A model generated the notes under the pieces. That model was given only the letters and a program-made list of their open reading frames with translations, did not search any database and was not told the DNA's origin. Of a DNA stretch of 36,853 nucleotides, positions 1 through 36,853 are shown piece by piece. The stretch is from IMG/VR virus record IMGVR_UViG_3300007735_000685, positions 1-36,853 of that record; one strand, written 5' to 3'. The translations under genes and the position numbers were made by a program. This DNA is from a virus. How positions within the stretch are numbered: position 1 is the first letter of the stretch; each line of letters begins with the position of its first letter.

Positions 1-126
1 CATCGCCCACGACATAGGCAACGCCGTTGCGCTCCTCGTAGCGAACGCTGGTGATGTCGCCGACCGCCTCGGGCCGCGTGGGCTTGCCGTCCTTCTCGTG
101 TTCGATGACGAGTTTCGGACGCGAGC
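1..126. repeat. Terminal direct repeat, left copy (circular junction)
   Basis: Bases 1-126 are identical to 36728-36853. The protease reading frame continues through the join without interruption, so the two ends are the same locus read twice. A 126-base exact overlap is the size a de Bruijn assembler with k near 127 leaves on a circular contig. This suggests a circular or circularly permuted molecule rather than a biological terminal repeat, but sequence alone cannot settle it. Confidence 0.95.
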
Positions 127-304
127 CGCGCGAGATGAACTTGCCCGTGCGCTGCACAATGTCCTTCACGCGGCCATTGTCGTACTGCTGCATGGCCTCG
201 TCCTCGTCCGAGTCGATGGACGGATCGAAGCCCATGAACAACTCAAGGTTCTTGATGCGAACCTTGCCTTCAGGCGTGTTCTCGACGGTGTGGGATGCTG
301 GCAT
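1..304 (-). CDS. Prohead protease-scaffold, N-terminal part (continues at 36727 across the circle)
   Basis: This is the 5' part of a 419-residue gene: ATG at 304-302, reading down to base 1 and continuing at 36727-35772. I joined the two parts by hand and the frame stays open. The product resembles Mu gpI-type capsid maturation serine proteases, which cleave scaffold and capsid precursors inside the prohead. In the joined protein the likely catalytic His is H69 (in VIEHE) and the likely Ser is S122 (in RRSAEI); the stretch SEVALLG at 132-138 is also typical of the family. The start lies two bases after the stop of the upstream gene (307-765), consistent with coupled translation. Only the break at the window edge makes it look partial. 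Confidence 0.85.
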   Translation of the reverse strand, partial: MPASHTVENTPEGKVRIKNLELFMGFDPSIDSDEDEAMQQYDNGRVKDIVQRTGKFISRGSRPKLVIEHEKDGKPTRPEAVGDITSVRYEERNGVAYVVGD

Positions 305-306
305 GG

Positions 307-765
307 TCAAAGGCTGTCCGCGATTTCCTTGGCCCAACTGACGATTTCACTAGTGGGCGCAGTTGCGACCCATTTCCAATGATCCGCACCTTCCCGCCAA
401 TCGTCCGACATGATGATTCTCGCATACTTGCGAAGTTCTGACGATCCCTGCACGCGACGATTCGCCGCAGCATAATCATCCGCAAACCGCTCCTTCCGGC
501 CCTTGCCGAAGTAGAAGCGATCCTCGACGGCGAATCGGGCGGGAGTGCCGGGGCTGGAGGCACGGATTTTCCATGCGGCAGTTCTCTGCGGCACCATCCG
601 CCCACGCGAAATGGGGTCAGGAAGTTCCACCATGTAATAATCGCCGTCGATCATCTTCTTGACAATCACGCCTTGTACCAATTTGTTGCCCTGCAACACC
701 GTGACAGATTGACCGGGACGAAACTCCGTCTGTTCCGACATCTTGTCCTTCGCGCCGTCAGCCAT
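307..765 (-). CDS. Head-module protein with RPGQPERF-type motifs (152 aa)
   Basis: The family is unknown. Residues 15-68 look like a small beta-barrel (SVTVLQGNKLVQGVIVKKM, then YYMVELPDP), similar in feel to an SH3/KOW fold. Next come SPGTPARF at 71-78 and EDRFYFGKGRKERF at 81-94, which closely match the start of the preceding gene product (EDKFYFGKPGQPERF). The C-terminal 55 residues are helical and Trp-rich. It starts 8 bases inside the upstream gene and ends two bases before the protease start. Its place between MuF and the protease suggests an accessory head or internal virion protein, but no function can be assigned. Confidence 0.7.
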   Translation of the reverse strand: MADGAKDKMSEQTEFRPGQSVTVLQGNKLVQGVIVKKMIDGDYYMVELPDPISRGRMVPQRTAAWKIRASSPGTPARFAVEDRFYFGKGRKERFADDYAAANRRVQGSSELRKYARIIMSDDWREGADHWKWVATAPTSEIVSWAKEIADSL

Positions 766-1702
766 TCTTCACCTCCACATTCCAGTAGCGTCCAGTCGTG
801 GCGACAGGACTAGTTGCGCTGTAGCCCTTGCCCGCCACGCGGCGAGCAAAGTTTCCGGCCACATCGCCGTCCTCAAACGAAATCACGAGCGTATCGCTGC
901 CAGCCTGCACGGCGCGCCATCCGCCCTCGGGCATCGCTTTCTCGGAAAGCAACTTGCCGAGAATGGGCGACTTGCTGGCCTCGGCGAACGATCCGCGCTC
1001 AAGGCTTGATGCGTCAAACTTGTCGGGCTGGCCGGGGCGGGAAGATTCGTTCCGCATCGTGATTCCAACCAAGAGAGTCGGCCCCATAGACAGCGTGTTG
1101 TAACTGCTTCCACTCGCCATCAGCAATTCGCCCTTTGAGTTCACTTTGAACAATGGCCGACCCGACGCTTCCCATTTCTTCCAAGTTTTCGGCGTGATCT
1201 TGGTGATCTTGGTCATGGTAGACACATAGACCGTCTGACCGGACGAGAGAGCCGAGGTGATCTTCTGCAAAATACTCGGCCCAATCGGTGTGCCACCTTC
1301 CGCGAACCGCTCGGGCTGGCCGGGGCGGGAGAAGGGAGCCTTGCCACTTCGCGCCCGCTCCTCCATTTTGTCCCACTTGTCGATGAATGCGCGAACTTCG
1401 GCAACCGCCTTCTTTGCTTTTGCTTGAACGCGCGAGTCTTTGTGCTTCAGAACTCCACGGGCTTCGTCAAGGAAATTGAGAAGGCGATTGGAATACGCAT
1501 TCGTATCAAAAATCCATCCGGTATCACGCGGATTCTTCTTGACTGCCTTTTGCATGACTTGCGTCATTTGCTTCATGTCTTTTTGAATCTCGGAAATCGC
1601 AAGATCAAGATCAGAAGCCAAAATGTTGACAGGACGGTAACTGTATCCAAACCGCTCGGGCTGACCGGGCTTTCCGAAATAGAACTTGTCTTCTGTGTTC
1701 AT
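758..1702 (-). CDS. Modular head-associated protein with three PGQP[ED][RK]F repeats (314 aa)
   Basis: Not a family I recognise. The protein looks like three blocks, each opened by the same octapeptide: KPGQPERF at 11-18, RPGQPERF at 126-133 and RPGQPDKF at 222-229. Block 1 (19-125) is helical and Lys-rich; block 2 (134-221) is mixed beta with Thr/Lys runs; block 3 (230-314) is a compact alpha/beta segment (TLVISFEDGDVAGNFARRVAGK). Two of the repeats share 20 identical bases (1023-1042 and 1311-1330). The start ATG overlaps the MuF stop (ATGA). A structural or internal head protein is likely from context; the motif could be a processing or docking site. Confidence 0.7.
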   Translation of the reverse strand: MNTEDKFYFGKPGQPERFGYSYRPVNILASDLDLAISEIQKDMKQMTQVMQKAVKKNPRDTGWIFDTNAYSNRLLNFLDEARGVLKHKDSRVQAKAKKAVAEVRAFIDKWDKMEERARSGKAPFSRPGQPERFAEGGTPIGPSILQKITSALSSGQTVYVSTMTKITKITPKTWKKWEASGRPLFKVNSKGELLMASGSSYNTLSMGPTLLVGITMRNESSRPGQPDKFDASSLERGSFAEASKSPILGKLLSEKAMPEGGWRAVQAGSDTLVISFEDGDVAGNFARRVAGKGYSATSPVATTGRYWNVEVKNG

Positions 1703-2757
1703 CGTTTAAATCCGGGATCGGGGTAATCGCCTCTGTCGATGATGCGTTGCCGTGCTGCGTTATACCGCGCCAGCGCGGCACGGTCTAGAGTTCCGTCCTT
1801 GCTCACAAGCCGCATCGCTCGCGCCTCGTCAAAGGTCACGGGCATGAGTGCGCCGCGACAGTTGAAGCCGTTCGGCGGCACTAGCCCCTGCCGCTTGAAG
1901 TCCGCAGCCGTGGCTATGTAGCCGTCCATTTGCCAATGCGATCCGGGGTTCCGGCTCTTGCCCTTCGGACGGTAAACGCCACCCGGCGCGCCTCGCGTTC
2001 GGCTGTCGTGGATTTCGACTAGGCGCAGCAGCGGAGCCCACTTGGCGACGGCTGGCTTGTCCATCGCGTCGGCGGTCGCATCGTTGTAAGCCGAAGCCAT
2101 GTTGGTGCGGTAGACCGTTTCCAGCCTCGCACCCGTCGTGCCGATGATGCCTTCGACCTGTGCGCGCCGAATGAACGCCGACAGGCTCCCCGTCTTGAGT
2201 CCCTTCGGCGTGTCCGCAGTCTCAATCGCGCGGGCGATCAAGTCGCGCAGCCGGGTTGCCTGCTTCTCGGTAGCACCCTTGACGCGGAACGAGCCGTCGA
2301 TGGTCGCGCGAAGGGCTTCCAGCCGCTTGGACAGGTCACGAATGGCCGTTCGGCTCTCGGATTTCGCAATGCGCTCCGACAGCCTGCGCATCTGTCGCCG
2401 GATGCGCTGCACCTCCAGCCAAGAACGAGGGATGCGCCGCCGAAAGGCTTGCACGGCCTCCCAAAACACGCCCGGAGTAAATCCGGCGTTCCAATCATCG
2501 TTCGCAAAACGATCCGGCTTCTCGTCCGGCCATTCCTCGGCTTCCCATTCGGCTCCCTGCGCCTTCGCAGCCGCGTGGGCGCGAGCCACGCCCGCAAGAG
2601 CCGACAAGGTTAGCACCTGTCCTAGCGCGTTCCCGTACCGCTCCCAAGCCTCCTCGGCTTCCTCCGGTTCCTCGCGCACTTGTGCGGCTAGGGCCGCGCG
2701 ATACCAGCGGGCGACTTCCCGCAGGCCGCGCCGATAGATGCGGTCGAACTCGGTCAC
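1699..2757 (-). CDS. MuF-like head morphogenesis protein
   Basis: 352 residues, GTG start overlapping the portal stop (GTGA). The C-terminal third carries MuF/SPP1-gp7 family signatures: TVYRTNMASAYNDA near 219-232 and VPPNGFNCRGAL near 295-306, with two conserved His in between (EIHDSRT, GSHWQMDG). MuF proteins are minor head components bound next to the portal and are needed for head assembly or DNA ejection. The N-terminal half is helical and charged and contains EKPDRFAND at 79-87, a version of the motif repeated in neighbouring head proteins. Order TerS-TerL-portal-MuF is standard. Confidence 0.92.
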   Translation of the reverse strand: MTEFDRIYRRGLREVARWYRAALAAQVREEPEEAEEAWERYGNALGQVLTLSALAGVARAHAAAKAQGAEWEAEEWPDEKPDRFANDDWNAGFTPGVFWEAVQAFRRRIPRSWLEVQRIRRQMRRLSERIAKSESRTAIRDLSKRLEALRATIDGSFRVKGATEKQATRLRDLIARAIETADTPKGLKTGSLSAFIRRAQVEGIIGTTGARLETVYRTNMASAYNDATADAMDKPAVAKWAPLLRLVEIHDSRTRGAPGGVYRPKGKSRNPGSHWQMDGYIATAADFKRQGLVPPNGFNCRGALMPVTFDEARAMRLVSKDGTLDRAALARYNAARQRIIDRGDYPDPGFKR

Positions 2758-5459
2758 TTGCGGCGACTTGCTGCGGTCACAATCGCTCCGATGGCTTCAA
2801 GCAAGGCATCGTTCTCTTCGATAGTTGCCTCGGACTTCCGGCCAATCGCGCTGTACTTTTCAAACTGCTTGAGGAGCATTGCATACGCAGAACGCATCTT
2901 CTGTTCAGCGATGGAGAACATCGTTTTTCGACCATGCTTGGAATTTTCCGCCTTGTATGGCGGAAGTCCCAATTTGGCAGCATCGCGCTTGTTCAGTTCC
3001 TTGCCAAACTTCTTGCGGAATTCAAGATGCAACTGCCGCCGCCTTTCTCTTACTTCTTCGAGTTTCTTCGTCGTTTCCGCCACGCGCTCATTCGCGGCTT
3101 TCACACGAGCATCCGCTTCCGCGATCAATGGCGCAAAGTGATCGTCCAATGCCTTTCGCGCTGCGGCGTGTCGAGTTTCCATCTCTGCGATGATTTCTTT
3201 CGACCGCTCGCTGATGTTCTGTTGCGCCGCCGCTTGAACGGTCTGCTTCCATTGATCGCTGGACATCGGCTTGTTGAGGTTGGCCAACTTTCCCTTTAGA
3301 TCATCGATCTTTGCGCGGATGCGCTTGACCTGTCGTTCGCTCTTGCGAACCTCATCCTTTACTTCCTCGTCCGTCCCTTCGATCCGGTCGCGCCGCCGCT
3401 CCTTCTTCGGCGCGGCTGGCTTGCGGCCACCGTCCCCTTTCGATTCCTCGCCACCGCCCCCGCCTTCGCCCGCCCCGCAAGTGTTTCCGGGCTGAAACCC
3501 ATCCGGCCCAATGCCACAGTTCGCGCCGTCGAACCGAGCCTTCGCGCCCCGCTTGGAGTGCAGTTCTCCGCGCCGCTTCATCGACAGCGCGATAGCCACG
3601 GCCTGATCCTGCGGGTAGCCCTCGCCGCGCAGCAGCGCGATCTTGCGACTCACCGCATCGTCCTCGGCGGCGTTCTCGTCCTTGCCCTCGGCGCGGTCAA
3701 GTTCCTTGTCCTTGCGCTTGGCCCACGCCTTGCCGGGGTCGCCGCCCCAAAGCAGCCAAGCGATGTAGCCCGCCGAATCCTCGCCCCATCCCTCGCCCTG
3801 CTTGTCCACCTCGTGCCGTGCGAAATACGAGTGCATTCTTCTTACGGTGGACGGCGAGAGCGTCTTGCGGTTCGACAGGTCGCGCGCGCGAGCCACGCCA
3901 ACTTCCGTGCCGCCCCTGCCGTGCTTCTTCCGCAGTTCCAGTCCGCGACGGGCCGCGCTCGCCATCTCCTCGGTTGGCGTAAGGTCAACATCCGAAAGGG
4001 CGAATCTGTCCTTCTGAAACGGCTGGCTTTCCTCCGGCGTTCCATCGTCCTCCGGCCCCATCGGTGGGAGGTCGAGCGGGCCGGGGCCACCCATGCCGCC
4101 CTCGGCGGGAGCCTGAAGAACCGCTTCGTCATCCTCCGGCTCGGCAAGGCCAAGCACCTTGCGCGCCTCGCGCTCGCTCACGCGGCCACCCAACTTCGTG
4201 AAGGATTCGATGGCCTTCATGTACTCGTCCGGGTTCGGCTTGCTCACGCTGAACGAGAACGCGGGCGGAACGGCATCATCTCCGAAGTTCATGCGGAACA
4301 ACGGCGTGACGATTTCGCGCGTGATCGTTTCGGCCAGCGCATTCGCCACATAGGTCAACTGACGGTTGAGGGTCTGCGCGTGTTGGTCGCCGATGCTGGA
4401 ACCAAGCCCGCTCGTGACGGCCTGCGAAGTTCCCGTCTGACCAAGAATCACTTCCTTGATGTTCTCGGTAAGATACTCAACCATCTTAGCAAACGCTTCG
4501 GCATTGCCGCCGTTCGGCTCAAGAATCTTGATGTCGTAGCCCGCGTCCGTGCCGTCGCCGTTCTTCGGAATCAGAACCGAGACATCGCCAAGCAGGTTCT
4601 GCATGGCGGTTTCCATGTCGGCCTTCGCAGCATCGTTGCCAACCGGGTAGTTGCCGACCCGGATGCCCATGCTATAACGCTCAATGTACGTCGCCCAATT
4701 CTGTAGCGCGGCCTGCTTCAGCGACCAGTAGTACCACACGAGGTCTCGCATACCGCGACCGAGGTAGGCATTCTCGGCCTCGTATGGATCGTCAAAGTCC
4801 ACACCCTGCGGCTGGAATGTGTGAAGCGCAATCGTCGCGCGCTGTTCATCGTCAAGCGGCAGAACGCGGCTATCCCAACCAATCACCGTTCCGTTGATCT
4901 TGTCGGTGTCCGGCTGCGCGCCTCCGATGGTCTGCGTGTAGTAGCGCGGGCCGACCTTCAGGCCAAGTTGCCCGAGTTCGGTGATTGTCACGCTGTCGCC
5001 GTGAATCGGAAGCCAATCGCGGACATAGACCGTTTCGCCCTGCTTGCCGAACACCATGTTCACCGCGCTCCGGCCGTACCAAAGCGCATCCAGCAGATGC
5101 CGCATGAGGTCGGTAAAGCGCGGGATGTTCTTTAGCAGTTTCTCAACGAACGCAGCCTGCTCGGCGGCTTCTTCGTCCTTCTGAAGATCGGCGGGAACCT
5201 GAACGGCCCACTCGCTGCAAGCGACCGACAGTTGCAGCATGGTAAGCGGCCCCATGATGTCGGGGTCGTAACGCATCTGCCGCTGAAGGTTTCGATCCTT
5301 GCGAAACGCAAGCGACCCTTGCCGAAGAATCTTGTTGACCGAGAGGTAGTAAGACCGCTGAAGTTCAACGGGCGTGACCAACGCCTGAAAGATTGGCGCG
5401 GTGCGAATCTGATCGGCTGCTTGGGTTTGGTCGGCTGCGTTCTGCGGCATGAGGCTCAT
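2754..5459 (-). CDS. Portal protein with long C-terminal extension (901 aa)
   Basis: The portal forms the dodecameric DNA gate at the head vertex. I chose ATG 5459 because it overlaps the TerL stop (ATGA); an in-frame ATG at 5483 would lie deeper in TerL. Residues 1 to about 450 form a Mu gp29/DUF935-like core (cues: DPDIMGPLTML, EVILGQTGTSQAVTSGLGS, VSEREARKVLGL). The usual portal length is about 430-550, so some 440 residues are extra. They hold KDRFALSD (483-490), a conserved phage module around HGRGGTEVGVARARDL and IAWLLWGGDPGKAWA (513-582), EGYPQDQAVAIAL (613-625), CGIGPDGFQPGNTC (648-661), a poly-Gly hinge and a long charged coiled coil (about 690-901). The function of the extension is unknown. 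Confidence 0.9.
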   Translation of the reverse strand: MSLMPQNAADQTQAADQIRTAPIFQALVTPVELQRSYYLSVNKILRQGSLAFRKDRNLQRQMRYDPDIMGPLTMLQLSVACSEWAVQVPADLQKDEEAAEQAAFVEKLLKNIPRFTDLMRHLLDALWYGRSAVNMVFGKQGETVYVRDWLPIHGDSVTITELGQLGLKVGPRYYTQTIGGAQPDTDKINGTVIGWDSRVLPLDDEQRATIALHTFQPQGVDFDDPYEAENAYLGRGMRDLVWYYWSLKQAALQNWATYIERYSMGIRVGNYPVGNDAAKADMETAMQNLLGDVSVLIPKNGDGTDAGYDIKILEPNGGNAEAFAKMVEYLTENIKEVILGQTGTSQAVTSGLGSSIGDQHAQTLNRQLTYVANALAETITREIVTPLFRMNFGDDAVPPAFSFSVSKPNPDEYMKAIESFTKLGGRVSEREARKVLGLAEPEDDEAVLQAPAEGGMGGPGPLDLPPMGPEDDGTPEESQPFQKDRFALSDVDLTPTEEMASAARRGLELRKKHGRGGTEVGVARARDLSNRKTLSPSTVRRMHSYFARHEVDKQGEGWGEDSAGYIAWLLWGGDPGKAWAKRKDKELDRAEGKDENAAEDDAVSRKIALLRGEGYPQDQAVAIALSMKRRGELHSKRGAKARFDGANCGIGPDGFQPGNTCGAGEGGGGGEESKGDGGRKPAAPKKERRRDRIEGTDEEVKDEVRKSERQVKRIRAKIDDLKGKLANLNKPMSSDQWKQTVQAAAQQNISERSKEIIAEMETRHAAARKALDDHFAPLIAEADARVKAANERVAETTKKLEEVRERRRQLHLEFRKKFGKELNKRDAAKLGLPPYKAENSKHGRKTMFSIAEQKMRSAYAMLLKQFEKYSAIGRKSEATIEENDALLEAIGAIVTAASRRK

Positions 5460-6886
5460 GGATTGTTCCCGTACAGCCTCCACAGTTTCGGGCGCGTATT
5501 CGCCACCGTGGCGGGCTTTGATTGTGGATCATAACGCCGCGTTCTGCCATGCTCTAGCAAATCGCACACGACATCTACCGTATCGTCATGCTCTCCAGCA
5601 GGGAAGGAAACCATCTCGTCGCGGATTGGCTCTTGGGTCGATTCGAGCCTGCCATCCGCTCTGCATCGCAGCCGGAGCCGCCCCTGCTCGACCATCGGTT
5701 GCGCCTCGCTAGCCCGCGTGATCTTGTCCTTCGTGCGAGTCAGACGGCGAACCGGGATGCGGGTTGCCTGCTGGAGTTGCTGGCAGAGGCCCGCTTGGGG
5801 GCCGTTGCCTTCGGCGAGGATCAGAGCCGCCCCTAGACGGTCGCAGGCATCCGTAGCGCGGCGCACGAATTCGGGAAATGTCGCCTGCACCCGAAGGCAC
5901 TCCAGCACCCAAACATTCGCGTCACGGTCAAGCAGCGCGATTACGCAAACGCTGTAGTCGCCCTTTTCGCCGCGCTTCTCGGTGAATGCCCAATCAATCG
6001 CCGCGACAATCGTGCCGTTGTTGCGCGCACTCTCGGGCGGGTCAACCGGGTAGTAGCCCGCCTCAAGCCATTCAGGCCGGAACACAAGCGATTCATCGGA
6101 AACGGGTACGAGTTCGTAGGCGCGCGCGTAGCCGAGCGGCCCCATTTCGCGCCGCTGCGCTGCCAGCACCTCCGGCGTAAACACCTCCGGCCACGGGCTT
6201 TCAAAGCCTCGGCACGGCTTCCAAAACAGGTTGGAATCCTCTTCGCCCGCGCGTTTCCATTCGGCGGTCAGGTCATCGGTGTGGTACGGCGTGAACAGCC
6301 TCCAAGTACGCGGCCTGCCCGCGCTGAAATCGCGCATGGGTAGCCAGTTGTTTCGCCACGCCTCCTTCACCTTCTCTCGCTCGGCGGGGATCAGCACGGA
6401 GTTTCGCAGGTCGCAAACATCGTCCCCGCACAGGAGATCGACGCGACCGCCAGCGCGGCCAAAAATGTTCGCGGCCTGCATCGTCGCATCCCGGTGCATA
6501 GACGCGGATTTCACCACGATTTCGTTGCTGCCATCCGTGGACGGGTCGGGCTTGAGCATCTTGATTTCGGGAAAGACCATCCCGTAGACCTCGCTCCGCA
6601 TGATCTGCACCACCATGCGGATTTGCTCTTGCGCCTTCGCCACCGTCTGACCAATGTGCTTGATGCGAATGGATGGGTTCCGGCCAATCTCCCACGCCTG
6701 CCGAATGCCTAGTTGGACGCTCTTCCCGTGTCCGCGTGGCATTCCTACGGCTGCGTCGCCGTACTTCGATAGATGCGCCTGCATCGCCGTGTGCAGCCCA
6801 GATTGGTTGAACCCAAGCAGTTCGGCAAAGATGTCGGGGCATTCGCGCGCCGCCGCGATGACCGCGCTCGTGTCCGGGTCAACCAT
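5456..6886 (-). CDS. terL: Terminase large subunit
   Basis: 476 residues, the DNA-packaging motor with ATPase and nuclease domains. Visible motifs: Walker A GMPRGHGKS (48-56), Walker B RVDLLCGDDV (148-157), coupling-type motif LFTPYHTDD (197-205), and an RNase-H-like nuclease with D298 (AAIDWAF), E359 (LAEGNG) and a C-terminal HDDTVDVV (433-440) supplying further acidic metal ligands. Length is normal. It starts 8 bases within the TerS gene and its stop overlaps the portal start, so the three packaging genes are translationally coupled. The packaging mode (cos or headful) cannot be read from these motifs alone. Confidence 0.95.
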   Translation of the reverse strand: MVDPDTSAVIAAARECPDIFAELLGFNQSGLHTAMQAHLSKYGDAAVGMPRGHGKSVQLGIRQAWEIGRNPSIRIKHIGQTVAKAQEQIRMVVQIMRSEVYGMVFPEIKMLKPDPSTDGSNEIVVKSASMHRDATMQAANIFGRAGGRVDLLCGDDVCDLRNSVLIPAEREKVKEAWRNNWLPMRDFSAGRPRTWRLFTPYHTDDLTAEWKRAGEEDSNLFWKPCRGFESPWPEVFTPEVLAAQRREMGPLGYARAYELVPVSDESLVFRPEWLEAGYYPVDPPESARNNGTIVAAIDWAFTEKRGEKGDYSVCVIALLDRDANVWVLECLRVQATFPEFVRRATDACDRLGAALILAEGNGPQAGLCQQLQQATRIPVRRLTRTKDKITRASEAQPMVEQGRLRLRCRADGRLESTQEPIRDEMVSFPAGEHDDTVDVVCDLLEHGRTRRYDPQSKPATVANTRPKLWRLYGNNP

Positions 6887-7286
6887 CCGTTCCTAACCGC
6901 TTTGCGATGATGGCGCGGGCGCGGGCCTGAATCTCGGGGCTAATCACCACGCGCTCGGTGGCTTCGCCATCCTCCAGCCGTTCCATCTTGTCCAGCGCGA
7001 TTGCCGTGTTCACGCGGTCTCGGGCCATCGCGGCCAACACTTCGGCAGCCCGCAGCCTGTCGCGCGGTTGCGCCATCGTGTCGTTGAGGATGCGAGCGCA
7101 GACATCGGGAGCCTGCTCCATCACCTCATCGGGAATCTTCCACCCGTGCGTAATGGCCCGTTGCAGCAGCCGCAGGGCCGACCGCTGCCTCCGGGGCGGC
7201 TCGTTGACCACAGGCACGGAAGGCGTTTCCGTGAGGTCTACGGGCGCGGTAGCGTCGGGCTTGGATTGAATGCGTTTCCTAGCCAT
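6879..7286 (-). CDS. terS: Probable terminase small subunit
   Basis: 135 residues directly before TerL and overlapping it by 8 bases. The N-terminus is basic and disordered (MARKRIQSKPD). A helical segment at 33-90 (RSALRLLQRAITHGWKIP, then DRLRAAEVLAAMARD) resembles the helical DNA-recognition/oligomer part of small terminases, and the tail is helical. No signature motif is diagnostic, so the assignment rests on position, size and helical composition. A GC-rich hairpin lies just upstream of its start. Confidence 0.72.
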   Translation of the reverse strand: MARKRIQSKPDATAPVDLTETPSVPVVNEPPRRQRSALRLLQRAITHGWKIPDEVMEQAPDVCARILNDTMAQPRDRLRAAEVLAAMARDRVNTAIALDKMERLEDGEATERVVISPEIQARARAIIAKRLGTDG

Positions 7287-7288
7287 GC

Positions 7289-7322
7289 AGAAATGCTACG
7301 GCCCCGACGGAAGCCGGGGCCG
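7289..7322 (-). terminator. Hairpin between lysis-like genes and TerS, possible leaky terminator
   Basis: On the minus strand a perfect 8-bp stem (CGGCCCCG/CGGGGCCG at 7315-7322 and 7299-7306) with an 8-base loop is followed by TAGCATTTCT. The T tract is weak, so this may attenuate rather than end transcription before the packaging genes. Confidence 0.45.
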
Positions 7323-7346
7323 CGCACCGAACAGTTCCTTTGCTCG

Positions 7347-7484
7347 TCAGTCCTTCTTGCCGGGAATCCATCCGGCAATCTTGGAGAGCGGGACGAGATG
7401 GCCCGCAATGTAGCCGATGGCAAAGGCGGCCACGGCTCCCCACACCGACCCAATCAGACTCTCAACCGTCGCAAGCATCATCAT
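7347..7484 (-). CDS. 45-residue single-pass membrane protein (holin candidate)
   Basis: A small gene with an AAAGGAG ribosome site eight bases before its first ATG. The ATG overlaps the stop of the upstream gene (ATGA). The product begins MMMLATVESLIGSVWGAV, has one hydrophobic helix (about 10-31) and ends in a short basic tail (GWIPGKKD). Its size and position beside other membrane proteins fit a small holin or similar lysis protein, but no family match is visible and the role is inferred from context only. Confidence 0.6.
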   Translation of the reverse strand: MMMLATVESLIGSVWGAVAAFAIGYIAGHLVPLSKIAGWIPGKKD

Positions 7485-8014
7485 GGTGAAGGCTCCTTTC
7501 GTTGCCATTCTAACGCAAGCCGCTGCACCTTGCGTATCGCTTGATCAAATTCTGGGTCGGCGGCTCGTCGGGCCGCGATGACCTCCCGAATGCCCTCGGG
7601 CTTGCTCTCATCCAGCGCGGCAACGGCTAGTTCGGCCTCCTGCACTTTGCGCCGGGGCAGCCACCCGATAGCCACGCGAATCGCCGCCGCAATTCCCGTA
7701 GCGGATACAAGCCACACGGCAGCCGCGCCCGTTGCCGCGATGGCAAGCCACTTCAGCAGCCCCGACCACCACGGCTCCCGGTCAACCACACCGGGCAAAG
7801 CCGTATGAATCGCCTGCGTCCCCTTTCCGATGGCGACCGCTTCGCTTGCAATCTGCGCTGCGTCGGCGATTACCTCGGGCTGGTCGGATCGCTCGCCAAT
7901 GCGAAGCGCGATGCGGTGAATCTCCGCAGCCCGCTCGCCAATGCCGTTGGCCTCTGTAGCAATACGCTCGCTAGCGGAGCAGCCGACGAGCAGCAGGCAA
8001 ACAAGACACCTCAC
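7481..8014 (-). CDS. Putative lipoprotein with a transmembrane helix (spanin-like candidate, 177 aa)
   Basis: The N-terminus MRCLVCLLLVGC is a very short signal peptide with a lipobox (LVGC, lipidated Cys12). Residues 13-78 are helical and amphipathic. A transmembrane segment follows at about 84-118 (LLKWLAIAATGAAAVWLVS), then a charged 58-residue helical tail. A lipid-anchored N-terminus plus a downstream membrane helix is the topology of unimolecular spanins, which join inner and outer membrane at the last step of Gram-negative lysis. The long tail after the helix is unusual for that class. Coupled by ATGA overlaps to both neighbours. Confidence 0.65.
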   Translation of the reverse strand: MRCLVCLLLVGCSASERIATEANGIGERAAEIHRIALRIGERSDQPEVIADAAQIASEAVAIGKGTQAIHTALPGVVDREPWWSGLLKWLAIAATGAAAVWLVSATGIAAAIRVAIGWLPRRKVQEAELAVAALDESKPEGIREVIAARRAADPEFDQAIRKVQRLALEWQRKEPSP

Positions 8015-8829
8015 GAATGGAACGATGCAGCAAGTGCAACAAAATCAACGCTACTCACGCTTGTTCCAGTTGCCGAAAAAGACGGTGCGGGAGTTCCAGT
8101 ACTCGCACATGGAAGAACAAGAATTTCCGTTGCACCCATCAACGGGAAACCGAATGAAGAATCTGCTGGCTGCACCTGACTAGTACTACCGGTATACCAA
8201 GCAGAAAACGGCGTTGCAGATGCGGAAAGCGCAAGTCGAGCATCGGCGCCAAAGTGACCGATCATCACTCGGCGAGTGCTGCTAACTTCGTGAACGGTTG
8301 CTGAAAGACCGGGAGCGTTTCCAATGGCTGCCGTCGTGCAAGTCAATCCCGAAGCCGTTCCGGTAGCAGAAATCACCTGTCCAATAATTCGCCACGCACC
8401 AAGCGAATCAAGATCGATGGCGTTGGAGAGTCCTGCGGTGACTGCCGTGTACGAGGTCGCAGAAGGATTGGAGGGGAATCGACCGTAGATGTTGAATCGC
8501 AGAGCCGATCCACTAGCCGTGGTCATCGTCAGATCAGTCACATATCCGGTCGATGCTGACAGCAAAACCTGCGCGTACCAATACAAGCACACGGTTCGTG
8601 ACCATCCCGGAACCGCAAGGCGCACACAGTATTGAGTTTCGGTATCCGTCGTTCCACCCGTCGCCGTTCCATTGAGAACTTCTTGAATCGTGTTTGGATG
8701 CTCAAGAATCTTCGTTAGATCCTTGTGCGCGATGTAAAGCGGAGATGAATAACTTGCTCTTGTCGCAAGCCGAGACTGCGAACCGGATTCAAAAACGTTG
8801 AGTGCGGTGGCTGCTGGATACAGGCTCAT
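8011..8829 (-). CDS. Hypothetical protein, beta-rich (272 aa)
   Basis: Not recognised. Composition is rich in Ser, Thr, Ala and Gly with alternating hydrophobics (for example VTDLTMTTASGSALRFNIYG), as in phage appendage or receptor-binding proteins, and there is no signal peptide or membrane helix. It sits between two membrane-protein genes with 4-base overlaps on both sides, far from the tail genes. Its codons look less GC-rich than those of its neighbours. A virion surface or adhesin-like role is possible but cannot be shown. Confidence 0.65.
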   Translation of the reverse strand: MSLYPAATALNVFESGSQSRLATRASYSSPLYIAHKDLTKILEHPNTIQEVLNGTATGGTTDTETQYCVRLAVPGWSRTVCLYWYAQVLLSASTGYVTDLTMTTASGSALRFNIYGRFPSNPSATSYTAVTAGLSNAIDLDSLGAWRIIGQVISATGTASGLTCTTAAIGNAPGLSATVHEVSSTRRVMIGHFGADARLALSASATPFSAWYTGSTSQVQPADSSFGFPLMGATEILVLPCASTGTPAPSFSATGTSVSSVDFVALAASFHS

Positions 8830-9110
8830 GGCTTCCTTTCGAGTCGGTCAATGCGGGATTGGATGCTGTCGATCTTGGCCGCGTACTCGCGGTCGGTCGC
8901 GGACAGCGCGCTAGTCAGTTTCACAAGGTCAGACGTGATGGCGGCGAGTTCCTTGATGCGGTCGCCCTGCGAATCAAGCGTCGCGTCGCGGCGGCCAACG
9001 GTCAGGAACACGCCAGCGATGCTGCCGAAGAGCGCGATGGTCTGCAAACCCGACAGCAGGGTTTGGAGGCTCACTTGCTTGCCGATCTTCACTTCCGTTT
9101 CGTTGCTCAT
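8826..9110 (-). CDS. Small membrane-anchored coiled-coil protein (94 aa)
   Basis: A short N-terminal cytoplasmic stretch is followed by one hydrophobic helix (about 20-38, LSGLQTIALFGSIAGVFLTV). The rest is a heptad-rich helix (DRIKELAAITSDLVKLTSAL, then IDSIQSRIDRLERKP). This is the layout of many phage i-spanin or holin-associated proteins, but the family is not identifiable. It lies in a run of coupled genes that includes another TM protein and a lipoprotein, supporting membership of a lysis cassette. Confidence 0.65.
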   Translation of the reverse strand: MSNETEVKIGKQVSLQTLLSGLQTIALFGSIAGVFLTVGRRDATLDSQGDRIKELAAITSDLVKLTSALSATDREYAAKIDSIQSRIDRLERKP

Positions 9111-9418
9111 GTCTTGGCCTTGTTGGCGGATCGTAGCGACTTGCGGCGGAAGGCTAAAGAGAAAAGTGCGCGACCCATTGCGGCTGCCGCTGCCGTCACG
9201 GCTTCTTCCGAAAGTGAAGGCAGGCTAGCGTGTAAAACCTCGTGGCAGATCACTTCGGCAAGCCGCTGCTGCGTCAGGTTCCGGCGTACCCGGATGGTTG
9301 GGTGCGGCCCCGGCGGGTGATCGCAGTCGCCGAGCGCGTCGCGCGGCATCTCGCGGGCTGGCACGAGTTTGATGCGCCACTTGCGGCCATTGATCGTTAG
9401 ACGCGCCTCATGTCGCAC
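9107..9418 (-). CDS. Mini zinc metallopeptidase-like protein (HExxH, 103 aa)
   Basis: GTG start, 11 bases inside the upstream gene. The motif HEVLH at about 59-63 (EVICHEVLHASLPSLSEE) is a zincin HExxH signature, with downstream Glu residues (SLSEEAV) as candidate third ligands. The N-terminal part has short beta strands (RLTINGRKWRIKLV) as in small SprT/ImmA-like zincins. At 103 residues it is close to minimal for a catalytic zincin. The substrate is unknown; the location next to lysis-like membrane proteins leaves envelope or host-protein cleavage open. Confidence 0.65.
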   Translation of the reverse strand: MRHEARLTINGRKWRIKLVPAREMPRDALGDCDHPPGPHPTIRVRRNLTQQRLAEVICHEVLHASLPSLSEEAVTAAAAAMGRALFSLAFRRKSLRSANKAKT

Positions 9419-10391
9419 GGGTCACCTCGGCGGCTAGCCGATAGTCCTTCTGCGTCCCGGCGATATGCAAGCGCATCCAAACCGCGCCGATGGGCTTGGG
9501 AGGCAAGCCCTTCTCCAACGCCCAACCTCCAAAACCGTCCGCGTGTTCTTGCTTGTACGAACCGATGCGAACATGAATTTGCTCGTCTAGCACCACCTCG
9601 GCCTGTCCAAGAAACTGTCGGACGCGCTCTTGAGCAATGGGCACGACATAATGCGTATGCGTGTGCCCGCAAATGACCATGTTTGCATCGGGGTAAATCG
9701 CGGCATCGCGGCGAACCGAAAGCGTTCCGTGGCTCATAGGGCTTGCTCCTCCGCTGCCGTGGAAATACTTGATCTTGAAGGAGTATGAGCCGCCATTCTT
9801 TGAAATGAGCCGGAAAAGCACCCATCCGCCATATCCGCCGGAATACACGGGTGCTGGCCCCGCCGCGCTCAATCCCGCACACACCCGCTCCGTGTAGTCC
9901 ACCTCATGCCGCTTGAGAATCGAATTTTCGTGATTGCCCCTTCCGATGACTACGAAACGATCTTGCCACGGGCTGTAGAACTTCACCGCCTCACGCACCA
10001 CCGCGTCAAGGTAGTCGCCGCATTGATATTCAGGCCGCAAAGCCGAGCGATCAGCCCTCAAATCGAACTTTCCTTGCATTAGGCATCCGTGGTCGCCCAC
10101 ATCAATGCAACCACCCTTGCGCCTTACGAGTTCGTCTAGGTGCTTTTTCTCTAGTTCGTGATCCGCTTTCGCATGATCGTGATGCCTGTCGCTCGACAAC
10201 AAACCGTGCCATTCAAATTGATGCGGCGTTTCGCAAAGAATGGTTACGCGATGAATGTTCCGCGCCAATTTCTCAACTGTCCAACAGGAGCCGGGGGTAA
10301 TGCCATCGCGCCAATAATGGCCCTTCAATTCCTCACGAATGCGCGACTTGTCGCTTTGACGCGCGCTTGTTCCGGGCTTCTTACGCGCCAT
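9408..10391 (-). CDS. Calcineurin-like metallophosphoesterase (327 aa)
   Basis: A dinuclear metal phosphoesterase with all family blocks in order: SDRHHDH (67-73), GD99-100 (DVGDHG), GNHE (152-155), FHGSGG (210-215) and CGHTHTH (241-247). These proteins cleave phosphomono- or diesters, including DNA ends and cyclic nucleotides; the phage substrate cannot be read from the motifs. It overlaps RusA by 11 bases, so a role in DNA processing is plausible. The N-terminal 60 residues include a basic region and a helical segment that could bind DNA. Confidence 0.85.
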   Translation of the reverse strand: MARKKPGTSARQSDKSRIREELKGHYWRDGITPGSCWTVEKLARNIHRVTILCETPHQFEWHGLLSSDRHHDHAKADHELEKKHLDELVRRKGGCIDVGDHGCLMQGKFDLRADRSALRPEYQCGDYLDAVVREAVKFYSPWQDRFVVIGRGNHENSILKRHEVDYTERVCAGLSAAGPAPVYSGGYGGWVLFRLISKNGGSYSFKIKYFHGSGGASPMSHGTLSVRRDAAIYPDANMVICGHTHTHYVVPIAQERVRQFLGQAEVVLDEQIHVRIGSYKQEHADGFGGWALEKGLPPKPIGAVWMRLHIAGTQKDYRLAAEVTRAT

Positions 10392-10842
10392 CGGCTTTGC
10401 CCTCGTCCCATCGCTTCAAGATGAGTTCAACGCGCGGGTTGCGCGGATCGACCATGAGGACGAGTGGCAGGTGGGTAAGCGCGGAATCGTCCTTGAGCAA
10501 TCCAGCATCCACCAGCCCGTCGAACGTGGGCTTCAGGCTGGCTAGGCAATTGTCCTTGTCGCGGCGGCGATTGTCCCGCGCGTACCAATGCACTTGGCAA
10601 GTCGCCTCGACCCAACCGCCGTTTTCGTTTGCCTCATACATGGCGATTTGAGCAGCCGCCCACGATTCGGTTCGTGCGCGTTTATTGGCTTTGGCTTTTA
10701 CGGCCCAATGTGACCTTCCGTTAGGGTTCAAAACCCTAGACGGGGTTCCAACCACAACGGTCAGGACATCGGGCATAAGGGCATACTGCCATGCACGAAT
10801 CACGCGATCTAGACTTTGCGCCATCCGTGGCGGCTCCGTCAT
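10381..10842 (-). CDS. rusA: RusA-like Holliday junction resolvase
   Basis: 153 residues; RusA homodimers cut four-way DNA junctions made in recombination and replication. The family core is clear: NPNGRSHW (39-46), RRRDKDN (92-98) with the metal-binding Asp pair D95/D97, LKPTFDGLVDAGLLKDD (103-119) with D118/D119. The ATG at 10842 overlaps the upstream stop; the family usually starts close to the first strand, so the inner ATG at 10776 (MPDVLTVVVG) is an alternative. Resolution of branched concatemers before packaging fits with the ERF recombinase elsewhere in the same transcription unit. Confidence 0.88.
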   Translation of the reverse strand: MTEPPRMAQSLDRVIRAWQYALMPDVLTVVVGTPSRVLNPNGRSHWAVKAKANKRARTESWAAAQIAMYEANENGGWVEATCQVHWYARDNRRRDKDNCLASLKPTFDGLVDAGLLKDDSALTHLPLVLMVDPRNPRVELILKRWDEGKADGA

Positions 10843-11102
10843 CGCGCGCCCTTGTCATCGTCCGGCGGTGGCCGGAACTTGCGCTTGGGAATCGGCTCGC
10901 ACAGCGCGAACACCTGTGCCGCTAGTTGCAAGCCTTGCACGGCCTCCTGTAGGTCGAAATCCGTTGGATAGTGCTTGAGCAGTCGGCCCGCCTCATGCCT
11001 GATTTCCGATGGGATGTTCGGTACGCGCTTTGGATCGCGGAGTGCCGCGAGGAATACGCGCGTCTTGGCGATGGCTCGGAATCGTTCTCGTGGCAAGGTC
11101 AT
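10839..11102 (-). CDS. BPSL0761-like small protein (87 aa)
   Basis: The N-terminus (MTLPRERFRAIAKTRVFLAAL), the middle (VPNIPSEIRHEAGRLLKHYPTD) and the length resemble the BPSL0761 family, a widespread prophage- and phage-associated small helical protein of unknown function in Pseudomonadota. The assignment is from remembered sequence pattern only. The tail is basic and proline-rich (KRKFRPPPDDDKG). Its stop overlaps the RusA start. Confidence 0.65.
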   Translation of the reverse strand: MTLPRERFRAIAKTRVFLAALRDPKRVPNIPSEIRHEAGRLLKHYPTDFDLQEAVQGLQLAAQVFALCEPIPKRKFRPPPDDDKGAR

Positions 11103-11138
11103 GGCGCAATCATCCCTAGTCCCTTATGCGCCTTCATG

Positions 11139-11711
11139 TTACCGAACATCGGACGGCTGTTTCGTCCAAACAAGTTCGATTGCGGATAGGAGTGGAACGG
11201 GGATCGCGTATGCACCTGCCAGCGGGCCGCTGGTCGTGATGCTGCTGGCTCGGATTGCTGCTCCGCTGGCTATGCCCGTGATCCACACGGCGGACGGCTG
11301 ATCACGGTCTACGAGCGCGTGGATGTACCAAGTCCCCGTCTTGAGTTCTGCGGGTCGGACAATCAGGTGATACGAACGCGGGTCAGACGAGCCGCGCATT
11401 TTGCTGCCCTTGACATCAATCGGCCATCCTTCAAAGTCGATTCCGCCATCGCCAACGGTCGGGTTTTTGTCTGCCGCCTCCCGCTGACTACGCCACGGCT
11501 CATACGAACCGAATAGGAATTCGCTGGCTGCCGCATGGCATAGTTGCCCGGTCAATTGATCTTCATGCAGTTTGGCTAGTCGATCTTCGGTTGCGCGGAT
11601 ATGCGACCGACCGCCGATCATTGCATTCCGCGCGTAAGTGTTGGCCTGCGCGCAGACGCTTTCCGGCAGTTGAATGCGGGTTGGTCGCGCTGTCCTGCGA
11701 AGCGAATGCAC
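11139..11711 (-). CDS. Putative PD-(D/E)XK-fold nuclease (190 aa)
   Basis: GTG start right after the upstream TAA. The central segment VGDGGIDFEGWPIDVKGSKM (about 86-105) has the Gly-Gly-Ile-Asp then Asp-Val-Lys spacing of the PD-(D/E)XK nuclease core. An upstream conserved-looking Glu lies in a helix (GQLCHAAASEFLFG) at the place of the first active-site helix. Such phage enzymes act as recombination exonucleases or restriction-like endonucleases. In this gene set it could be the exonuclease partner of the ERF annealase, but that is speculative and the protein is shorter than usual exonucleases. Confidence 0.6.
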   Translation of the reverse strand: MHSLRRTARPTRIQLPESVCAQANTYARNAMIGGRSHIRATEDRLAKLHEDQLTGQLCHAAASEFLFGSYEPWRSQREAADKNPTVGDGGIDFEGWPIDVKGSKMRGSSDPRSYHLIVRPAELKTGTWYIHALVDRDQPSAVWITGIASGAAIRASSITTSGPLAGAYAIPVPLLSAIELVWTKQPSDVR

Positions 11712-11858
11712 TTACCGTCGATCCTTCGCCTCGTCGCCTTCACACTTCGCCAACTCATCGCGTAGCCGCTTGATCTCCGCAGCCGCCTCTAGCGCGATGC
11801 CGTATCCGTAAGCCTGCCACAGCGATTCCAGCCGGGTCACAAGGTCGCGTTCGTTCAT
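11712..11858 (-). CDS. Small coiled-coil protein (48 aa)
   Basis: ATG at 11858 overlaps the upstream stop (ATGA). The product has one strong helix with EAAAEIKRLRDELAKCE, closely like segments in the two genes before it. It is probably a member of a tandem family of small phage proteins of unknown role. Confidence 0.55.
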   Translation of the reverse strand: MNERDLVTRLESLWQAYGYGIALEAAAEIKRLRDELAKCEGDEAKDRR

Positions 11859-12115
11859 GGCTCGGATCGTACCGCGAAGCAATCCCAACCATTGATTTCC
11901 GCCCAATCCTTCGCAAAGGGCTTGAACCTATGTCCCAATTTTGTGACGTGAAAACGGCCTTGATATTGCCATTCTTCGCACAACTGCCGCCGCGCTTCAT
12001 CGCGCTCCGCCCGAAACCGTTCGATCTCATCGGCTGCTCGTGCAGCCATCTGCGCTCCGTGAAGCGTTGTGTTCATGCGCTGGATCTCGCGCAGTTCGTC
12101 AACGATGTCTTTCAT
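11855..12115 (-). CDS. Small coiled-coil protein with GWDCF C-terminus (86 aa)
   Basis: ATG at 12115 overlaps the upstream stop (ATGA). The helical N-terminus contains ARAADEIERFRAERDEARRQL and the C-terminus has WAEINGWDCFAV. Both segments recur in the gene just upstream (EAANEIISLRVLLE and ARERGWDCF), so the two are likely diverged duplicates. Function unknown. Confidence 0.6.
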   Translation of the reverse strand: MKDIVDELREIQRMNTTLHGAQMAARAADEIERFRAERDEARRQLCEEWQYQGRFHVTKLGHRFKPFAKDWAEINGWDCFAVRSEP

Positions 12116-12375
12116 GGCTTTTCCTTGAAGCAATCCCACCCACGCTCTCGGGCAATATGCCTTGCGCGGATGCGGATTTCTTCGGTTGTGGGAAGTTCGT
12201 CATCGTCATACGGTGCAAATGCCGCCTTGATGCAGATTTCGCACCTCGCCGATTCCAAAAGCACTCGCAGAGAAATGATTTCGTTGGCCGCCTCGGTGAG
12301 TAGGTTGCGCGATCCGAGTTTGTCGCTGAAACGGTCGGCGACCGCCAGCAGGGCTACGGTGATGTCATCGTTCAT
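12112..12375 (-). CDS. Small protein, paralogue of its downstream neighbour (87 aa)
   Basis: ATGA-coupled to both flanking genes. It shows the same plan as 11855-12115: helix with TEAANEIISLRVLLESA, then a variable middle with CEIC, then IARERGWDCFKEKP. Similar leftover modules are common in phage early regions and are of unknown role. Confidence 0.6.
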   Translation of the reverse strand: MNDDITVALLAVADRFSDKLGSRNLLTEAANEIISLRVLLESARCEICIKAAFAPYDDDELPTTEEIRIRARHIARERGWDCFKEKP

Positions 12376-12650
12376 CGTTCTTCCTTCAGCATAGATCGCA
12401 AATCAAGGATTTCCTGCCACAATCGAAGCATGGCAGAGTTTGCGGCTTTCACATCTTTGGTGATGTAGTAGTCGCGCTCACGCAACGGCGAATCTTTGTG
12501 GCGGCAATGCGCTACGCAACTGTCGATTTCGCTGTTTTCAATTCTGCCGTGATGGTGGAACTCCCTACAGAAGCCACACCAAAATCGAGTTTGCATTTCA
12601 CCATGATCGGTGACGAGAAATACGGGCCGGAGATCAAGTTCTGTTTTCAT
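12372..12650 (-). CDS. Putative zinc-binding small protein (92 aa)
   Basis: Potential metal ligands WCGFCREFHHHG (CxxC plus His) and DSCVAHCRH lie in the first half. A helix (AANSAMLRLWQEILDLRSML) closes the protein, echoing the helical motif of the next three genes. A zinc-ribbon-type nucleic-acid-binding role is possible. The ATG overlaps the stop of the gene upstream. Confidence 0.6.
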   Translation of the reverse strand: MKTELDLRPVFLVTDHGEMQTRFWCGFCREFHHHGRIENSEIDSCVAHCRHKDSPLRERDYYITKDVKAANSAMLRLWQEILDLRSMLKEER

Positions 12651-13102
12651 CGGTTTGCCTCCATTCGTTCAAGTGCGACATAAACCATGCCCACGGCGTA
12701 AGAACTCCATTCCTCCCGGTTGGCTGGCAGGGGGTCTCCGCCAATCGTGCCGTGCTTCCGGCAATGCGCGACGGCTTCGCGCACCATCGCAGCCGGGGCG
12801 AGAAGGATCGCGTTCCGCATCGCCTTGCGGTCTTGCTCGACTTCGTGCGTGTTCACGCCTTCCCATTGCGTGACGCGCGCGGCAGCCTTCTTCCTGTTGC
12901 GCCTAATCTCCCCCACGATTTCTTCGGCGGTCGCGTGGCTGCGCGAGAGCGTGGCGCGCATGGTCTTGCAGGCTTGCACGATGTCCTCGTGCTGAAACTC
13001 CTCCAGCACCTTCGCGGCCTCGGCGTGTTTCGCGCTGTCGGGATTTGCCCACTTGGAGCCGGGGAAGTATTCCAAAATGCTCACAGCAGTTTCGGTTCTC
13101 AT
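12647..13102 (-). CDS. Hypothetical helical protein (151 aa)
   Basis: The start was placed at ATG 13102 (MRTETAVSILEYFPGSKW), four bases after the upstream stop; longer in-frame starts lie inside the previous gene. The protein is predominantly helical with a basic middle (GEIRRNRKKAAARVTQWEG) and a C-terminal helix (SYAVGMVYVALERMEANR). The pattern MVREAVAHCRKHG and neighbouring replication genes hint at a DNA-transaction role, but no family is recognised. Confidence 0.6.
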   Translation of the reverse strand: MRTETAVSILEYFPGSKWANPDSAKHAEAAKVLEEFQHEDIVQACKTMRATLSRSHATAEEIVGEIRRNRKKAAARVTQWEGVNTHEVEQDRKAMRNAILLAPAAMVREAVAHCRKHGTIGGDPLPANREEWSSYAVGMVYVALERMEANR

Positions 13103-13106
13103 GGTG

Positions 13107-13901
13107 TTACTCCGTGCAATCGCAAGGCATTGTCGAATCACCATACTCATCAAATAGCCTTCCTTGTACCGTGACTTGCTGAAGCATGGTTTTGTAGTTG
13201 GGGCGATCTTTGCGGAATGTCCCACCTATTGCAGACTCTTGATTGATCCACCACGCCGCCCGAGTCGGATCATGCTCTAAAACTCGTTCAGTAGCGGCCC
13301 TGCTCTTCAAAAAACAAAGATCGCAATTTCCAAACGCTTGATCTCCATTCGGCAACATCAGGTCGAAGGGCGCAACTTTCCAATAGTCCATGACTGTTTC
13401 GCGGGTTGCTCTCGCATCAGCCAAAGGCATTTCAATGTCTCTGCTGGCATCTGCTCGCAACTTTGAAACTCGTCGCATCTCGTCATATCGCAATCCAATA
13501 ACCGTGGTGAAAACCTCATACCTCTGCTTCATCCACGCATTCATCGGCTTCACCTTCAAGTCGCTGGTGCAAAATCGCGCAACAGGATTTGGAAGGTAAT
13601 TTCGCTTTGCAATCAGCGACGCAAATGGTTCGCCATTTTTGCTGGAGGTGTGGTAGTTGACTTCAATGAATGGCGCATCTGCCCGATATTCAATCCATGT
13701 GATCGAACACCACCGTGTCTCAATCTCATGCACGAAGTCGAGCGTGGCTGGATGCTCGCGCCCGGTGTTCGCAAACAGGACATAACCGCCTTCAGGCATC
13801 GCACCGCCCCATGCGTCGAGGATCATTCGCAGCATATAGCCGCTGGTGCGACCGCCGCTGAAGGACACATAGAACGGTGGTTCGATCTTGTACGGGTTCA
13901 T
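13107..13901 (-). CDS. PP-loop ATPase / PAPS reductase-like protein (264 aa)
   Basis: The N-terminus has the PP-loop SFSGGRTSGYML (13-24), the ATP-pyrophosphatase signature shared by PAPS reductases, DndC-type sulfur-transfer enzymes and tRNA thiolases. A second family-like stretch is ARFCTSDLKVKPM near 108-120, followed by a cysteine pair in FGNCDLCFLKS and a terminal CDCTE. These Cys could bind a metal cluster. Phage members are usually annotated phosphoadenosine phosphosulfate reductase family, with no proven role; DNA sulfur modification, nucleoside modification or sulfur metabolism are possible. The ATG overlaps the initiator stop. The local DNA is less GC-rich than its flanks. Confidence 0.82.
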   Translation of the reverse strand: MNPYKIEPPFYVSFSGGRTSGYMLRMILDAWGGAMPEGGYVLFANTGREHPATLDFVHEIETRWCSITWIEYRADAPFIEVNYHTSSKNGEPFASLIAKRNYLPNPVARFCTSDLKVKPMNAWMKQRYEVFTTVIGLRYDEMRRVSKLRADASRDIEMPLADARATRETVMDYWKVAPFDLMLPNGDQAFGNCDLCFLKSRAATERVLEHDPTRAAWWINQESAIGGTFRKDRPNYKTMLQQVTVQGRLFDEYGDSTMPCDCTE

Positions 13902-14686
13902 GGTGTCTCCACAGGGTCAAGGTAACGCCCCTGCCCGAGCCAAGTGGCAGGGTGCGGGATGTAGGCTGCTTCGGTCTTTGCGTACTGCTTTGCCATCGCG
14001 GCGATGCGCTCGCGCATCCACTCCACCGCGTCGGCCATATCGTCAAGTTCCCATTCGGTCGCGTAGTCGCGGATTGCCCGCTCCAGCAGCGCGACGGCTT
14101 TCCGCTTGCCGACCTTGCGCGGGAACAACGCCCATAGCCGCTCCAGCGCGCCGGATGGCATCGGCTGCTTCCTCTTGATCGGTTCAATGACAGGGGAAAC
14201 AGGCTCGCCGCCCTCGGCGGTGAGCGTATTTCTCTTTGTCTCTGTCTCTGATAGTGATTGTGTATGTGTATGTGTTTGTGTATGGCATGATCCAAGCATT
14301 GCATGGGCATTGCTTGGAGCATTGCTTGAAGCATTCCACCGAGCAGCAGCAGCCCGCTGCGCCTTGTCTGCGTTGCGCCTGCCCTGCTCCCGCATCTCGT
14401 TCCGCTCGCGCTCCTGCCGTTGGTTCCGGCGGCGACCGTCCGCAGTCACGGGGAACTTGTCCTCCAGCAGATGCCACGCTGGCCGGATGTCCGGGTCGAG
14501 CCGGAACAGCCGCTCGGGTTCGGCTGGCAGCCCGTCGCCTTCCCACGCCGCCCACAGAAGGATCATGTACGCGCCGCGCTCGCTTGCGCTCCATCCAAGC
14601 GTCGAGGCCATGAAATCCGTTCCCCAAAACGGCATCCACGGCGCACGGCCTCTTGCCGTTCCGTTTGTGCCATTCGTTACACTCAC
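13898..14686 (-). CDS. DUF1376/YdaU-like replication initiator (262 aa)
   Basis: I chose the GTG at 14686 because AGGAGG lies six bases before it; an ATG at 14719 has no ribosome site. Residues about 15-100 match the DUF1376 (YdaU) domain of phage replication proteins (WMPFWGTDF, LGWSASERGAYMILLWAAW). The C-terminal half (about 175-262) has LWALFPRKVGKRKAV and YIPHPATWLGQGRY, the usual end of such initiators or helicase loaders. The linker between (about 101-175) is low-complexity and is encoded by repeat DNA resembling an origin. The likely role is binding the phage origin and recruiting the host helicase, analogous to lambda O. Confidence 0.82.
   Translation of the reverse strand: MSVTNGTNGTARGRAPWMPFWGTDFMASTLGWSASERGAYMILLWAAWEGDGLPAEPERLFRLDPDIRPAWHLLEDKFPVTADGRRRNQRQERERNEMREQGRRNADKAQRAAAARWNASSNAPSNAHAMLGSCHTQTHTHTQSLSETETKRNTLTAEGGEPVSPVIEPIKRKQPMPSGALERLWALFPRKVGKRKAVALLERAIRDYATEWELDDMADAVEWMRERIAAMAKQYAKTEAAYIPHPATWLGQGRYLDPVETP
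14224..14337. other. Candidate replication origin inside the initiator gene
   Basis: Four heptamers GCATTGC/GCATTGC/GCATTGC/GCATTCC start at 14296, 14307, 14319 and 14331, spaced 11-12 bases, about one helical turn. An inverted repeat CCAAGCA (14292-14298)/TGCTTGG (14311-14317) overlaps them. Next to these, 14224-14287 is AT-richer and strongly strand-biased (a plus-strand run of T, G and C with few A, including TGTGTATG repeats), like the easily melted segment next to lambda O iterons. It encodes a low-complexity linker, so protein constraint is weak. Confidence 0.6.
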
Positions 14687-14729
14687 GCAAAGCCTCCTGC
14701 GCCCTATTCGGCGCGGCATGGGTTAGAAG

Positions 14730-14765
14730 CGGCTCGCCTCACGCAAGGCGGGCCGTTTCGCTTTT
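14730..14765 (+). terminator. Rho-independent-like terminator, antisense to the leftward unit
   Basis: A 10-bp stem with one G-T pair (14730-14739/14746-14755, CGGCTCGCCT with AGGCGGGCCG) and a 6-base loop is followed on the plus strand by TTTCGCTTTT. It lies in the only real gap between the methyltransferase and the initiator. In the plus direction there is no gene to end, so it may stop antisense transcripts. On the minus strand the same hairpin would sit in the leader before the initiator. Confidence 0.55.
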
Positions 14766-14767
14766 CA

Positions 14768-15664
14768 TCATCCCACCGATTGACTGGATTGCAAGTCTTG
14801 CGTCCGTCCTGCCATGAGATCCTCGACCATTTGAATTCGCCGTCCTACCCACCGGGCTACCGGAACGCACCATGAGTTGCCGAGTGCCTTGTAACGCTTT
14901 GAATCCGTTGCACTCGGGATGTCTGTGTAGCCATCCGCAAATCCCATCAATCGCTCAATTTCCACAGGCATGAGCCATCGTGGATATCCGCGTGCGTCGA
15001 GTCGGAGCATTCCTTCTTCTGCTGCCATGTTGCAGCGAGCGACTGAACCGCGCGATGTAACGCATCCGACAATTTCATGCCCCTGCGGAGGTTTCGGCGT
15101 TCCATGCCCGCACAGGCTTTTGGAGTCATGTAGAACCGCTGCGGGATGTCGCCAGTCTCCAACACCGTTTCGATTGAAGCCCACGAGAAAGATTCGTCGG
15201 CGGGATTGAGGGACTCCGAAGTACCGAGCGTCCAGCACTCGGTAGCACCACCCATAGCCGATGTCGCCCAAGTGCCGGAGGAAGGTTCCCAAGTCCCGTC
15301 CTCCGTTGGAGTGCAAGGCTCCACACACATTTTCCCACACCAGCCAGCGAGGGCGTAGCCATTGAGCAAGTCGCAGATACTCAAAGGCCAGTTGACCACG
15401 AGGATCGGAAAATCCTTTTCGTTTGCCGACAGTAGAGAACGCTTGGCAGGGTGTTCCGCCTGCCAAAAGAGCGACGGTTCCGGGTTCAATGTCCCATCGT
15501 TCATGTTCTAACAGGCTCCCGTAGTTCTTGACTGATGGGTAGTGGTGTTCAAGCAACTTGCAGCAAAATGGGTCAATTTCAGATACACCGACACATTCCC
15601 AACCAAGCGGTTTCCACGCAACGGTCGCTGCTTCGATGCCGCTGCAAACGCTCAAGTACCTCAA
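14768..15664 (-). CDS. DNA (cytosine-5) methyltransferase (298 aa)
   Basis: Methylates cytosine C5 in DNA, most likely to protect the phage genome from host restriction. Motif I is CSGIEAATVAW (7-17), motif IV GGTPCQAFS with the nucleophile C73, motif VI ENV (111-113), motif VIII QSRRR (153-157), and motifs IX-X include LMGFADGYT and LGNSWCVPVA (261-270). The target-recognition segment between about 165 and 235 is short, so the specificity cannot be predicted. Translation starts at TTG 15664, overlapping the upstream stop (TTGA). No restriction partner is next to it, which favours a solitary protective methylase. Confidence 0.93.
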   Translation of the reverse strand: MRYLSVCSGIEAATVAWKPLGWECVGVSEIDPFCCKLLEHHYPSVKNYGSLLEHERWDIEPGTVALLAGGTPCQAFSTVGKRKGFSDPRGQLAFEYLRLAQWLRPRWLVWENVCGALHSNGGRDLGTFLRHLGDIGYGWCYRVLDARYFGVPQSRRRIFLVGFNRNGVGDWRHPAAVLHDSKSLCGHGTPKPPQGHEIVGCVTSRGSVARCNMAAEEGMLRLDARGYPRWLMPVEIERLMGFADGYTDIPSATDSKRYKALGNSWCVPVARWVGRRIQMVEDLMAGRTQDLQSSQSVG

Positions 15665-15987
15665 GAGCCATCTCCCAACGATTGCAGGCGTTCTGTGGTT
15701 TTATCAATGAATCCCCGCACATCGTCTAACCACGCCTGCCGATCCTTCGGCGAGCGGTAGAACGAGTGCGCGGCCTGCTGCATCGTGAGCGCGGTAGCCG
15801 CCGTGCAGCCGATCAGTTTTGCAATACCCGTCGGCGTTGCGTTCGTGTAGTTGTGCAGCGCGTCGTAGGCGAGCCGCCGCGCGGCGACGGCATCTTTGCC
15901 GATGCCGGAACCCGGCTGCGGGAATTCAAATCCACGCGCCTTGAGTGCGGCTTCTACTGCGGGAACGACGATGGAAGGTGCGTACAT
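15661..15987 (-). CDS. DnaA domain IV-like DNA-binding protein (108 aa)
   Basis: Residues about 31-75 (KDAVAARRLAYDALHNYTN, then TPTGIAKLIGCTAATALT) resemble the C-terminal helix-turn-helix domain of DnaA, which binds DnaA boxes: an opening Arg-rich helix, then a helix pair around the IAKLIG turn. It lacks any ATPase domain. Small phage proteins of this type may bind origins or compete with host DnaA. It is two genes upstream of the DUF1376 initiator, which supports a replication role. The exact DHTTV-type DnaA signature is not present, so the match is moderate. Start ATG overlaps the upstream stop (TGATG). Confidence 0.6.
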   Translation of the reverse strand: MYAPSIVVPAVEAALKARGFEFPQPGSGIGKDAVAARRLAYDALHNYTNATPTGIAKLIGCTAATALTMQQAAHSFYRSPKDRQAWLDDVRGFIDKTTERLQSLGDGS

Positions 15988-16502
15988 CAGGAGACTTTCA
16001 GGTAGGGTTGCTTCGGCACAAGGTACGCGAACGGCAGGGTTTGCCCCTCGTCAATCGCGGCGCGGATCGCGTCCTTGTCCGGCGTGATCTTGATTTCCTC
16101 GCGCGTGAATTCCGGCGGCACATCGCCGACGATCTCTAGCGCGGGCTTGCCTCCCGGCATCGCAACCGTCGCTCGCCAGCGCGAACATTCAAGAGTCTTG
16201 AACCCTTCTGCCTGCATGACGCGCAAGACTTGGCCCTTCATCCACGCCGCTACGGCCTCGTCGCGCTTCGCCCGCTGGCGCAGCCGCTCGGCCTCGGCCT
16301 TGCGGGCTTCCGCGCGTACTTCGATCTCGCGCACAAGGGAAAGCACCTCGTCCACGCAGGCGGGCAGGCTCTCGGCCTGCCTTGCGAGGATGTCAAAATG
16401 CCCGTCCATGTCGGCGGTAAGTTCGCCCTCGCTGTCGAGAAGCATCGCCTCAAGTTCCCGGGCCGCGCCCGACGCTTCGTAAAGTCGCTGAATGGTTCCC
16501 AT
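15987..16502 (-). CDS. Gp157-family phage protein (171 aa)
   Basis: Siphovirus Gp157 family, named from Streptococcus phage Sfi. The start MGTIQRLYEASGAARELEAM, the long Ala/Glu/Arg coiled coil (about 50-95), the KGQVLRVMQAEGFKTLE segment and the ending with DVPPEF, TPDKDAIRAAID and LPFAYLV all fit. The family clusters with recombination and replication genes and is thought to influence phage development or resistance, but its biochemistry is unknown. ATG 16502 is preceded by AAAGGA at good spacing; longer in-frame starts have no such site. Confidence 0.85.
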   Translation of the reverse strand: MGTIQRLYEASGAARELEAMLLDSEGELTADMDGHFDILARQAESLPACVDEVLSLVREIEVRAEARKAEAERLRQRAKRDEAVAAWMKGQVLRVMQAEGFKTLECSRWRATVAMPGGKPALEIVGDVPPEFTREEIKITPDKDAIRAAIDEGQTLPFAYLVPKQPYLKVS

Positions 16503-16524
16503 TGTTGTCCTTTCGTTTTGAGGA

Positions 16525-16833
16525 TTACGCGGCACACAACACAGCAATGTCGGCCTGAAGTTTGAGCGAGGGATGAAACTTGCCACCCCACCGAACCTCT
16601 TCAACAGTCATCCACGCAGCAACCCGCATCGAATAGGCTTTGCCAAACTCATTTCCAGCAACATCAACCCGAATAAATCGAACCGTGACAATTTTGCTTG
16701 TGGCATTGCAGCGAGCGTTCTTTCGGATCGAAATCTTGCGATCAACACACTTCCATCCGGCCACCGCACTTCCATTCGTGCGCTCCATGCGATTCTTGTA
16801 GACGGTTCCAATTTCAAACTTGATGTCGCTCAT
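16525..16833 (-). CDS. Hypothetical protein (102 aa)
   Basis: Not recognised. It starts MSDIKFEIGTVYKNRMER after a clear AAAGGAAA ribosome site. It is basic with beta-strand character (WKCVDRKISIRKNARC, KIVTVRFIRVDVAGNEF), ending with a helical stretch. The local DNA is AT-richer than flanking genes, perhaps a separate acquisition. A candidate promoter lies at 16921-16948. Confidence 0.65.
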   Translation of the reverse strand: MSDIKFEIGTVYKNRMERTNGSAVAGWKCVDRKISIRKNARCNATSKIVTVRFIRVDVAGNEFGKAYSMRVAAWMTVEEVRWGGKFHPSLKLQADIAVLCAA

Positions 16834-16920
16834 TTGCGGTTTCCTTTGGTTTGGTGTCTCTGTCATGCGCCCCGCATGACTCCCGTACTTTACGCCATAT
16901 CGGCCACCGCGCAAGGCTTT

Positions 16921-16948
16921 CTTATAGATTTCTTGCGTGATTCTTCAA
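16921..16948 (-). promoter_or_regulatory. Candidate sigma70-like promoter
   Basis: On the minus strand TTGAAG (16948-16943) is separated by 16 bases from TATAAG (16926-16921). It lies in the 175-bp gap between the ERF gene and the gene starting at 16833, so it could add transcription into the replication genes. Confidence 0.5.
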
Positions 16949-17008
16949 ATGCCGCATAACCGATAGCCGGGGCGGGACTTGCGTCAACCGCCCCGGCCTT
17001 CCGGGGGT

Positions 17009-17905
17009 TCAGAACGGGATTCCGTCCTCGGGCGGCACGGTCGCCGCCTCGGGCTGCGGGGATTCTACCGCCGTTCGCAGGCCGTAGAGCGTCCAGCCGT
17101 ACTGCCCCTCCTGAATGAACGCTTCGACCTTCTCGCCACCCATCGCGTCCTGTGCGGCCTGCATCAAGTTCTGATCGAAGCACGAAGCCCATTGTTCCGC
17201 GTTGTCGGCCGTGCCGAACAGGATCGGCCACCGCTGGCCCCCCTTCGCGGTCGGCTTGCCCTGCCCGATCTTGCGGACGGTCAACCCCTGTCGCCAAGTG
17301 CAGTCTTTGGCTGGCCGGGATGCCATGACCTCGTTATACGCGCTAGGAGCCGCCGGGGCTCGTTCCGGGGCCGGGGTCGGGGTCGGAGCCGCCTTCGGGG
17401 CCGGGGCGGCCTGTGGGGCATCCTGCGCGGTCTGACGCGGCGCGGGGGCCGGACGGGCCGGGGCCGGAGCAGACTTGCGCGGCTCGTAGGTGCGGTCATC
17501 GCGGCGATCCATCTCGGCTTCGTCCTCGCGCGGCACAAGCAGCAGGTCGCGCAGGTAGTACCCGAGGCTGGAAGTCAACGCGCCAGCCAACGCCTTGTCG
17601 AGCGGTCGCCCCTTCTCCGGGATCGCGGGCCAAGTCACCTCGTCGCTCGCCGACTCGCCGCTGGCCGCGTGGGTGAGGATGAAGGTGCTAGTGACAACGC
17701 CGCCCTCCGGCGAGCCATCGAACTTCCACCCGGCCCGGCGCACAGCCAGCCCCGCGCCGTGCAGCACTTCGCGGCAAGCGGAAATCATGCCTTCCGCGCT
17801 GACATACGAGTAGTGATGGAACGAATTCTTCGCGTCCTTCGTCACGCTTGGAAGGGCGCGCTGCGCCGCCAGCAGGGCGGCCGAAAGTGTCTTGGTGTCG
17901 CTCAT
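17009..17905 (-). CDS. erf: ERF-family ssDNA-annealing recombinase with SSB-like C-terminal domain (298 aa)
   Basis: Anneals complementary single strands in phage recombination. Start ATG 17905 (MSDTKTLSAALLAAQRAL); longer in-frame starts run into the gene before. Residues about 1-140 form the ERF domain (cues: FHHYSYVSAEGMISACREVL, AGALTSSLGYYLRDLLLVP). Residues 141-188 are an Ala/Pro linker. Residues 189-280 form a beta-rich domain with OB-fold character (GLTVRKIGQGK, RWPILFGTAD, KVEAFIQEGQYGWTLYGL). The last residues, PPEDGIPF, resemble the acidic tip of bacterial SSB (DDDIPF), which recruits repair proteins. No separate SSB gene is recognisable in the genome. Confidence 0.85.
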   Translation of the reverse strand: MSDTKTLSAALLAAQRALPSVTKDAKNSFHHYSYVSAEGMISACREVLHGAGLAVRRAGWKFDGSPEGGVVTSTFILTHAASGESASDEVTWPAIPEKGRPLDKALAGALTSSLGYYLRDLLLVPREDEAEMDRRDDRTYEPRKSAPAPARPAPAPRQTAQDAPQAAPAPKAAPTPTPAPERAPAAPSAYNEVMASRPAKDCTWRQGLTVRKIGQGKPTAKGGQRWPILFGTADNAEQWASCFDQNLMQAAQDAMGGEKVEAFIQEGQYGWTLYGLRTAVESPQPEAATVPPEDGIPF

Positions 17906-17941
17906 GGGTGTCTCGTTTCTCCTGCGAAGGTGCAGGCCGTC

Positions 17942-17959
17942 CCGCCCCCGTGGGGGCGG
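17942..17959 (-). other. GC-rich intercistronic hairpin before the ERF gene
   Basis: Perfect inverted repeat CCGCCCCC/GGGGGCGG with a 2-4 base loop in the 68-bp gap between the first leftward gene and the ERF gene. There is no T tract after it, so it is more likely an RNA stability or processing element than a terminator. Confidence 0.45.
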
Positions 17960-17973
17960 TGGGGCTTGCGCCG

Positions 17974-18300
17974 TCAGACTTGCTTGTACTTGACCGCGCA
18001 AAGATTGTTGAACTCGTCCACAGCCGCGTTCCACCCGTCGCCTGCGGTGCGGGTGTATCCGTAGTCGCTCACGATGTCGTGTCCGTTGCCACGGATCAGG
18101 ATCACCCAATGAGTGTCTCCGGTCGGCCCGGTGAAGGTGAACCGTGCCTCGTCCAAGTTGTGGAACAGGTACTCCACGGGATCAGCAGGCTGCACAAACT
18201 TTTCTCCGTCGTACATTTCCAAGAACTTGAAGCCGTTGGAGGACAGGTGCGCGAGCAAGTCGGTCACGATGGCGCGTTCGATGGAAGTGATGATGCTCAT
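17974..18300 (-). CDS. First gene of the leftward unit, hypothetical (108 aa)
   Basis: Not recognised. Starts at ATG 18300 (MSIITSIERAIVTDLL) behind AAAGGAAA; the longer in-frame ATG at 18438 lies upstream of the predicted promoter and can be dismissed. Helical N-terminus, then alternating strands (RFTFTGPTGDTHWVILIRG) and a final helix (NAAVDEFNNLCAVKY). As the promoter-proximal gene of the leftward unit it is likely the earliest and most expressed there. Confidence 0.7.
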   Translation of the reverse strand: MSIITSIERAIVTDLLAHLSSNGFKFLEMYDGEKFVQPADPVEYLFHNLDEARFTFTGPTGDTHWVILIRGNGHDIVSDYGYTRTAGDGWNAAVDEFNNLCAVKYKQV

Positions 18301-18356
18301 GGTCAGTTTCCTTTCGGTTCGGGTGTCTCGCCAGCCGCCCCGGCTGGCATGGGTGA

Positions 18357-18384
18357 ACTGTACCACACATCGGCTGCCTGTCAA
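18357..18384 (-). promoter_or_regulatory. Leftward promoter of the main unit
   Basis: Minus-strand TTGACA (18384-18379), 16-base spacer, TACAGT (18362-18357), about 60 bases before the first leftward gene. The -35 is a consensus match. The three bases before it (GGG) are the same as in the rightward promoter. Confidence 0.75.
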
Positions 18385-18394
18385 CCCATTGCCC

Positions 18395-18427
18395 AAAGAT
18401 TTCTGAAAGATTTCGGAAAGGTTCAGG
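18395..18427. repeat. Three 11-bp direct repeats in the control region
   Basis: AAAGATTTCTG, AAAGATTTCGG and AAAGGTTCAGG follow each other without gaps at 18395, 18406 and 18417. They sit just upstream of the leftward -35 box, on one face of the helix (11-bp period), as expected for a cooperative regulator site. Confidence 0.65.
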
Positions 18428-18436
18428 GGATGCGTC

Positions 18437-18446
18437 ATCTATAGAT
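18437..18446. promoter_or_regulatory. Palindromic operator candidate
   Basis: Perfect 10-bp palindrome ATCTATAGAT roughly midway between the two divergent promoters. Short, so chance is possible; location supports a dimeric regulator site. Confidence 0.4.
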
Positions 18447-18493
18447 AGTCTGCCCTGTCTCAAGAAATATTTTGGAAATCCTCTAGTGTGGGG

Positions 18494-18521
18494 TTGACAT
18501 AGGCCGAAGATGGGGTATCAT
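18494..18521 (+). promoter_or_regulatory. Rightward early promoter
   Basis: TTGACA (18494-18499), 16-base spacer, TATCAT (18516-18521), a near-consensus sigma70 promoter. Transcription would begin near 18528, at the base of a perfect hairpin, and runs into the small-gene operon starting at 18580. Confidence 0.8.
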
Positions 18522-18527
18522 GGAAGC

Positions 18528-18544
18528 GTGGTCGGGGCGACCAC
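18528..18544 (+). other. Hairpin at the 5' end of the rightward transcript
   Basis: GTGGTCG GGG CGACCAC forms a perfect 7-bp stem starting at the predicted transcription start. A stem at the very 5' end commonly protects phage early mRNA from decay. A GAGGAG ribosome site follows before the ATG at 18580. Confidence 0.55.
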
Positions 18545-18579
18545 ACCGAGCGGCCCGGACAGGCCGAGGAGATACCAAG

Positions 18580-18780
18580 ATGCGAGACCTGCTTTACAAA
18601 GTCACGGGAACGATCATGGGCAAGCGGATTACGGAACGAGCGCAAACGCTTGAAGAAGCGCGAGCCATTGTCTGCGATCTCGACACGGGCAACATTTGGT
18701 ATTTGAGCGTGCTTGGTCGCGTGCGCGTAGAGACTCGCAAACAGGCCGTTCGCAACAGCGAGAAGGGCGGTACGCGATGA
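18580..18780 (+). CDS. First rightward early protein, hypothetical (66 aa)
   Basis: Not recognised. ATG 18580 lies seven bases after GAGGAGA; an upstream in-frame ATG at 18520 overlaps the promoter and is discarded. The product MRDLLYKVTGTIMGK continues with a TERAQTLEEARAIVCDL helix and a strand-rich middle (NIWYLSVLGRVRVET), resembling a small beta-alpha-beta fold. Its stop overlaps the next start (ATGA). Confidence 0.7.
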   Translation: MRDLLYKVTGTIMGKRITERAQTLEEARAIVCDLDTGNIWYLSVLGRVRVETRKQAVRNSEKGGTR

Positions 18781-18968
18781 GCCGCACGATCACCCTGAAA
18801 CTGACGCAGAAGGAAGCCGATGCGCTTTGCCACGCTGCCGGAAACAGCCTGAACTCCGATCAAGACGATTTGATTGGGTTGTTCAATGAGGATCAAACCG
18901 CGATGCTGGCTGCCGTGCGAGCGTTGAAAAAGTTGCGCGCCGCAATCAATGCAAGAGGTGCGCGATGA
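18777..18968 (+). CDS. Hypothetical helical protein (63 aa)
   Basis: ATGA-coupled to both neighbours. MSRTITLKLTQKEADALCHA begins with a strand, as in ribbon-helix-helix-like or small antirepressor-like proteins, then helices (AMLAAVRALKKLRAAINAR). No family is recognised. Confidence 0.65.
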   Translation: MSRTITLKLTQKEADALCHAAGNSLNSDQDDLIGLFNEDQTAMLAAVRALKKLRAAINARGAR

Positions 18969-19312
18969 AGCCCCTCACCATTCGCGGAACGGTCGATCAG
19001 TTGGTGAATCACAGCCAATGCGACGATTACGAATTGTCGCAGCGCATCCGGCAATGCTGCGACGCGGCGTTCCTGCTCGGCGGATTGCTGCCCTCGCAAT
19101 GCGAAGCCATTCACATCCTGCGAGCCGCCTACCGGATTGAGGATGAGGCGCGGGAATGCGTTCGCAAGTGGCAGGGGCGCGGCCCCGGCCCCGAGGTGGA
19201 GGATGCCGAAGCGGCTGCGCTCGACGCAGCAGACGCGGTAGCGGAAGCGGAGGATCGGTTCCTTCGCCTGTGCGGAAAACTCAAGTTGGAGGTTCCCGAT
19301 GTCATCAAGTGA
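18965..19312 (+). CDS. Hypothetical acidic helical protein (115 aa)
   Basis: Starts MKPLTIRGTVDQLVNHSQCD, with six cysteines through the chain and an Ala/Glu/Asp-rich helix near the C-terminus (EDAEAAALDAADAVAEAEDR). No membrane segment or signal peptide. Overlaps its downstream gene by 14 bases. Function unknown. Confidence 0.65.
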   Translation: MKPLTIRGTVDQLVNHSQCDDYELSQRIRQCCDAAFLLGGLLPSQCEAIHILRAAYRIEDEARECVRKWQGRGPGPEVEDAEAAALDAADAVAEAEDRFLRLCGKLKLEVPDVIK

Positions 19313-19541
19313 CCGAATCGAACTGAAGGCAGAGCGTGGATGCGCGATCTGCCGTGGGGTGGGCGAATTCAACGAAAGCCACGGCCCCGGCCTCTCGGAA
19401 CGCATGGTCTGCGACTGCGTGTTCCGAAACGCGCCACAGGATGCGACCAGCCAAGCGCGGATCGACGCGGGCGAATTCACCATCGTTTCCGACCTGCCGC
19501 CGGAGCCGCAAAGCGCAATTTGGGAGTACGGCGATGAGTGA
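19299..19541 (+). CDS. Small zinc-knuckle-like protein (80 aa)
   Basis: Contains CAICRGVGEF and MVCDCVF, i.e. a CxxC and a CxC pair 27 residues apart, with the CxxCxGxG form typical of DnaJ-type zinc fingers. It may bind nucleic acid or protein. Ends by overlapping the next start. Confidence 0.65.
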   Translation: MSSSDRIELKAERGCAICRGVGEFNESHGPGLSERMVCDCVFRNAPQDATSQARIDAGEFTIVSDLPPEPQSAIWEYGDE

Positions 19542-19752
19542 ACGCATTCGCACAATCCCCATGCGTTCGCCGCTGGATGATCGCCGAAACGGCTTTCATT
19601 TGCTCAATGCGCGCGGCCCGATCCGCACGATGGAACAAGTCGCGCAACTCACGGGGTTGACGTTTGAGCAGGTGCGCTATTGCGAGGAAACGGCGTTCAC
19701 GAAGATGCGCGCAGCCTTGAGCGCATGGGGCTATCACAAGGAGCGCGCATGA
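19534..19752 (+). CDS. Sigma factor region 4-like HTH protein (72 aa)
   Basis: Residues 31-62 (RTMEQVAQLTGLTFEQVRYC then EETAFTKMRAAL) align by eye with sigma70 region 4: the HTH reads as IAxxLGxTxERVRxxExxAxxKLR. Only this -35-binding type module is present, without the rest of a sigma factor. Such mini proteins could bind RNA polymerase or promoter -35 boxes and redirect transcription. It lies inside the rightward early operon, coupled on both sides, as expected for an early regulator. Confidence 0.7.
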   Translation: MSERIRTIPMRSPLDDRRNGFHLLNARGPIRTMEQVAQLTGLTFEQVRYCEETAFTKMRAALSAWGYHKERA

Positions 19753-20012
19753 CCGCCAACGAACTGTTTTGCTTCCTTTGTGACGAGAAGTGGGATGATC
19801 TTTCGCACGAAGAACAGGAAATCGTTGTTCGCGTGATTACGGCTTCAAACGCCGAAGGGGATGCGATGAACGATGCGTGGAATCGCTTTCAACGGCTGGA
19901 TATTCCGCTGAAGGATTTCCATTGCGACCGCTGCGCCGACGCGCGAGCGGAGCGCGAGGAAGCGGAAGCGGAAATGATTCGTTGCCTCGGACACCTGTGG
20001 GGAAAGAAATGA
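19749..20012 (+). CDS. Small protein with two CxxC pairs (87 aa)
   Basis: MTANELFCFLCDEKWDDLSH has CxxC near residues 8-11, and FHCDRCADA supplies a second CxxC near 58-61, followed by a Glu-rich helix (REEAEAEMIRC). The two pairs could hold one zinc ion. Function unknown. Starts by ATGA overlap. Confidence 0.65.
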   Translation: MTANELFCFLCDEKWDDLSHEEQEIVVRVITASNAEGDAMNDAWNRFQRLDIPLKDFHCDRCADARAEREEAEAEMIRCLGHLWGKK

Positions 20013-20437
20013 CCTACCGAGACACCAGCCGAGCGGCCTACGCGACGGCCAGCATTGGAGAGAACGAGCAGCGCGTACTTGAGTTTGTGCAGACCGCCGG
20101 GGCGCACGGGGCGACCTGTGACGAGGCGATAGCGACGCTCGGTCTACCGCATCAATCCGCTAGCCCCGCCTTCACCGGGCTTGAGCGGAAGGGCTGGCTG
20201 GCGCGCACCGACCGCCGCCGCAAGACCCGAACCGGAGCCGAAGCCGCCGTTTATGTTTTCACGGAACCCGGCACTTTGTTCTCAAGCCCGAAGGCAGGCC
20301 GTGCCGATTTATACCGAGCCGTGGTTCGCGCAGCAATTCGCGCGAGGCAGACAGGGGATTGGATGGCGTTCGATTCGGCCTATGGCGCGTTGCCGCAGGC
20401 CGAGCGAAAGCGAATCATCAACGGAGACACCCGATGA
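20009..20437 (+). CDS. Putative winged-helix DNA-binding protein (142 aa)
   Basis: Residues about 15-75 follow the winged-helix pattern of MarR-like regulators: NEQRVLEFVQTAGAHGATCD, then recognition-like HQSASPAFTGLERKGWL, then a wing with basic residues (DRRRKTRTGAEAAVYVF). The C-terminal part is helical. It may control phage or host genes, possibly at the repeats in 18395-18446, but that link is only a guess. Confidence 0.65.
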   Translation: MTYRDTSRAAYATASIGENEQRVLEFVQTAGAHGATCDEAIATLGLPHQSASPAFTGLERKGWLARTDRRRKTRTGAEAAVYVFTEPGTLFSSPKAGRADLYRAVVRAAIRARQTGDWMAFDSAYGALPQAERKRIINGDTR

Positions 20438-20628
20438 CAACTCTGCACCTGACCGAAAACCAACTCACCTTCCTGCGAACGCAACTGCAACTGTTTGCGA
20501 TGAACAACCCGCGCGACAGTTGGGAGGCCGAAATCATTCTTGAGTTGCTCAAGCCTGCGATCCCGAGCGTTCGGCAGCAGTTGGAATCCGTGTTTGCCGA
20601 CCTCTACCCCGCAGGAGGCCGCGAGTGA
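20434..20628 (+). CDS. Hypothetical small helical protein (64 aa)
   Basis: MTTLHLTENQLTFLRTQLQL continues as a mostly helical protein (SVRQQLESVFADLYP). Coupled by ATGA and GTGA overlaps on either side. No family recognised. Confidence 0.6.
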   Translation: MTTLHLTENQLTFLRTQLQLFAMNNPRDSWEAEIILELLKPAIPSVRQQLESVFADLYPAGGRE

Positions 20629-20753
20629 GCCAGCGCGCACAAGACCCGCACTACCTCGACTTTTGGTTGGGGTTTGCGTTCGGATCGCTTGGCGTTGCCG
20701 CGTTCATCGCGGGAGCATGGGCTAATGGATATCTTCGGAGCCTGATCCCATGA
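20625..20753 (+). CDS. 42-residue membrane protein
   Basis: GTG start overlapping the previous stop (GTGA), with an AGGAGG ribosome site eight bases before. The product has a single hydrophobic helix from about residue 13 to 35 (FWLGFAFGSLGVAAFIAGAW) and a short soluble tail. It ends in an ATGA overlap with the next gene, so both junctions support it. The role could be a host-membrane effector; it is unrelated in sequence to the 45-residue protein at 7347. Confidence 0.65.
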   Translation: MSQRAQDPHYLDFWLGFAFGSLGVAAFIAGAWANGYLRSLIP

Positions 20754-21058
20754 CCCCGGCCGATACCGCGCTCGACATCCTGAACACCATTCCCGAGTTT
20801 GTTCCCTGCTGCGATCACAAGCAAGAGATATCCACTCGCACGATGGCCGCGCTGCGCGATGCTGTTCGTAATGCGGTTGAGGAGGAACGCTTGCTGCATG
20901 GTCTGCTACATCGCCTGCGCCCGCTTGCAGAAGCGCACTACAGCCGAATGCAAGGCGAGGCGGACGCAAACCCCAACACCGTTACGGAACATTGGGTTGG
21001 ACAGGCTCGGGAAATCGTTCACAGCATCAACGCGCGGATAGGAACCCCAAATGATTGA
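20750..21058 (+). CDS. Hypothetical helical protein (102 aa)
   Basis: MTPADTALDILNTIPEFVPC then long helices with His/Arg-rich RLLHGLLHRLRPLAEAHYSR. No recognised domain. Its 3' end overlaps the next gene by 8 bases. Confidence 0.6.
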   Translation: MTPADTALDILNTIPEFVPCCDHKQEISTRTMAALRDAVRNAVEEERLLHGLLHRLRPLAEAHYSRMQGEADANPNTVTEHWVGQAREIVHSINARIGTPND

Positions 21059-21524
21059 AGTGCTTGTTGGCAGCGTGATTGTCGCGCTTGTGTTGTGCAT
21101 CCTCATCCTGCTATCGCAGCGCGAGCCAGCCATGCGCGTAATCTTGCCGGGCGATCCAATGCACCAGCAAGGCGCATCGATGCTGGAGCATTCAATCCCC
21201 GCCGAGGCAACTCACGTTGCTTGGATCATGCACGGAGAGGGCGAGGCTGGACGGGTGCATACGCTTTACCTCCAAGACCTTCAATCCCTGCGCCGTGAGG
21301 TGCTGGAATCGCAGTCCGCTTGGGGACCGATCATCGCTACCTCGCTGGAGTTGGAATGCGATATTCGTTCGCGGGGCTGCGTACCCGTCAGCGAAATCCT
21401 GTACGTCATCGCTCGCGTTGACAATGACGGTACAGAACGGTGGCTATCGCGCTCGCGCACATGGGTGGAGCGTTGGCACGGAGAAGCACAAATCTACGAA
21501 GTGTTTCCGGGACAGACGCGCTAA
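21051..21524 (+). CDS. Membrane-anchored hypothetical protein (157 aa)
   Basis: A hydrophobic helix at 4-22 (VLVGSVIVALVLCILILL) has no cleavage-like site and looks like an anchor. The remaining 135 residues are mixed alpha/beta with many charged residues (HVAWIMHGEGEAGRVHTLYL, SEILYVIARVDNDG). Last coupled gene of the rightward operon; a terminator follows at 21583. Confidence 0.65.
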   Translation: MIEVLVGSVIVALVLCILILLSQREPAMRVILPGDPMHQQGASMLEHSIPAEATHVAWIMHGEGEAGRVHTLYLQDLQSLRREVLESQSAWGPIIATSLELECDIRSRGCVPVSEILYVIARVDNDGTERWLSRSRTWVERWHGEAQIYEVFPGQTR

Positions 21525-21582
21525 CCCGCTACAATCCATCACGCGGAGCCGCCCCCCAATACGCTCCGCAGTTGGTGTCTCT

Positions 21583-21618
21583 CCCCGGTTGCCTAATCCG
21601 CAGCCGGGGATTTTCTTT
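21583..21618 (+). terminator. Rho-independent terminator of the rightward operon
   Basis: CCCCGG with GCAG-CCGGGG forms a stem (21583-21588/21604-21609, extended by TGC/GCA) followed by ATTTTCTTT. It lies 60 bases after the last coupled gene, matching the end of the early rightward unit. Confidence 0.75.
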
Positions 21619-21629
21619 ATGATTCCTGC

Positions 21630-21923
21630 ATGGCAAGGATGCCGCGACCCAAAGCCCCGCCCGACCTGATCGCAATGCTGGATGACACTTGCTTCCTGTT
21701 GAGAGAACGCAGCCAGCCCGACCTAGCGGGCGATCTTGAAGCCCTCTACGACGCAATCCGCACGATGCTGGAACTGACTCGACATGGCGACTGCCTGTTC
21801 GGTGACGAGATCCGAAACATCCTGCAAATCCGCCACGCGCTCCGGCCGCGAAGAGGCACAGACCTCGATCCCATGCGAGGCAAGCGCAAGGCGCGGCGCA
21901 GCCGCCGACGCTCGTTCAGATAG
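21630..21923 (+). CDS. Hypothetical basic protein downstream of the terminator (97 aa)
   Basis: MARMPRPKAPPDLIAMLDDTC begins a helical protein whose tail is strongly basic (GKRKARRSRRRSFR), suggesting nucleic-acid binding. It has no clear ribosome site and lies after a good terminator, with 8 bases of tail-to-tail overlap with the leftward gene. It is likely read only at low level, and might not be real. Confidence 0.5.
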   Translation: MARMPRPKAPPDLIAMLDDTCFLLRERSQPDLAGDLEALYDAIRTMLELTRHGDCLFGDEIRNILQIRHALRPRRGTDLDPMRGKRKARRSRRRSFR

Positions 21924-23289
21924 TCACCAGCGAATCGGACAGCGATGGCGTGGATGAAACGGGCAGATAGATTCCCTGCCGCTCAAGTCCGATGTATCGC
22001 GCAAAGCCAGCCATGAACTTCGCGTTGGTGATGTAACTGTTCCCCGTCGTAACGGTGAAACTGTCCTCAAGCGCGTAGTCAATTGTGCCGGGATAAATCA
22101 CCACGCTCGGGCCGCCGGGGTAGACGCGCGACATTGGAACAAGCACAAGTTCATCGATGATGAGCGTATTGCCGCTGCCAATCGCCGTCGTGCTGTAGAT
22201 GTCAAGGTAAACGGTAGTCGGAACCGCGCTCTTGGCAATGCTGAAGGTCGCCGACGAGACAGCGTAAGACGTGGTGACGCTGCTCATGTTCAGCGTGATT
22301 TCGCTGCTGCCCGTGATCGTCGTACCGCTGGAATTGCGAAGGCCGATCTTCACCACACCCGTCGTACCCGCCGCCGTCTTGCGCGCGTAGCAGATCAGCG
22401 CGTAGTCAGTCTCGGGCTGGATCGTCACCGGGGTGCTGTTGCTGTACGCCAACTGCTGCCGGAGCGTGGTAAGGGTCGAGCCGTCGCCAACCATCGACAG
22501 GGCATACGAGCCACGAGCCGGAACGCTGGAACGAAGCACCTGCGTCCCCGCCGCGCCAACCGTGATCGTCCAATTCGCGGGCGTGTTCGTCGCCCAATTC
22601 TCAAACGCGCCGTTTGCGATAATGCTGCGCCCCGACTCGCCCGTGGGGCTGTTGATCGCCGCCGGAGTCGCCGTGATGTTCGTGCTGATGCCGCTTCCTC
22701 CCGGCCATTCCGTATTCCCGTAGCCATAGGCCGCAGGGCTGGACAGGTTGAACGTGGCCGCACCGAAGTTCAGAACATTGCCGGGAGCCGTGCAGCGAGC
22801 CGTAATGGTTTCGGCAAACATCTCTTGCAGGTAATCCGTGCTGGCGGGTCGATACGCACGAACCAGCGCAGTACCAGTTCCAAGATTGCTACCCATCGAA
22901 ACACTCGCCGAACTCGTTCCCGCCTTCTGAAAAGTTTCAATCTGAATTGTCATGGCATCGCGCAGGCCGCGATATGCCGTGATCATCGACCCATCGTATA
23001 GATCGCCCTCAATGCGGATCGTGTTGAGAATCAGGCTGTTGGCTGTCTGCTGAATGAGCGCGTAAGTCGATGCGCCGATGGTGTTCGGCATTCCGTTCTT
23101 CGGATTGGCCGCATTCAGAAATCCAGCCACCGCATCCCGATAATCGGTTCCGTCAAACTCCTGCAACAGCGATCCAAGATTCGTCGTGTAAAGCGGATCC
23201 ATCTGCGTAGCAATGGACTCGCCGTATCCAAAGACCTTTCCGAGTCTCGTCGCAAGTGCGGTGAGATCGACCGATGAGAGCGTAGGCAT
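21916..23289 (-). CDS. Tail-associated protein with carbohydrate-binding-like segment (457 aa)
   Basis: Last gene of the tail module. N-terminal helical region with LTALATRLGKVFG (9-21), then a Ser/Thr/Gly-rich part. WPGGSGISTNITAT (195-208) precedes SIIANGAFENWATNTPANW (222-240), the opening of CBM_4_9-like jellyroll domains; the end has DSFTVTTGNSYITNAKFMAG and GIYLP. The same landmarks occur in order in the 427-residue protein at 30833-32116, so they are paralogues. Placement suggests a tail-tip or fibre protein contacting host surface sugars. Confidence 0.75.
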   Translation of the reverse strand: MPTLSSVDLTALATRLGKVFGYGESIATQMDPLYTTNLGSLLQEFDGTDYRDAVAGFLNAANPKNGMPNTIGASTYALIQQTANSLILNTIRIEGDLYDGSMITAYRGLRDAMTIQIETFQKAGTSSASVSMGSNLGTGTALVRAYRPASTDYLQEMFAETITARCTAPGNVLNFGAATFNLSSPAAYGYGNTEWPGGSGISTNITATPAAINSPTGESGRSIIANGAFENWATNTPANWTITVGAAGTQVLRSSVPARGSYALSMVGDGSTLTTLRQQLAYSNSTPVTIQPETDYALICYARKTAAGTTGVVKIGLRNSSGTTITGSSEITLNMSSVTTSYAVSSATFSIAKSAVPTTVYLDIYSTTAIGSGNTLIIDELVLVPMSRVYPGGPSVVIYPGTIDYALEDSFTVTTGNSYITNAKFMAGFARYIGLERQGIYLPVSSTPSLSDSLVTI

Positions 23290-23310
23290 ACGGGCATGAT
23301 AACGCCCGAT

Positions 23311-23643
23311 TCACCACTTTCCGATAGGACAATGCTCCGTCGCCAACCGAACTTTCAGCGCGGAGAAGCAGCCGCATTTGAGGCAGCGCGTTCCGTTGAA
23401 ATGCTCGCAGCCGCGACAGATCGATAGGCGGCGTTCGGATTCAACATCCGTGCCGGATACGGTCAAGGCCGTAAGCACCTTTGGCACGGCGCGAAGCAGT
23501 TTGACTACGCCTTCGCCGTCCTTGCCTTTGCGGTGTTTGCATTGCCCACACACGCCGAAACTCGGCTTGCCGCCAAAGTGTCCTTCTTGACAGCAGCCGC
23601 CATCGGCTATTCCGCATGAATTCCAATGGGTGCAGTCAATCAC
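23311..23643 (-). CDS. Cysteine-rich protein with CPIGKW end (110 aa)
   Basis: About 13 cysteines in 110 residues. The C-terminal half has CRGCEHFNGTRCLKCGCF followed by a spaced HCPIGKW. I recall this ending pattern from small proteins in other phage tail regions, but cannot verify it here. Zinc or iron-sulfur binding is plausible from the pairs CGQC, CRGC and CLKC. Coupled by ATGA to the preceding cysteine-rich gene. Confidence 0.7.
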   Translation of the reverse strand: MIDCTHWNSCGIADGGCCQEGHFGGKPSFGVCGQCKHRKGKDGEGVVKLLRAVPKVLTALTVSGTDVESERRLSICRGCEHFNGTRCLKCGCFSALKVRLATEHCPIGKW

Positions 23644-24317
23644 GATACGGACATGGTTGCATCAGAAAGCCGACTCAAACCAAGACATTCGTCGCAGGTC
23701 GTTGGATCGCAATTTCCAAACGCGCAAAGACATTGCCCGCTGAATCCATCGCCAGCGGTTATCCCGCAGCACGTTGATCCGATCCAACATCCATTCGGAT
23801 TCCCGCAGGCGATAGCCGGACCCCAATTGCCCGGACCTCCCAGCCACATCATGCCTCTCGCGTTTTGGATTCCGCACGATCCGCATTGCGCGTTGATGTT
23901 CTTGAATGACGCATTGATTGGTTCAAAATATGGATTCACTTCGCCGGGATCGGGAACCCATTCAAAAAAACCCTCGCCGCATCCGGTGAGAGTTACGCCC
24001 GCCTCAATGTGGCCGGACACCGAATAGGTTCCCGCAGATCCATAGCACTCCGATAGAAAATCGGTGTGTGCAATATGCGATCCCGACCCGGTTCTTCCGC
24101 TGTACCTGCCAGCACCACCCAAAGCGGTTAGCGAGAATGTCGTGAGAATTCGGAACTCATTGCAGGGGCTTTCCCTGCGATTGTTTCTACACGCGATGCT
24201 AAACGATCCGCTGATGATTACCGCCGAAGGAAACTTCGACGGATCACACGGAGGGCCGCCGCCGCCGCCATCGCCGCGCCGCTTGCAGCAACAAGAACGG
24301 CGCAGCAGCGCACTCAC
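23640..24317 (-). CDS. Cysteine-rich tail-region protein (225 aa)
   Basis: Contains about 19 cysteines, several in pairs or triplets (SCCCKRR at the start, AQCGSCG, GSTCCG, GQCLCAFGNCDPTTCDEC). A Gly-rich stretch follows the N-terminal CCC. The middle is beta-like with Gly/Ser/Thr. No signal peptide, so disulfide formation in the cytoplasm would be hard; metal ligation or disulfides formed outside the cell after lysis are alternatives. It lies between tail-tip genes and may be a tail-tip component. Family unknown. Confidence 0.7.
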   Translation of the reverse strand: MSALLRRSCCCKRRGDGGGGGPPCDPSKFPSAVIISGSFSIACRNNRRESPCNEFRILTTFSLTALGGAGRYSGRTGSGSHIAHTDFLSECYGSAGTYSVSGHIEAGVTLTGCGEGFFEWVPDPGEVNPYFEPINASFKNINAQCGSCGIQNARGMMWLGGPGNWGPAIACGNPNGCWIGSTCCGITAGDGFSGQCLCAFGNCDPTTCDECLGLSRLSDATMSVS

Positions 24318-24634
24318 GCCCCGACAACTCCAGCAGCCACAAGGCTCAAACTCGTGTCATCCTGCGCGAAGCCGCGAAGTTGGTGACCGTCCGGCACAAG
24401 CACATTCGACAGCGTGACGAATGAGTGCGCGCCAACATCGTAGTTGAACAACAGGTAGTCGCCGTGCGCCAGCGCAGCCGTACCGCGCACAACGCCAAGA
24501 GTGCAATTCTTTGTACTACCCGTCGCGTTGCAAATCGTGAGCGTCTTGAAGAACAGCGCAGCCCCTTCAAGGCCTGTGCAAATTGGCGTTTCGACCGATG
24601 TCAGCGCAAATCGGACTAAGGAAGGCTGGCTCAT
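24314..24634 (-). CDS. Hypothetical tail-region protein (106 aa)
   Basis: MSQPSLVRFALTSVETPICT then beta-strand-rich segments (KTLTICNATGSTKNCTLGVV, DYLLFNYDVGAHSFVTLSN). Small all-beta proteins in this place are often tail-tip accessory proteins. Joined by ATGA overlaps to both flanking genes. Confidence 0.65.
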   Translation of the reverse strand: MSQPSLVRFALTSVETPICTGLEGAALFFKTLTICNATGSTKNCTLGVVRGTAALAHGDYLLFNYDVGAHSFVTLSNVLVPDGHQLRGFAQDDTSLSLVAAGVVGA

Positions 24635-27576
24635 GCCCCCATGATATCGTCAACAATCTGCGAGTCGGTCGGCTTTGCCGTACCCGAAACACCCATGTAC
24701 GGCCACGGGCTAGGCGCAAGCGTGAAGGTCGAACGGGCACAGGCGACATCCACACCCGGCGGCGCGAACAGGTAGTAGGAGGTGAACCCCGCGCGGTTGA
24801 ACACCTCGTAGCAGATTCCGTACCCGGCTGGCGCGGTCGGGTAGACCTGATCCAGCGGCGTAACGCCATCCGATGCGGTGGCCTTGAACTGAAGTTCCGT
24901 GCCGTCCCAAGCGATGCTCGGAGCCATTGGCTGCCCGTTATCGCTGCGGTAGTTCATCTCGCAGATATTCAGGGCGTAGCCCTCGGCGCGGCCCCAACCC
25001 AAAGCATCCTGCTGCGCGAAATACATGGTCGCGGCATTGATGTCCGGCACAACCTCGACAAACTTGTAGAGGTAGATGAACGGAAGGTCGCCGGGATTCG
25101 ATGACGATTGGAGCGAAGTGCTAATCTGCGTGGCTGGCTCAAAGCGGCACAGGAACGCGCGCTTGATGTTGTTCGACTCGCGGCGGCGAACGGTGATGTT
25201 CTGCGTTCCCGTCATGGTGAACGCGGTGACATTTGGCCCGCCCGAAACGCGCTTGACCGTCGCCCCGTGCGGATAAAGCAGCGGGTGCGTGTTCTTGCCG
25301 GACAGGCGATACCTGACCGTCATCGTGGAGTCAAAACCGAACTCGACCGTTTCGTGCTGCAAGCCCACCGATGGCGTGTGCGACCGTTTGTTGCCGCTCC
25401 AATAGGTCGGCGGCATTCGGTTGCATACAAGGTCGCCATCAACAACCGCCCGCAGGCGGGCCATACGCTGCTCGTAAATCGTCCTGCGCTTTAGCAGGGT
25501 CACGGCAAGCCTATCGACACTCGTAGCCGTAGGATCGCTTGGCGGGCGCGTAATGCTGCCGCTGGAGGTGCTAACCGGGTTCGCCTTGAATGCCATCGCC
25601 AGCGAGCCAGCGGAATAGTTCCACGGCGCATATTCGTAGAACTGCGCTGCCGTGGACTGCTGGCCGCCCATGTTGCCGGGAGCCGTTCCAAGTCCGAAGG
25701 TGGTGAATTGCCGACCGTAGACATCCTGCCGCTCTCCGGGGAGCGACACAATCGGCGTACCCGGCGGATAGTACGAGCCGATGAAGGCCGGAATGTGATC
25801 CTTGATTTCAACCGACAAGTGCGCCGGGGTCTGATCGCTCGTGTGCCAAATCATCGGCGACCGAGTGTTTAGGCCCGTCACGAACTTCGTGCTAATGAAC
25901 CCGCCCTCGGTCGTTGCGCTGCGGCAGTCAACGAAGTGCGCGTAGGTTTCAAGATCGTCCAGCGTCTTGGCATCGCCATCATTGCCGTACTCATACGGGC
26001 CGATGGTCGAGCAATACACAGACTCATGGGACACGATGACGGTGCGAGGAACGTCAAGCGTCAGGCTATTGATGTAGCCCGCAACGCGATGAACCTCCAT
26101 TTGCTCAAGCCATTCTTTCAGGCTTGGCGTGTCGTACTTTTCTGACTCTAGCGCGGCCAATTGAAGCATGAGCGTGGACGCTGAACGATCCCACACCCAC
26201 ACCGCGCCAATGCGCTGCGCCAGCGCATCAAGTGCCTGCCCAACGCTCATGCCCCGAAAGTCGAGGTTCACAAGGTCGCCATCATCGACCAGCGGCACGG
26301 GCGAAGCCGCAACGCTCGCATCCCAATTGATGCGGCTCAACTTCAACCATCCTTGACTCATCCGCTCAACGGTCGATGCGAACTGCTCTAGGATTTCGTC
26401 AAGCCCGTAGGGAACCTGCACATGAGTCGGCGCAGCAGCAAGATTCGCAATCGGGATTGCGCTGCTGTTGATCGTGCCGGAATTGTCCGGGTCATTGTTG
26501 AACGTGCCGAACCCGACCTTGCTGACTGCTGGCGGATACAGATAGGTCAGTTTCACCGTCTGCGCCTCAAACGCAATCGGCGTTTCGGCAAGCATATTGA
26601 AGCAGCCCGACGCGACCGGGCCACCCACGACGCGGTTGCCAGCGGCATCCTTGAAGAAGCCGTCTACCGTGCCGCGCCCGACAATCTGCGACATGGAGTA
26701 CGCCCCGAACAGGCTTTGCAGCGCGTAGCGGTAGTCCACGAACTCAATCACGAATAGCGCGTGATCGCCCAACCGGGGCCGCCCGTTTTCCTGCACCTCG
26801 GGCTTCGCGCTTGCGCTGCGTCGAAGTTCGCGGATGGAAGTCGGAATGAGGTGATTCCAATGCATCCAGCGCGGCGTAGTCGAATTGAGCGGAGTGATAG
26901 ATGAGGCCGTACCGGTCGATCCGGTTGAACCATTGCCCGCACCGGTTCCCGTGTTCGGCCCCGATCCGTTTCCGCCGCCGCCGATCTGTGTACCGTCACC
27001 GCCTCCACCCGCAAGCGCAAGCGTGCGCGATCCCTTGCCGCCGACGCTTTCCGCGATTGCAGTCAGTCCGCTTGCGGTCACTTCGTCTTGACGCGCTCCC
27101 GTTCCATAATTGACCGCGCCGCCCACGGCCGTATCGGATACGGTTTGCTTTGCATCCGCTGTAACGCCCTGCCCCTCGCCGCCACCCGGATTCAAGTTCT
27201 CAAAGTCCACGTCAAAACGTGTCGATGGAATGATGGATGGCAGCGGCAGCGGGTTTGGCTGGATCGGGTTGTAGTAAACCGGGGTTTCGCCCCCCTGCGG
27301 CTCAAGCAGCCACAGTTCCCAAAGGTTTGAGTTCGCGTCGAACGAAGGGAACGTAAACGCCGGAACCACGCCCGGATCATCTGCGCCCGTCGAATACACC
27401 AGCACCTTGATACGCGCGTGGTCAGACGCACCAACCAGCGGCGTGTAGGCACAATTGATCTCCGAAGGATCGTAACCCGCCTCAACAAGCAGGGCATCAA
27501 TCTCGGGAGTGCGTCGAACAATGAACCGCGCAAGGTTCGGCTTCGCATCTCTGATATAGCCAACGATGCCCGCCAT
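24631..27576 (-). CDS. Large tail-tip / hub protein (981 aa)
   Basis: Start ATG 27576 (MAGIVGYIRDAKPNLARFIV) overlaps the stop of the upstream gene as TAATG; a longer in-frame reading back to 27813 lies within that gene and is rejected. A Gly-rich linker at about 160-235 (GGGGDGTQIGGGGNGSGPNT) divides a smaller N-terminal domain from the main part. The remainder has many aromatic and beta-rich stretches and a segment with SVGQALDALAQRIGAVWVWD that is reminiscent of the hub part of tail proteins. By size and order (after the tape-measure candidate and another long tail protein) it is the best candidate for tail hub or tip protein. No enzymatic motif seen. Confidence 0.75.
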   Translation of the reverse strand: MAGIVGYIRDAKPNLARFIVRRTPEIDALLVEAGYDPSEINCAYTPLVGASDHARIKVLVYSTGADDPGVVPAFTFPSFDANSNLWELWLLEPQGGETPVYYNPIQPNPLPLPSIIPSTRFDVDFENLNPGGGEGQGVTADAKQTVSDTAVGGAVNYGTGARQDEVTASGLTAIAESVGGKGSRTLALAGGGGDGTQIGGGGNGSGPNTGTGAGNGSTGSTGTASSITPLNSTTPRWMHWNHLIPTSIRELRRSASAKPEVQENGRPRLGDHALFVIEFVDYRYALQSLFGAYSMSQIVGRGTVDGFFKDAAGNRVVGGPVASGCFNMLAETPIAFEAQTVKLTYLYPPAVSKVGFGTFNNDPDNSGTINSSAIPIANLAAAPTHVQVPYGLDEILEQFASTVERMSQGWLKLSRINWDASVAASPVPLVDDGDLVNLDFRGMSVGQALDALAQRIGAVWVWDRSASTLMLQLAALESEKYDTPSLKEWLEQMEVHRVAGYINSLTLDVPRTVIVSHESVYCSTIGPYEYGNDGDAKTLDDLETYAHFVDCRSATTEGGFISTKFVTGLNTRSPMIWHTSDQTPAHLSVEIKDHIPAFIGSYYPPGTPIVSLPGERQDVYGRQFTTFGLGTAPGNMGGQQSTAAQFYEYAPWNYSAGSLAMAFKANPVSTSSGSITRPPSDPTATSVDRLAVTLLKRRTIYEQRMARLRAVVDGDLVCNRMPPTYWSGNKRSHTPSVGLQHETVEFGFDSTMTVRYRLSGKNTHPLLYPHGATVKRVSGGPNVTAFTMTGTQNITVRRRESNNIKRAFLCRFEPATQISTSLQSSSNPGDLPFIYLYKFVEVVPDINAATMYFAQQDALGWGRAEGYALNICEMNYRSDNGQPMAPSIAWDGTELQFKATASDGVTPLDQVYPTAPAGYGICYEVFNRAGFTSYYLFAPPGVDVACARSTFTLAPSPWPYMGVSGTAKPTDSQIVDDIMGA

Positions 27577-29450
27577 TAGCCCTCCGCGACATCGCCGGAT
27601 TCGTAATCGTTGCCGATGTAGTCTTGCCGCTGCACCGTGCCGTCCTTGTTCTCGCGCAAGTCCATGCGATTGTTGCCCGTGACGGGATGACGGCCCGTTG
27701 GGATGCTTGTCGGCGACCAAACCACGCGCGTGAGCGTACCCGAAGGCTGGCCGTCGCCGTTTGCTGCGAACGGAATGCCGGAACTCGGCGAGAAGGTGTT
27801 CGGGCTGTTCCAAACCGAAACCTTGATATCCCGTTCCGCATGAATGGCAAACAGCCTGTTTCCGCTTGCATCCGGCGGCGCGTCATTGATCACGGTCTTT
27901 TTCTTCAGCACCACAAACGCCTCACCGCACTTGGGCCACGGAATCGGCATTGTCGCATCGCGGGTGATCATGTCCACCTCTTGATGAATCACGACTTCCG
28001 GCAAGGCAAATTGGAATCCGTACTGAATGCCCCAGCCCATCGGCATGATGAAGTTGTTGTTGGTTTCCTCATCAATGTACTGCGATGACTCGTAATGAAC
28101 GACCTTCTTCGCATCTTCATCCAACTGCGGATCAGGCTTATTGTCCGCTGGCTTTGTGATTTTGTTGCCGTTGGAACTTTCCAGCGGTTGAGGTGTTGGG
28201 GTTTCCTCGGTGACAACATTAACCGCATTGTCTCGGATAGTCGGCACATAATAAGACCATGAATCGATTGATGTGCAGGGATCAAAACGAAATTTTGGCG
28301 CGATGCTTTTAAATCCCCTTTGATTTTCCGTTCCATACGGGTCTCTTTCAATAAACTGCTGCCCCGTATCAGTCGGCCTCGCGAACAGAACATAGTAAAG
28401 CCATTCATCTGTGGAACCTTGAGGCTCAAACTTTGCTGCTGTTGGAGTTCCAAGCGCGACGATTTCAAGACCAACCTTATTCTGCTTCAGAAGCGATGGC
28501 TCGCTAATCTTGAAACTCTGAATGATGTCGGGATAGGGCGGCAGGAATCGAATGCGCGTGAGCGCAACATCCACGCAGGACATGAACAGATCATTCATGT
28601 TCCTTCCGGGCCGCCCAACCAATTCAATTCGGAACCTCTTCGTTCCCTGAAAATTAGAATCCGAGATTCCTCGTTCATAATCAAACGAGCCATCGCCGTC
28701 GTATGCTGGAGTGGGAATGTATTGGTTTAGTTGCGTGTCCTCGATTTCAAATGCAAGTGTCAACTGATCTGCCGAGACATAGTAATTTTCGCGCGTGCGC
28801 TGGTAATTATTCGGGATGTCTCCGGCAATCAATCGTCTATATAAATCCGCATTGTTCGGAAGATTGGTCGAAGCCAATCCCCCTGTTGGATTTAAAGGAT
28901 TGCCGTATGGATTGAAAGAATTGGTGGAGGCAGATTGTTGAGTAACAAAAGTTGTTGGTACGCTATTTGCGGCTGAAACTCGAATAAACCCGCGTCGCGT
29001 GATTGTTACAGCCCCCTCGGCATTGATTGTGTGCGTTGTTACTTGTTCAAATCGCTGAATACCCGTTGAACCACATTCAAACCAATTGAAGGTGAATGAG
29101 ACGAGGAACGCCGCTGTCGCGTTGTTGCCAGCAATTTCGGTAACGGAAATTTCGGGCAACGGGCCATTCTTGGAGTCAACAAGCGCATCAGCACCGTTGG
29201 CGAGCGTTGTCCATGTTCCGGCACCGCTCTGATCCTCAAATTGAATTTCAATTTTGCGGCCCGGCCGAGTGAGCGTTTCCTTTACGGATGCAAGCGTGGT
29301 TGCAAAAGCACCGCGCAAAATGCCGATGCCCTGCATGGTGTGCTTGCGCCCCGTTCGATTGAAGTTGTCGCTTTCAAATTCGTTGACGGTCGCAAACGAA
29401 AGAATCTTGACATTGGAAAGTTCAAGATCGTTGTACTTTAGTTTTGCCAT
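27576..29450 (-). CDS. Large tail protein (624 aa)
   Basis: Start ATG 29450 (MAKLKYNDLELSNVKILSFA) overlaps the upstream stop (TAATG). The first 150 residues look like a distal-tail-like beta domain (RPGRKIEIQFEDQSGAGTW, TAAFLVSFTFNWFECG). The middle and C-terminal parts are irregular with many Asn/Pro. From about 28140 to 29450 the DNA is clearly less GC-rich than its flanks, hinting at a different origin. Likely a distal tail or tip component. Confidence 0.72.
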   Translation of the reverse strand: MAKLKYNDLELSNVKILSFATVNEFESDNFNRTGRKHTMQGIGILRGAFATTLASVKETLTRPGRKIEIQFEDQSGAGTWTTLANGADALVDSKNGPLPEISVTEIAGNNATAAFLVSFTFNWFECGSTGIQRFEQVTTHTINAEGAVTITRRGFIRVSAANSVPTTFVTQQSASTNSFNPYGNPLNPTGGLASTNLPNNADLYRRLIAGDIPNNYQRTRENYYVSADQLTLAFEIEDTQLNQYIPTPAYDGDGSFDYERGISDSNFQGTKRFRIELVGRPGRNMNDLFMSCVDVALTRIRFLPPYPDIIQSFKISEPSLLKQNKVGLEIVALGTPTAAKFEPQGSTDEWLYYVLFARPTDTGQQFIERDPYGTENQRGFKSIAPKFRFDPCTSIDSWSYYVPTIRDNAVNVVTEETPTPQPLESSNGNKITKPADNKPDPQLDEDAKKVVHYESSQYIDEETNNNFIMPMGWGIQYGFQFALPEVVIHQEVDMITRDATMPIPWPKCGEAFVVLKKKTVINDAPPDASGNRLFAIHAERDIKVSVWNSPNTFSPSSGIPFAANGDGQPSGTLTRVVWSPTSIPTGRHPVTGNNRMDLRENKDGTVQRQDYIGNDYESGDVAEG

Positions 29451-30352
29451 TATGGATATCCACCCAATCGACCAGCGCCCTTTGTTTGATAGAAAGGATT
29501 GACTCCCTTTCTCCGACTCCAATTCGGCGAACTAGACGCGATTTCTCGCAACTGTGTGCCGACCCAATCAAGTCCGCCGGATGCCTGTGGGGAGGTGTTG
29601 TTGTTGATCGCTCGCAACTGTTCAATTGACTTGTTGGTCAATTCGGCAAGTTTGCCAATCTGCCTAACAAGATCGGACAAACCCGTGTCCGGAATATTGT
29701 CGGCAACTGCGTTTGCTATAGCCAATCCAAGTCCAACATTTCCGCCCAACGCGCCGCCAATTGCAGCACCGGAAACTGCTTGCAATGCACCCGGAGCCGC
29801 AAGAATGCCCGCAAGCGCAGCAACGCTAGATAGCACCCGCGATATGCCATTCAACAACGCTTCTAGCCCCATATTCACAACAGTCATCAACTTGTTCAGC
29901 GTTGCAAGAACCGCACCAGCAATCAAACTAATGAGCGTTTGAAACAACAGCCGCCACGGCTGAAGCAGTTGCATGAGTTCTCGATACCAGCGCAGAATCA
30001 TCGCGTACAGGGGGCCAAGCACCTTCGCCTCCTGAAACTGATTCGACAGGTCTTGCATCTGTTGCGCGACATTTTCCATCAGGACATCAGGAGAGAACTT
30101 GCCGCGCTCGCGGATTTCCGAAACGGTCGTGTTGACGAAGTTTTTGATCGAATCAACCGCAGCAAGCACATTGCCAACGATCATCTTTGCGATGGCCGTG
30201 AAATCTCCCATCGCCGCGCGCATTGTGTTTGCAATGCTGCTGCCCATGTCGGGCATCGAAATCTTGGTAGGCAGCGGCCCCGTGGTATCGCCAGCCGCGC
30301 CACCGGGCGCGCTCGGGAAGCGAATGTCGATATGTCCGAGTTCTTCAGCCAT
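29450..30352 (-). CDS. Short tape-measure protein candidate (300 aa)
   Basis: The only protein in the tail module with tape-measure-like features: long helices, amphipathic repeats (NVLAAVDSIKNFVNTTVSEI, MENVAQQMQDLSNQFQ) and two hydrophobic Ala/Gly-rich segments (about 135-165 and 173-215). It sits after the tail chaperone genes and before the long tip proteins. At 300 residues it is short: at about 0.15 nm per residue it predicts a tail near 45 nm. Alternatively it is a tail protein of another kind. It overlaps its upstream gene by 8 bases. Confidence 0.6.
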   Translation of the reverse strand: MAEELGHIDIRFPSAPGGAAGDTTGPLPTKISMPDMGSSIANTMRAAMGDFTAIAKMIVGNVLAAVDSIKNFVNTTVSEIRERGKFSPDVLMENVAQQMQDLSNQFQEAKVLGPLYAMILRWYRELMQLLQPWRLLFQTLISLIAGAVLATLNKLMTVVNMGLEALLNGISRVLSSVAALAGILAAPGALQAVSGAAIGGALGGNVGLGLAIANAVADNIPDTGLSDLVRQIGKLAELTNKSIEQLRAINNNTSPQASGGLDWVGTQLREIASSSPNWSRRKGVNPFYQTKGAGRLGGYP

Positions 30353-30836
30353 CGGTCATCAACCTCACCATAGTTCGGAATTGCGCCGCCGCGCTGGCGA
30401 GGCCCGCCACCTCGTCATGCGTTCCGTTCTCAAGCCGAAGGAAGGTCTGCGCCTCCGTACCCGTGTTTGGCTTGTAACCAATCAGACGATCAGCAGCCTT
30501 GACCGCCCACACGAACGCGCCCTTCGGGTAGCCGCCCACCGGAGCATCGCCGACCATTCGCTTCTGAGAACGCTCGCCCTGATCCAACTCCACCTTGACC
30601 ACCGCATGAACCTTGTATTCAAAGGCCATGACATTCATGCTGGAGTACTCGCCGATGGCCGACAAGTTCAATGGCTCAATCTGCAAGTTTGGAACGGCCG
30701 CGTCTTGTAGGCGAAGTTTGTCCACCACCATGACGCGATTGCTCGCCGTGACCGCAGCAGGATCAAAGAGATAGGTCAGCCGCACCCGGATTAGGTTCAG
30801 CACCGTTTCTAGGGTTGTGCTGGCTGTGATGCTCAC
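30345..30836 (-). CDS. Hypothetical tail-module protein (163 aa)
   Basis: MSITASTTLETVLNLIRVRL then strand-rich segments (SNRVMVVDKLRLQD, VMAFEYKVHAVVKVELD). The mix is similar to tail terminator or completion proteins, but there is no diagnostic motif. Overlaps both flanking genes (ATGA upstream, 8 bases downstream). Confidence 0.62.
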   Translation of the reverse strand: MSITASTTLETVLNLIRVRLTYLFDPAAVTASNRVMVVDKLRLQDAAVPNLQIEPLNLSAIGEYSSMNVMAFEYKVHAVVKVELDQGERSQKRMVGDAPVGGYPKGAFVWAVKAADRLIGYKPNTGTEAQTFLRLENGTHDEVAGLASAAAQFRTMVRLMTDG

Positions 30837-32116
30837 GGGATGCAGGAGTTCGTAACGGTCGGCGGTGTGCCGGAAGCCGTGGTCGGAAGTTCAATCCCAT
30901 TGGCAAACGGCGCAAAGAACCGCTCGGTATACGACAGAACCGAAGAGGCATAATCGTTGCTGATTGACACCGTGATACGGTCGCCAATGCGCCAATTCGT
31001 GCTGCCGTCAATGAGTTGGAAATACTGTCCGTTTGTTCCGTACTGATTCGGCACGAACAGAAACGCGCAATCAATCGCAACGGTCACGCCACTATCAATG
31101 TTTCGACTGATATACACAACCATTGATTCTTGCGGCGCAGTCCAATCGTGCTGATACGACGCGGTGTAAAGCGTCCATGTGCTTCCGGCAGCGTTCAAGG
31201 CACTTGCCGTAGCAGTCGCCGTTGCATACCCACTACCCGAAGATGTCTGCAACTGCATTTCGATTGGCTGCGTTACGGTTCCCGAAACCTTCTTTGCCCA
31301 AAATCCAAAGATCACGCGCTTACCGGGGCCAAGCGTCGTAGTGCTTGTGTTTGTTTGGAACAGAAGGACGTTTGCCGTACCGTTGAAGGAAATCGCTGAT
31401 GTCTGACGGAACGGGCTGGCGGTGTATTGCGAGAATGCCGCAGTAGTACCCGCTCCAATCTCCCAAGAATCCGGTACTCCCGCAGTCCATGTTTCAAACG
31501 AACCATTGGTAAGTACGTTTGGGCCGCCATCGTAATCCGTGGCGTTGATCGTAGTATTGATGCCCGTACCACCCGGCCACAGACTGTCGTTGATGTTTGG
31601 ATAGGCCGCGCTGCCTGTTACGCGAAACACCTCTTGCCCGGCTGTCGCGCCCGTCGTTGTGTCGCCAATGCACTCAAATTGAAGCGCATCGGTGCGACTC
31701 ATTTGCGACGGAATGCTATGCAAAATCACCGTTCCGTTGCCCGTTCCGGTAACGGTTGGCGTTCCAATAGTGATCGTGTTCTTCAGAAGCGTCGTTCCGC
31801 CCGCTCGCATCTGTCGCGCGAGTTCGGTCATTGCTGGGATCACCTGCTTCGGCACGTTTGCATTGTCAGCGTTCACCATCTCGGTCAGCGTTTTTCGCGC
31901 ACCAGCGACTGCATTGGTTAGCGTTGCATCGGTTGAGTTGTAGATGCCGAGGAACTGATTCAAGATCGGCGTAAACATGAACCGCGTAGCGGCGGTGTAT
32001 TGAGCGTCAAGATTCGTAGCGCGCGTGACGATGGCAGCGCGAGCATCCAACTGCGTCTTGGCGATTCCGAAATGCCCGCCAAGTCGGTTGTAGAGGGTTG
32101 TGAGGCTAACGGTCAT
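30833..32116 (-). CDS. Tail-associated protein with carbohydrate-binding-like segment (427 aa)
   Basis: Paralogue of the 457-residue protein at 21916-23289: LTTLYNRLGGHFG (5-17), WPGGTGINTTINAT (180-193), VLTNGSFETWTAGVPDSW (201-218), and a late NWRIGDRITVSISNDYASSV with GIELP. The middle has a CBM_4_9-like jellyroll pattern. It lies between the tail chaperone and the tape-measure candidate, an unusual place for a sugar-binding protein, where the tape measure usually comes directly. Starts by ATGA overlap with the chaperone stop. Confidence 0.75.
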   Translation of the reverse strand: MTVSLTTLYNRLGGHFGIAKTQLDARAAIVTRATNLDAQYTAATRFMFTPILNQFLGIYNSTDATLTNAVAGARKTLTEMVNADNANVPKQVIPAMTELARQMRAGGTTLLKNTITIGTPTVTGTGNGTVILHSIPSQMSRTDALQFECIGDTTTGATAGQEVFRVTGSAAYPNINDSLWPGGTGINTTINATDYDGGPNVLTNGSFETWTAGVPDSWEIGAGTTAAFSQYTASPFRQTSAISFNGTANVLLFQTNTSTTTLGPGKRVIFGFWAKKVSGTVTQPIEMQLQTSSGSGYATATATASALNAAGSTWTLYTASYQHDWTAPQESMVVYISRNIDSGVTVAIDCAFLFVPNQYGTNGQYFQLIDGSTNWRIGDRITVSISNDYASSVLSYTERFFAPFANGIELPTTASGTPPTVTNSCIP

Positions 32117-32606
32117 CGCGTGTTCGCTCCCTTCAGTTGCTCCATCAATTCCCGAACCTGACCCTTCGCATCGGTCGGCATACCCATGATTGCAATGCGG
32201 ATTTCGTTAGCCGATTCCTTGTTTCCTAGCGCGCTGCCAATCGCCATGACCTGCGGAATGGCCTTCCAACCCTGCGCCGCTCGCAGATTCATCATGGCCC
32301 CGAGGGCCGCTTCCTTCGGCATGGCATAGGGTGACACGCCGTAGACCGCCATGAAGATGCTTACGGCGCGAGTGCTTTTCCCAACTGCTGGAGCCTCATG
32401 CTGATCCGAAGACCAACAGCGAGGGCTTCCGCGTCGGAAAGAGTCGCCGCCTGCTCCGCAGGATGAAGGCACTTGCGAATCGCGGCGATGATGTGCTGAT
32501 TGTTTGGCTCGCTGCCCGAGAGGGCGAGTTCTGCCATGACAAGCATCCCATCGACCGTGAATTCCTTCGGGCCGACCGTTACGGTAAGGTTGAAATCGTC
32601 AGTCAT
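32113..32606 (-). CDS. Tail assembly chaperone, -1 frameshift product (gpGT-like, about 164 aa)
   Basis: At GGGAAAA (32382-32376) a -1 slip moves ribosomes from the 81-residue frame (next codon GCA) into the overlapping frame (next codon AGC), adding 87 residues that run to 32113 (STRAVSIFMAVYGVSPYAMP onward). The product would be the first 77 residues plus this extension. The second frame has no good start codon of its own: its only long extension upstream is inside the first gene. Slip heptamer, phase, gene order and size match the lambda G/GT pair. The extension ends at the start of the next gene (ATGA). Confidence 0.8.
32361..32606 (-). CDS. Tail assembly chaperone, short form (gpG-like, 81 aa)
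   Basis: MTDDFNLTVTVGPKEFTVDG is followed by helices (ILAAL-like HIIAAIRKCLHPAEQAATL, SDAEALAVGLRISMRLQQL). Size and place directly after the major tail protein match lambda gpG, which with its frameshifted GT product coats the tape measure during tail assembly. Near its end is the slip site GGGAAAA (32382-32376) in the right phase (xxG GGA AAA). Confidence 0.78.
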   Translation of the reverse strand: MTDDFNLTVTVGPKEFTVDGMLVMAELALSGSEPNNQHIIAAIRKCLHPAEQAATLSDAEALAVGLRISMRLQQLGKALAP

Positions 32607-32618
32607 GCAGCGATCCTA

Positions 32619-33125
32619 TCACGACTTGGTATAGATGGCCGATCCAGCCGTGCTAGGCAGGATTTCAAACTTGAAGGCCGCGCGAGTCGGCTTGTTGCCC
32701 GTGTCCTTGACCGTGTGCGTAATCAGGCGGCAACGGTCAACGGTGTAGGCTGGCGCGTTCGCAATGTCCGGCGACACCTTGAACGAAACAAGGTTCGTAC
32801 CGCTGCTCGGGATTGCCAGCGCGCCGACCTGTGGAAACAGGAATCCGGTTCCGGTTCGCGCATCAAGAGCCTGAAACAGATTGGCGAGTTCGGAGGGGTC
32901 GTAGGTAACGAGCGTGAACGAAACAAACGCCGTTGCGCCCATCAGAATCGCGTTAGCAGGATTCTGACCGAGTTCGTTCGTGTAGATGTCCTGATACTTG
33001 TATTCGATGTCGATGCTGAACAGGTCATCGTTATCCGCGCGACCAAAAGCAGCCGTGGGAGTGGTTCCGGCAGTACCCCAAAGGATTTGGTGCGGGCCTG
33101 TCACATTGAGGATTGGCGTTCCCAT
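32619..33125 (-). CDS. Major tail (tube) protein (168 aa)
   Basis: MGTPILNVTGPHQILWGTAG starts a beta-rich protein (DDLFSIDIEYKYQDIYTNEL, TAFVSFTLVTYDPS) typical of tail-tube subunits, with FKFEILPST near the end. It comes right before the G-like chaperone, the place of tail tube genes in siphoviruses. Function: stacked hexameric rings forming the tail tube. Confidence 0.78.
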   Translation of the reverse strand: MGTPILNVTGPHQILWGTAGTTPTAAFGRADNDDLFSIDIEYKYQDIYTNELGQNPANAILMGATAFVSFTLVTYDPSELANLFQALDARTGTGFLFPQVGALAIPSSGTNLVSFKVSPDIANAPAYTVDRCRLITHTVKDTGNKPTRAAFKFEILPSTAGSAIYTKS

Positions 33126-33148
33126 AGGTCATTACCTCCGTTTGCAGT

Positions 33149-33667
33149 TTATCGTGCGCCCAATGCTCGGGCGATAGTCCGTGCCACCTCGGCGCGGGCT
33201 GTGTTTGTCATGGCGAGAATGGGGCGCGCCGGGACGGTCACGCCCGATTTCGCATAGGCATATTCGTGCCGCTTCAATGCCTTTGAATCGCGTCGAACGG
33301 CTGCGCGGGTAAACGGAATGAAATTTGGCCCGCTCGTGGTGAAGCCGTGATGCTGATACAGGCCGTACAGCGGGGCCAGCAGCGTAAGCCGCACCCCGTC
33401 ACCGATAGCCGTCATCTTGCTGGTCAGGCTTCGGAACAGGTTGCCCGTGTCATAAAGCGGCGTACCGCCAGCCCTGTAGTGGCTGATCTCTCGCCGCCGC
33501 TTGCCCTTGCCGACCGTGATCTTGGCCGAGTCGGCCCACAGGGCCGCGTAGCCGCCAACATCGCTGCCACGCGACTTGATGCGGGCTTGGGCCTGCTTCA
33601 CGAGAATGCGACTGACATCCGCTTCCTGAAGCCGCTTCAGCAGGATGTTTCGCACCTGTGCCTGCAT
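33149..33667 (-). CDS. Mu gpG-like virion morphogenesis / tail completion protein (172 aa)
   Basis: The pattern YDTGNLFRSLTSKM, LLAPLYGLYQHHGF and TVPARPIL matches the phage virion morphogenesis (Mu gpG/gp10-type) family involved in head-tail joining. ATG 33667 overlaps the upstream stop by one base (TGATG); a TTG one codon earlier is an alternative start. A basic patch (GKGKRRREISHY) lies mid-chain. Confidence 0.78.
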   Translation of the reverse strand: MQAQVRNILLKRLQEADVSRILVKQAQARIKSRGSDVGGYAALWADSAKITVGKGKRRREISHYRAGGTPLYDTGNLFRSLTSKMTAIGDGVRLTLLAPLYGLYQHHGFTTSGPNFIPFTRAAVRRDSKALKRHEYAYAKSGVTVPARPILAMTNTARAEVARTIARALGAR

Positions 33668-34158
33668 CAATACGCCTGCGTCCGCCTGTTCGGGAAGAAC
33701 GAGCCATCGGCGTTCATGGCAAGGCTGCCCCGCGTAGAGGCCATAATGACCTGTACGGTGGCCGTGCCTGCGTCCCGCTTCGTGTCCACGGCAAAGACCC
33801 GCTTGCCGTCCCGAAGGTCTCCTAGCCGATCCTGCGCCCTATTGGCCTTCGCCTTGACGCTCTCGGGAACATCGCCGCCGCGCCTCTCAAACAGGAAGCA
33901 CAGGGCAAGGTCAGCCGTCAGGCCGAGAAGCATTCCGTTGTTCGCCGTCGCCAGCGTTTCAAGTTCGGACACCACATAAGCGTTCGACCGGGTAGCCGCG
34001 CTGGCGATCTCCTCGCTAGCCCGCTCAATCGCAGCGGCAAGCACGCCCGTGCTGTCGGTCGAATAGTCGCCGTCCGTGGCCGTGTCGCTCACGAGTTCGT
34101 TCAGCAGTCTGATATCAACGTACTTCTGCATTTCCGAAACGGACATGAAGGGGTTCAT
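33667..34158 (-). CDS. Mu gp36/DUF1320-like head-tail connector (163 aa)
   Basis: Helical N-terminus MSVSEMQKYVDIRLLNELVS, then LAAAIERASEEIASAATRSN and LGLTADLALCFLFERRGGDVPESV, the arrangement of DUF1320 (Mu gp36) proteins, which join the portal to the tail. Comes directly after the capsid gene and its terminator-like hairpin. Confidence 0.75.
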   Translation of the reverse strand: MNPFMSVSEMQKYVDIRLLNELVSDTATDGDYSTDSTGVLAAAIERASEEIASAATRSNAYVVSELETLATANNGMLLGLTADLALCFLFERRGGDVPESVKAKANRAQDRLGDLRDGKRVFAVDTKRDAGTATVQVIMASTRGSLAMNADGSFFPNRRTQAY

Positions 34159-34170
34159 GCGTGTCCTCCA

Positions 34171-34206
34171 AGAAAGAGGGCCGCCCGGTGGTTAGCCGAG
34201 CGGCCC
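34171..34206 (-). terminator. Terminator-like hairpin after the major capsid gene
   Basis: On the minus strand an 11-bp stem with one G-T pair (GGGCCGCTCGG/CCGGGCGGCCC) and a 7-base loop is followed by TCTTTCTT. It lies in the 73-bp gap after the capsid stop, so it could lower expression of downstream genes relative to the capsid protein. Confidence 0.65.
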
Positions 34207-34231
34207 GTGAGTTGCTGCCGTAAGGGCCGCG

Positions 34232-35287
34232 TCAGGTCAGCAGGTCAGCCACATAGACCGCCGCGAGCGGGGCCGTCAGGGTGATGCTGCTGTTGTCGGT
34301 CACGCTGCCGCGAACGCGACGGTTCCACGGATCCTCAAGAGTCTCCACGGTCATGTCCTCGTAGGCGAACACCGACAGGGTGCTGAAGGACGGGCCTTCA
34401 TTGCCGACGAGACCGCCGGGACGGCTCACGAACGCGATGCTCGGAGCAGTCTCCGTTCCGTAGAAGAAGCCCACGGTCTTGGCCGAACCCTTGCGGTTGG
34501 TCACGCGCACCGTGTCATCCACCACGACATTCACGCCGAACATCTGCGACGGCAGGCCGTAGGTGGCAAACTGCTGGTCACCCTGAAGGAAGTTCAGAGC
34601 AGCCGAGTAGTTCTTCACATAGTCACGCACGCCATCGTTGCTGGCAATCAGGCGAGCCGTGGTCGGATTGATGACCGCACAGATGTCCGAAGGAGCAACC
34701 ACCGCATTGGTGGCCTGCACGATCTTCTCGGCCGCGCTGCGGAACAACTTCTGAACCTGATCGCCCGTATCGGCAAGATCCGAGTTCATCAGAGTCGTGG
34801 CCTTGTCGTAGTGACCGCTCTGATTGCCAGCCGCGTACGAGGTGTACTGATTCGGGTAGTTCGTGCTGGTGGTCAGCGTCGAAGCCGCACGGACACAACG
34901 GTGCGTCATCATCTTCGCCGCCGCGATGCGCGCATGGCTCGCCACGACATCCCACTGCGCCTGACGAGCAGTCTCCTGCGGGATGTTGAACGAGGTCTGA
35001 AACCGCTGGCAGGTGAAGGTGTTCCACTCAATATCGCTGTTGATACCCGTGGGGCGATCCTCGCCAAGCGGCCACTGCAGATCTTGCGTGTTGACCACGC
35101 GAGCAGTCTCCTCCTCGTCAATGCGGAGGTAGTAACCGCTCATCTGCTGCACCGGGACGATCTGCGCGTAACGGGTCAGAGCGAAGCGGTTCACCGAGCG
35201 GGTGAACTCGACCTGAATCTGACCAGTCGCCGCCGAGAAGGTGGGCACGAAGGTATTCAGCCCACCACCAATTCCGTATTCAGCCAT
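34232..35287 (-). CDS. Major capsid protein (351 aa)
   Basis: HK97-fold type capsid subunit. It begins MAEYGIGGGLNTFVP, a near copy of residues 178-191 of the protease-scaffold. Family-like features: long N-terminal arm, helix with MMTHRCVRAASTL, ICAVINPTTARLIASNDGVR, a loop with YGLPSQMFGVNVVVDDTV, and a C-terminal TFYGTETAPSIAF-like strand set (FFYGTETAPSIAFVSRPGG). Preceded by AAGGAG and flanked by decoration protein upstream and a terminator-like hairpin downstream, which fits high, discrete expression. Confidence 0.88.
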   Translation of the reverse strand: MAEYGIGGGLNTFVPTFSAATGQIQVEFTRSVNRFALTRYAQIVPVQQMSGYYLRIDEEETARVVNTQDLQWPLGEDRPTGINSDIEWNTFTCQRFQTSFNIPQETARQAQWDVVASHARIAAAKMMTHRCVRAASTLTTSTNYPNQYTSYAAGNQSGHYDKATTLMNSDLADTGDQVQKLFRSAAEKIVQATNAVVAPSDICAVINPTTARLIASNDGVRDYVKNYSAALNFLQGDQQFATYGLPSQMFGVNVVVDDTVRVTNRKGSAKTVGFFYGTETAPSIAFVSRPGGLVGNEGPSFSTLSVFAYEDMTVETLEDPWNRRVRGSVTDNSSITLTAPLAAVYVADLLT

Positions 35288-35324
35288 TTGTCATTGCTCC
35301 TTGTGTTTGTGGTTGGCTGTTCAA

Positions 35325-35753
35325 TCAGGGCGTGGTCGGGTAAGTACGCATACCAGCAACGCGCTGAATGCGAATGATTCGACCAGCCGCGCCGCTCTGA
35401 AGCGCAACGAAACCGTGATATCGCGTCGCGCCCACGGTGATCGTGGCGGTCACAGCCTTGCCATCGGCATCGGACTCAACGAACGCGCCGCGCGTGATGT
35501 TGCCAGCGCACTCGACAAGCACGGTTCCGGTCGCGCCACCCTGAAGGGTGATCGGGTCGCCGCTGATCGCGTGCTTGTCCGAACCCGTGCCGACGGCGAT
35601 GCGGGTGCTGCCATCGGAAACGCCAAGAATCGGAACGGTCGCGCCATCAGCCTGAAGGCCCGTATCGTCCGCAGTGGTCGAGGGCTTGACGAAGCGGAAC
35701 GGATAAACGTCGCCGCCCGCGATGAGTGCCGGAGTGTCAGAGAAAGAACCCAT
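35325..35753 (-). CDS. Head decoration / stabilising protein (DUF2190-like, 142 aa)
   Basis: Beta-rich and Gly/Ala/Thr-rich (GGDVYPFRFVKPST, GTVLVECAGNITRGAFVESD, GAAGRIIRIQRVAG), the typical pattern of small capsid decoration proteins of the DUF2190 group, encoded between scaffold and capsid genes. An AAAGGAAC ribosome site precedes its ATG. It probably trims the capsid surface. Confidence 0.75.
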   Translation of the reverse strand: MGSFSDTPALIAGGDVYPFRFVKPSTTADDTGLQADGATVPILGVSDGSTRIAVGTGSDKHAISGDPITLQGGATGTVLVECAGNITRGAFVESDADGKAVTATITVGATRYHGFVALQSGAAGRIIRIQRVAGMRTYPTTP

Positions 35754-35771
35754 TGTTCCTGTTCCTTTCGA

Positions 35772-36437
35772 TTAGGCCTTGTTGCCCGTGTACTTTGCGA
35801 AAAGCGACTTGAACTTCGTCAGGTCGCCAGCGGCCTCATGCACCGCACGAGCGGTAGCGGCCTTGACATCCATCGACTCGTGAGCCTCATCGGTCACGGT
35901 GTGCTGCGCCACGGTCGGCACATTCAGCGGAAGGCGAGCCATCGTGGCCTTCCAAAACGCGATCTTCGCGCCGGGGTTGGTCGCGTCGGACAGTTCCTCA
36001 ACCATGCTGTTGCGGAACTTGCCGCAGCGGTAGCCGTCACGAATCATCGCATCGACTTCCTTGCCGAAACGCTCAAGGCGCAACTGACGCTCAAGTTCCT
36101 GAACGCGCGCGAACAGAGCCTTCGTGGACTTGTCACCCTTGCTCATCTTGGCCTTCCCGCCGTAAGCGGCCTCCATCTCCTCTTCCTCGTCCTCTTCCTC
36201 GGCCTCGCCCTGATGCGAGCCGATATCGACATGAACGCCATCCTCGAACTTGTCCTCGTCCTCGGCGGCGTAAGCCATCTCGGCCTCCTCGCCCTCCGCA
36301 GCCATCGCGGCAGCGTCGGCCTCCTCGGCCATCTTGTCCTCGTCCTCGTCAGCGGCACACTCAGTAGCGGCGGCGGCGAGAGCCTTCTTGGCCTCCTCGT
36401 CGTGCTGCTCCATCTTCTTCTTCATCTTTGCGCTCAT
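35772..36437 (-). CDS. Nested scaffold protein from an internal start (221 aa)
   Basis: ATG at 36437-36435 lies in frame inside the protease gene (M199). It is preceded by AAAGGAAAGCCA, a Shine-Dalgarno match at ideal spacing and the same style used before the genes starting at 16833, 18300 and 35753. The product would be the scaffold domain alone: Lys/Met-rich start, long Glu/Asp/Ala tracts, then a helical C-terminus. Nested protease/scaffold pairs of this kind are known in lambda (C/Nu3) and Mu (I/Z). That the internal start is used is an inference from the ribosome site. Confidence 0.65.
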   Translation of the reverse strand: MSAKMKKKMEQHDEEAKKALAAAATECAADEDEDKMAEEADAAAMAAEGEEAEMAYAAEDEDKFEDGVHVDIGSHQGEAEEEDEEEEMEAAYGGKAKMSKGDKSTKALFARVQELERQLRLERFGKEVDAMIRDGYRCGKFRNSMVEELSDATNPGAKIAFWKATMARLPLNVPTVAQHTVTDEAHESMDVKAATARAVHEAAGDLTKFKSLFAKYTGNKA

Positions 36438-36853
36438 TGGCTTTCCTTTGGTTCCTGACGGGATGAAGGTGTTCAGACCTCCGCCCACGCCAATTTCAGC
36501 AAACTTCTGCTTGGAGTCAAGAGAAACGCGCACGACTCCAAGTGGACGCTCAAAGACCGCCTTTGAGCCGTACTTCCCAAATCGTGTGTCGGGGAGCGGT
36601 CGCCGGGGCGTATCACGGCCCAGCAAGGCTACCTCCGACAGGTGATTGTCCTTCCAAATCTCCGCGCTGCGGCGAGGATAGGCGTTGCTGGCAAGCAGCG
36701 AATCGAACGCCTCCTTCGGCATCTCAACATCGCCCACGACATAGGCAACGCCGTTGCGCTCCTCGTAGCGAACGCTGGTGATGTCGCCGACCGCCTCGGG
36801 CCGCGTGGGCTTGCCGTCCTTCTCGTGTTCGATGACGAGTTTCGGACGCGAGC
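35772..36853 (-). CDS. Prohead protease-scaffold, C-terminal part (Mu gpI-like)
   Basis: Continuation of the gene that starts at 304; the joined product is 419 residues. Residues 1 to about 170 form the Mu-I-like serine protease with H69 and S122. Residues 178-191 (AEIGVGGGLNTFIP) nearly copy the N-terminus of the major capsid protein. From 199 on the chain is a highly charged, Ala/Glu/Asp-rich helical scaffold with a coiled-coil-like LERQLRLERF segment, ending in KYTGNKA. The layout matches head proteases whose C-terminus is the scaffold and is removed on maturation. The gene is followed by the decoration protein and the major capsid protein. An in-frame ATG with a strong ribosome site at 36437 probably also makes free scaffold. 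Confidence 0.85.
   Translation of the reverse strand, partial: SRPKLVIEHEKDGKPTRPEAVGDITSVRYEERNGVAYVVGDVEMPKEAFDSLLASNAYPRRSAEIWKDNHLSEVALLGRDTPRRPLPDTRFGKYGSKAVFERPLGVVRVSLDSKQKFAEIGVGGGLNTFIPSGTKGKPMSAKMKKKMEQHDEEAKKALAAAATECAADEDEDKMAEEADAAAMAAEGEEAEMAYAAEDEDKFEDGVHVDIGSHQGEAEEEDEEEEMEAAYGGKAKMSKGDKSTKALFARVQELERQLRLERFGKEVDAMIRDGYRCGKFRNSMVEELSDATNPGAKIAFWKATMARLPLNVPTVAQHTVTDEAHESMDVKAATARAVHEAAGDLTKFKSLFAKYTGNKA
36728..36853. repeat. Terminal direct repeat, right copy (circular junction)
   Basis: Exact second copy of 1-126. It lies inside the N-terminal half of the prohead protease gene. With one copy removed the genome unit is 36,727 bases. Confidence 0.95.

Follow-up and report, generated by a model that had tools for sequence, protein, structure and literature searches.

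A short linker repeated through neighbouring phage head-cluster proteins points to a reused joint between interchangeable domain cassettes

Introduction

Why does one short peptide recur within and between neighbouring proteins of a phage head gene cluster? The question is raised by the IMG/VR virus record IMGVR_UViG_3300007735_000685, the whole of which (36,853 bases) is the window analysed here; an exact 126-bp terminal repeat marks it as a circularly closed assembly. The first-pass annotation had noted an octapeptide of the form [RKS]PG[QT]P[EAD][RK]F in consecutive head proteins and proposed a shared signal, either a cleavage site for the prohead protease or a docking tag that draws cargo into the head. 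Comparative sequence evidence instead points to a first role for the motif as a reused joint between interchangeable domain cassettes. The genes on which the argument turns are these:

5456-6886, minus strand: terminase large subunit (Terminase_6C)
2754..5483, minus strand: Mu-type portal with a C-terminal extension of about 400 aa (PF06074, phrog_2859, phrog_2423)
1699..2757, minus strand: MuF-like minor head protein, neighbour of gene A (PF04233)
758..1702, minus strand: gene A, 314 aa, with an N-terminal tag, two cassettes and a constant C-terminal domain (open reading frame, 46 relatives compared, AlphaFold2)
307..765, minus strand: gene B, 152 aa (open reading frame, 36 relatives, AlphaFold2)
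spanning both ends of the circular record, minus strand: protease-scaffold gene
17009..17908, minus strand: ERF-family single-strand annealing recombinase (PF04404, E 2.6e-10)

The minus-strand head cluster also includes the capsid gene; the protease and capsid genes were called by position and sequence resemblance, without a significant profile match.

Results

The octapeptide is confined to genes A and B

The 314-residue product of gene A carries the octapeptide three times, as KPGQPERF (1672-1649), RPGQPERF (1327-1304) and RPGQPDKF (1039-1016), and the 152-residue product of gene B carries SPGTPARF (555-532) followed by VEDRFYFGKGRKERF (528-484), all on the minus strand and all as first described. 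No other frame of the genome contains it, and 20,000 residue shuffles of the 314-residue protein produced none. Scored against the linker consensus, no 30-mer of the DNA other than the four sites in A and B reached 21/30 or more; Markov-randomised windows attain 19-21 by chance. A perfect 12-mer at 16966-16977, which lies in or beside a hairpin after the ERF gene, was taken as chance.

The weaker cousins of the motif that had been listed in other head proteins are mostly near chance. MuF, portal, protease part and major capsid protein (MCP) together contain the string [EDA][RK]F 5 times (2.3 expected), and the other genes contain it 9 times (4.9 expected). Only part of that list stood up to comparison with relatives, namely two sites in the portal extension:

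4013-4002, minus strand: portal KDRF site, conserved among relatives as PFxKD[RK]FALSD, also QFGKDRF
3542-3531, minus strand: portal RGAKARF site (KARF), with counterparts in relatives

The remainder were rejected as members of the system: EDKFEDG of the scaffold is not conserved, KPDRFA of MuF is at most partly so, and the MCP lacks the motif.

AlphaFold2 models of genes A and B place the octapeptides in, or at the edge of, stretches of pLDDT below 50 between folded domains, in agreement with the earlier statement that they lie in linkers and not in core folds. Gene A is predicted to form three folded regions (about residues 24-120, 141-197 and 236-314), with the helices of its first cassette spanning residues 29-118. 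Gene B, by comparison and modelling, has a small beta-barrel N-terminal cassette, the linker, an internal tag and a helical C-terminal cassette. The motif thus occupies inter-domain linkers of neighbouring head-cluster proteins, and to this extent the idea of a shared signal holds. The two genes divide as follows, all on the minus strand:

1673..1702: gene A N-terminal tag, MNTEDKFYFG (EDRFYFGK element, by alignment)
1649..1672: gene A linker 1, KPGQPERF
1328..1648: gene A cassette 1, family m27, helical, about 107 aa, common to L003
1304..1330: gene A linker 2, SRPGQPERF (TCC CGC CCC GGC CAG CCC GAG CGG TTC)
1040..1303: gene A cassette 2, family m12, about 88 aa, also present in L004 and L023, there in other contexts
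1016..1042: gene A linker 3, SRPGQPDKF
761..1015: gene A constant C-terminal domain, family m0, 85 aa
532..555: gene B linker, SPGTPARF (RPGTPARF in L006 and L007)
484..528: gene B internal tag VEDRFYFGKGRKERF, nearly invariant in the gene B alignment
310..483: gene B C-terminal cassette, family m5, six members in four contexts

Linkers separate cassettes that recur in new combinations

A protein scan of IMG/VR recovered related loci, 46 with gene A and 40 with gene B, all of the array genomes being metagenomic assemblies. Gene A proteins begin with the tag (M..EDRFYFGK), in which E4, D5, F7, Y8 and F9 are invariant across 39 aligned proteins, continue with 0-5 segments and in most cases end in the same 85-residue domain, the m0 family being found in 38 unique proteins. 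SRPGQPERF or a close variant separates nearly all of the segments. At the extremes, L040 has five segments and L032 has an empty array, its tag fused straight to the C-terminal domain through a single degenerate joint. Gene B is built in the same way, with an SRPG[EAK]K(DMMA/DTMA/ATFK) linker before the VEDRFYFGKGRKERF tag and SRPGQPERF after it; the nearly invariant EDRFYFGK element stands at the start of gene A and also inside gene B. Cassettes of both genes measure about 55-170 aa. After a 29-residue cassette, CWxGYEPVGTKxKDGRTVPNCVP, comes a third kind of short joint (KNEKPERF, KNAAGGEEKF and the like). This cassette is present in 15 proteins, and the number of proteins that match several functionally uncharacterised phage families is also 15.

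When 77 unique proteins were divided at their linkers, the resulting 226 segments grouped into 75 families, of which 46 have at least two members; the linker patterns were written by hand, and the family counts hinge on these patterns and on the BLAST thresholds. The same cassettes recur in other orders, beside other neighbours and in other genes and genomes. Almost all of the multi-member families (42/46) are found in at least two different contexts, seven (m3, m4, m6, m21, m23, m25 and m30) are common to genes A and B, and 40 gene A proteins display 38 distinct architectures. The number of families was still climbing as genomes were added, with 74 observed besides the C-terminal domain and a Chao1 estimate of about 96.

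The cassettes have few recognisable relatives. None of 39 A and 37 B proteins gave a convincing Pfam domain (the matches were marginal, with E of 0.001 or above), PADLOC found no match among gene A proteins, and fold searches with both proteins in Foldseek returned nothing significant. The cultured phage and plasmid records searched contained no arrays, and the only matches were homologues of a few cassettes that stand alone: m15 is found in phages of Rhizobium, Agrobacterium, Sinorhizobium and Pseudomonas, m33 in Variovorax phage V45v66 and, weakly, m12 in gp08 of Roseobacter phage CRP-902. With MuF as probe, no relative appeared in 84,980 species genomes; the C-terminal domain as probe found one 6.5-kb contig (L122) filed under a Nitrospiraceae MAG, possibly a misbinned virus.

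Exchange breakpoints fall at the joint

We compared DNA identity around cassettes that have changed partners. Where the same cassette has a different left partner (390 pairs), identity is 0.25 upstream, as for random sequence, and 0.7-1.0 within the joint. On the right side (43 pairs), the cassette itself is about 0.6 identical, most of the joint 0.9-1.0 and the DNA beyond 0.2-0.3. Direct pairwise comparisons show that a cassette is gained or lost in frame, as one linker plus one cassette. L010 carries 405 bp (135 codons) more than L043 between flanks that are 96-97% identical; the extra DNA amounts to 321 bp in L024 over L034, 201 bp in L016 over L036 and 429 bp in L013 over the empty array of L032. 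All of these lengths are multiples of three, and the ends lie in or beside linker sequence. Both the identity profiles and these clean indels therefore place exchange breakpoints in shared homologous DNA, as in homology-driven mosaicism. Turnover is rapid even between close relatives: in 82 pairs of genomes whose protease DNA, measured on a 420-bp stretch of the gene, is 95% or more identical, an average of 10% of the families are shared.

Distant lineages carry related arrays

Relaxed DNA patterns and a scan with the C-terminal domain reached further lineages, in which arrays are longer and linkers are related to those of the window lineage. In L159-L163 the linker is SRTGxKAKFA and the tag VEDKAYF, and about 45 contigs have SRPGAKAK[MF] linkers, 2-9 per protein. 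In the latter contigs the array proteins start with MSKQDIEKRLGFAAQGVKA or M-DMSNTRKEIAARLG, and other arrays lie inside portal-type extensions (L173, L174, L210, L214 and L221). The portal extension of the window has the two domains that flank the array in the distant phages, here with no array between them. RPGQPERF pattern matches outside the lineage (L082, L086, L091, L092, L095, L111 and L112) look like chance or non-homologous open reading frames.

Taken together, the window lineage and the distant arrays gave 498 segments in 190 families by a coarse cutting. Window-lineage A/B arrays and distant arrays have 35 families in common, and in the distant arrays 47 of the 50 multi-member families occur in at least two contexts.

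Linker DNA varies less than expected from codon usage

The joint has a consensus DNA of about 27-30 bp, TTCTCC CGC CCC GGC CAG CCC GAG CGG TTy, encoding FSRPGQPERF or a variant, and is more uniform than the flanking cassette DNA; linker 2 of gene A matches the consensus linker DNA at 30/30 positions. Among 64 linkers with different flanks, the two prolines are CCC in 64/64 and 62/64 cases, while proline codons in other genes of the same contigs are CCC in 25.5% and CCG in 50.6%. At P/G/S/R/Q/E codons of the C-terminal domain synonymous heterozygosity is 0.205; in the linker it is 0.091. By this test the DNA-level excess is suggestive and not overwhelming, because 5.9% of random C-domain column sets reach equally low values. 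The distant arrays are a stronger control. There, SRPG is encoded by TCC/CGC/CCC/GGC in 90-97% of 119 linkers, as against 19, 41, 24 and 45% for the same four codons in the cassettes of those proteins; the distant set was found by a DNA pattern fixing Ser as TCN, and codons were then counted on every array linker. Within the linker, variation falls mostly at amino-acid-changing positions (Q, E, R) and not at synonymous ones, the last codon excepted. In one lineage, where the protein reads SRTG instead of SRPG, a single base sets the DNA core apart (TCCCGCACCGGC). Uniformity of this kind would be produced by recent shared descent through exchange or by selection for homology, and is not expected from a protease site alone.

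An annealing recombinase accompanies most arrays

The window's ERF protein scores 40.9 bits against PF04404, above the curated cut-off of 25. ERF was above cut-off in 13 of 18 window-lineage contigs and 12 of 16 distant ones (25/34), and one more has RecT. ERF, RecT and Rad52 were not detected in L161, L162, L217 and L047, contigs which may be incomplete or use another protein; this argues against a strict requirement for ERF. The link between ERF and shuffling is an association only, making ERF a candidate agent. The minimal pairing segment is 23-27 bp for Red-beta and 31-34 bp for RecA, and the Erf of phage D3 is as active as Red-beta (De Paepe et al., 2014; PMC3945230). A joint of 27-30 bp matches the Red-beta segment and falls below that of RecA.

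Discussion

We propose that the cassette arrays are shuffled by short-homology annealing at in-frame joint DNA, a reading to which we assign a probability of roughly 0.8. Cassettes would pass between co-infecting or resident phage genomes at the short homology that the joint supplies, with the phage-encoded ERF annealing recombinase as the most likely agent. Since the joint keeps the reading frame and is disordered, each exchange would yield an intact protein of tag, cassettes and C-terminal domain. A weaker part of the proposal concerns the products. As late head-cluster proteins with a common tag, A and B may be packaged in the head or assembled together with it, a role as virion cargo that we infer only from gene position, and their cassettes may be rapidly changing effectors or binding domains that act on the host or on host defences. 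A more ambitious version, to which we give somewhat less than an even chance, is a dedicated domain-exchange system, maintained across a large group of environmental phages, in which an open pool of small cassettes (about 100-190 or more), a standard in-frame joint and an annealing recombinase rebuild head-cluster, probably virion-carried, proteins, and in which the rebuilding continues even between close relatives.

The strongest competitor, which we nevertheless consider unlikely, is that a Mu gpI-like prohead protease cuts the linkers and frees single domains inside the head, which would make polyproteins of A, B and the portal extension. The sites are predicted to lie in disordered stretches between folded domains, an F or M ending after a mostly basic residue recurs in the linkers of three lineages and before a portal extension domain, and the protease gene (Mu gpI-like) adjoins the arrays in relatives as well as in the window. 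There is also precedent for head proteases that cleave a number of head proteins at recurring motifs (PMC10052503). However, the residues after SRPG vary with linker class (QPERF, EKDMMA, AKATFK, AKAK[FM]A) while the DNA core is kept, which is unlike one strict protease site despite the recurring F/M ending. That linker variation is mostly amino-acid-changing also weighs against cleavage, as do the absence of the motif from the MCP and its lack of conservation in the scaffold. Cleavage by the prohead protease may be a second role of the linker, at the protein level.

That the motif is instead a docking or capsid-targeting tag drawing cargo to the head is quite improbable. Near-invariance at the start of A and inside B would suit such a tag, but it belongs to EDRFYFGK, which is separate from the linker and is the better docking candidate. 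Numbers of cassettes and joints vary widely, from none to five cassettes and down to the single degenerate joint of L032, and the linker sequence is lineage-specific.

We think it very unlikely that the joint has no role as DNA, the arrays having arisen by illegitimate recombination and selection having then favoured a flexible linker that is tolerated. A protein-level constraint on the linker would likewise hold exchanges in frame, yet it predicts neither near-invariant synonymous codons nor an end of identity at the joint. Interchangeable units with a common short joint do look like cassette arrays, which could suggest that they were created by site-specific or integron-like recombination or by an in-frame mobile element. 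We give this explanation little credence, since 13 contigs had no match to the Phage_integrase (PF00589) or Resolvase profiles and the joints vary between lineages and accept substitutions, which is compatible with homology-driven exchange. Finally, chimeric contigs built from short identical repeats, conceivable where joints are repeats and every genome is a metagenome assembly, can be set aside almost entirely: repeats of about 27 bp are shorter than the usual final assembly k-mers, cassettes common to different contexts are often diverged (about 60% DNA identity), and the same array is seen in more than one data set (L004/L005, L010/L012, L016/L017, L019/L020 and L040/L042).

Shuffling of cassettes at a common joint, our preferred reading, resembles several known systems and differs from each. 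Polyvalent proteins, which are defined by a catalogue of 131 largely enzymatic domains (Iyer et al., 2017; PMC5512222), likewise combine many domains per polypeptide in variable arrangements. Those of phages are predicted to be packaged and injected, MuF proteins belong to the same theme, and that paper (PMC5512222) never uses the word 'linker'. The A/B cassettes, unlike polyvalent domains, are small and lack annotation, and a single repeated linker, conserved at the DNA level, connects them. The catalogued domains (metallopeptidase, ART, helicase, ParB-like and others) were not found in A or B by convincing Pfam matches, and we therefore do not class these as polyvalent proteins.

Recent domain shuffling between phage proteins has been described as domain mosaicism (Smug et al., 2023; PMC10684548), in the sections available to us mainly for receptor-binding proteins, endolysins, neck passage structures and replication proteins, with the mechanism left open. 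The shuffling of the arrays is an instance of such mosaicism, differing in its common joint, of which those sections report no equivalent. Short conserved boundary sequences between phage gene modules have also been proposed as sites of exchange by homologous recombination (PMC3029335); they lie between genes and are not found at most boundaries, whereas the present joints are repeated within a single reading frame, with several to a gene, and form tandem arrays. Annealing recombinases of phages, Erf of D3 among them, recombine short or diverged homologies (PMC3945230), and the mosaicism described for these Rad52-like enzymes is general, with no dedicated joint of the kind seen here.

The openly accessible literature yielded no described system with this motif, as the first-pass annotation had supposed, and no account of such a shuffled-cassette joint system. 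The arrays would offer a direct test of whether short-homology annealing drives phage mosaicism, and they would provide a catalogue of many unannotated small head-cluster domains that are plausible candidates for head-delivered, host-acting factors. If the proposal is correct, domain cassette shuffling with a standard joint would be a routine phage route to protein diversity. Integron cassettes are exchangeable units that stand in tandem and have a short site in common, a description that also fits the A/B arrays; these differ in having no integrase among the contigs searched and in that their units are in-frame domains and not genes. A dedicated exchange system, if real, would be the viral counterpart of the integron or of exon shuffling, applied to injected anti-host domains.

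Record ends and gene content

The window record is a circularly closed assembly, as follows from an exact terminal repeat of 126 bp, and the protease-scaffold gene runs across both of its ends. Genes for a PAPS-reductase-like protein and a C5 cytosine methylase lie near each other within 13107-15664.

1-126 and 36728-36853, copies of the terminal repeat
13107-13901, PAPS-reductase-like protein
14768-15664, C5 cytosine methylase

The sole host hint for this phage group is one of its own contigs, of 6.5 kb (L122, OMJK01000020.1), placed in a Nitrospiraceae MAG, possibly through a binning error.

Portal extensions and cassette arrays

A long cassette array is located inside the portal-type extension of more distant phages (L173, L174, L210, L214 and L221), where it is flanked by two domains. 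The same two domains are adjacent in the window portal, around residues 590-610 (about 3655-3715), which suggests that the window may contain an empty docking site. At the L032 locus, where the gene A array is empty, a 382-aa protein bearing the portal-extension motif FDGANCGIxxGFQPGNTC occupies the place of gene B directly after gene A, as if the portal-extension domain had been relocated there.

Cassette families

The 29-residue m1 cassette (CWxGYEPVGTKxKDGRTVPNCVP) is found in 15 gene A proteins (e.g. L006, L019 and L040), has a joint type of its own, and is apparently the portion of these proteins behind matches to several PHROG families of unknown function. The m15 cassette, of approximately 100 aa, is present in gene B of L006, L018 and L037. 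Many phages with no relation to this group, including phages of Rhizobium, Agrobacterium, Sinorhizobium and Pseudomonas, encode it as a small protein on its own.

What the first reader, a model, noticed from the sequence alone, without database searches (positions are those of the whole stretch)
17009..17905. ERF annealase fused to an SSB-like domain with an SSB-type acidic tip
After the ERF domain and an Ala/Pro linker the protein has a beta-rich domain of about 90 residues and ends in EDGIPF, similar to the DDDIPF tail by which bacterial SSB recruits RecO, RecQ, PriA and others. No SSB gene is recognised elsewhere. One protein may therefore cover ssDNA, anneal it and attract host repair enzymes.
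Basis: partly seen in the sequence, partly recalled or inferred. Interest (0 to 1): 0.75.

Follow-up and report, generated by a model that had tools for sequence, protein, structure and literature searches.

The report
Annealase with built-in SSB-like module
A phage DNA-annealing protein carries its own SSB-like domain and the short tip that bacteria use to call in repair proteins, and phages have kept this end module while swapping the annealing enzyme in front of it.

Summary
The gene is real and lies on the minus strand (17009-17905, 298 aa): an ERF annealing core, an Ala/Pro linker, a beta domain and the tip EDGIPF. AlphaFold2 gives the beta domain an OB topology; its matches include SSB, PriB, RPA/Teb1 and RecO OB folds, but also AB5 toxin subunits, and it matches no Pfam SSB profile. 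The protein ends in IPF in 27 of 27 proteins first collected (window included), although the domain falls to 43% identity and the stretch before the tip varies; of four more distant OB relatives, three have the tip and one does not. The same OB+tip is fused to a different annealase, RecT, at the same genomic slot, and the OB tree forces at least two core exchanges. Other ERF and RecT proteins with unrelated C-terminal parts also end in SSB-like tips. Among 501 ORFs examined, only annealases and true SSBs had such an end. That the OB binds ssDNA and the tip recruits host SSB-binding proteins is inferred and untested. No ssb gene was recognised in any of 46 tip-bearing records, but that contrast is not significant once relatives are collapsed.

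The parts
17009..17905 (-). complete gene of the ERF-OB-tip annealase, 298 aa
   Evidence: translation, 7 families; 21 relatives
17522..17881 (-). ERF annealing core, aa 9-128
   Evidence: PF04404 E 2.6e-10; phrog_155
17348..17491 (-). Ala/Pro linker, aa 139-186
   Evidence: composition; a similar linker precedes the OB in ERF- and RecT-type relatives
17069..17341 (-). OB-fold domain, aa 189-279
   Evidence: AlphaFold2 model; Foldseek and VIA-align matches; alignments A1, A4
17012..17029 (-). SSB-type tip EDGIPF, aa 293-298
   Evidence: IPF in 27 of 27, 25 of 26 distinct complete OB-bearing proteins
17919..17923 (-). possible ribosome-binding site AGGAG, 13 bases before the start codon
   Evidence: read; not tested
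15987..16604 (-). Gp157/Gam-like gene downstream, partner in the conserved cassette
   Evidence: PF05565 E 2.4e-24; phrog_253; next to the annealase in 15 of 15 ERF-OB and 4 of 5 RecT-OB loci, the fifth ending at the gene
15661..15987 (-). conserved small gene g15987 after Gp157
   Evidence: present in the same 19 loci; no PHROG or Pfam match

Best explanation
The protein is a phage single-strand annealing protein with a built-in SSB-like module. The ERF core anneals complementary strands (inferred from its family). The OB domain, on a flexible Ala/Pro tether, most likely holds ssDNA near the core (inferred). The IPF tip most likely docks in the pocket by which host genome-maintenance proteins (RecO, RecG, RecQ, PriA and the like) read SSB, so that the annealase acts as an SSB look-alike hub on phage ssDNA, instead of having to bind host SSB through a helical C-terminal domain as lambda Red-beta does (inferred). 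Shown by computation: the architecture, the OB fold prediction, conservation of the tip, and exchange of the annealing core while OB and tip are kept. Not shown: DNA binding, tip partners, effect on recombination. My confidence is about 0.95 in the architecture and 0.6 in this mechanism.
For: OB topology and matches to SSB, PriB, RPA/Teb1 and RecO OB domains. IPF in 27 of 27 records, with synonymous changes in the Ile and Pro codons, kept at 43% domain identity while the stretch before it varies. Same module on RecT cores, at the same slot, with at least two core exchanges. [ILV]PF ends are specific to annealases and SSBs among 501 ORFs. Similar tips on other ERF and RecT proteins. Literature: terminal Phe needed for SSB partner binding (PMC10164576); an SSB tail needed for full stimulation of a phage annealase (PMC5928155); Red-beta must bind SSB (PMC8303780).
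Against: No PF00436 or other sequence match of the domain. A shared OB fold does not show ssDNA binding, and unrelated OB proteins (AB5 toxin subunits, SilF) score as well or better. Net charge of the OB is near zero, from -2 to +2. One OB relative, L227, has no tip. The tip has only two acidic residues in the window protein. Absence of ssb does not separate tip-bearing from tip-less phages after clustering. Host and partners are unknown.
Confidence: 0.6

Rival explanations
1. The tip docks onto a phage-encoded partner from the same cassette (Gp157, the DUF1376 primosomal protein, RusA or the exonuclease), not onto host proteins.
For: Gp157 and g15987 follow the annealase in all 19 OB-bearing loci that reach them (15 ERF, 4 RecT) and in 0 of 6 tip-less or other-tip ERF loci examined.
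Against: Tips also occur on ERF and RecT proteins of other groups, whose cassettes were not compared; the tip resembles the general SSB tip, which host proteins read.
Confidence: 0.2
2. The tip acts within the protein: the acidic end competes with ssDNA for the OB or ERF core and regulates binding, as proposed for SSB tails; recruitment is secondary.
For: Disordered stretch before the tip would allow it; PMC5928155 cites weak binding of the E. coli SSB tail to its own DNA site.
Against: Strict conservation of Ile-Pro-Phe with only loosely conserved acidic residues fits pocket docking better than an acidic competitor.
Confidence: 0.1
3. The tip is a decoy that titrates host SSB-binding proteins (for example RecO or RecG) away from phage DNA.
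For: A short free tip on an abundant phage protein could do so; inference only.
Against: It is always tied to an annealing core and, in this family, to an OB domain, which a decoy would not need.
Confidence: 0.05
4. Coincidence of descent: the end IPF is kept only because the relatives are close, and the OB domain has no SSB role.
For: The family is narrow, and sequence searches show no SSB relation.
Against: Tip kept at 43% domain identity; same ends on unrelated C-terminal parts; specificity among 501 ORFs.
Confidence: 0.05

Closest known systems
ERF family annealases (Pfam PF04404; phage P22 Erf)
   Same: ERF core over the curated cut-off; Gp157/Gam-like neighbour as reported for Firmicutes erf modules (PMC8093625)
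   Different: usual relatives found here have short, helical-looking C-terminal parts and no tip
Bacterial SSB (PF00436)
   Same: OB fold prediction, flexible stretch, C-terminal acidic tip ending IPF
   Different: no sequence match; OB at the C-terminal end of an annealase; oligomeric state unknown
Red-beta/RecT annealases with an SSB-binding helical CTD
   Same: annealing core plus C-terminal module that deals with SSB; the same OB+tip occurs on RecT cores
   Different: Red-beta's CTD is a three-helix bundle that binds SSB (PMC8303780); here a beta domain carries an SSB-like tip
Annealase-ssb gene pairs (phage HK620 Sak4 + SSB; erf-ssb modules)
   Same: an annealing protein worked together with an SSB tail (PMC5928155; PMC8093625)
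   Different: two genes there, one fused protein here
T7 gp2.5 (recalled)
   Same: OB fold, annealing activity and an acidic tail with a terminal Phe in one protein (recalled)
   Different: no separate Rad52-type annealing core (recalled); no relation tested

Membership tests
ERF (PF04404) | match to the family profile over its cut-off | tested here: met
   40.9 bits against 25
ERF (PF04404) | single-strand annealing activity | not testable with these tools
   needs biochemistry
Bacterial SSB (PF00436) | match to the family profile | tested here: not met
   only ERF reported for the protein up to E 10; none in the record
Bacterial SSB (PF00436) | OB fold | tested here: met
   predicted model, not a solved structure
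Bacterial SSB (PF00436) | amphipathic C-terminal tip ending in Phe | tested here: met
   IPF in 27 of 27 records; one more distant OB relative lacks it
Bacterial SSB (PF00436) | ssDNA binding as a tetramer or dimer | not testable with these tools
   needs biochemistry
Red-beta/RecT with helical SSB-binding CTD | helical C-terminal bundle | tested here: not met
   C-terminal domain is predicted as a beta barrel
Red-beta/RecT | RecT core | tested here: not met
   window protein matches only ERF; RecT cores occur in L013-L016 and L081
T7 gp2.5-type | sequence or structural relation to gp2.5 | not tested
   no direct comparison made

The most novel reading that the evidence does not exclude
SSB-tip-bearing annealases are an unrecognised, repeatedly evolved class. 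Phages have replaced the usual SSB-reading helical domain of ERF and RecT by a module that imitates SSB itself (an OB or other domain plus an IPF/LPF tip), so that one protein does the work of an annealase-ssb gene pair and plugs directly into the host repair hub. The module is inherited as a unit while annealing cores are exchanged.
Probability: 0.5. Interest if true: 0.76.

Novelty: new variant of a known kind. Interest (0 to 1): 0.66.

Why it matters
How phage annealases gain access to SSB-coated DNA, and why many work only in certain hosts, limits recombineering. An annealase that brings its own SSB-type tip offers a direct test: remove, add or swap the tip and see whether partners and activity in laboratory strains change. 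It would also show that the annealing core and the SSB interface evolve as separate modules, across two annealase families.

Tried and rejected
Sequence searches of the protein or its C-terminal domain against solved structures gave only chance hits. The phage and plasmid collections gave no relative of the whole protein or of the OB; rows with E of about 1 or more were not followed. The first genome-contig scan found none; the second found one 3.9-kb contig in a Nitrospiraceae bin, too small to name a host.

I tested whether tip-bearing phages lack ssb: 0 of 46 against 14 of 91 records, p 0.003 by record but p 0.19 after collapsing annealases at 70% identity (p 0.56 at 60%). Most records may be fragments. 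That table took 138 records; L242 was cut and dropped. Left out beforehand: L190 (cut), L074 (looks frame-broken), L105, L106, L159, L162, L166, and loci that repeat a record already counted.

Profile comparison of the two OB types (A4 against A9) gave no match, so they are not shown to be homologous. The helical C-terminal part of tip-less ERFs was searched against solved structures in the hope of Red-beta's CTD: only chance-level hits, so the contrast between an SSB reader and an SSB mimic rests on the literature. A scan for relatives of the A9-type domain found only its own contig. L074 counts among the 23 'ERF other' rows.

Literature: 10 searches showed no description of an annealase with an OB domain and SSB tip in the listings I saw; the library holds only openly licensed papers, and the Lopes 2010 paper (recalled) was not held.

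Full report
What is there. The gene lies on the minus strand, 17905 to 17009, 298 aa. Pfam finds only ERF (PF04404, aa 9-128, E 2.6e-10), PHROGs an Erf-like annealing protein (E 1.3e-18). After an Ala/Pro linker come about 90 residues and the end EDGIPF. Relatives have a Met at the matching start. The record is a phage by its portal, large terminase, scaffold and head-tail connector matches.

The fold. An alignment of 14 C-terminal sequences (A1) gave an AlphaFold2 model with strands 17-28, 39-46 and 52-57, helix 60-69, and strands 74-81 and 86-94; mean pLDDT per ten residues is 77-87 from residue 11 to 90, and 96-107, just before the tip, is below 50. This is OB topology. Foldseek's first rows are human SSB (E 2.1e-3), Teb1 and Rpa1 OB domains and Bartonella SSB, but also AB5 toxin subunits. 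VIA-align gives Z 10.3 (SilF), 9.8 (pertussis toxin subunit), 9.5 (PriB), 9.4 (mitochondrial SSB Rim1), 8.9 (SSB) and 8.7 (RecO). The fold is supported; ssDNA binding is not shown by it. Profile searches against solved-structure sequences gave nothing, and the protein has no PF00436 match.

The tip. In 27 of 27 proteins (the window and 26 relatives) the end is IPF. Among 23 distinct ends, Ile is ATC 15 and ATT 8, Pro CCG 18 and CCA 5, Phe always TTC. It holds in L049, whose domain is only 43% identical to the window's, while the stretch before the tip varies. Of four more distant OB relatives from the RecT scan, L195, L200 and L229 end IDEIPF, and L227 ends right after the OB without a tip. 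In a control over 501 distinct ORFs of at least 100 aa, [ILV]PF ends occurred only on these annealases, on one other ERF protein (L160) and on two ORFs that are SSBs by PF00436.

A module with exchangeable cores. L013-L016 and L081 carry the same OB and tip behind a RecT core (PF03837: L013 2.4e-31; L081 5.1e-32; L014-L016 by profile). In the OB tree of 23 rows the RecT label needs two changes, forced by supported branches; 0 of 200 bootstrap trees have one origin. L013-L016 sit inside an ERF group with support 99/100. L049 and L081 are long branches, so the second exchange is less sure than the first. Homologues of Gp157 and g15987 follow the annealase in 15 of 15 ERF-type and 4 of 5 RecT-type OB loci, the fifth (L099) ending at the gene; Dcm and DUF1376 homologues often come next. 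None of 6 other ERF loci compared has them nearby. The core was thus exchanged in place while OB and tip stayed.

Beyond this family. In a census of complete distinct proteins, 18 of 18 ERF+OB and 4 of 4 RecT+OB end IPF; 1 of 23 other ERF proteins has such an end (L160: a cysteine-rich, zinc-ribbon-like part, DDLPF); 0 of 5 RecTs from cultivated phages do. Four ERF proteins have another C-terminal domain (A9 type, ends EILF, EILF, DGLF, DLGF). Its best model is also OB-like with pLDDT about 90, though only two of five models are confident; Foldseek's best match is the LEF-3 OB (E 8.2e-4; VIA-align). The two OB types show no sequence relation. Of 73 complete distinct RecT proteins among the best 80 of 487 found, 23 end [ILVM]PF; 21 of these have two or more acidic residues in the last eight, mostly behind C-terminal parts other than this OB, whose folds were not predicted. 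BFVD holds a 'Bet' protein whose model matches our OB model weakly (A0A6J5MKR6, E 9.6e-3). In Synechococcus phage S-H1 a tip-less RecT is followed, one gene further on, by a separate SSB ending DEDVPF.

Is ssb missing? PF00436 was absent from all 46 tip-bearing records and present in 14 of 91 without the tip (tabulated; Fisher p 0.003). After collapsing annealases at 70% identity it is 0 of 12 against 12 of 64, p 0.19. Records may be fragments. This is suggestive only.

How it probably works. Known: the last Phe of the SSB tip is required for partner binding (PMC10164576, passages); removing the six terminal residues of phage HK620 SSB cut stimulation of its annealase tenfold (PMC5928155, passages); Red-beta needs its helical CTD to bind host SSB (PMC8303780, passages); in Firmicutes phages erf is mostly next to ssb, with Gam or Gp157 neighbours, and several annealase families share a helical C-terminal domain, taken as domain shuffling (PMC8093625, passages). 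Inference: here the annealase carries the tip itself, so it can be read by host SSB-binding proteins and hold ssDNA by the OB. Rivals are a phage partner, self-regulation, a decoy, or mere descent.

Verdict. Architecture confirmed and broader than the finding; function inferred. It is an ERF by test. It is SSB-like in fold and tip but fails the SSB sequence test, so it works like an SSB-annealase pair and is not filed as an SSB. A study of 10,280 predicted annealase structures (PMC11783212, term search of the main text) has no occurrence of SSB, OB-fold or fusion; ten literature searches listed under Tried and rejected showed no description of this architecture.

Noticed in passing
L160 (= L161), ERF protein from position 1501: ERF core followed by a cysteine-rich, zinc-ribbon-like part and an SSB-type end MDDLPF: a tip without an OB domain (Pfam finds only ERF).
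   Followed up: partly
L053, L069, L061, L130 (ERF proteins): A second, unrelated-by-sequence C-terminal OB-like domain on ERF, ending in acidic or hydrophobic LF/GF.
   Followed up: partly
L178, L179, L181, L182, L184-L189, L191, L192, L194, L198, L201, L202 (RecT proteins): RecT proteins with other beta-looking C-terminal parts and ends such as DADDLPF, DGSDLPF, DDEVPF, DDLSMPF; folds not predicted.
   Followed up: partly
L227, RecT protein from position 858: Divergent OB of this family without any tip: the stop follows the last OB strand. A natural test case for the tip's role.
   Followed up: partly
window 13107-13901 (-) and 14768-15664 (-): PAPS-reductase-like gene (PF01507) and a cytosine-methyltransferase-like gene (phrog_116) within the recombination/replication cassette.
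   Followed up: no
window 12647-13225 (-) and 15661-15987 (-): Two genes without PHROG match that recur in the cassette of relatives.
   Followed up: no
window 18520-21923 (+): Run of small plus-strand ORFs facing away from the annealase operon, nearly all without PHROG match.
   Followed up: no
window 24631-27813 (-): 1060-aa ORF without PHROG match.
   Followed up: no
L106, 3910 bases, Nitrospiraceae bin: The only relative in the bacterial genome collection; a weak hint at a host, since small contigs are often misplaced in bins.
   Followed up: no
L074, from position 2501: Annealase of this group that looks frame-broken; left as it is.
   Followed up: no
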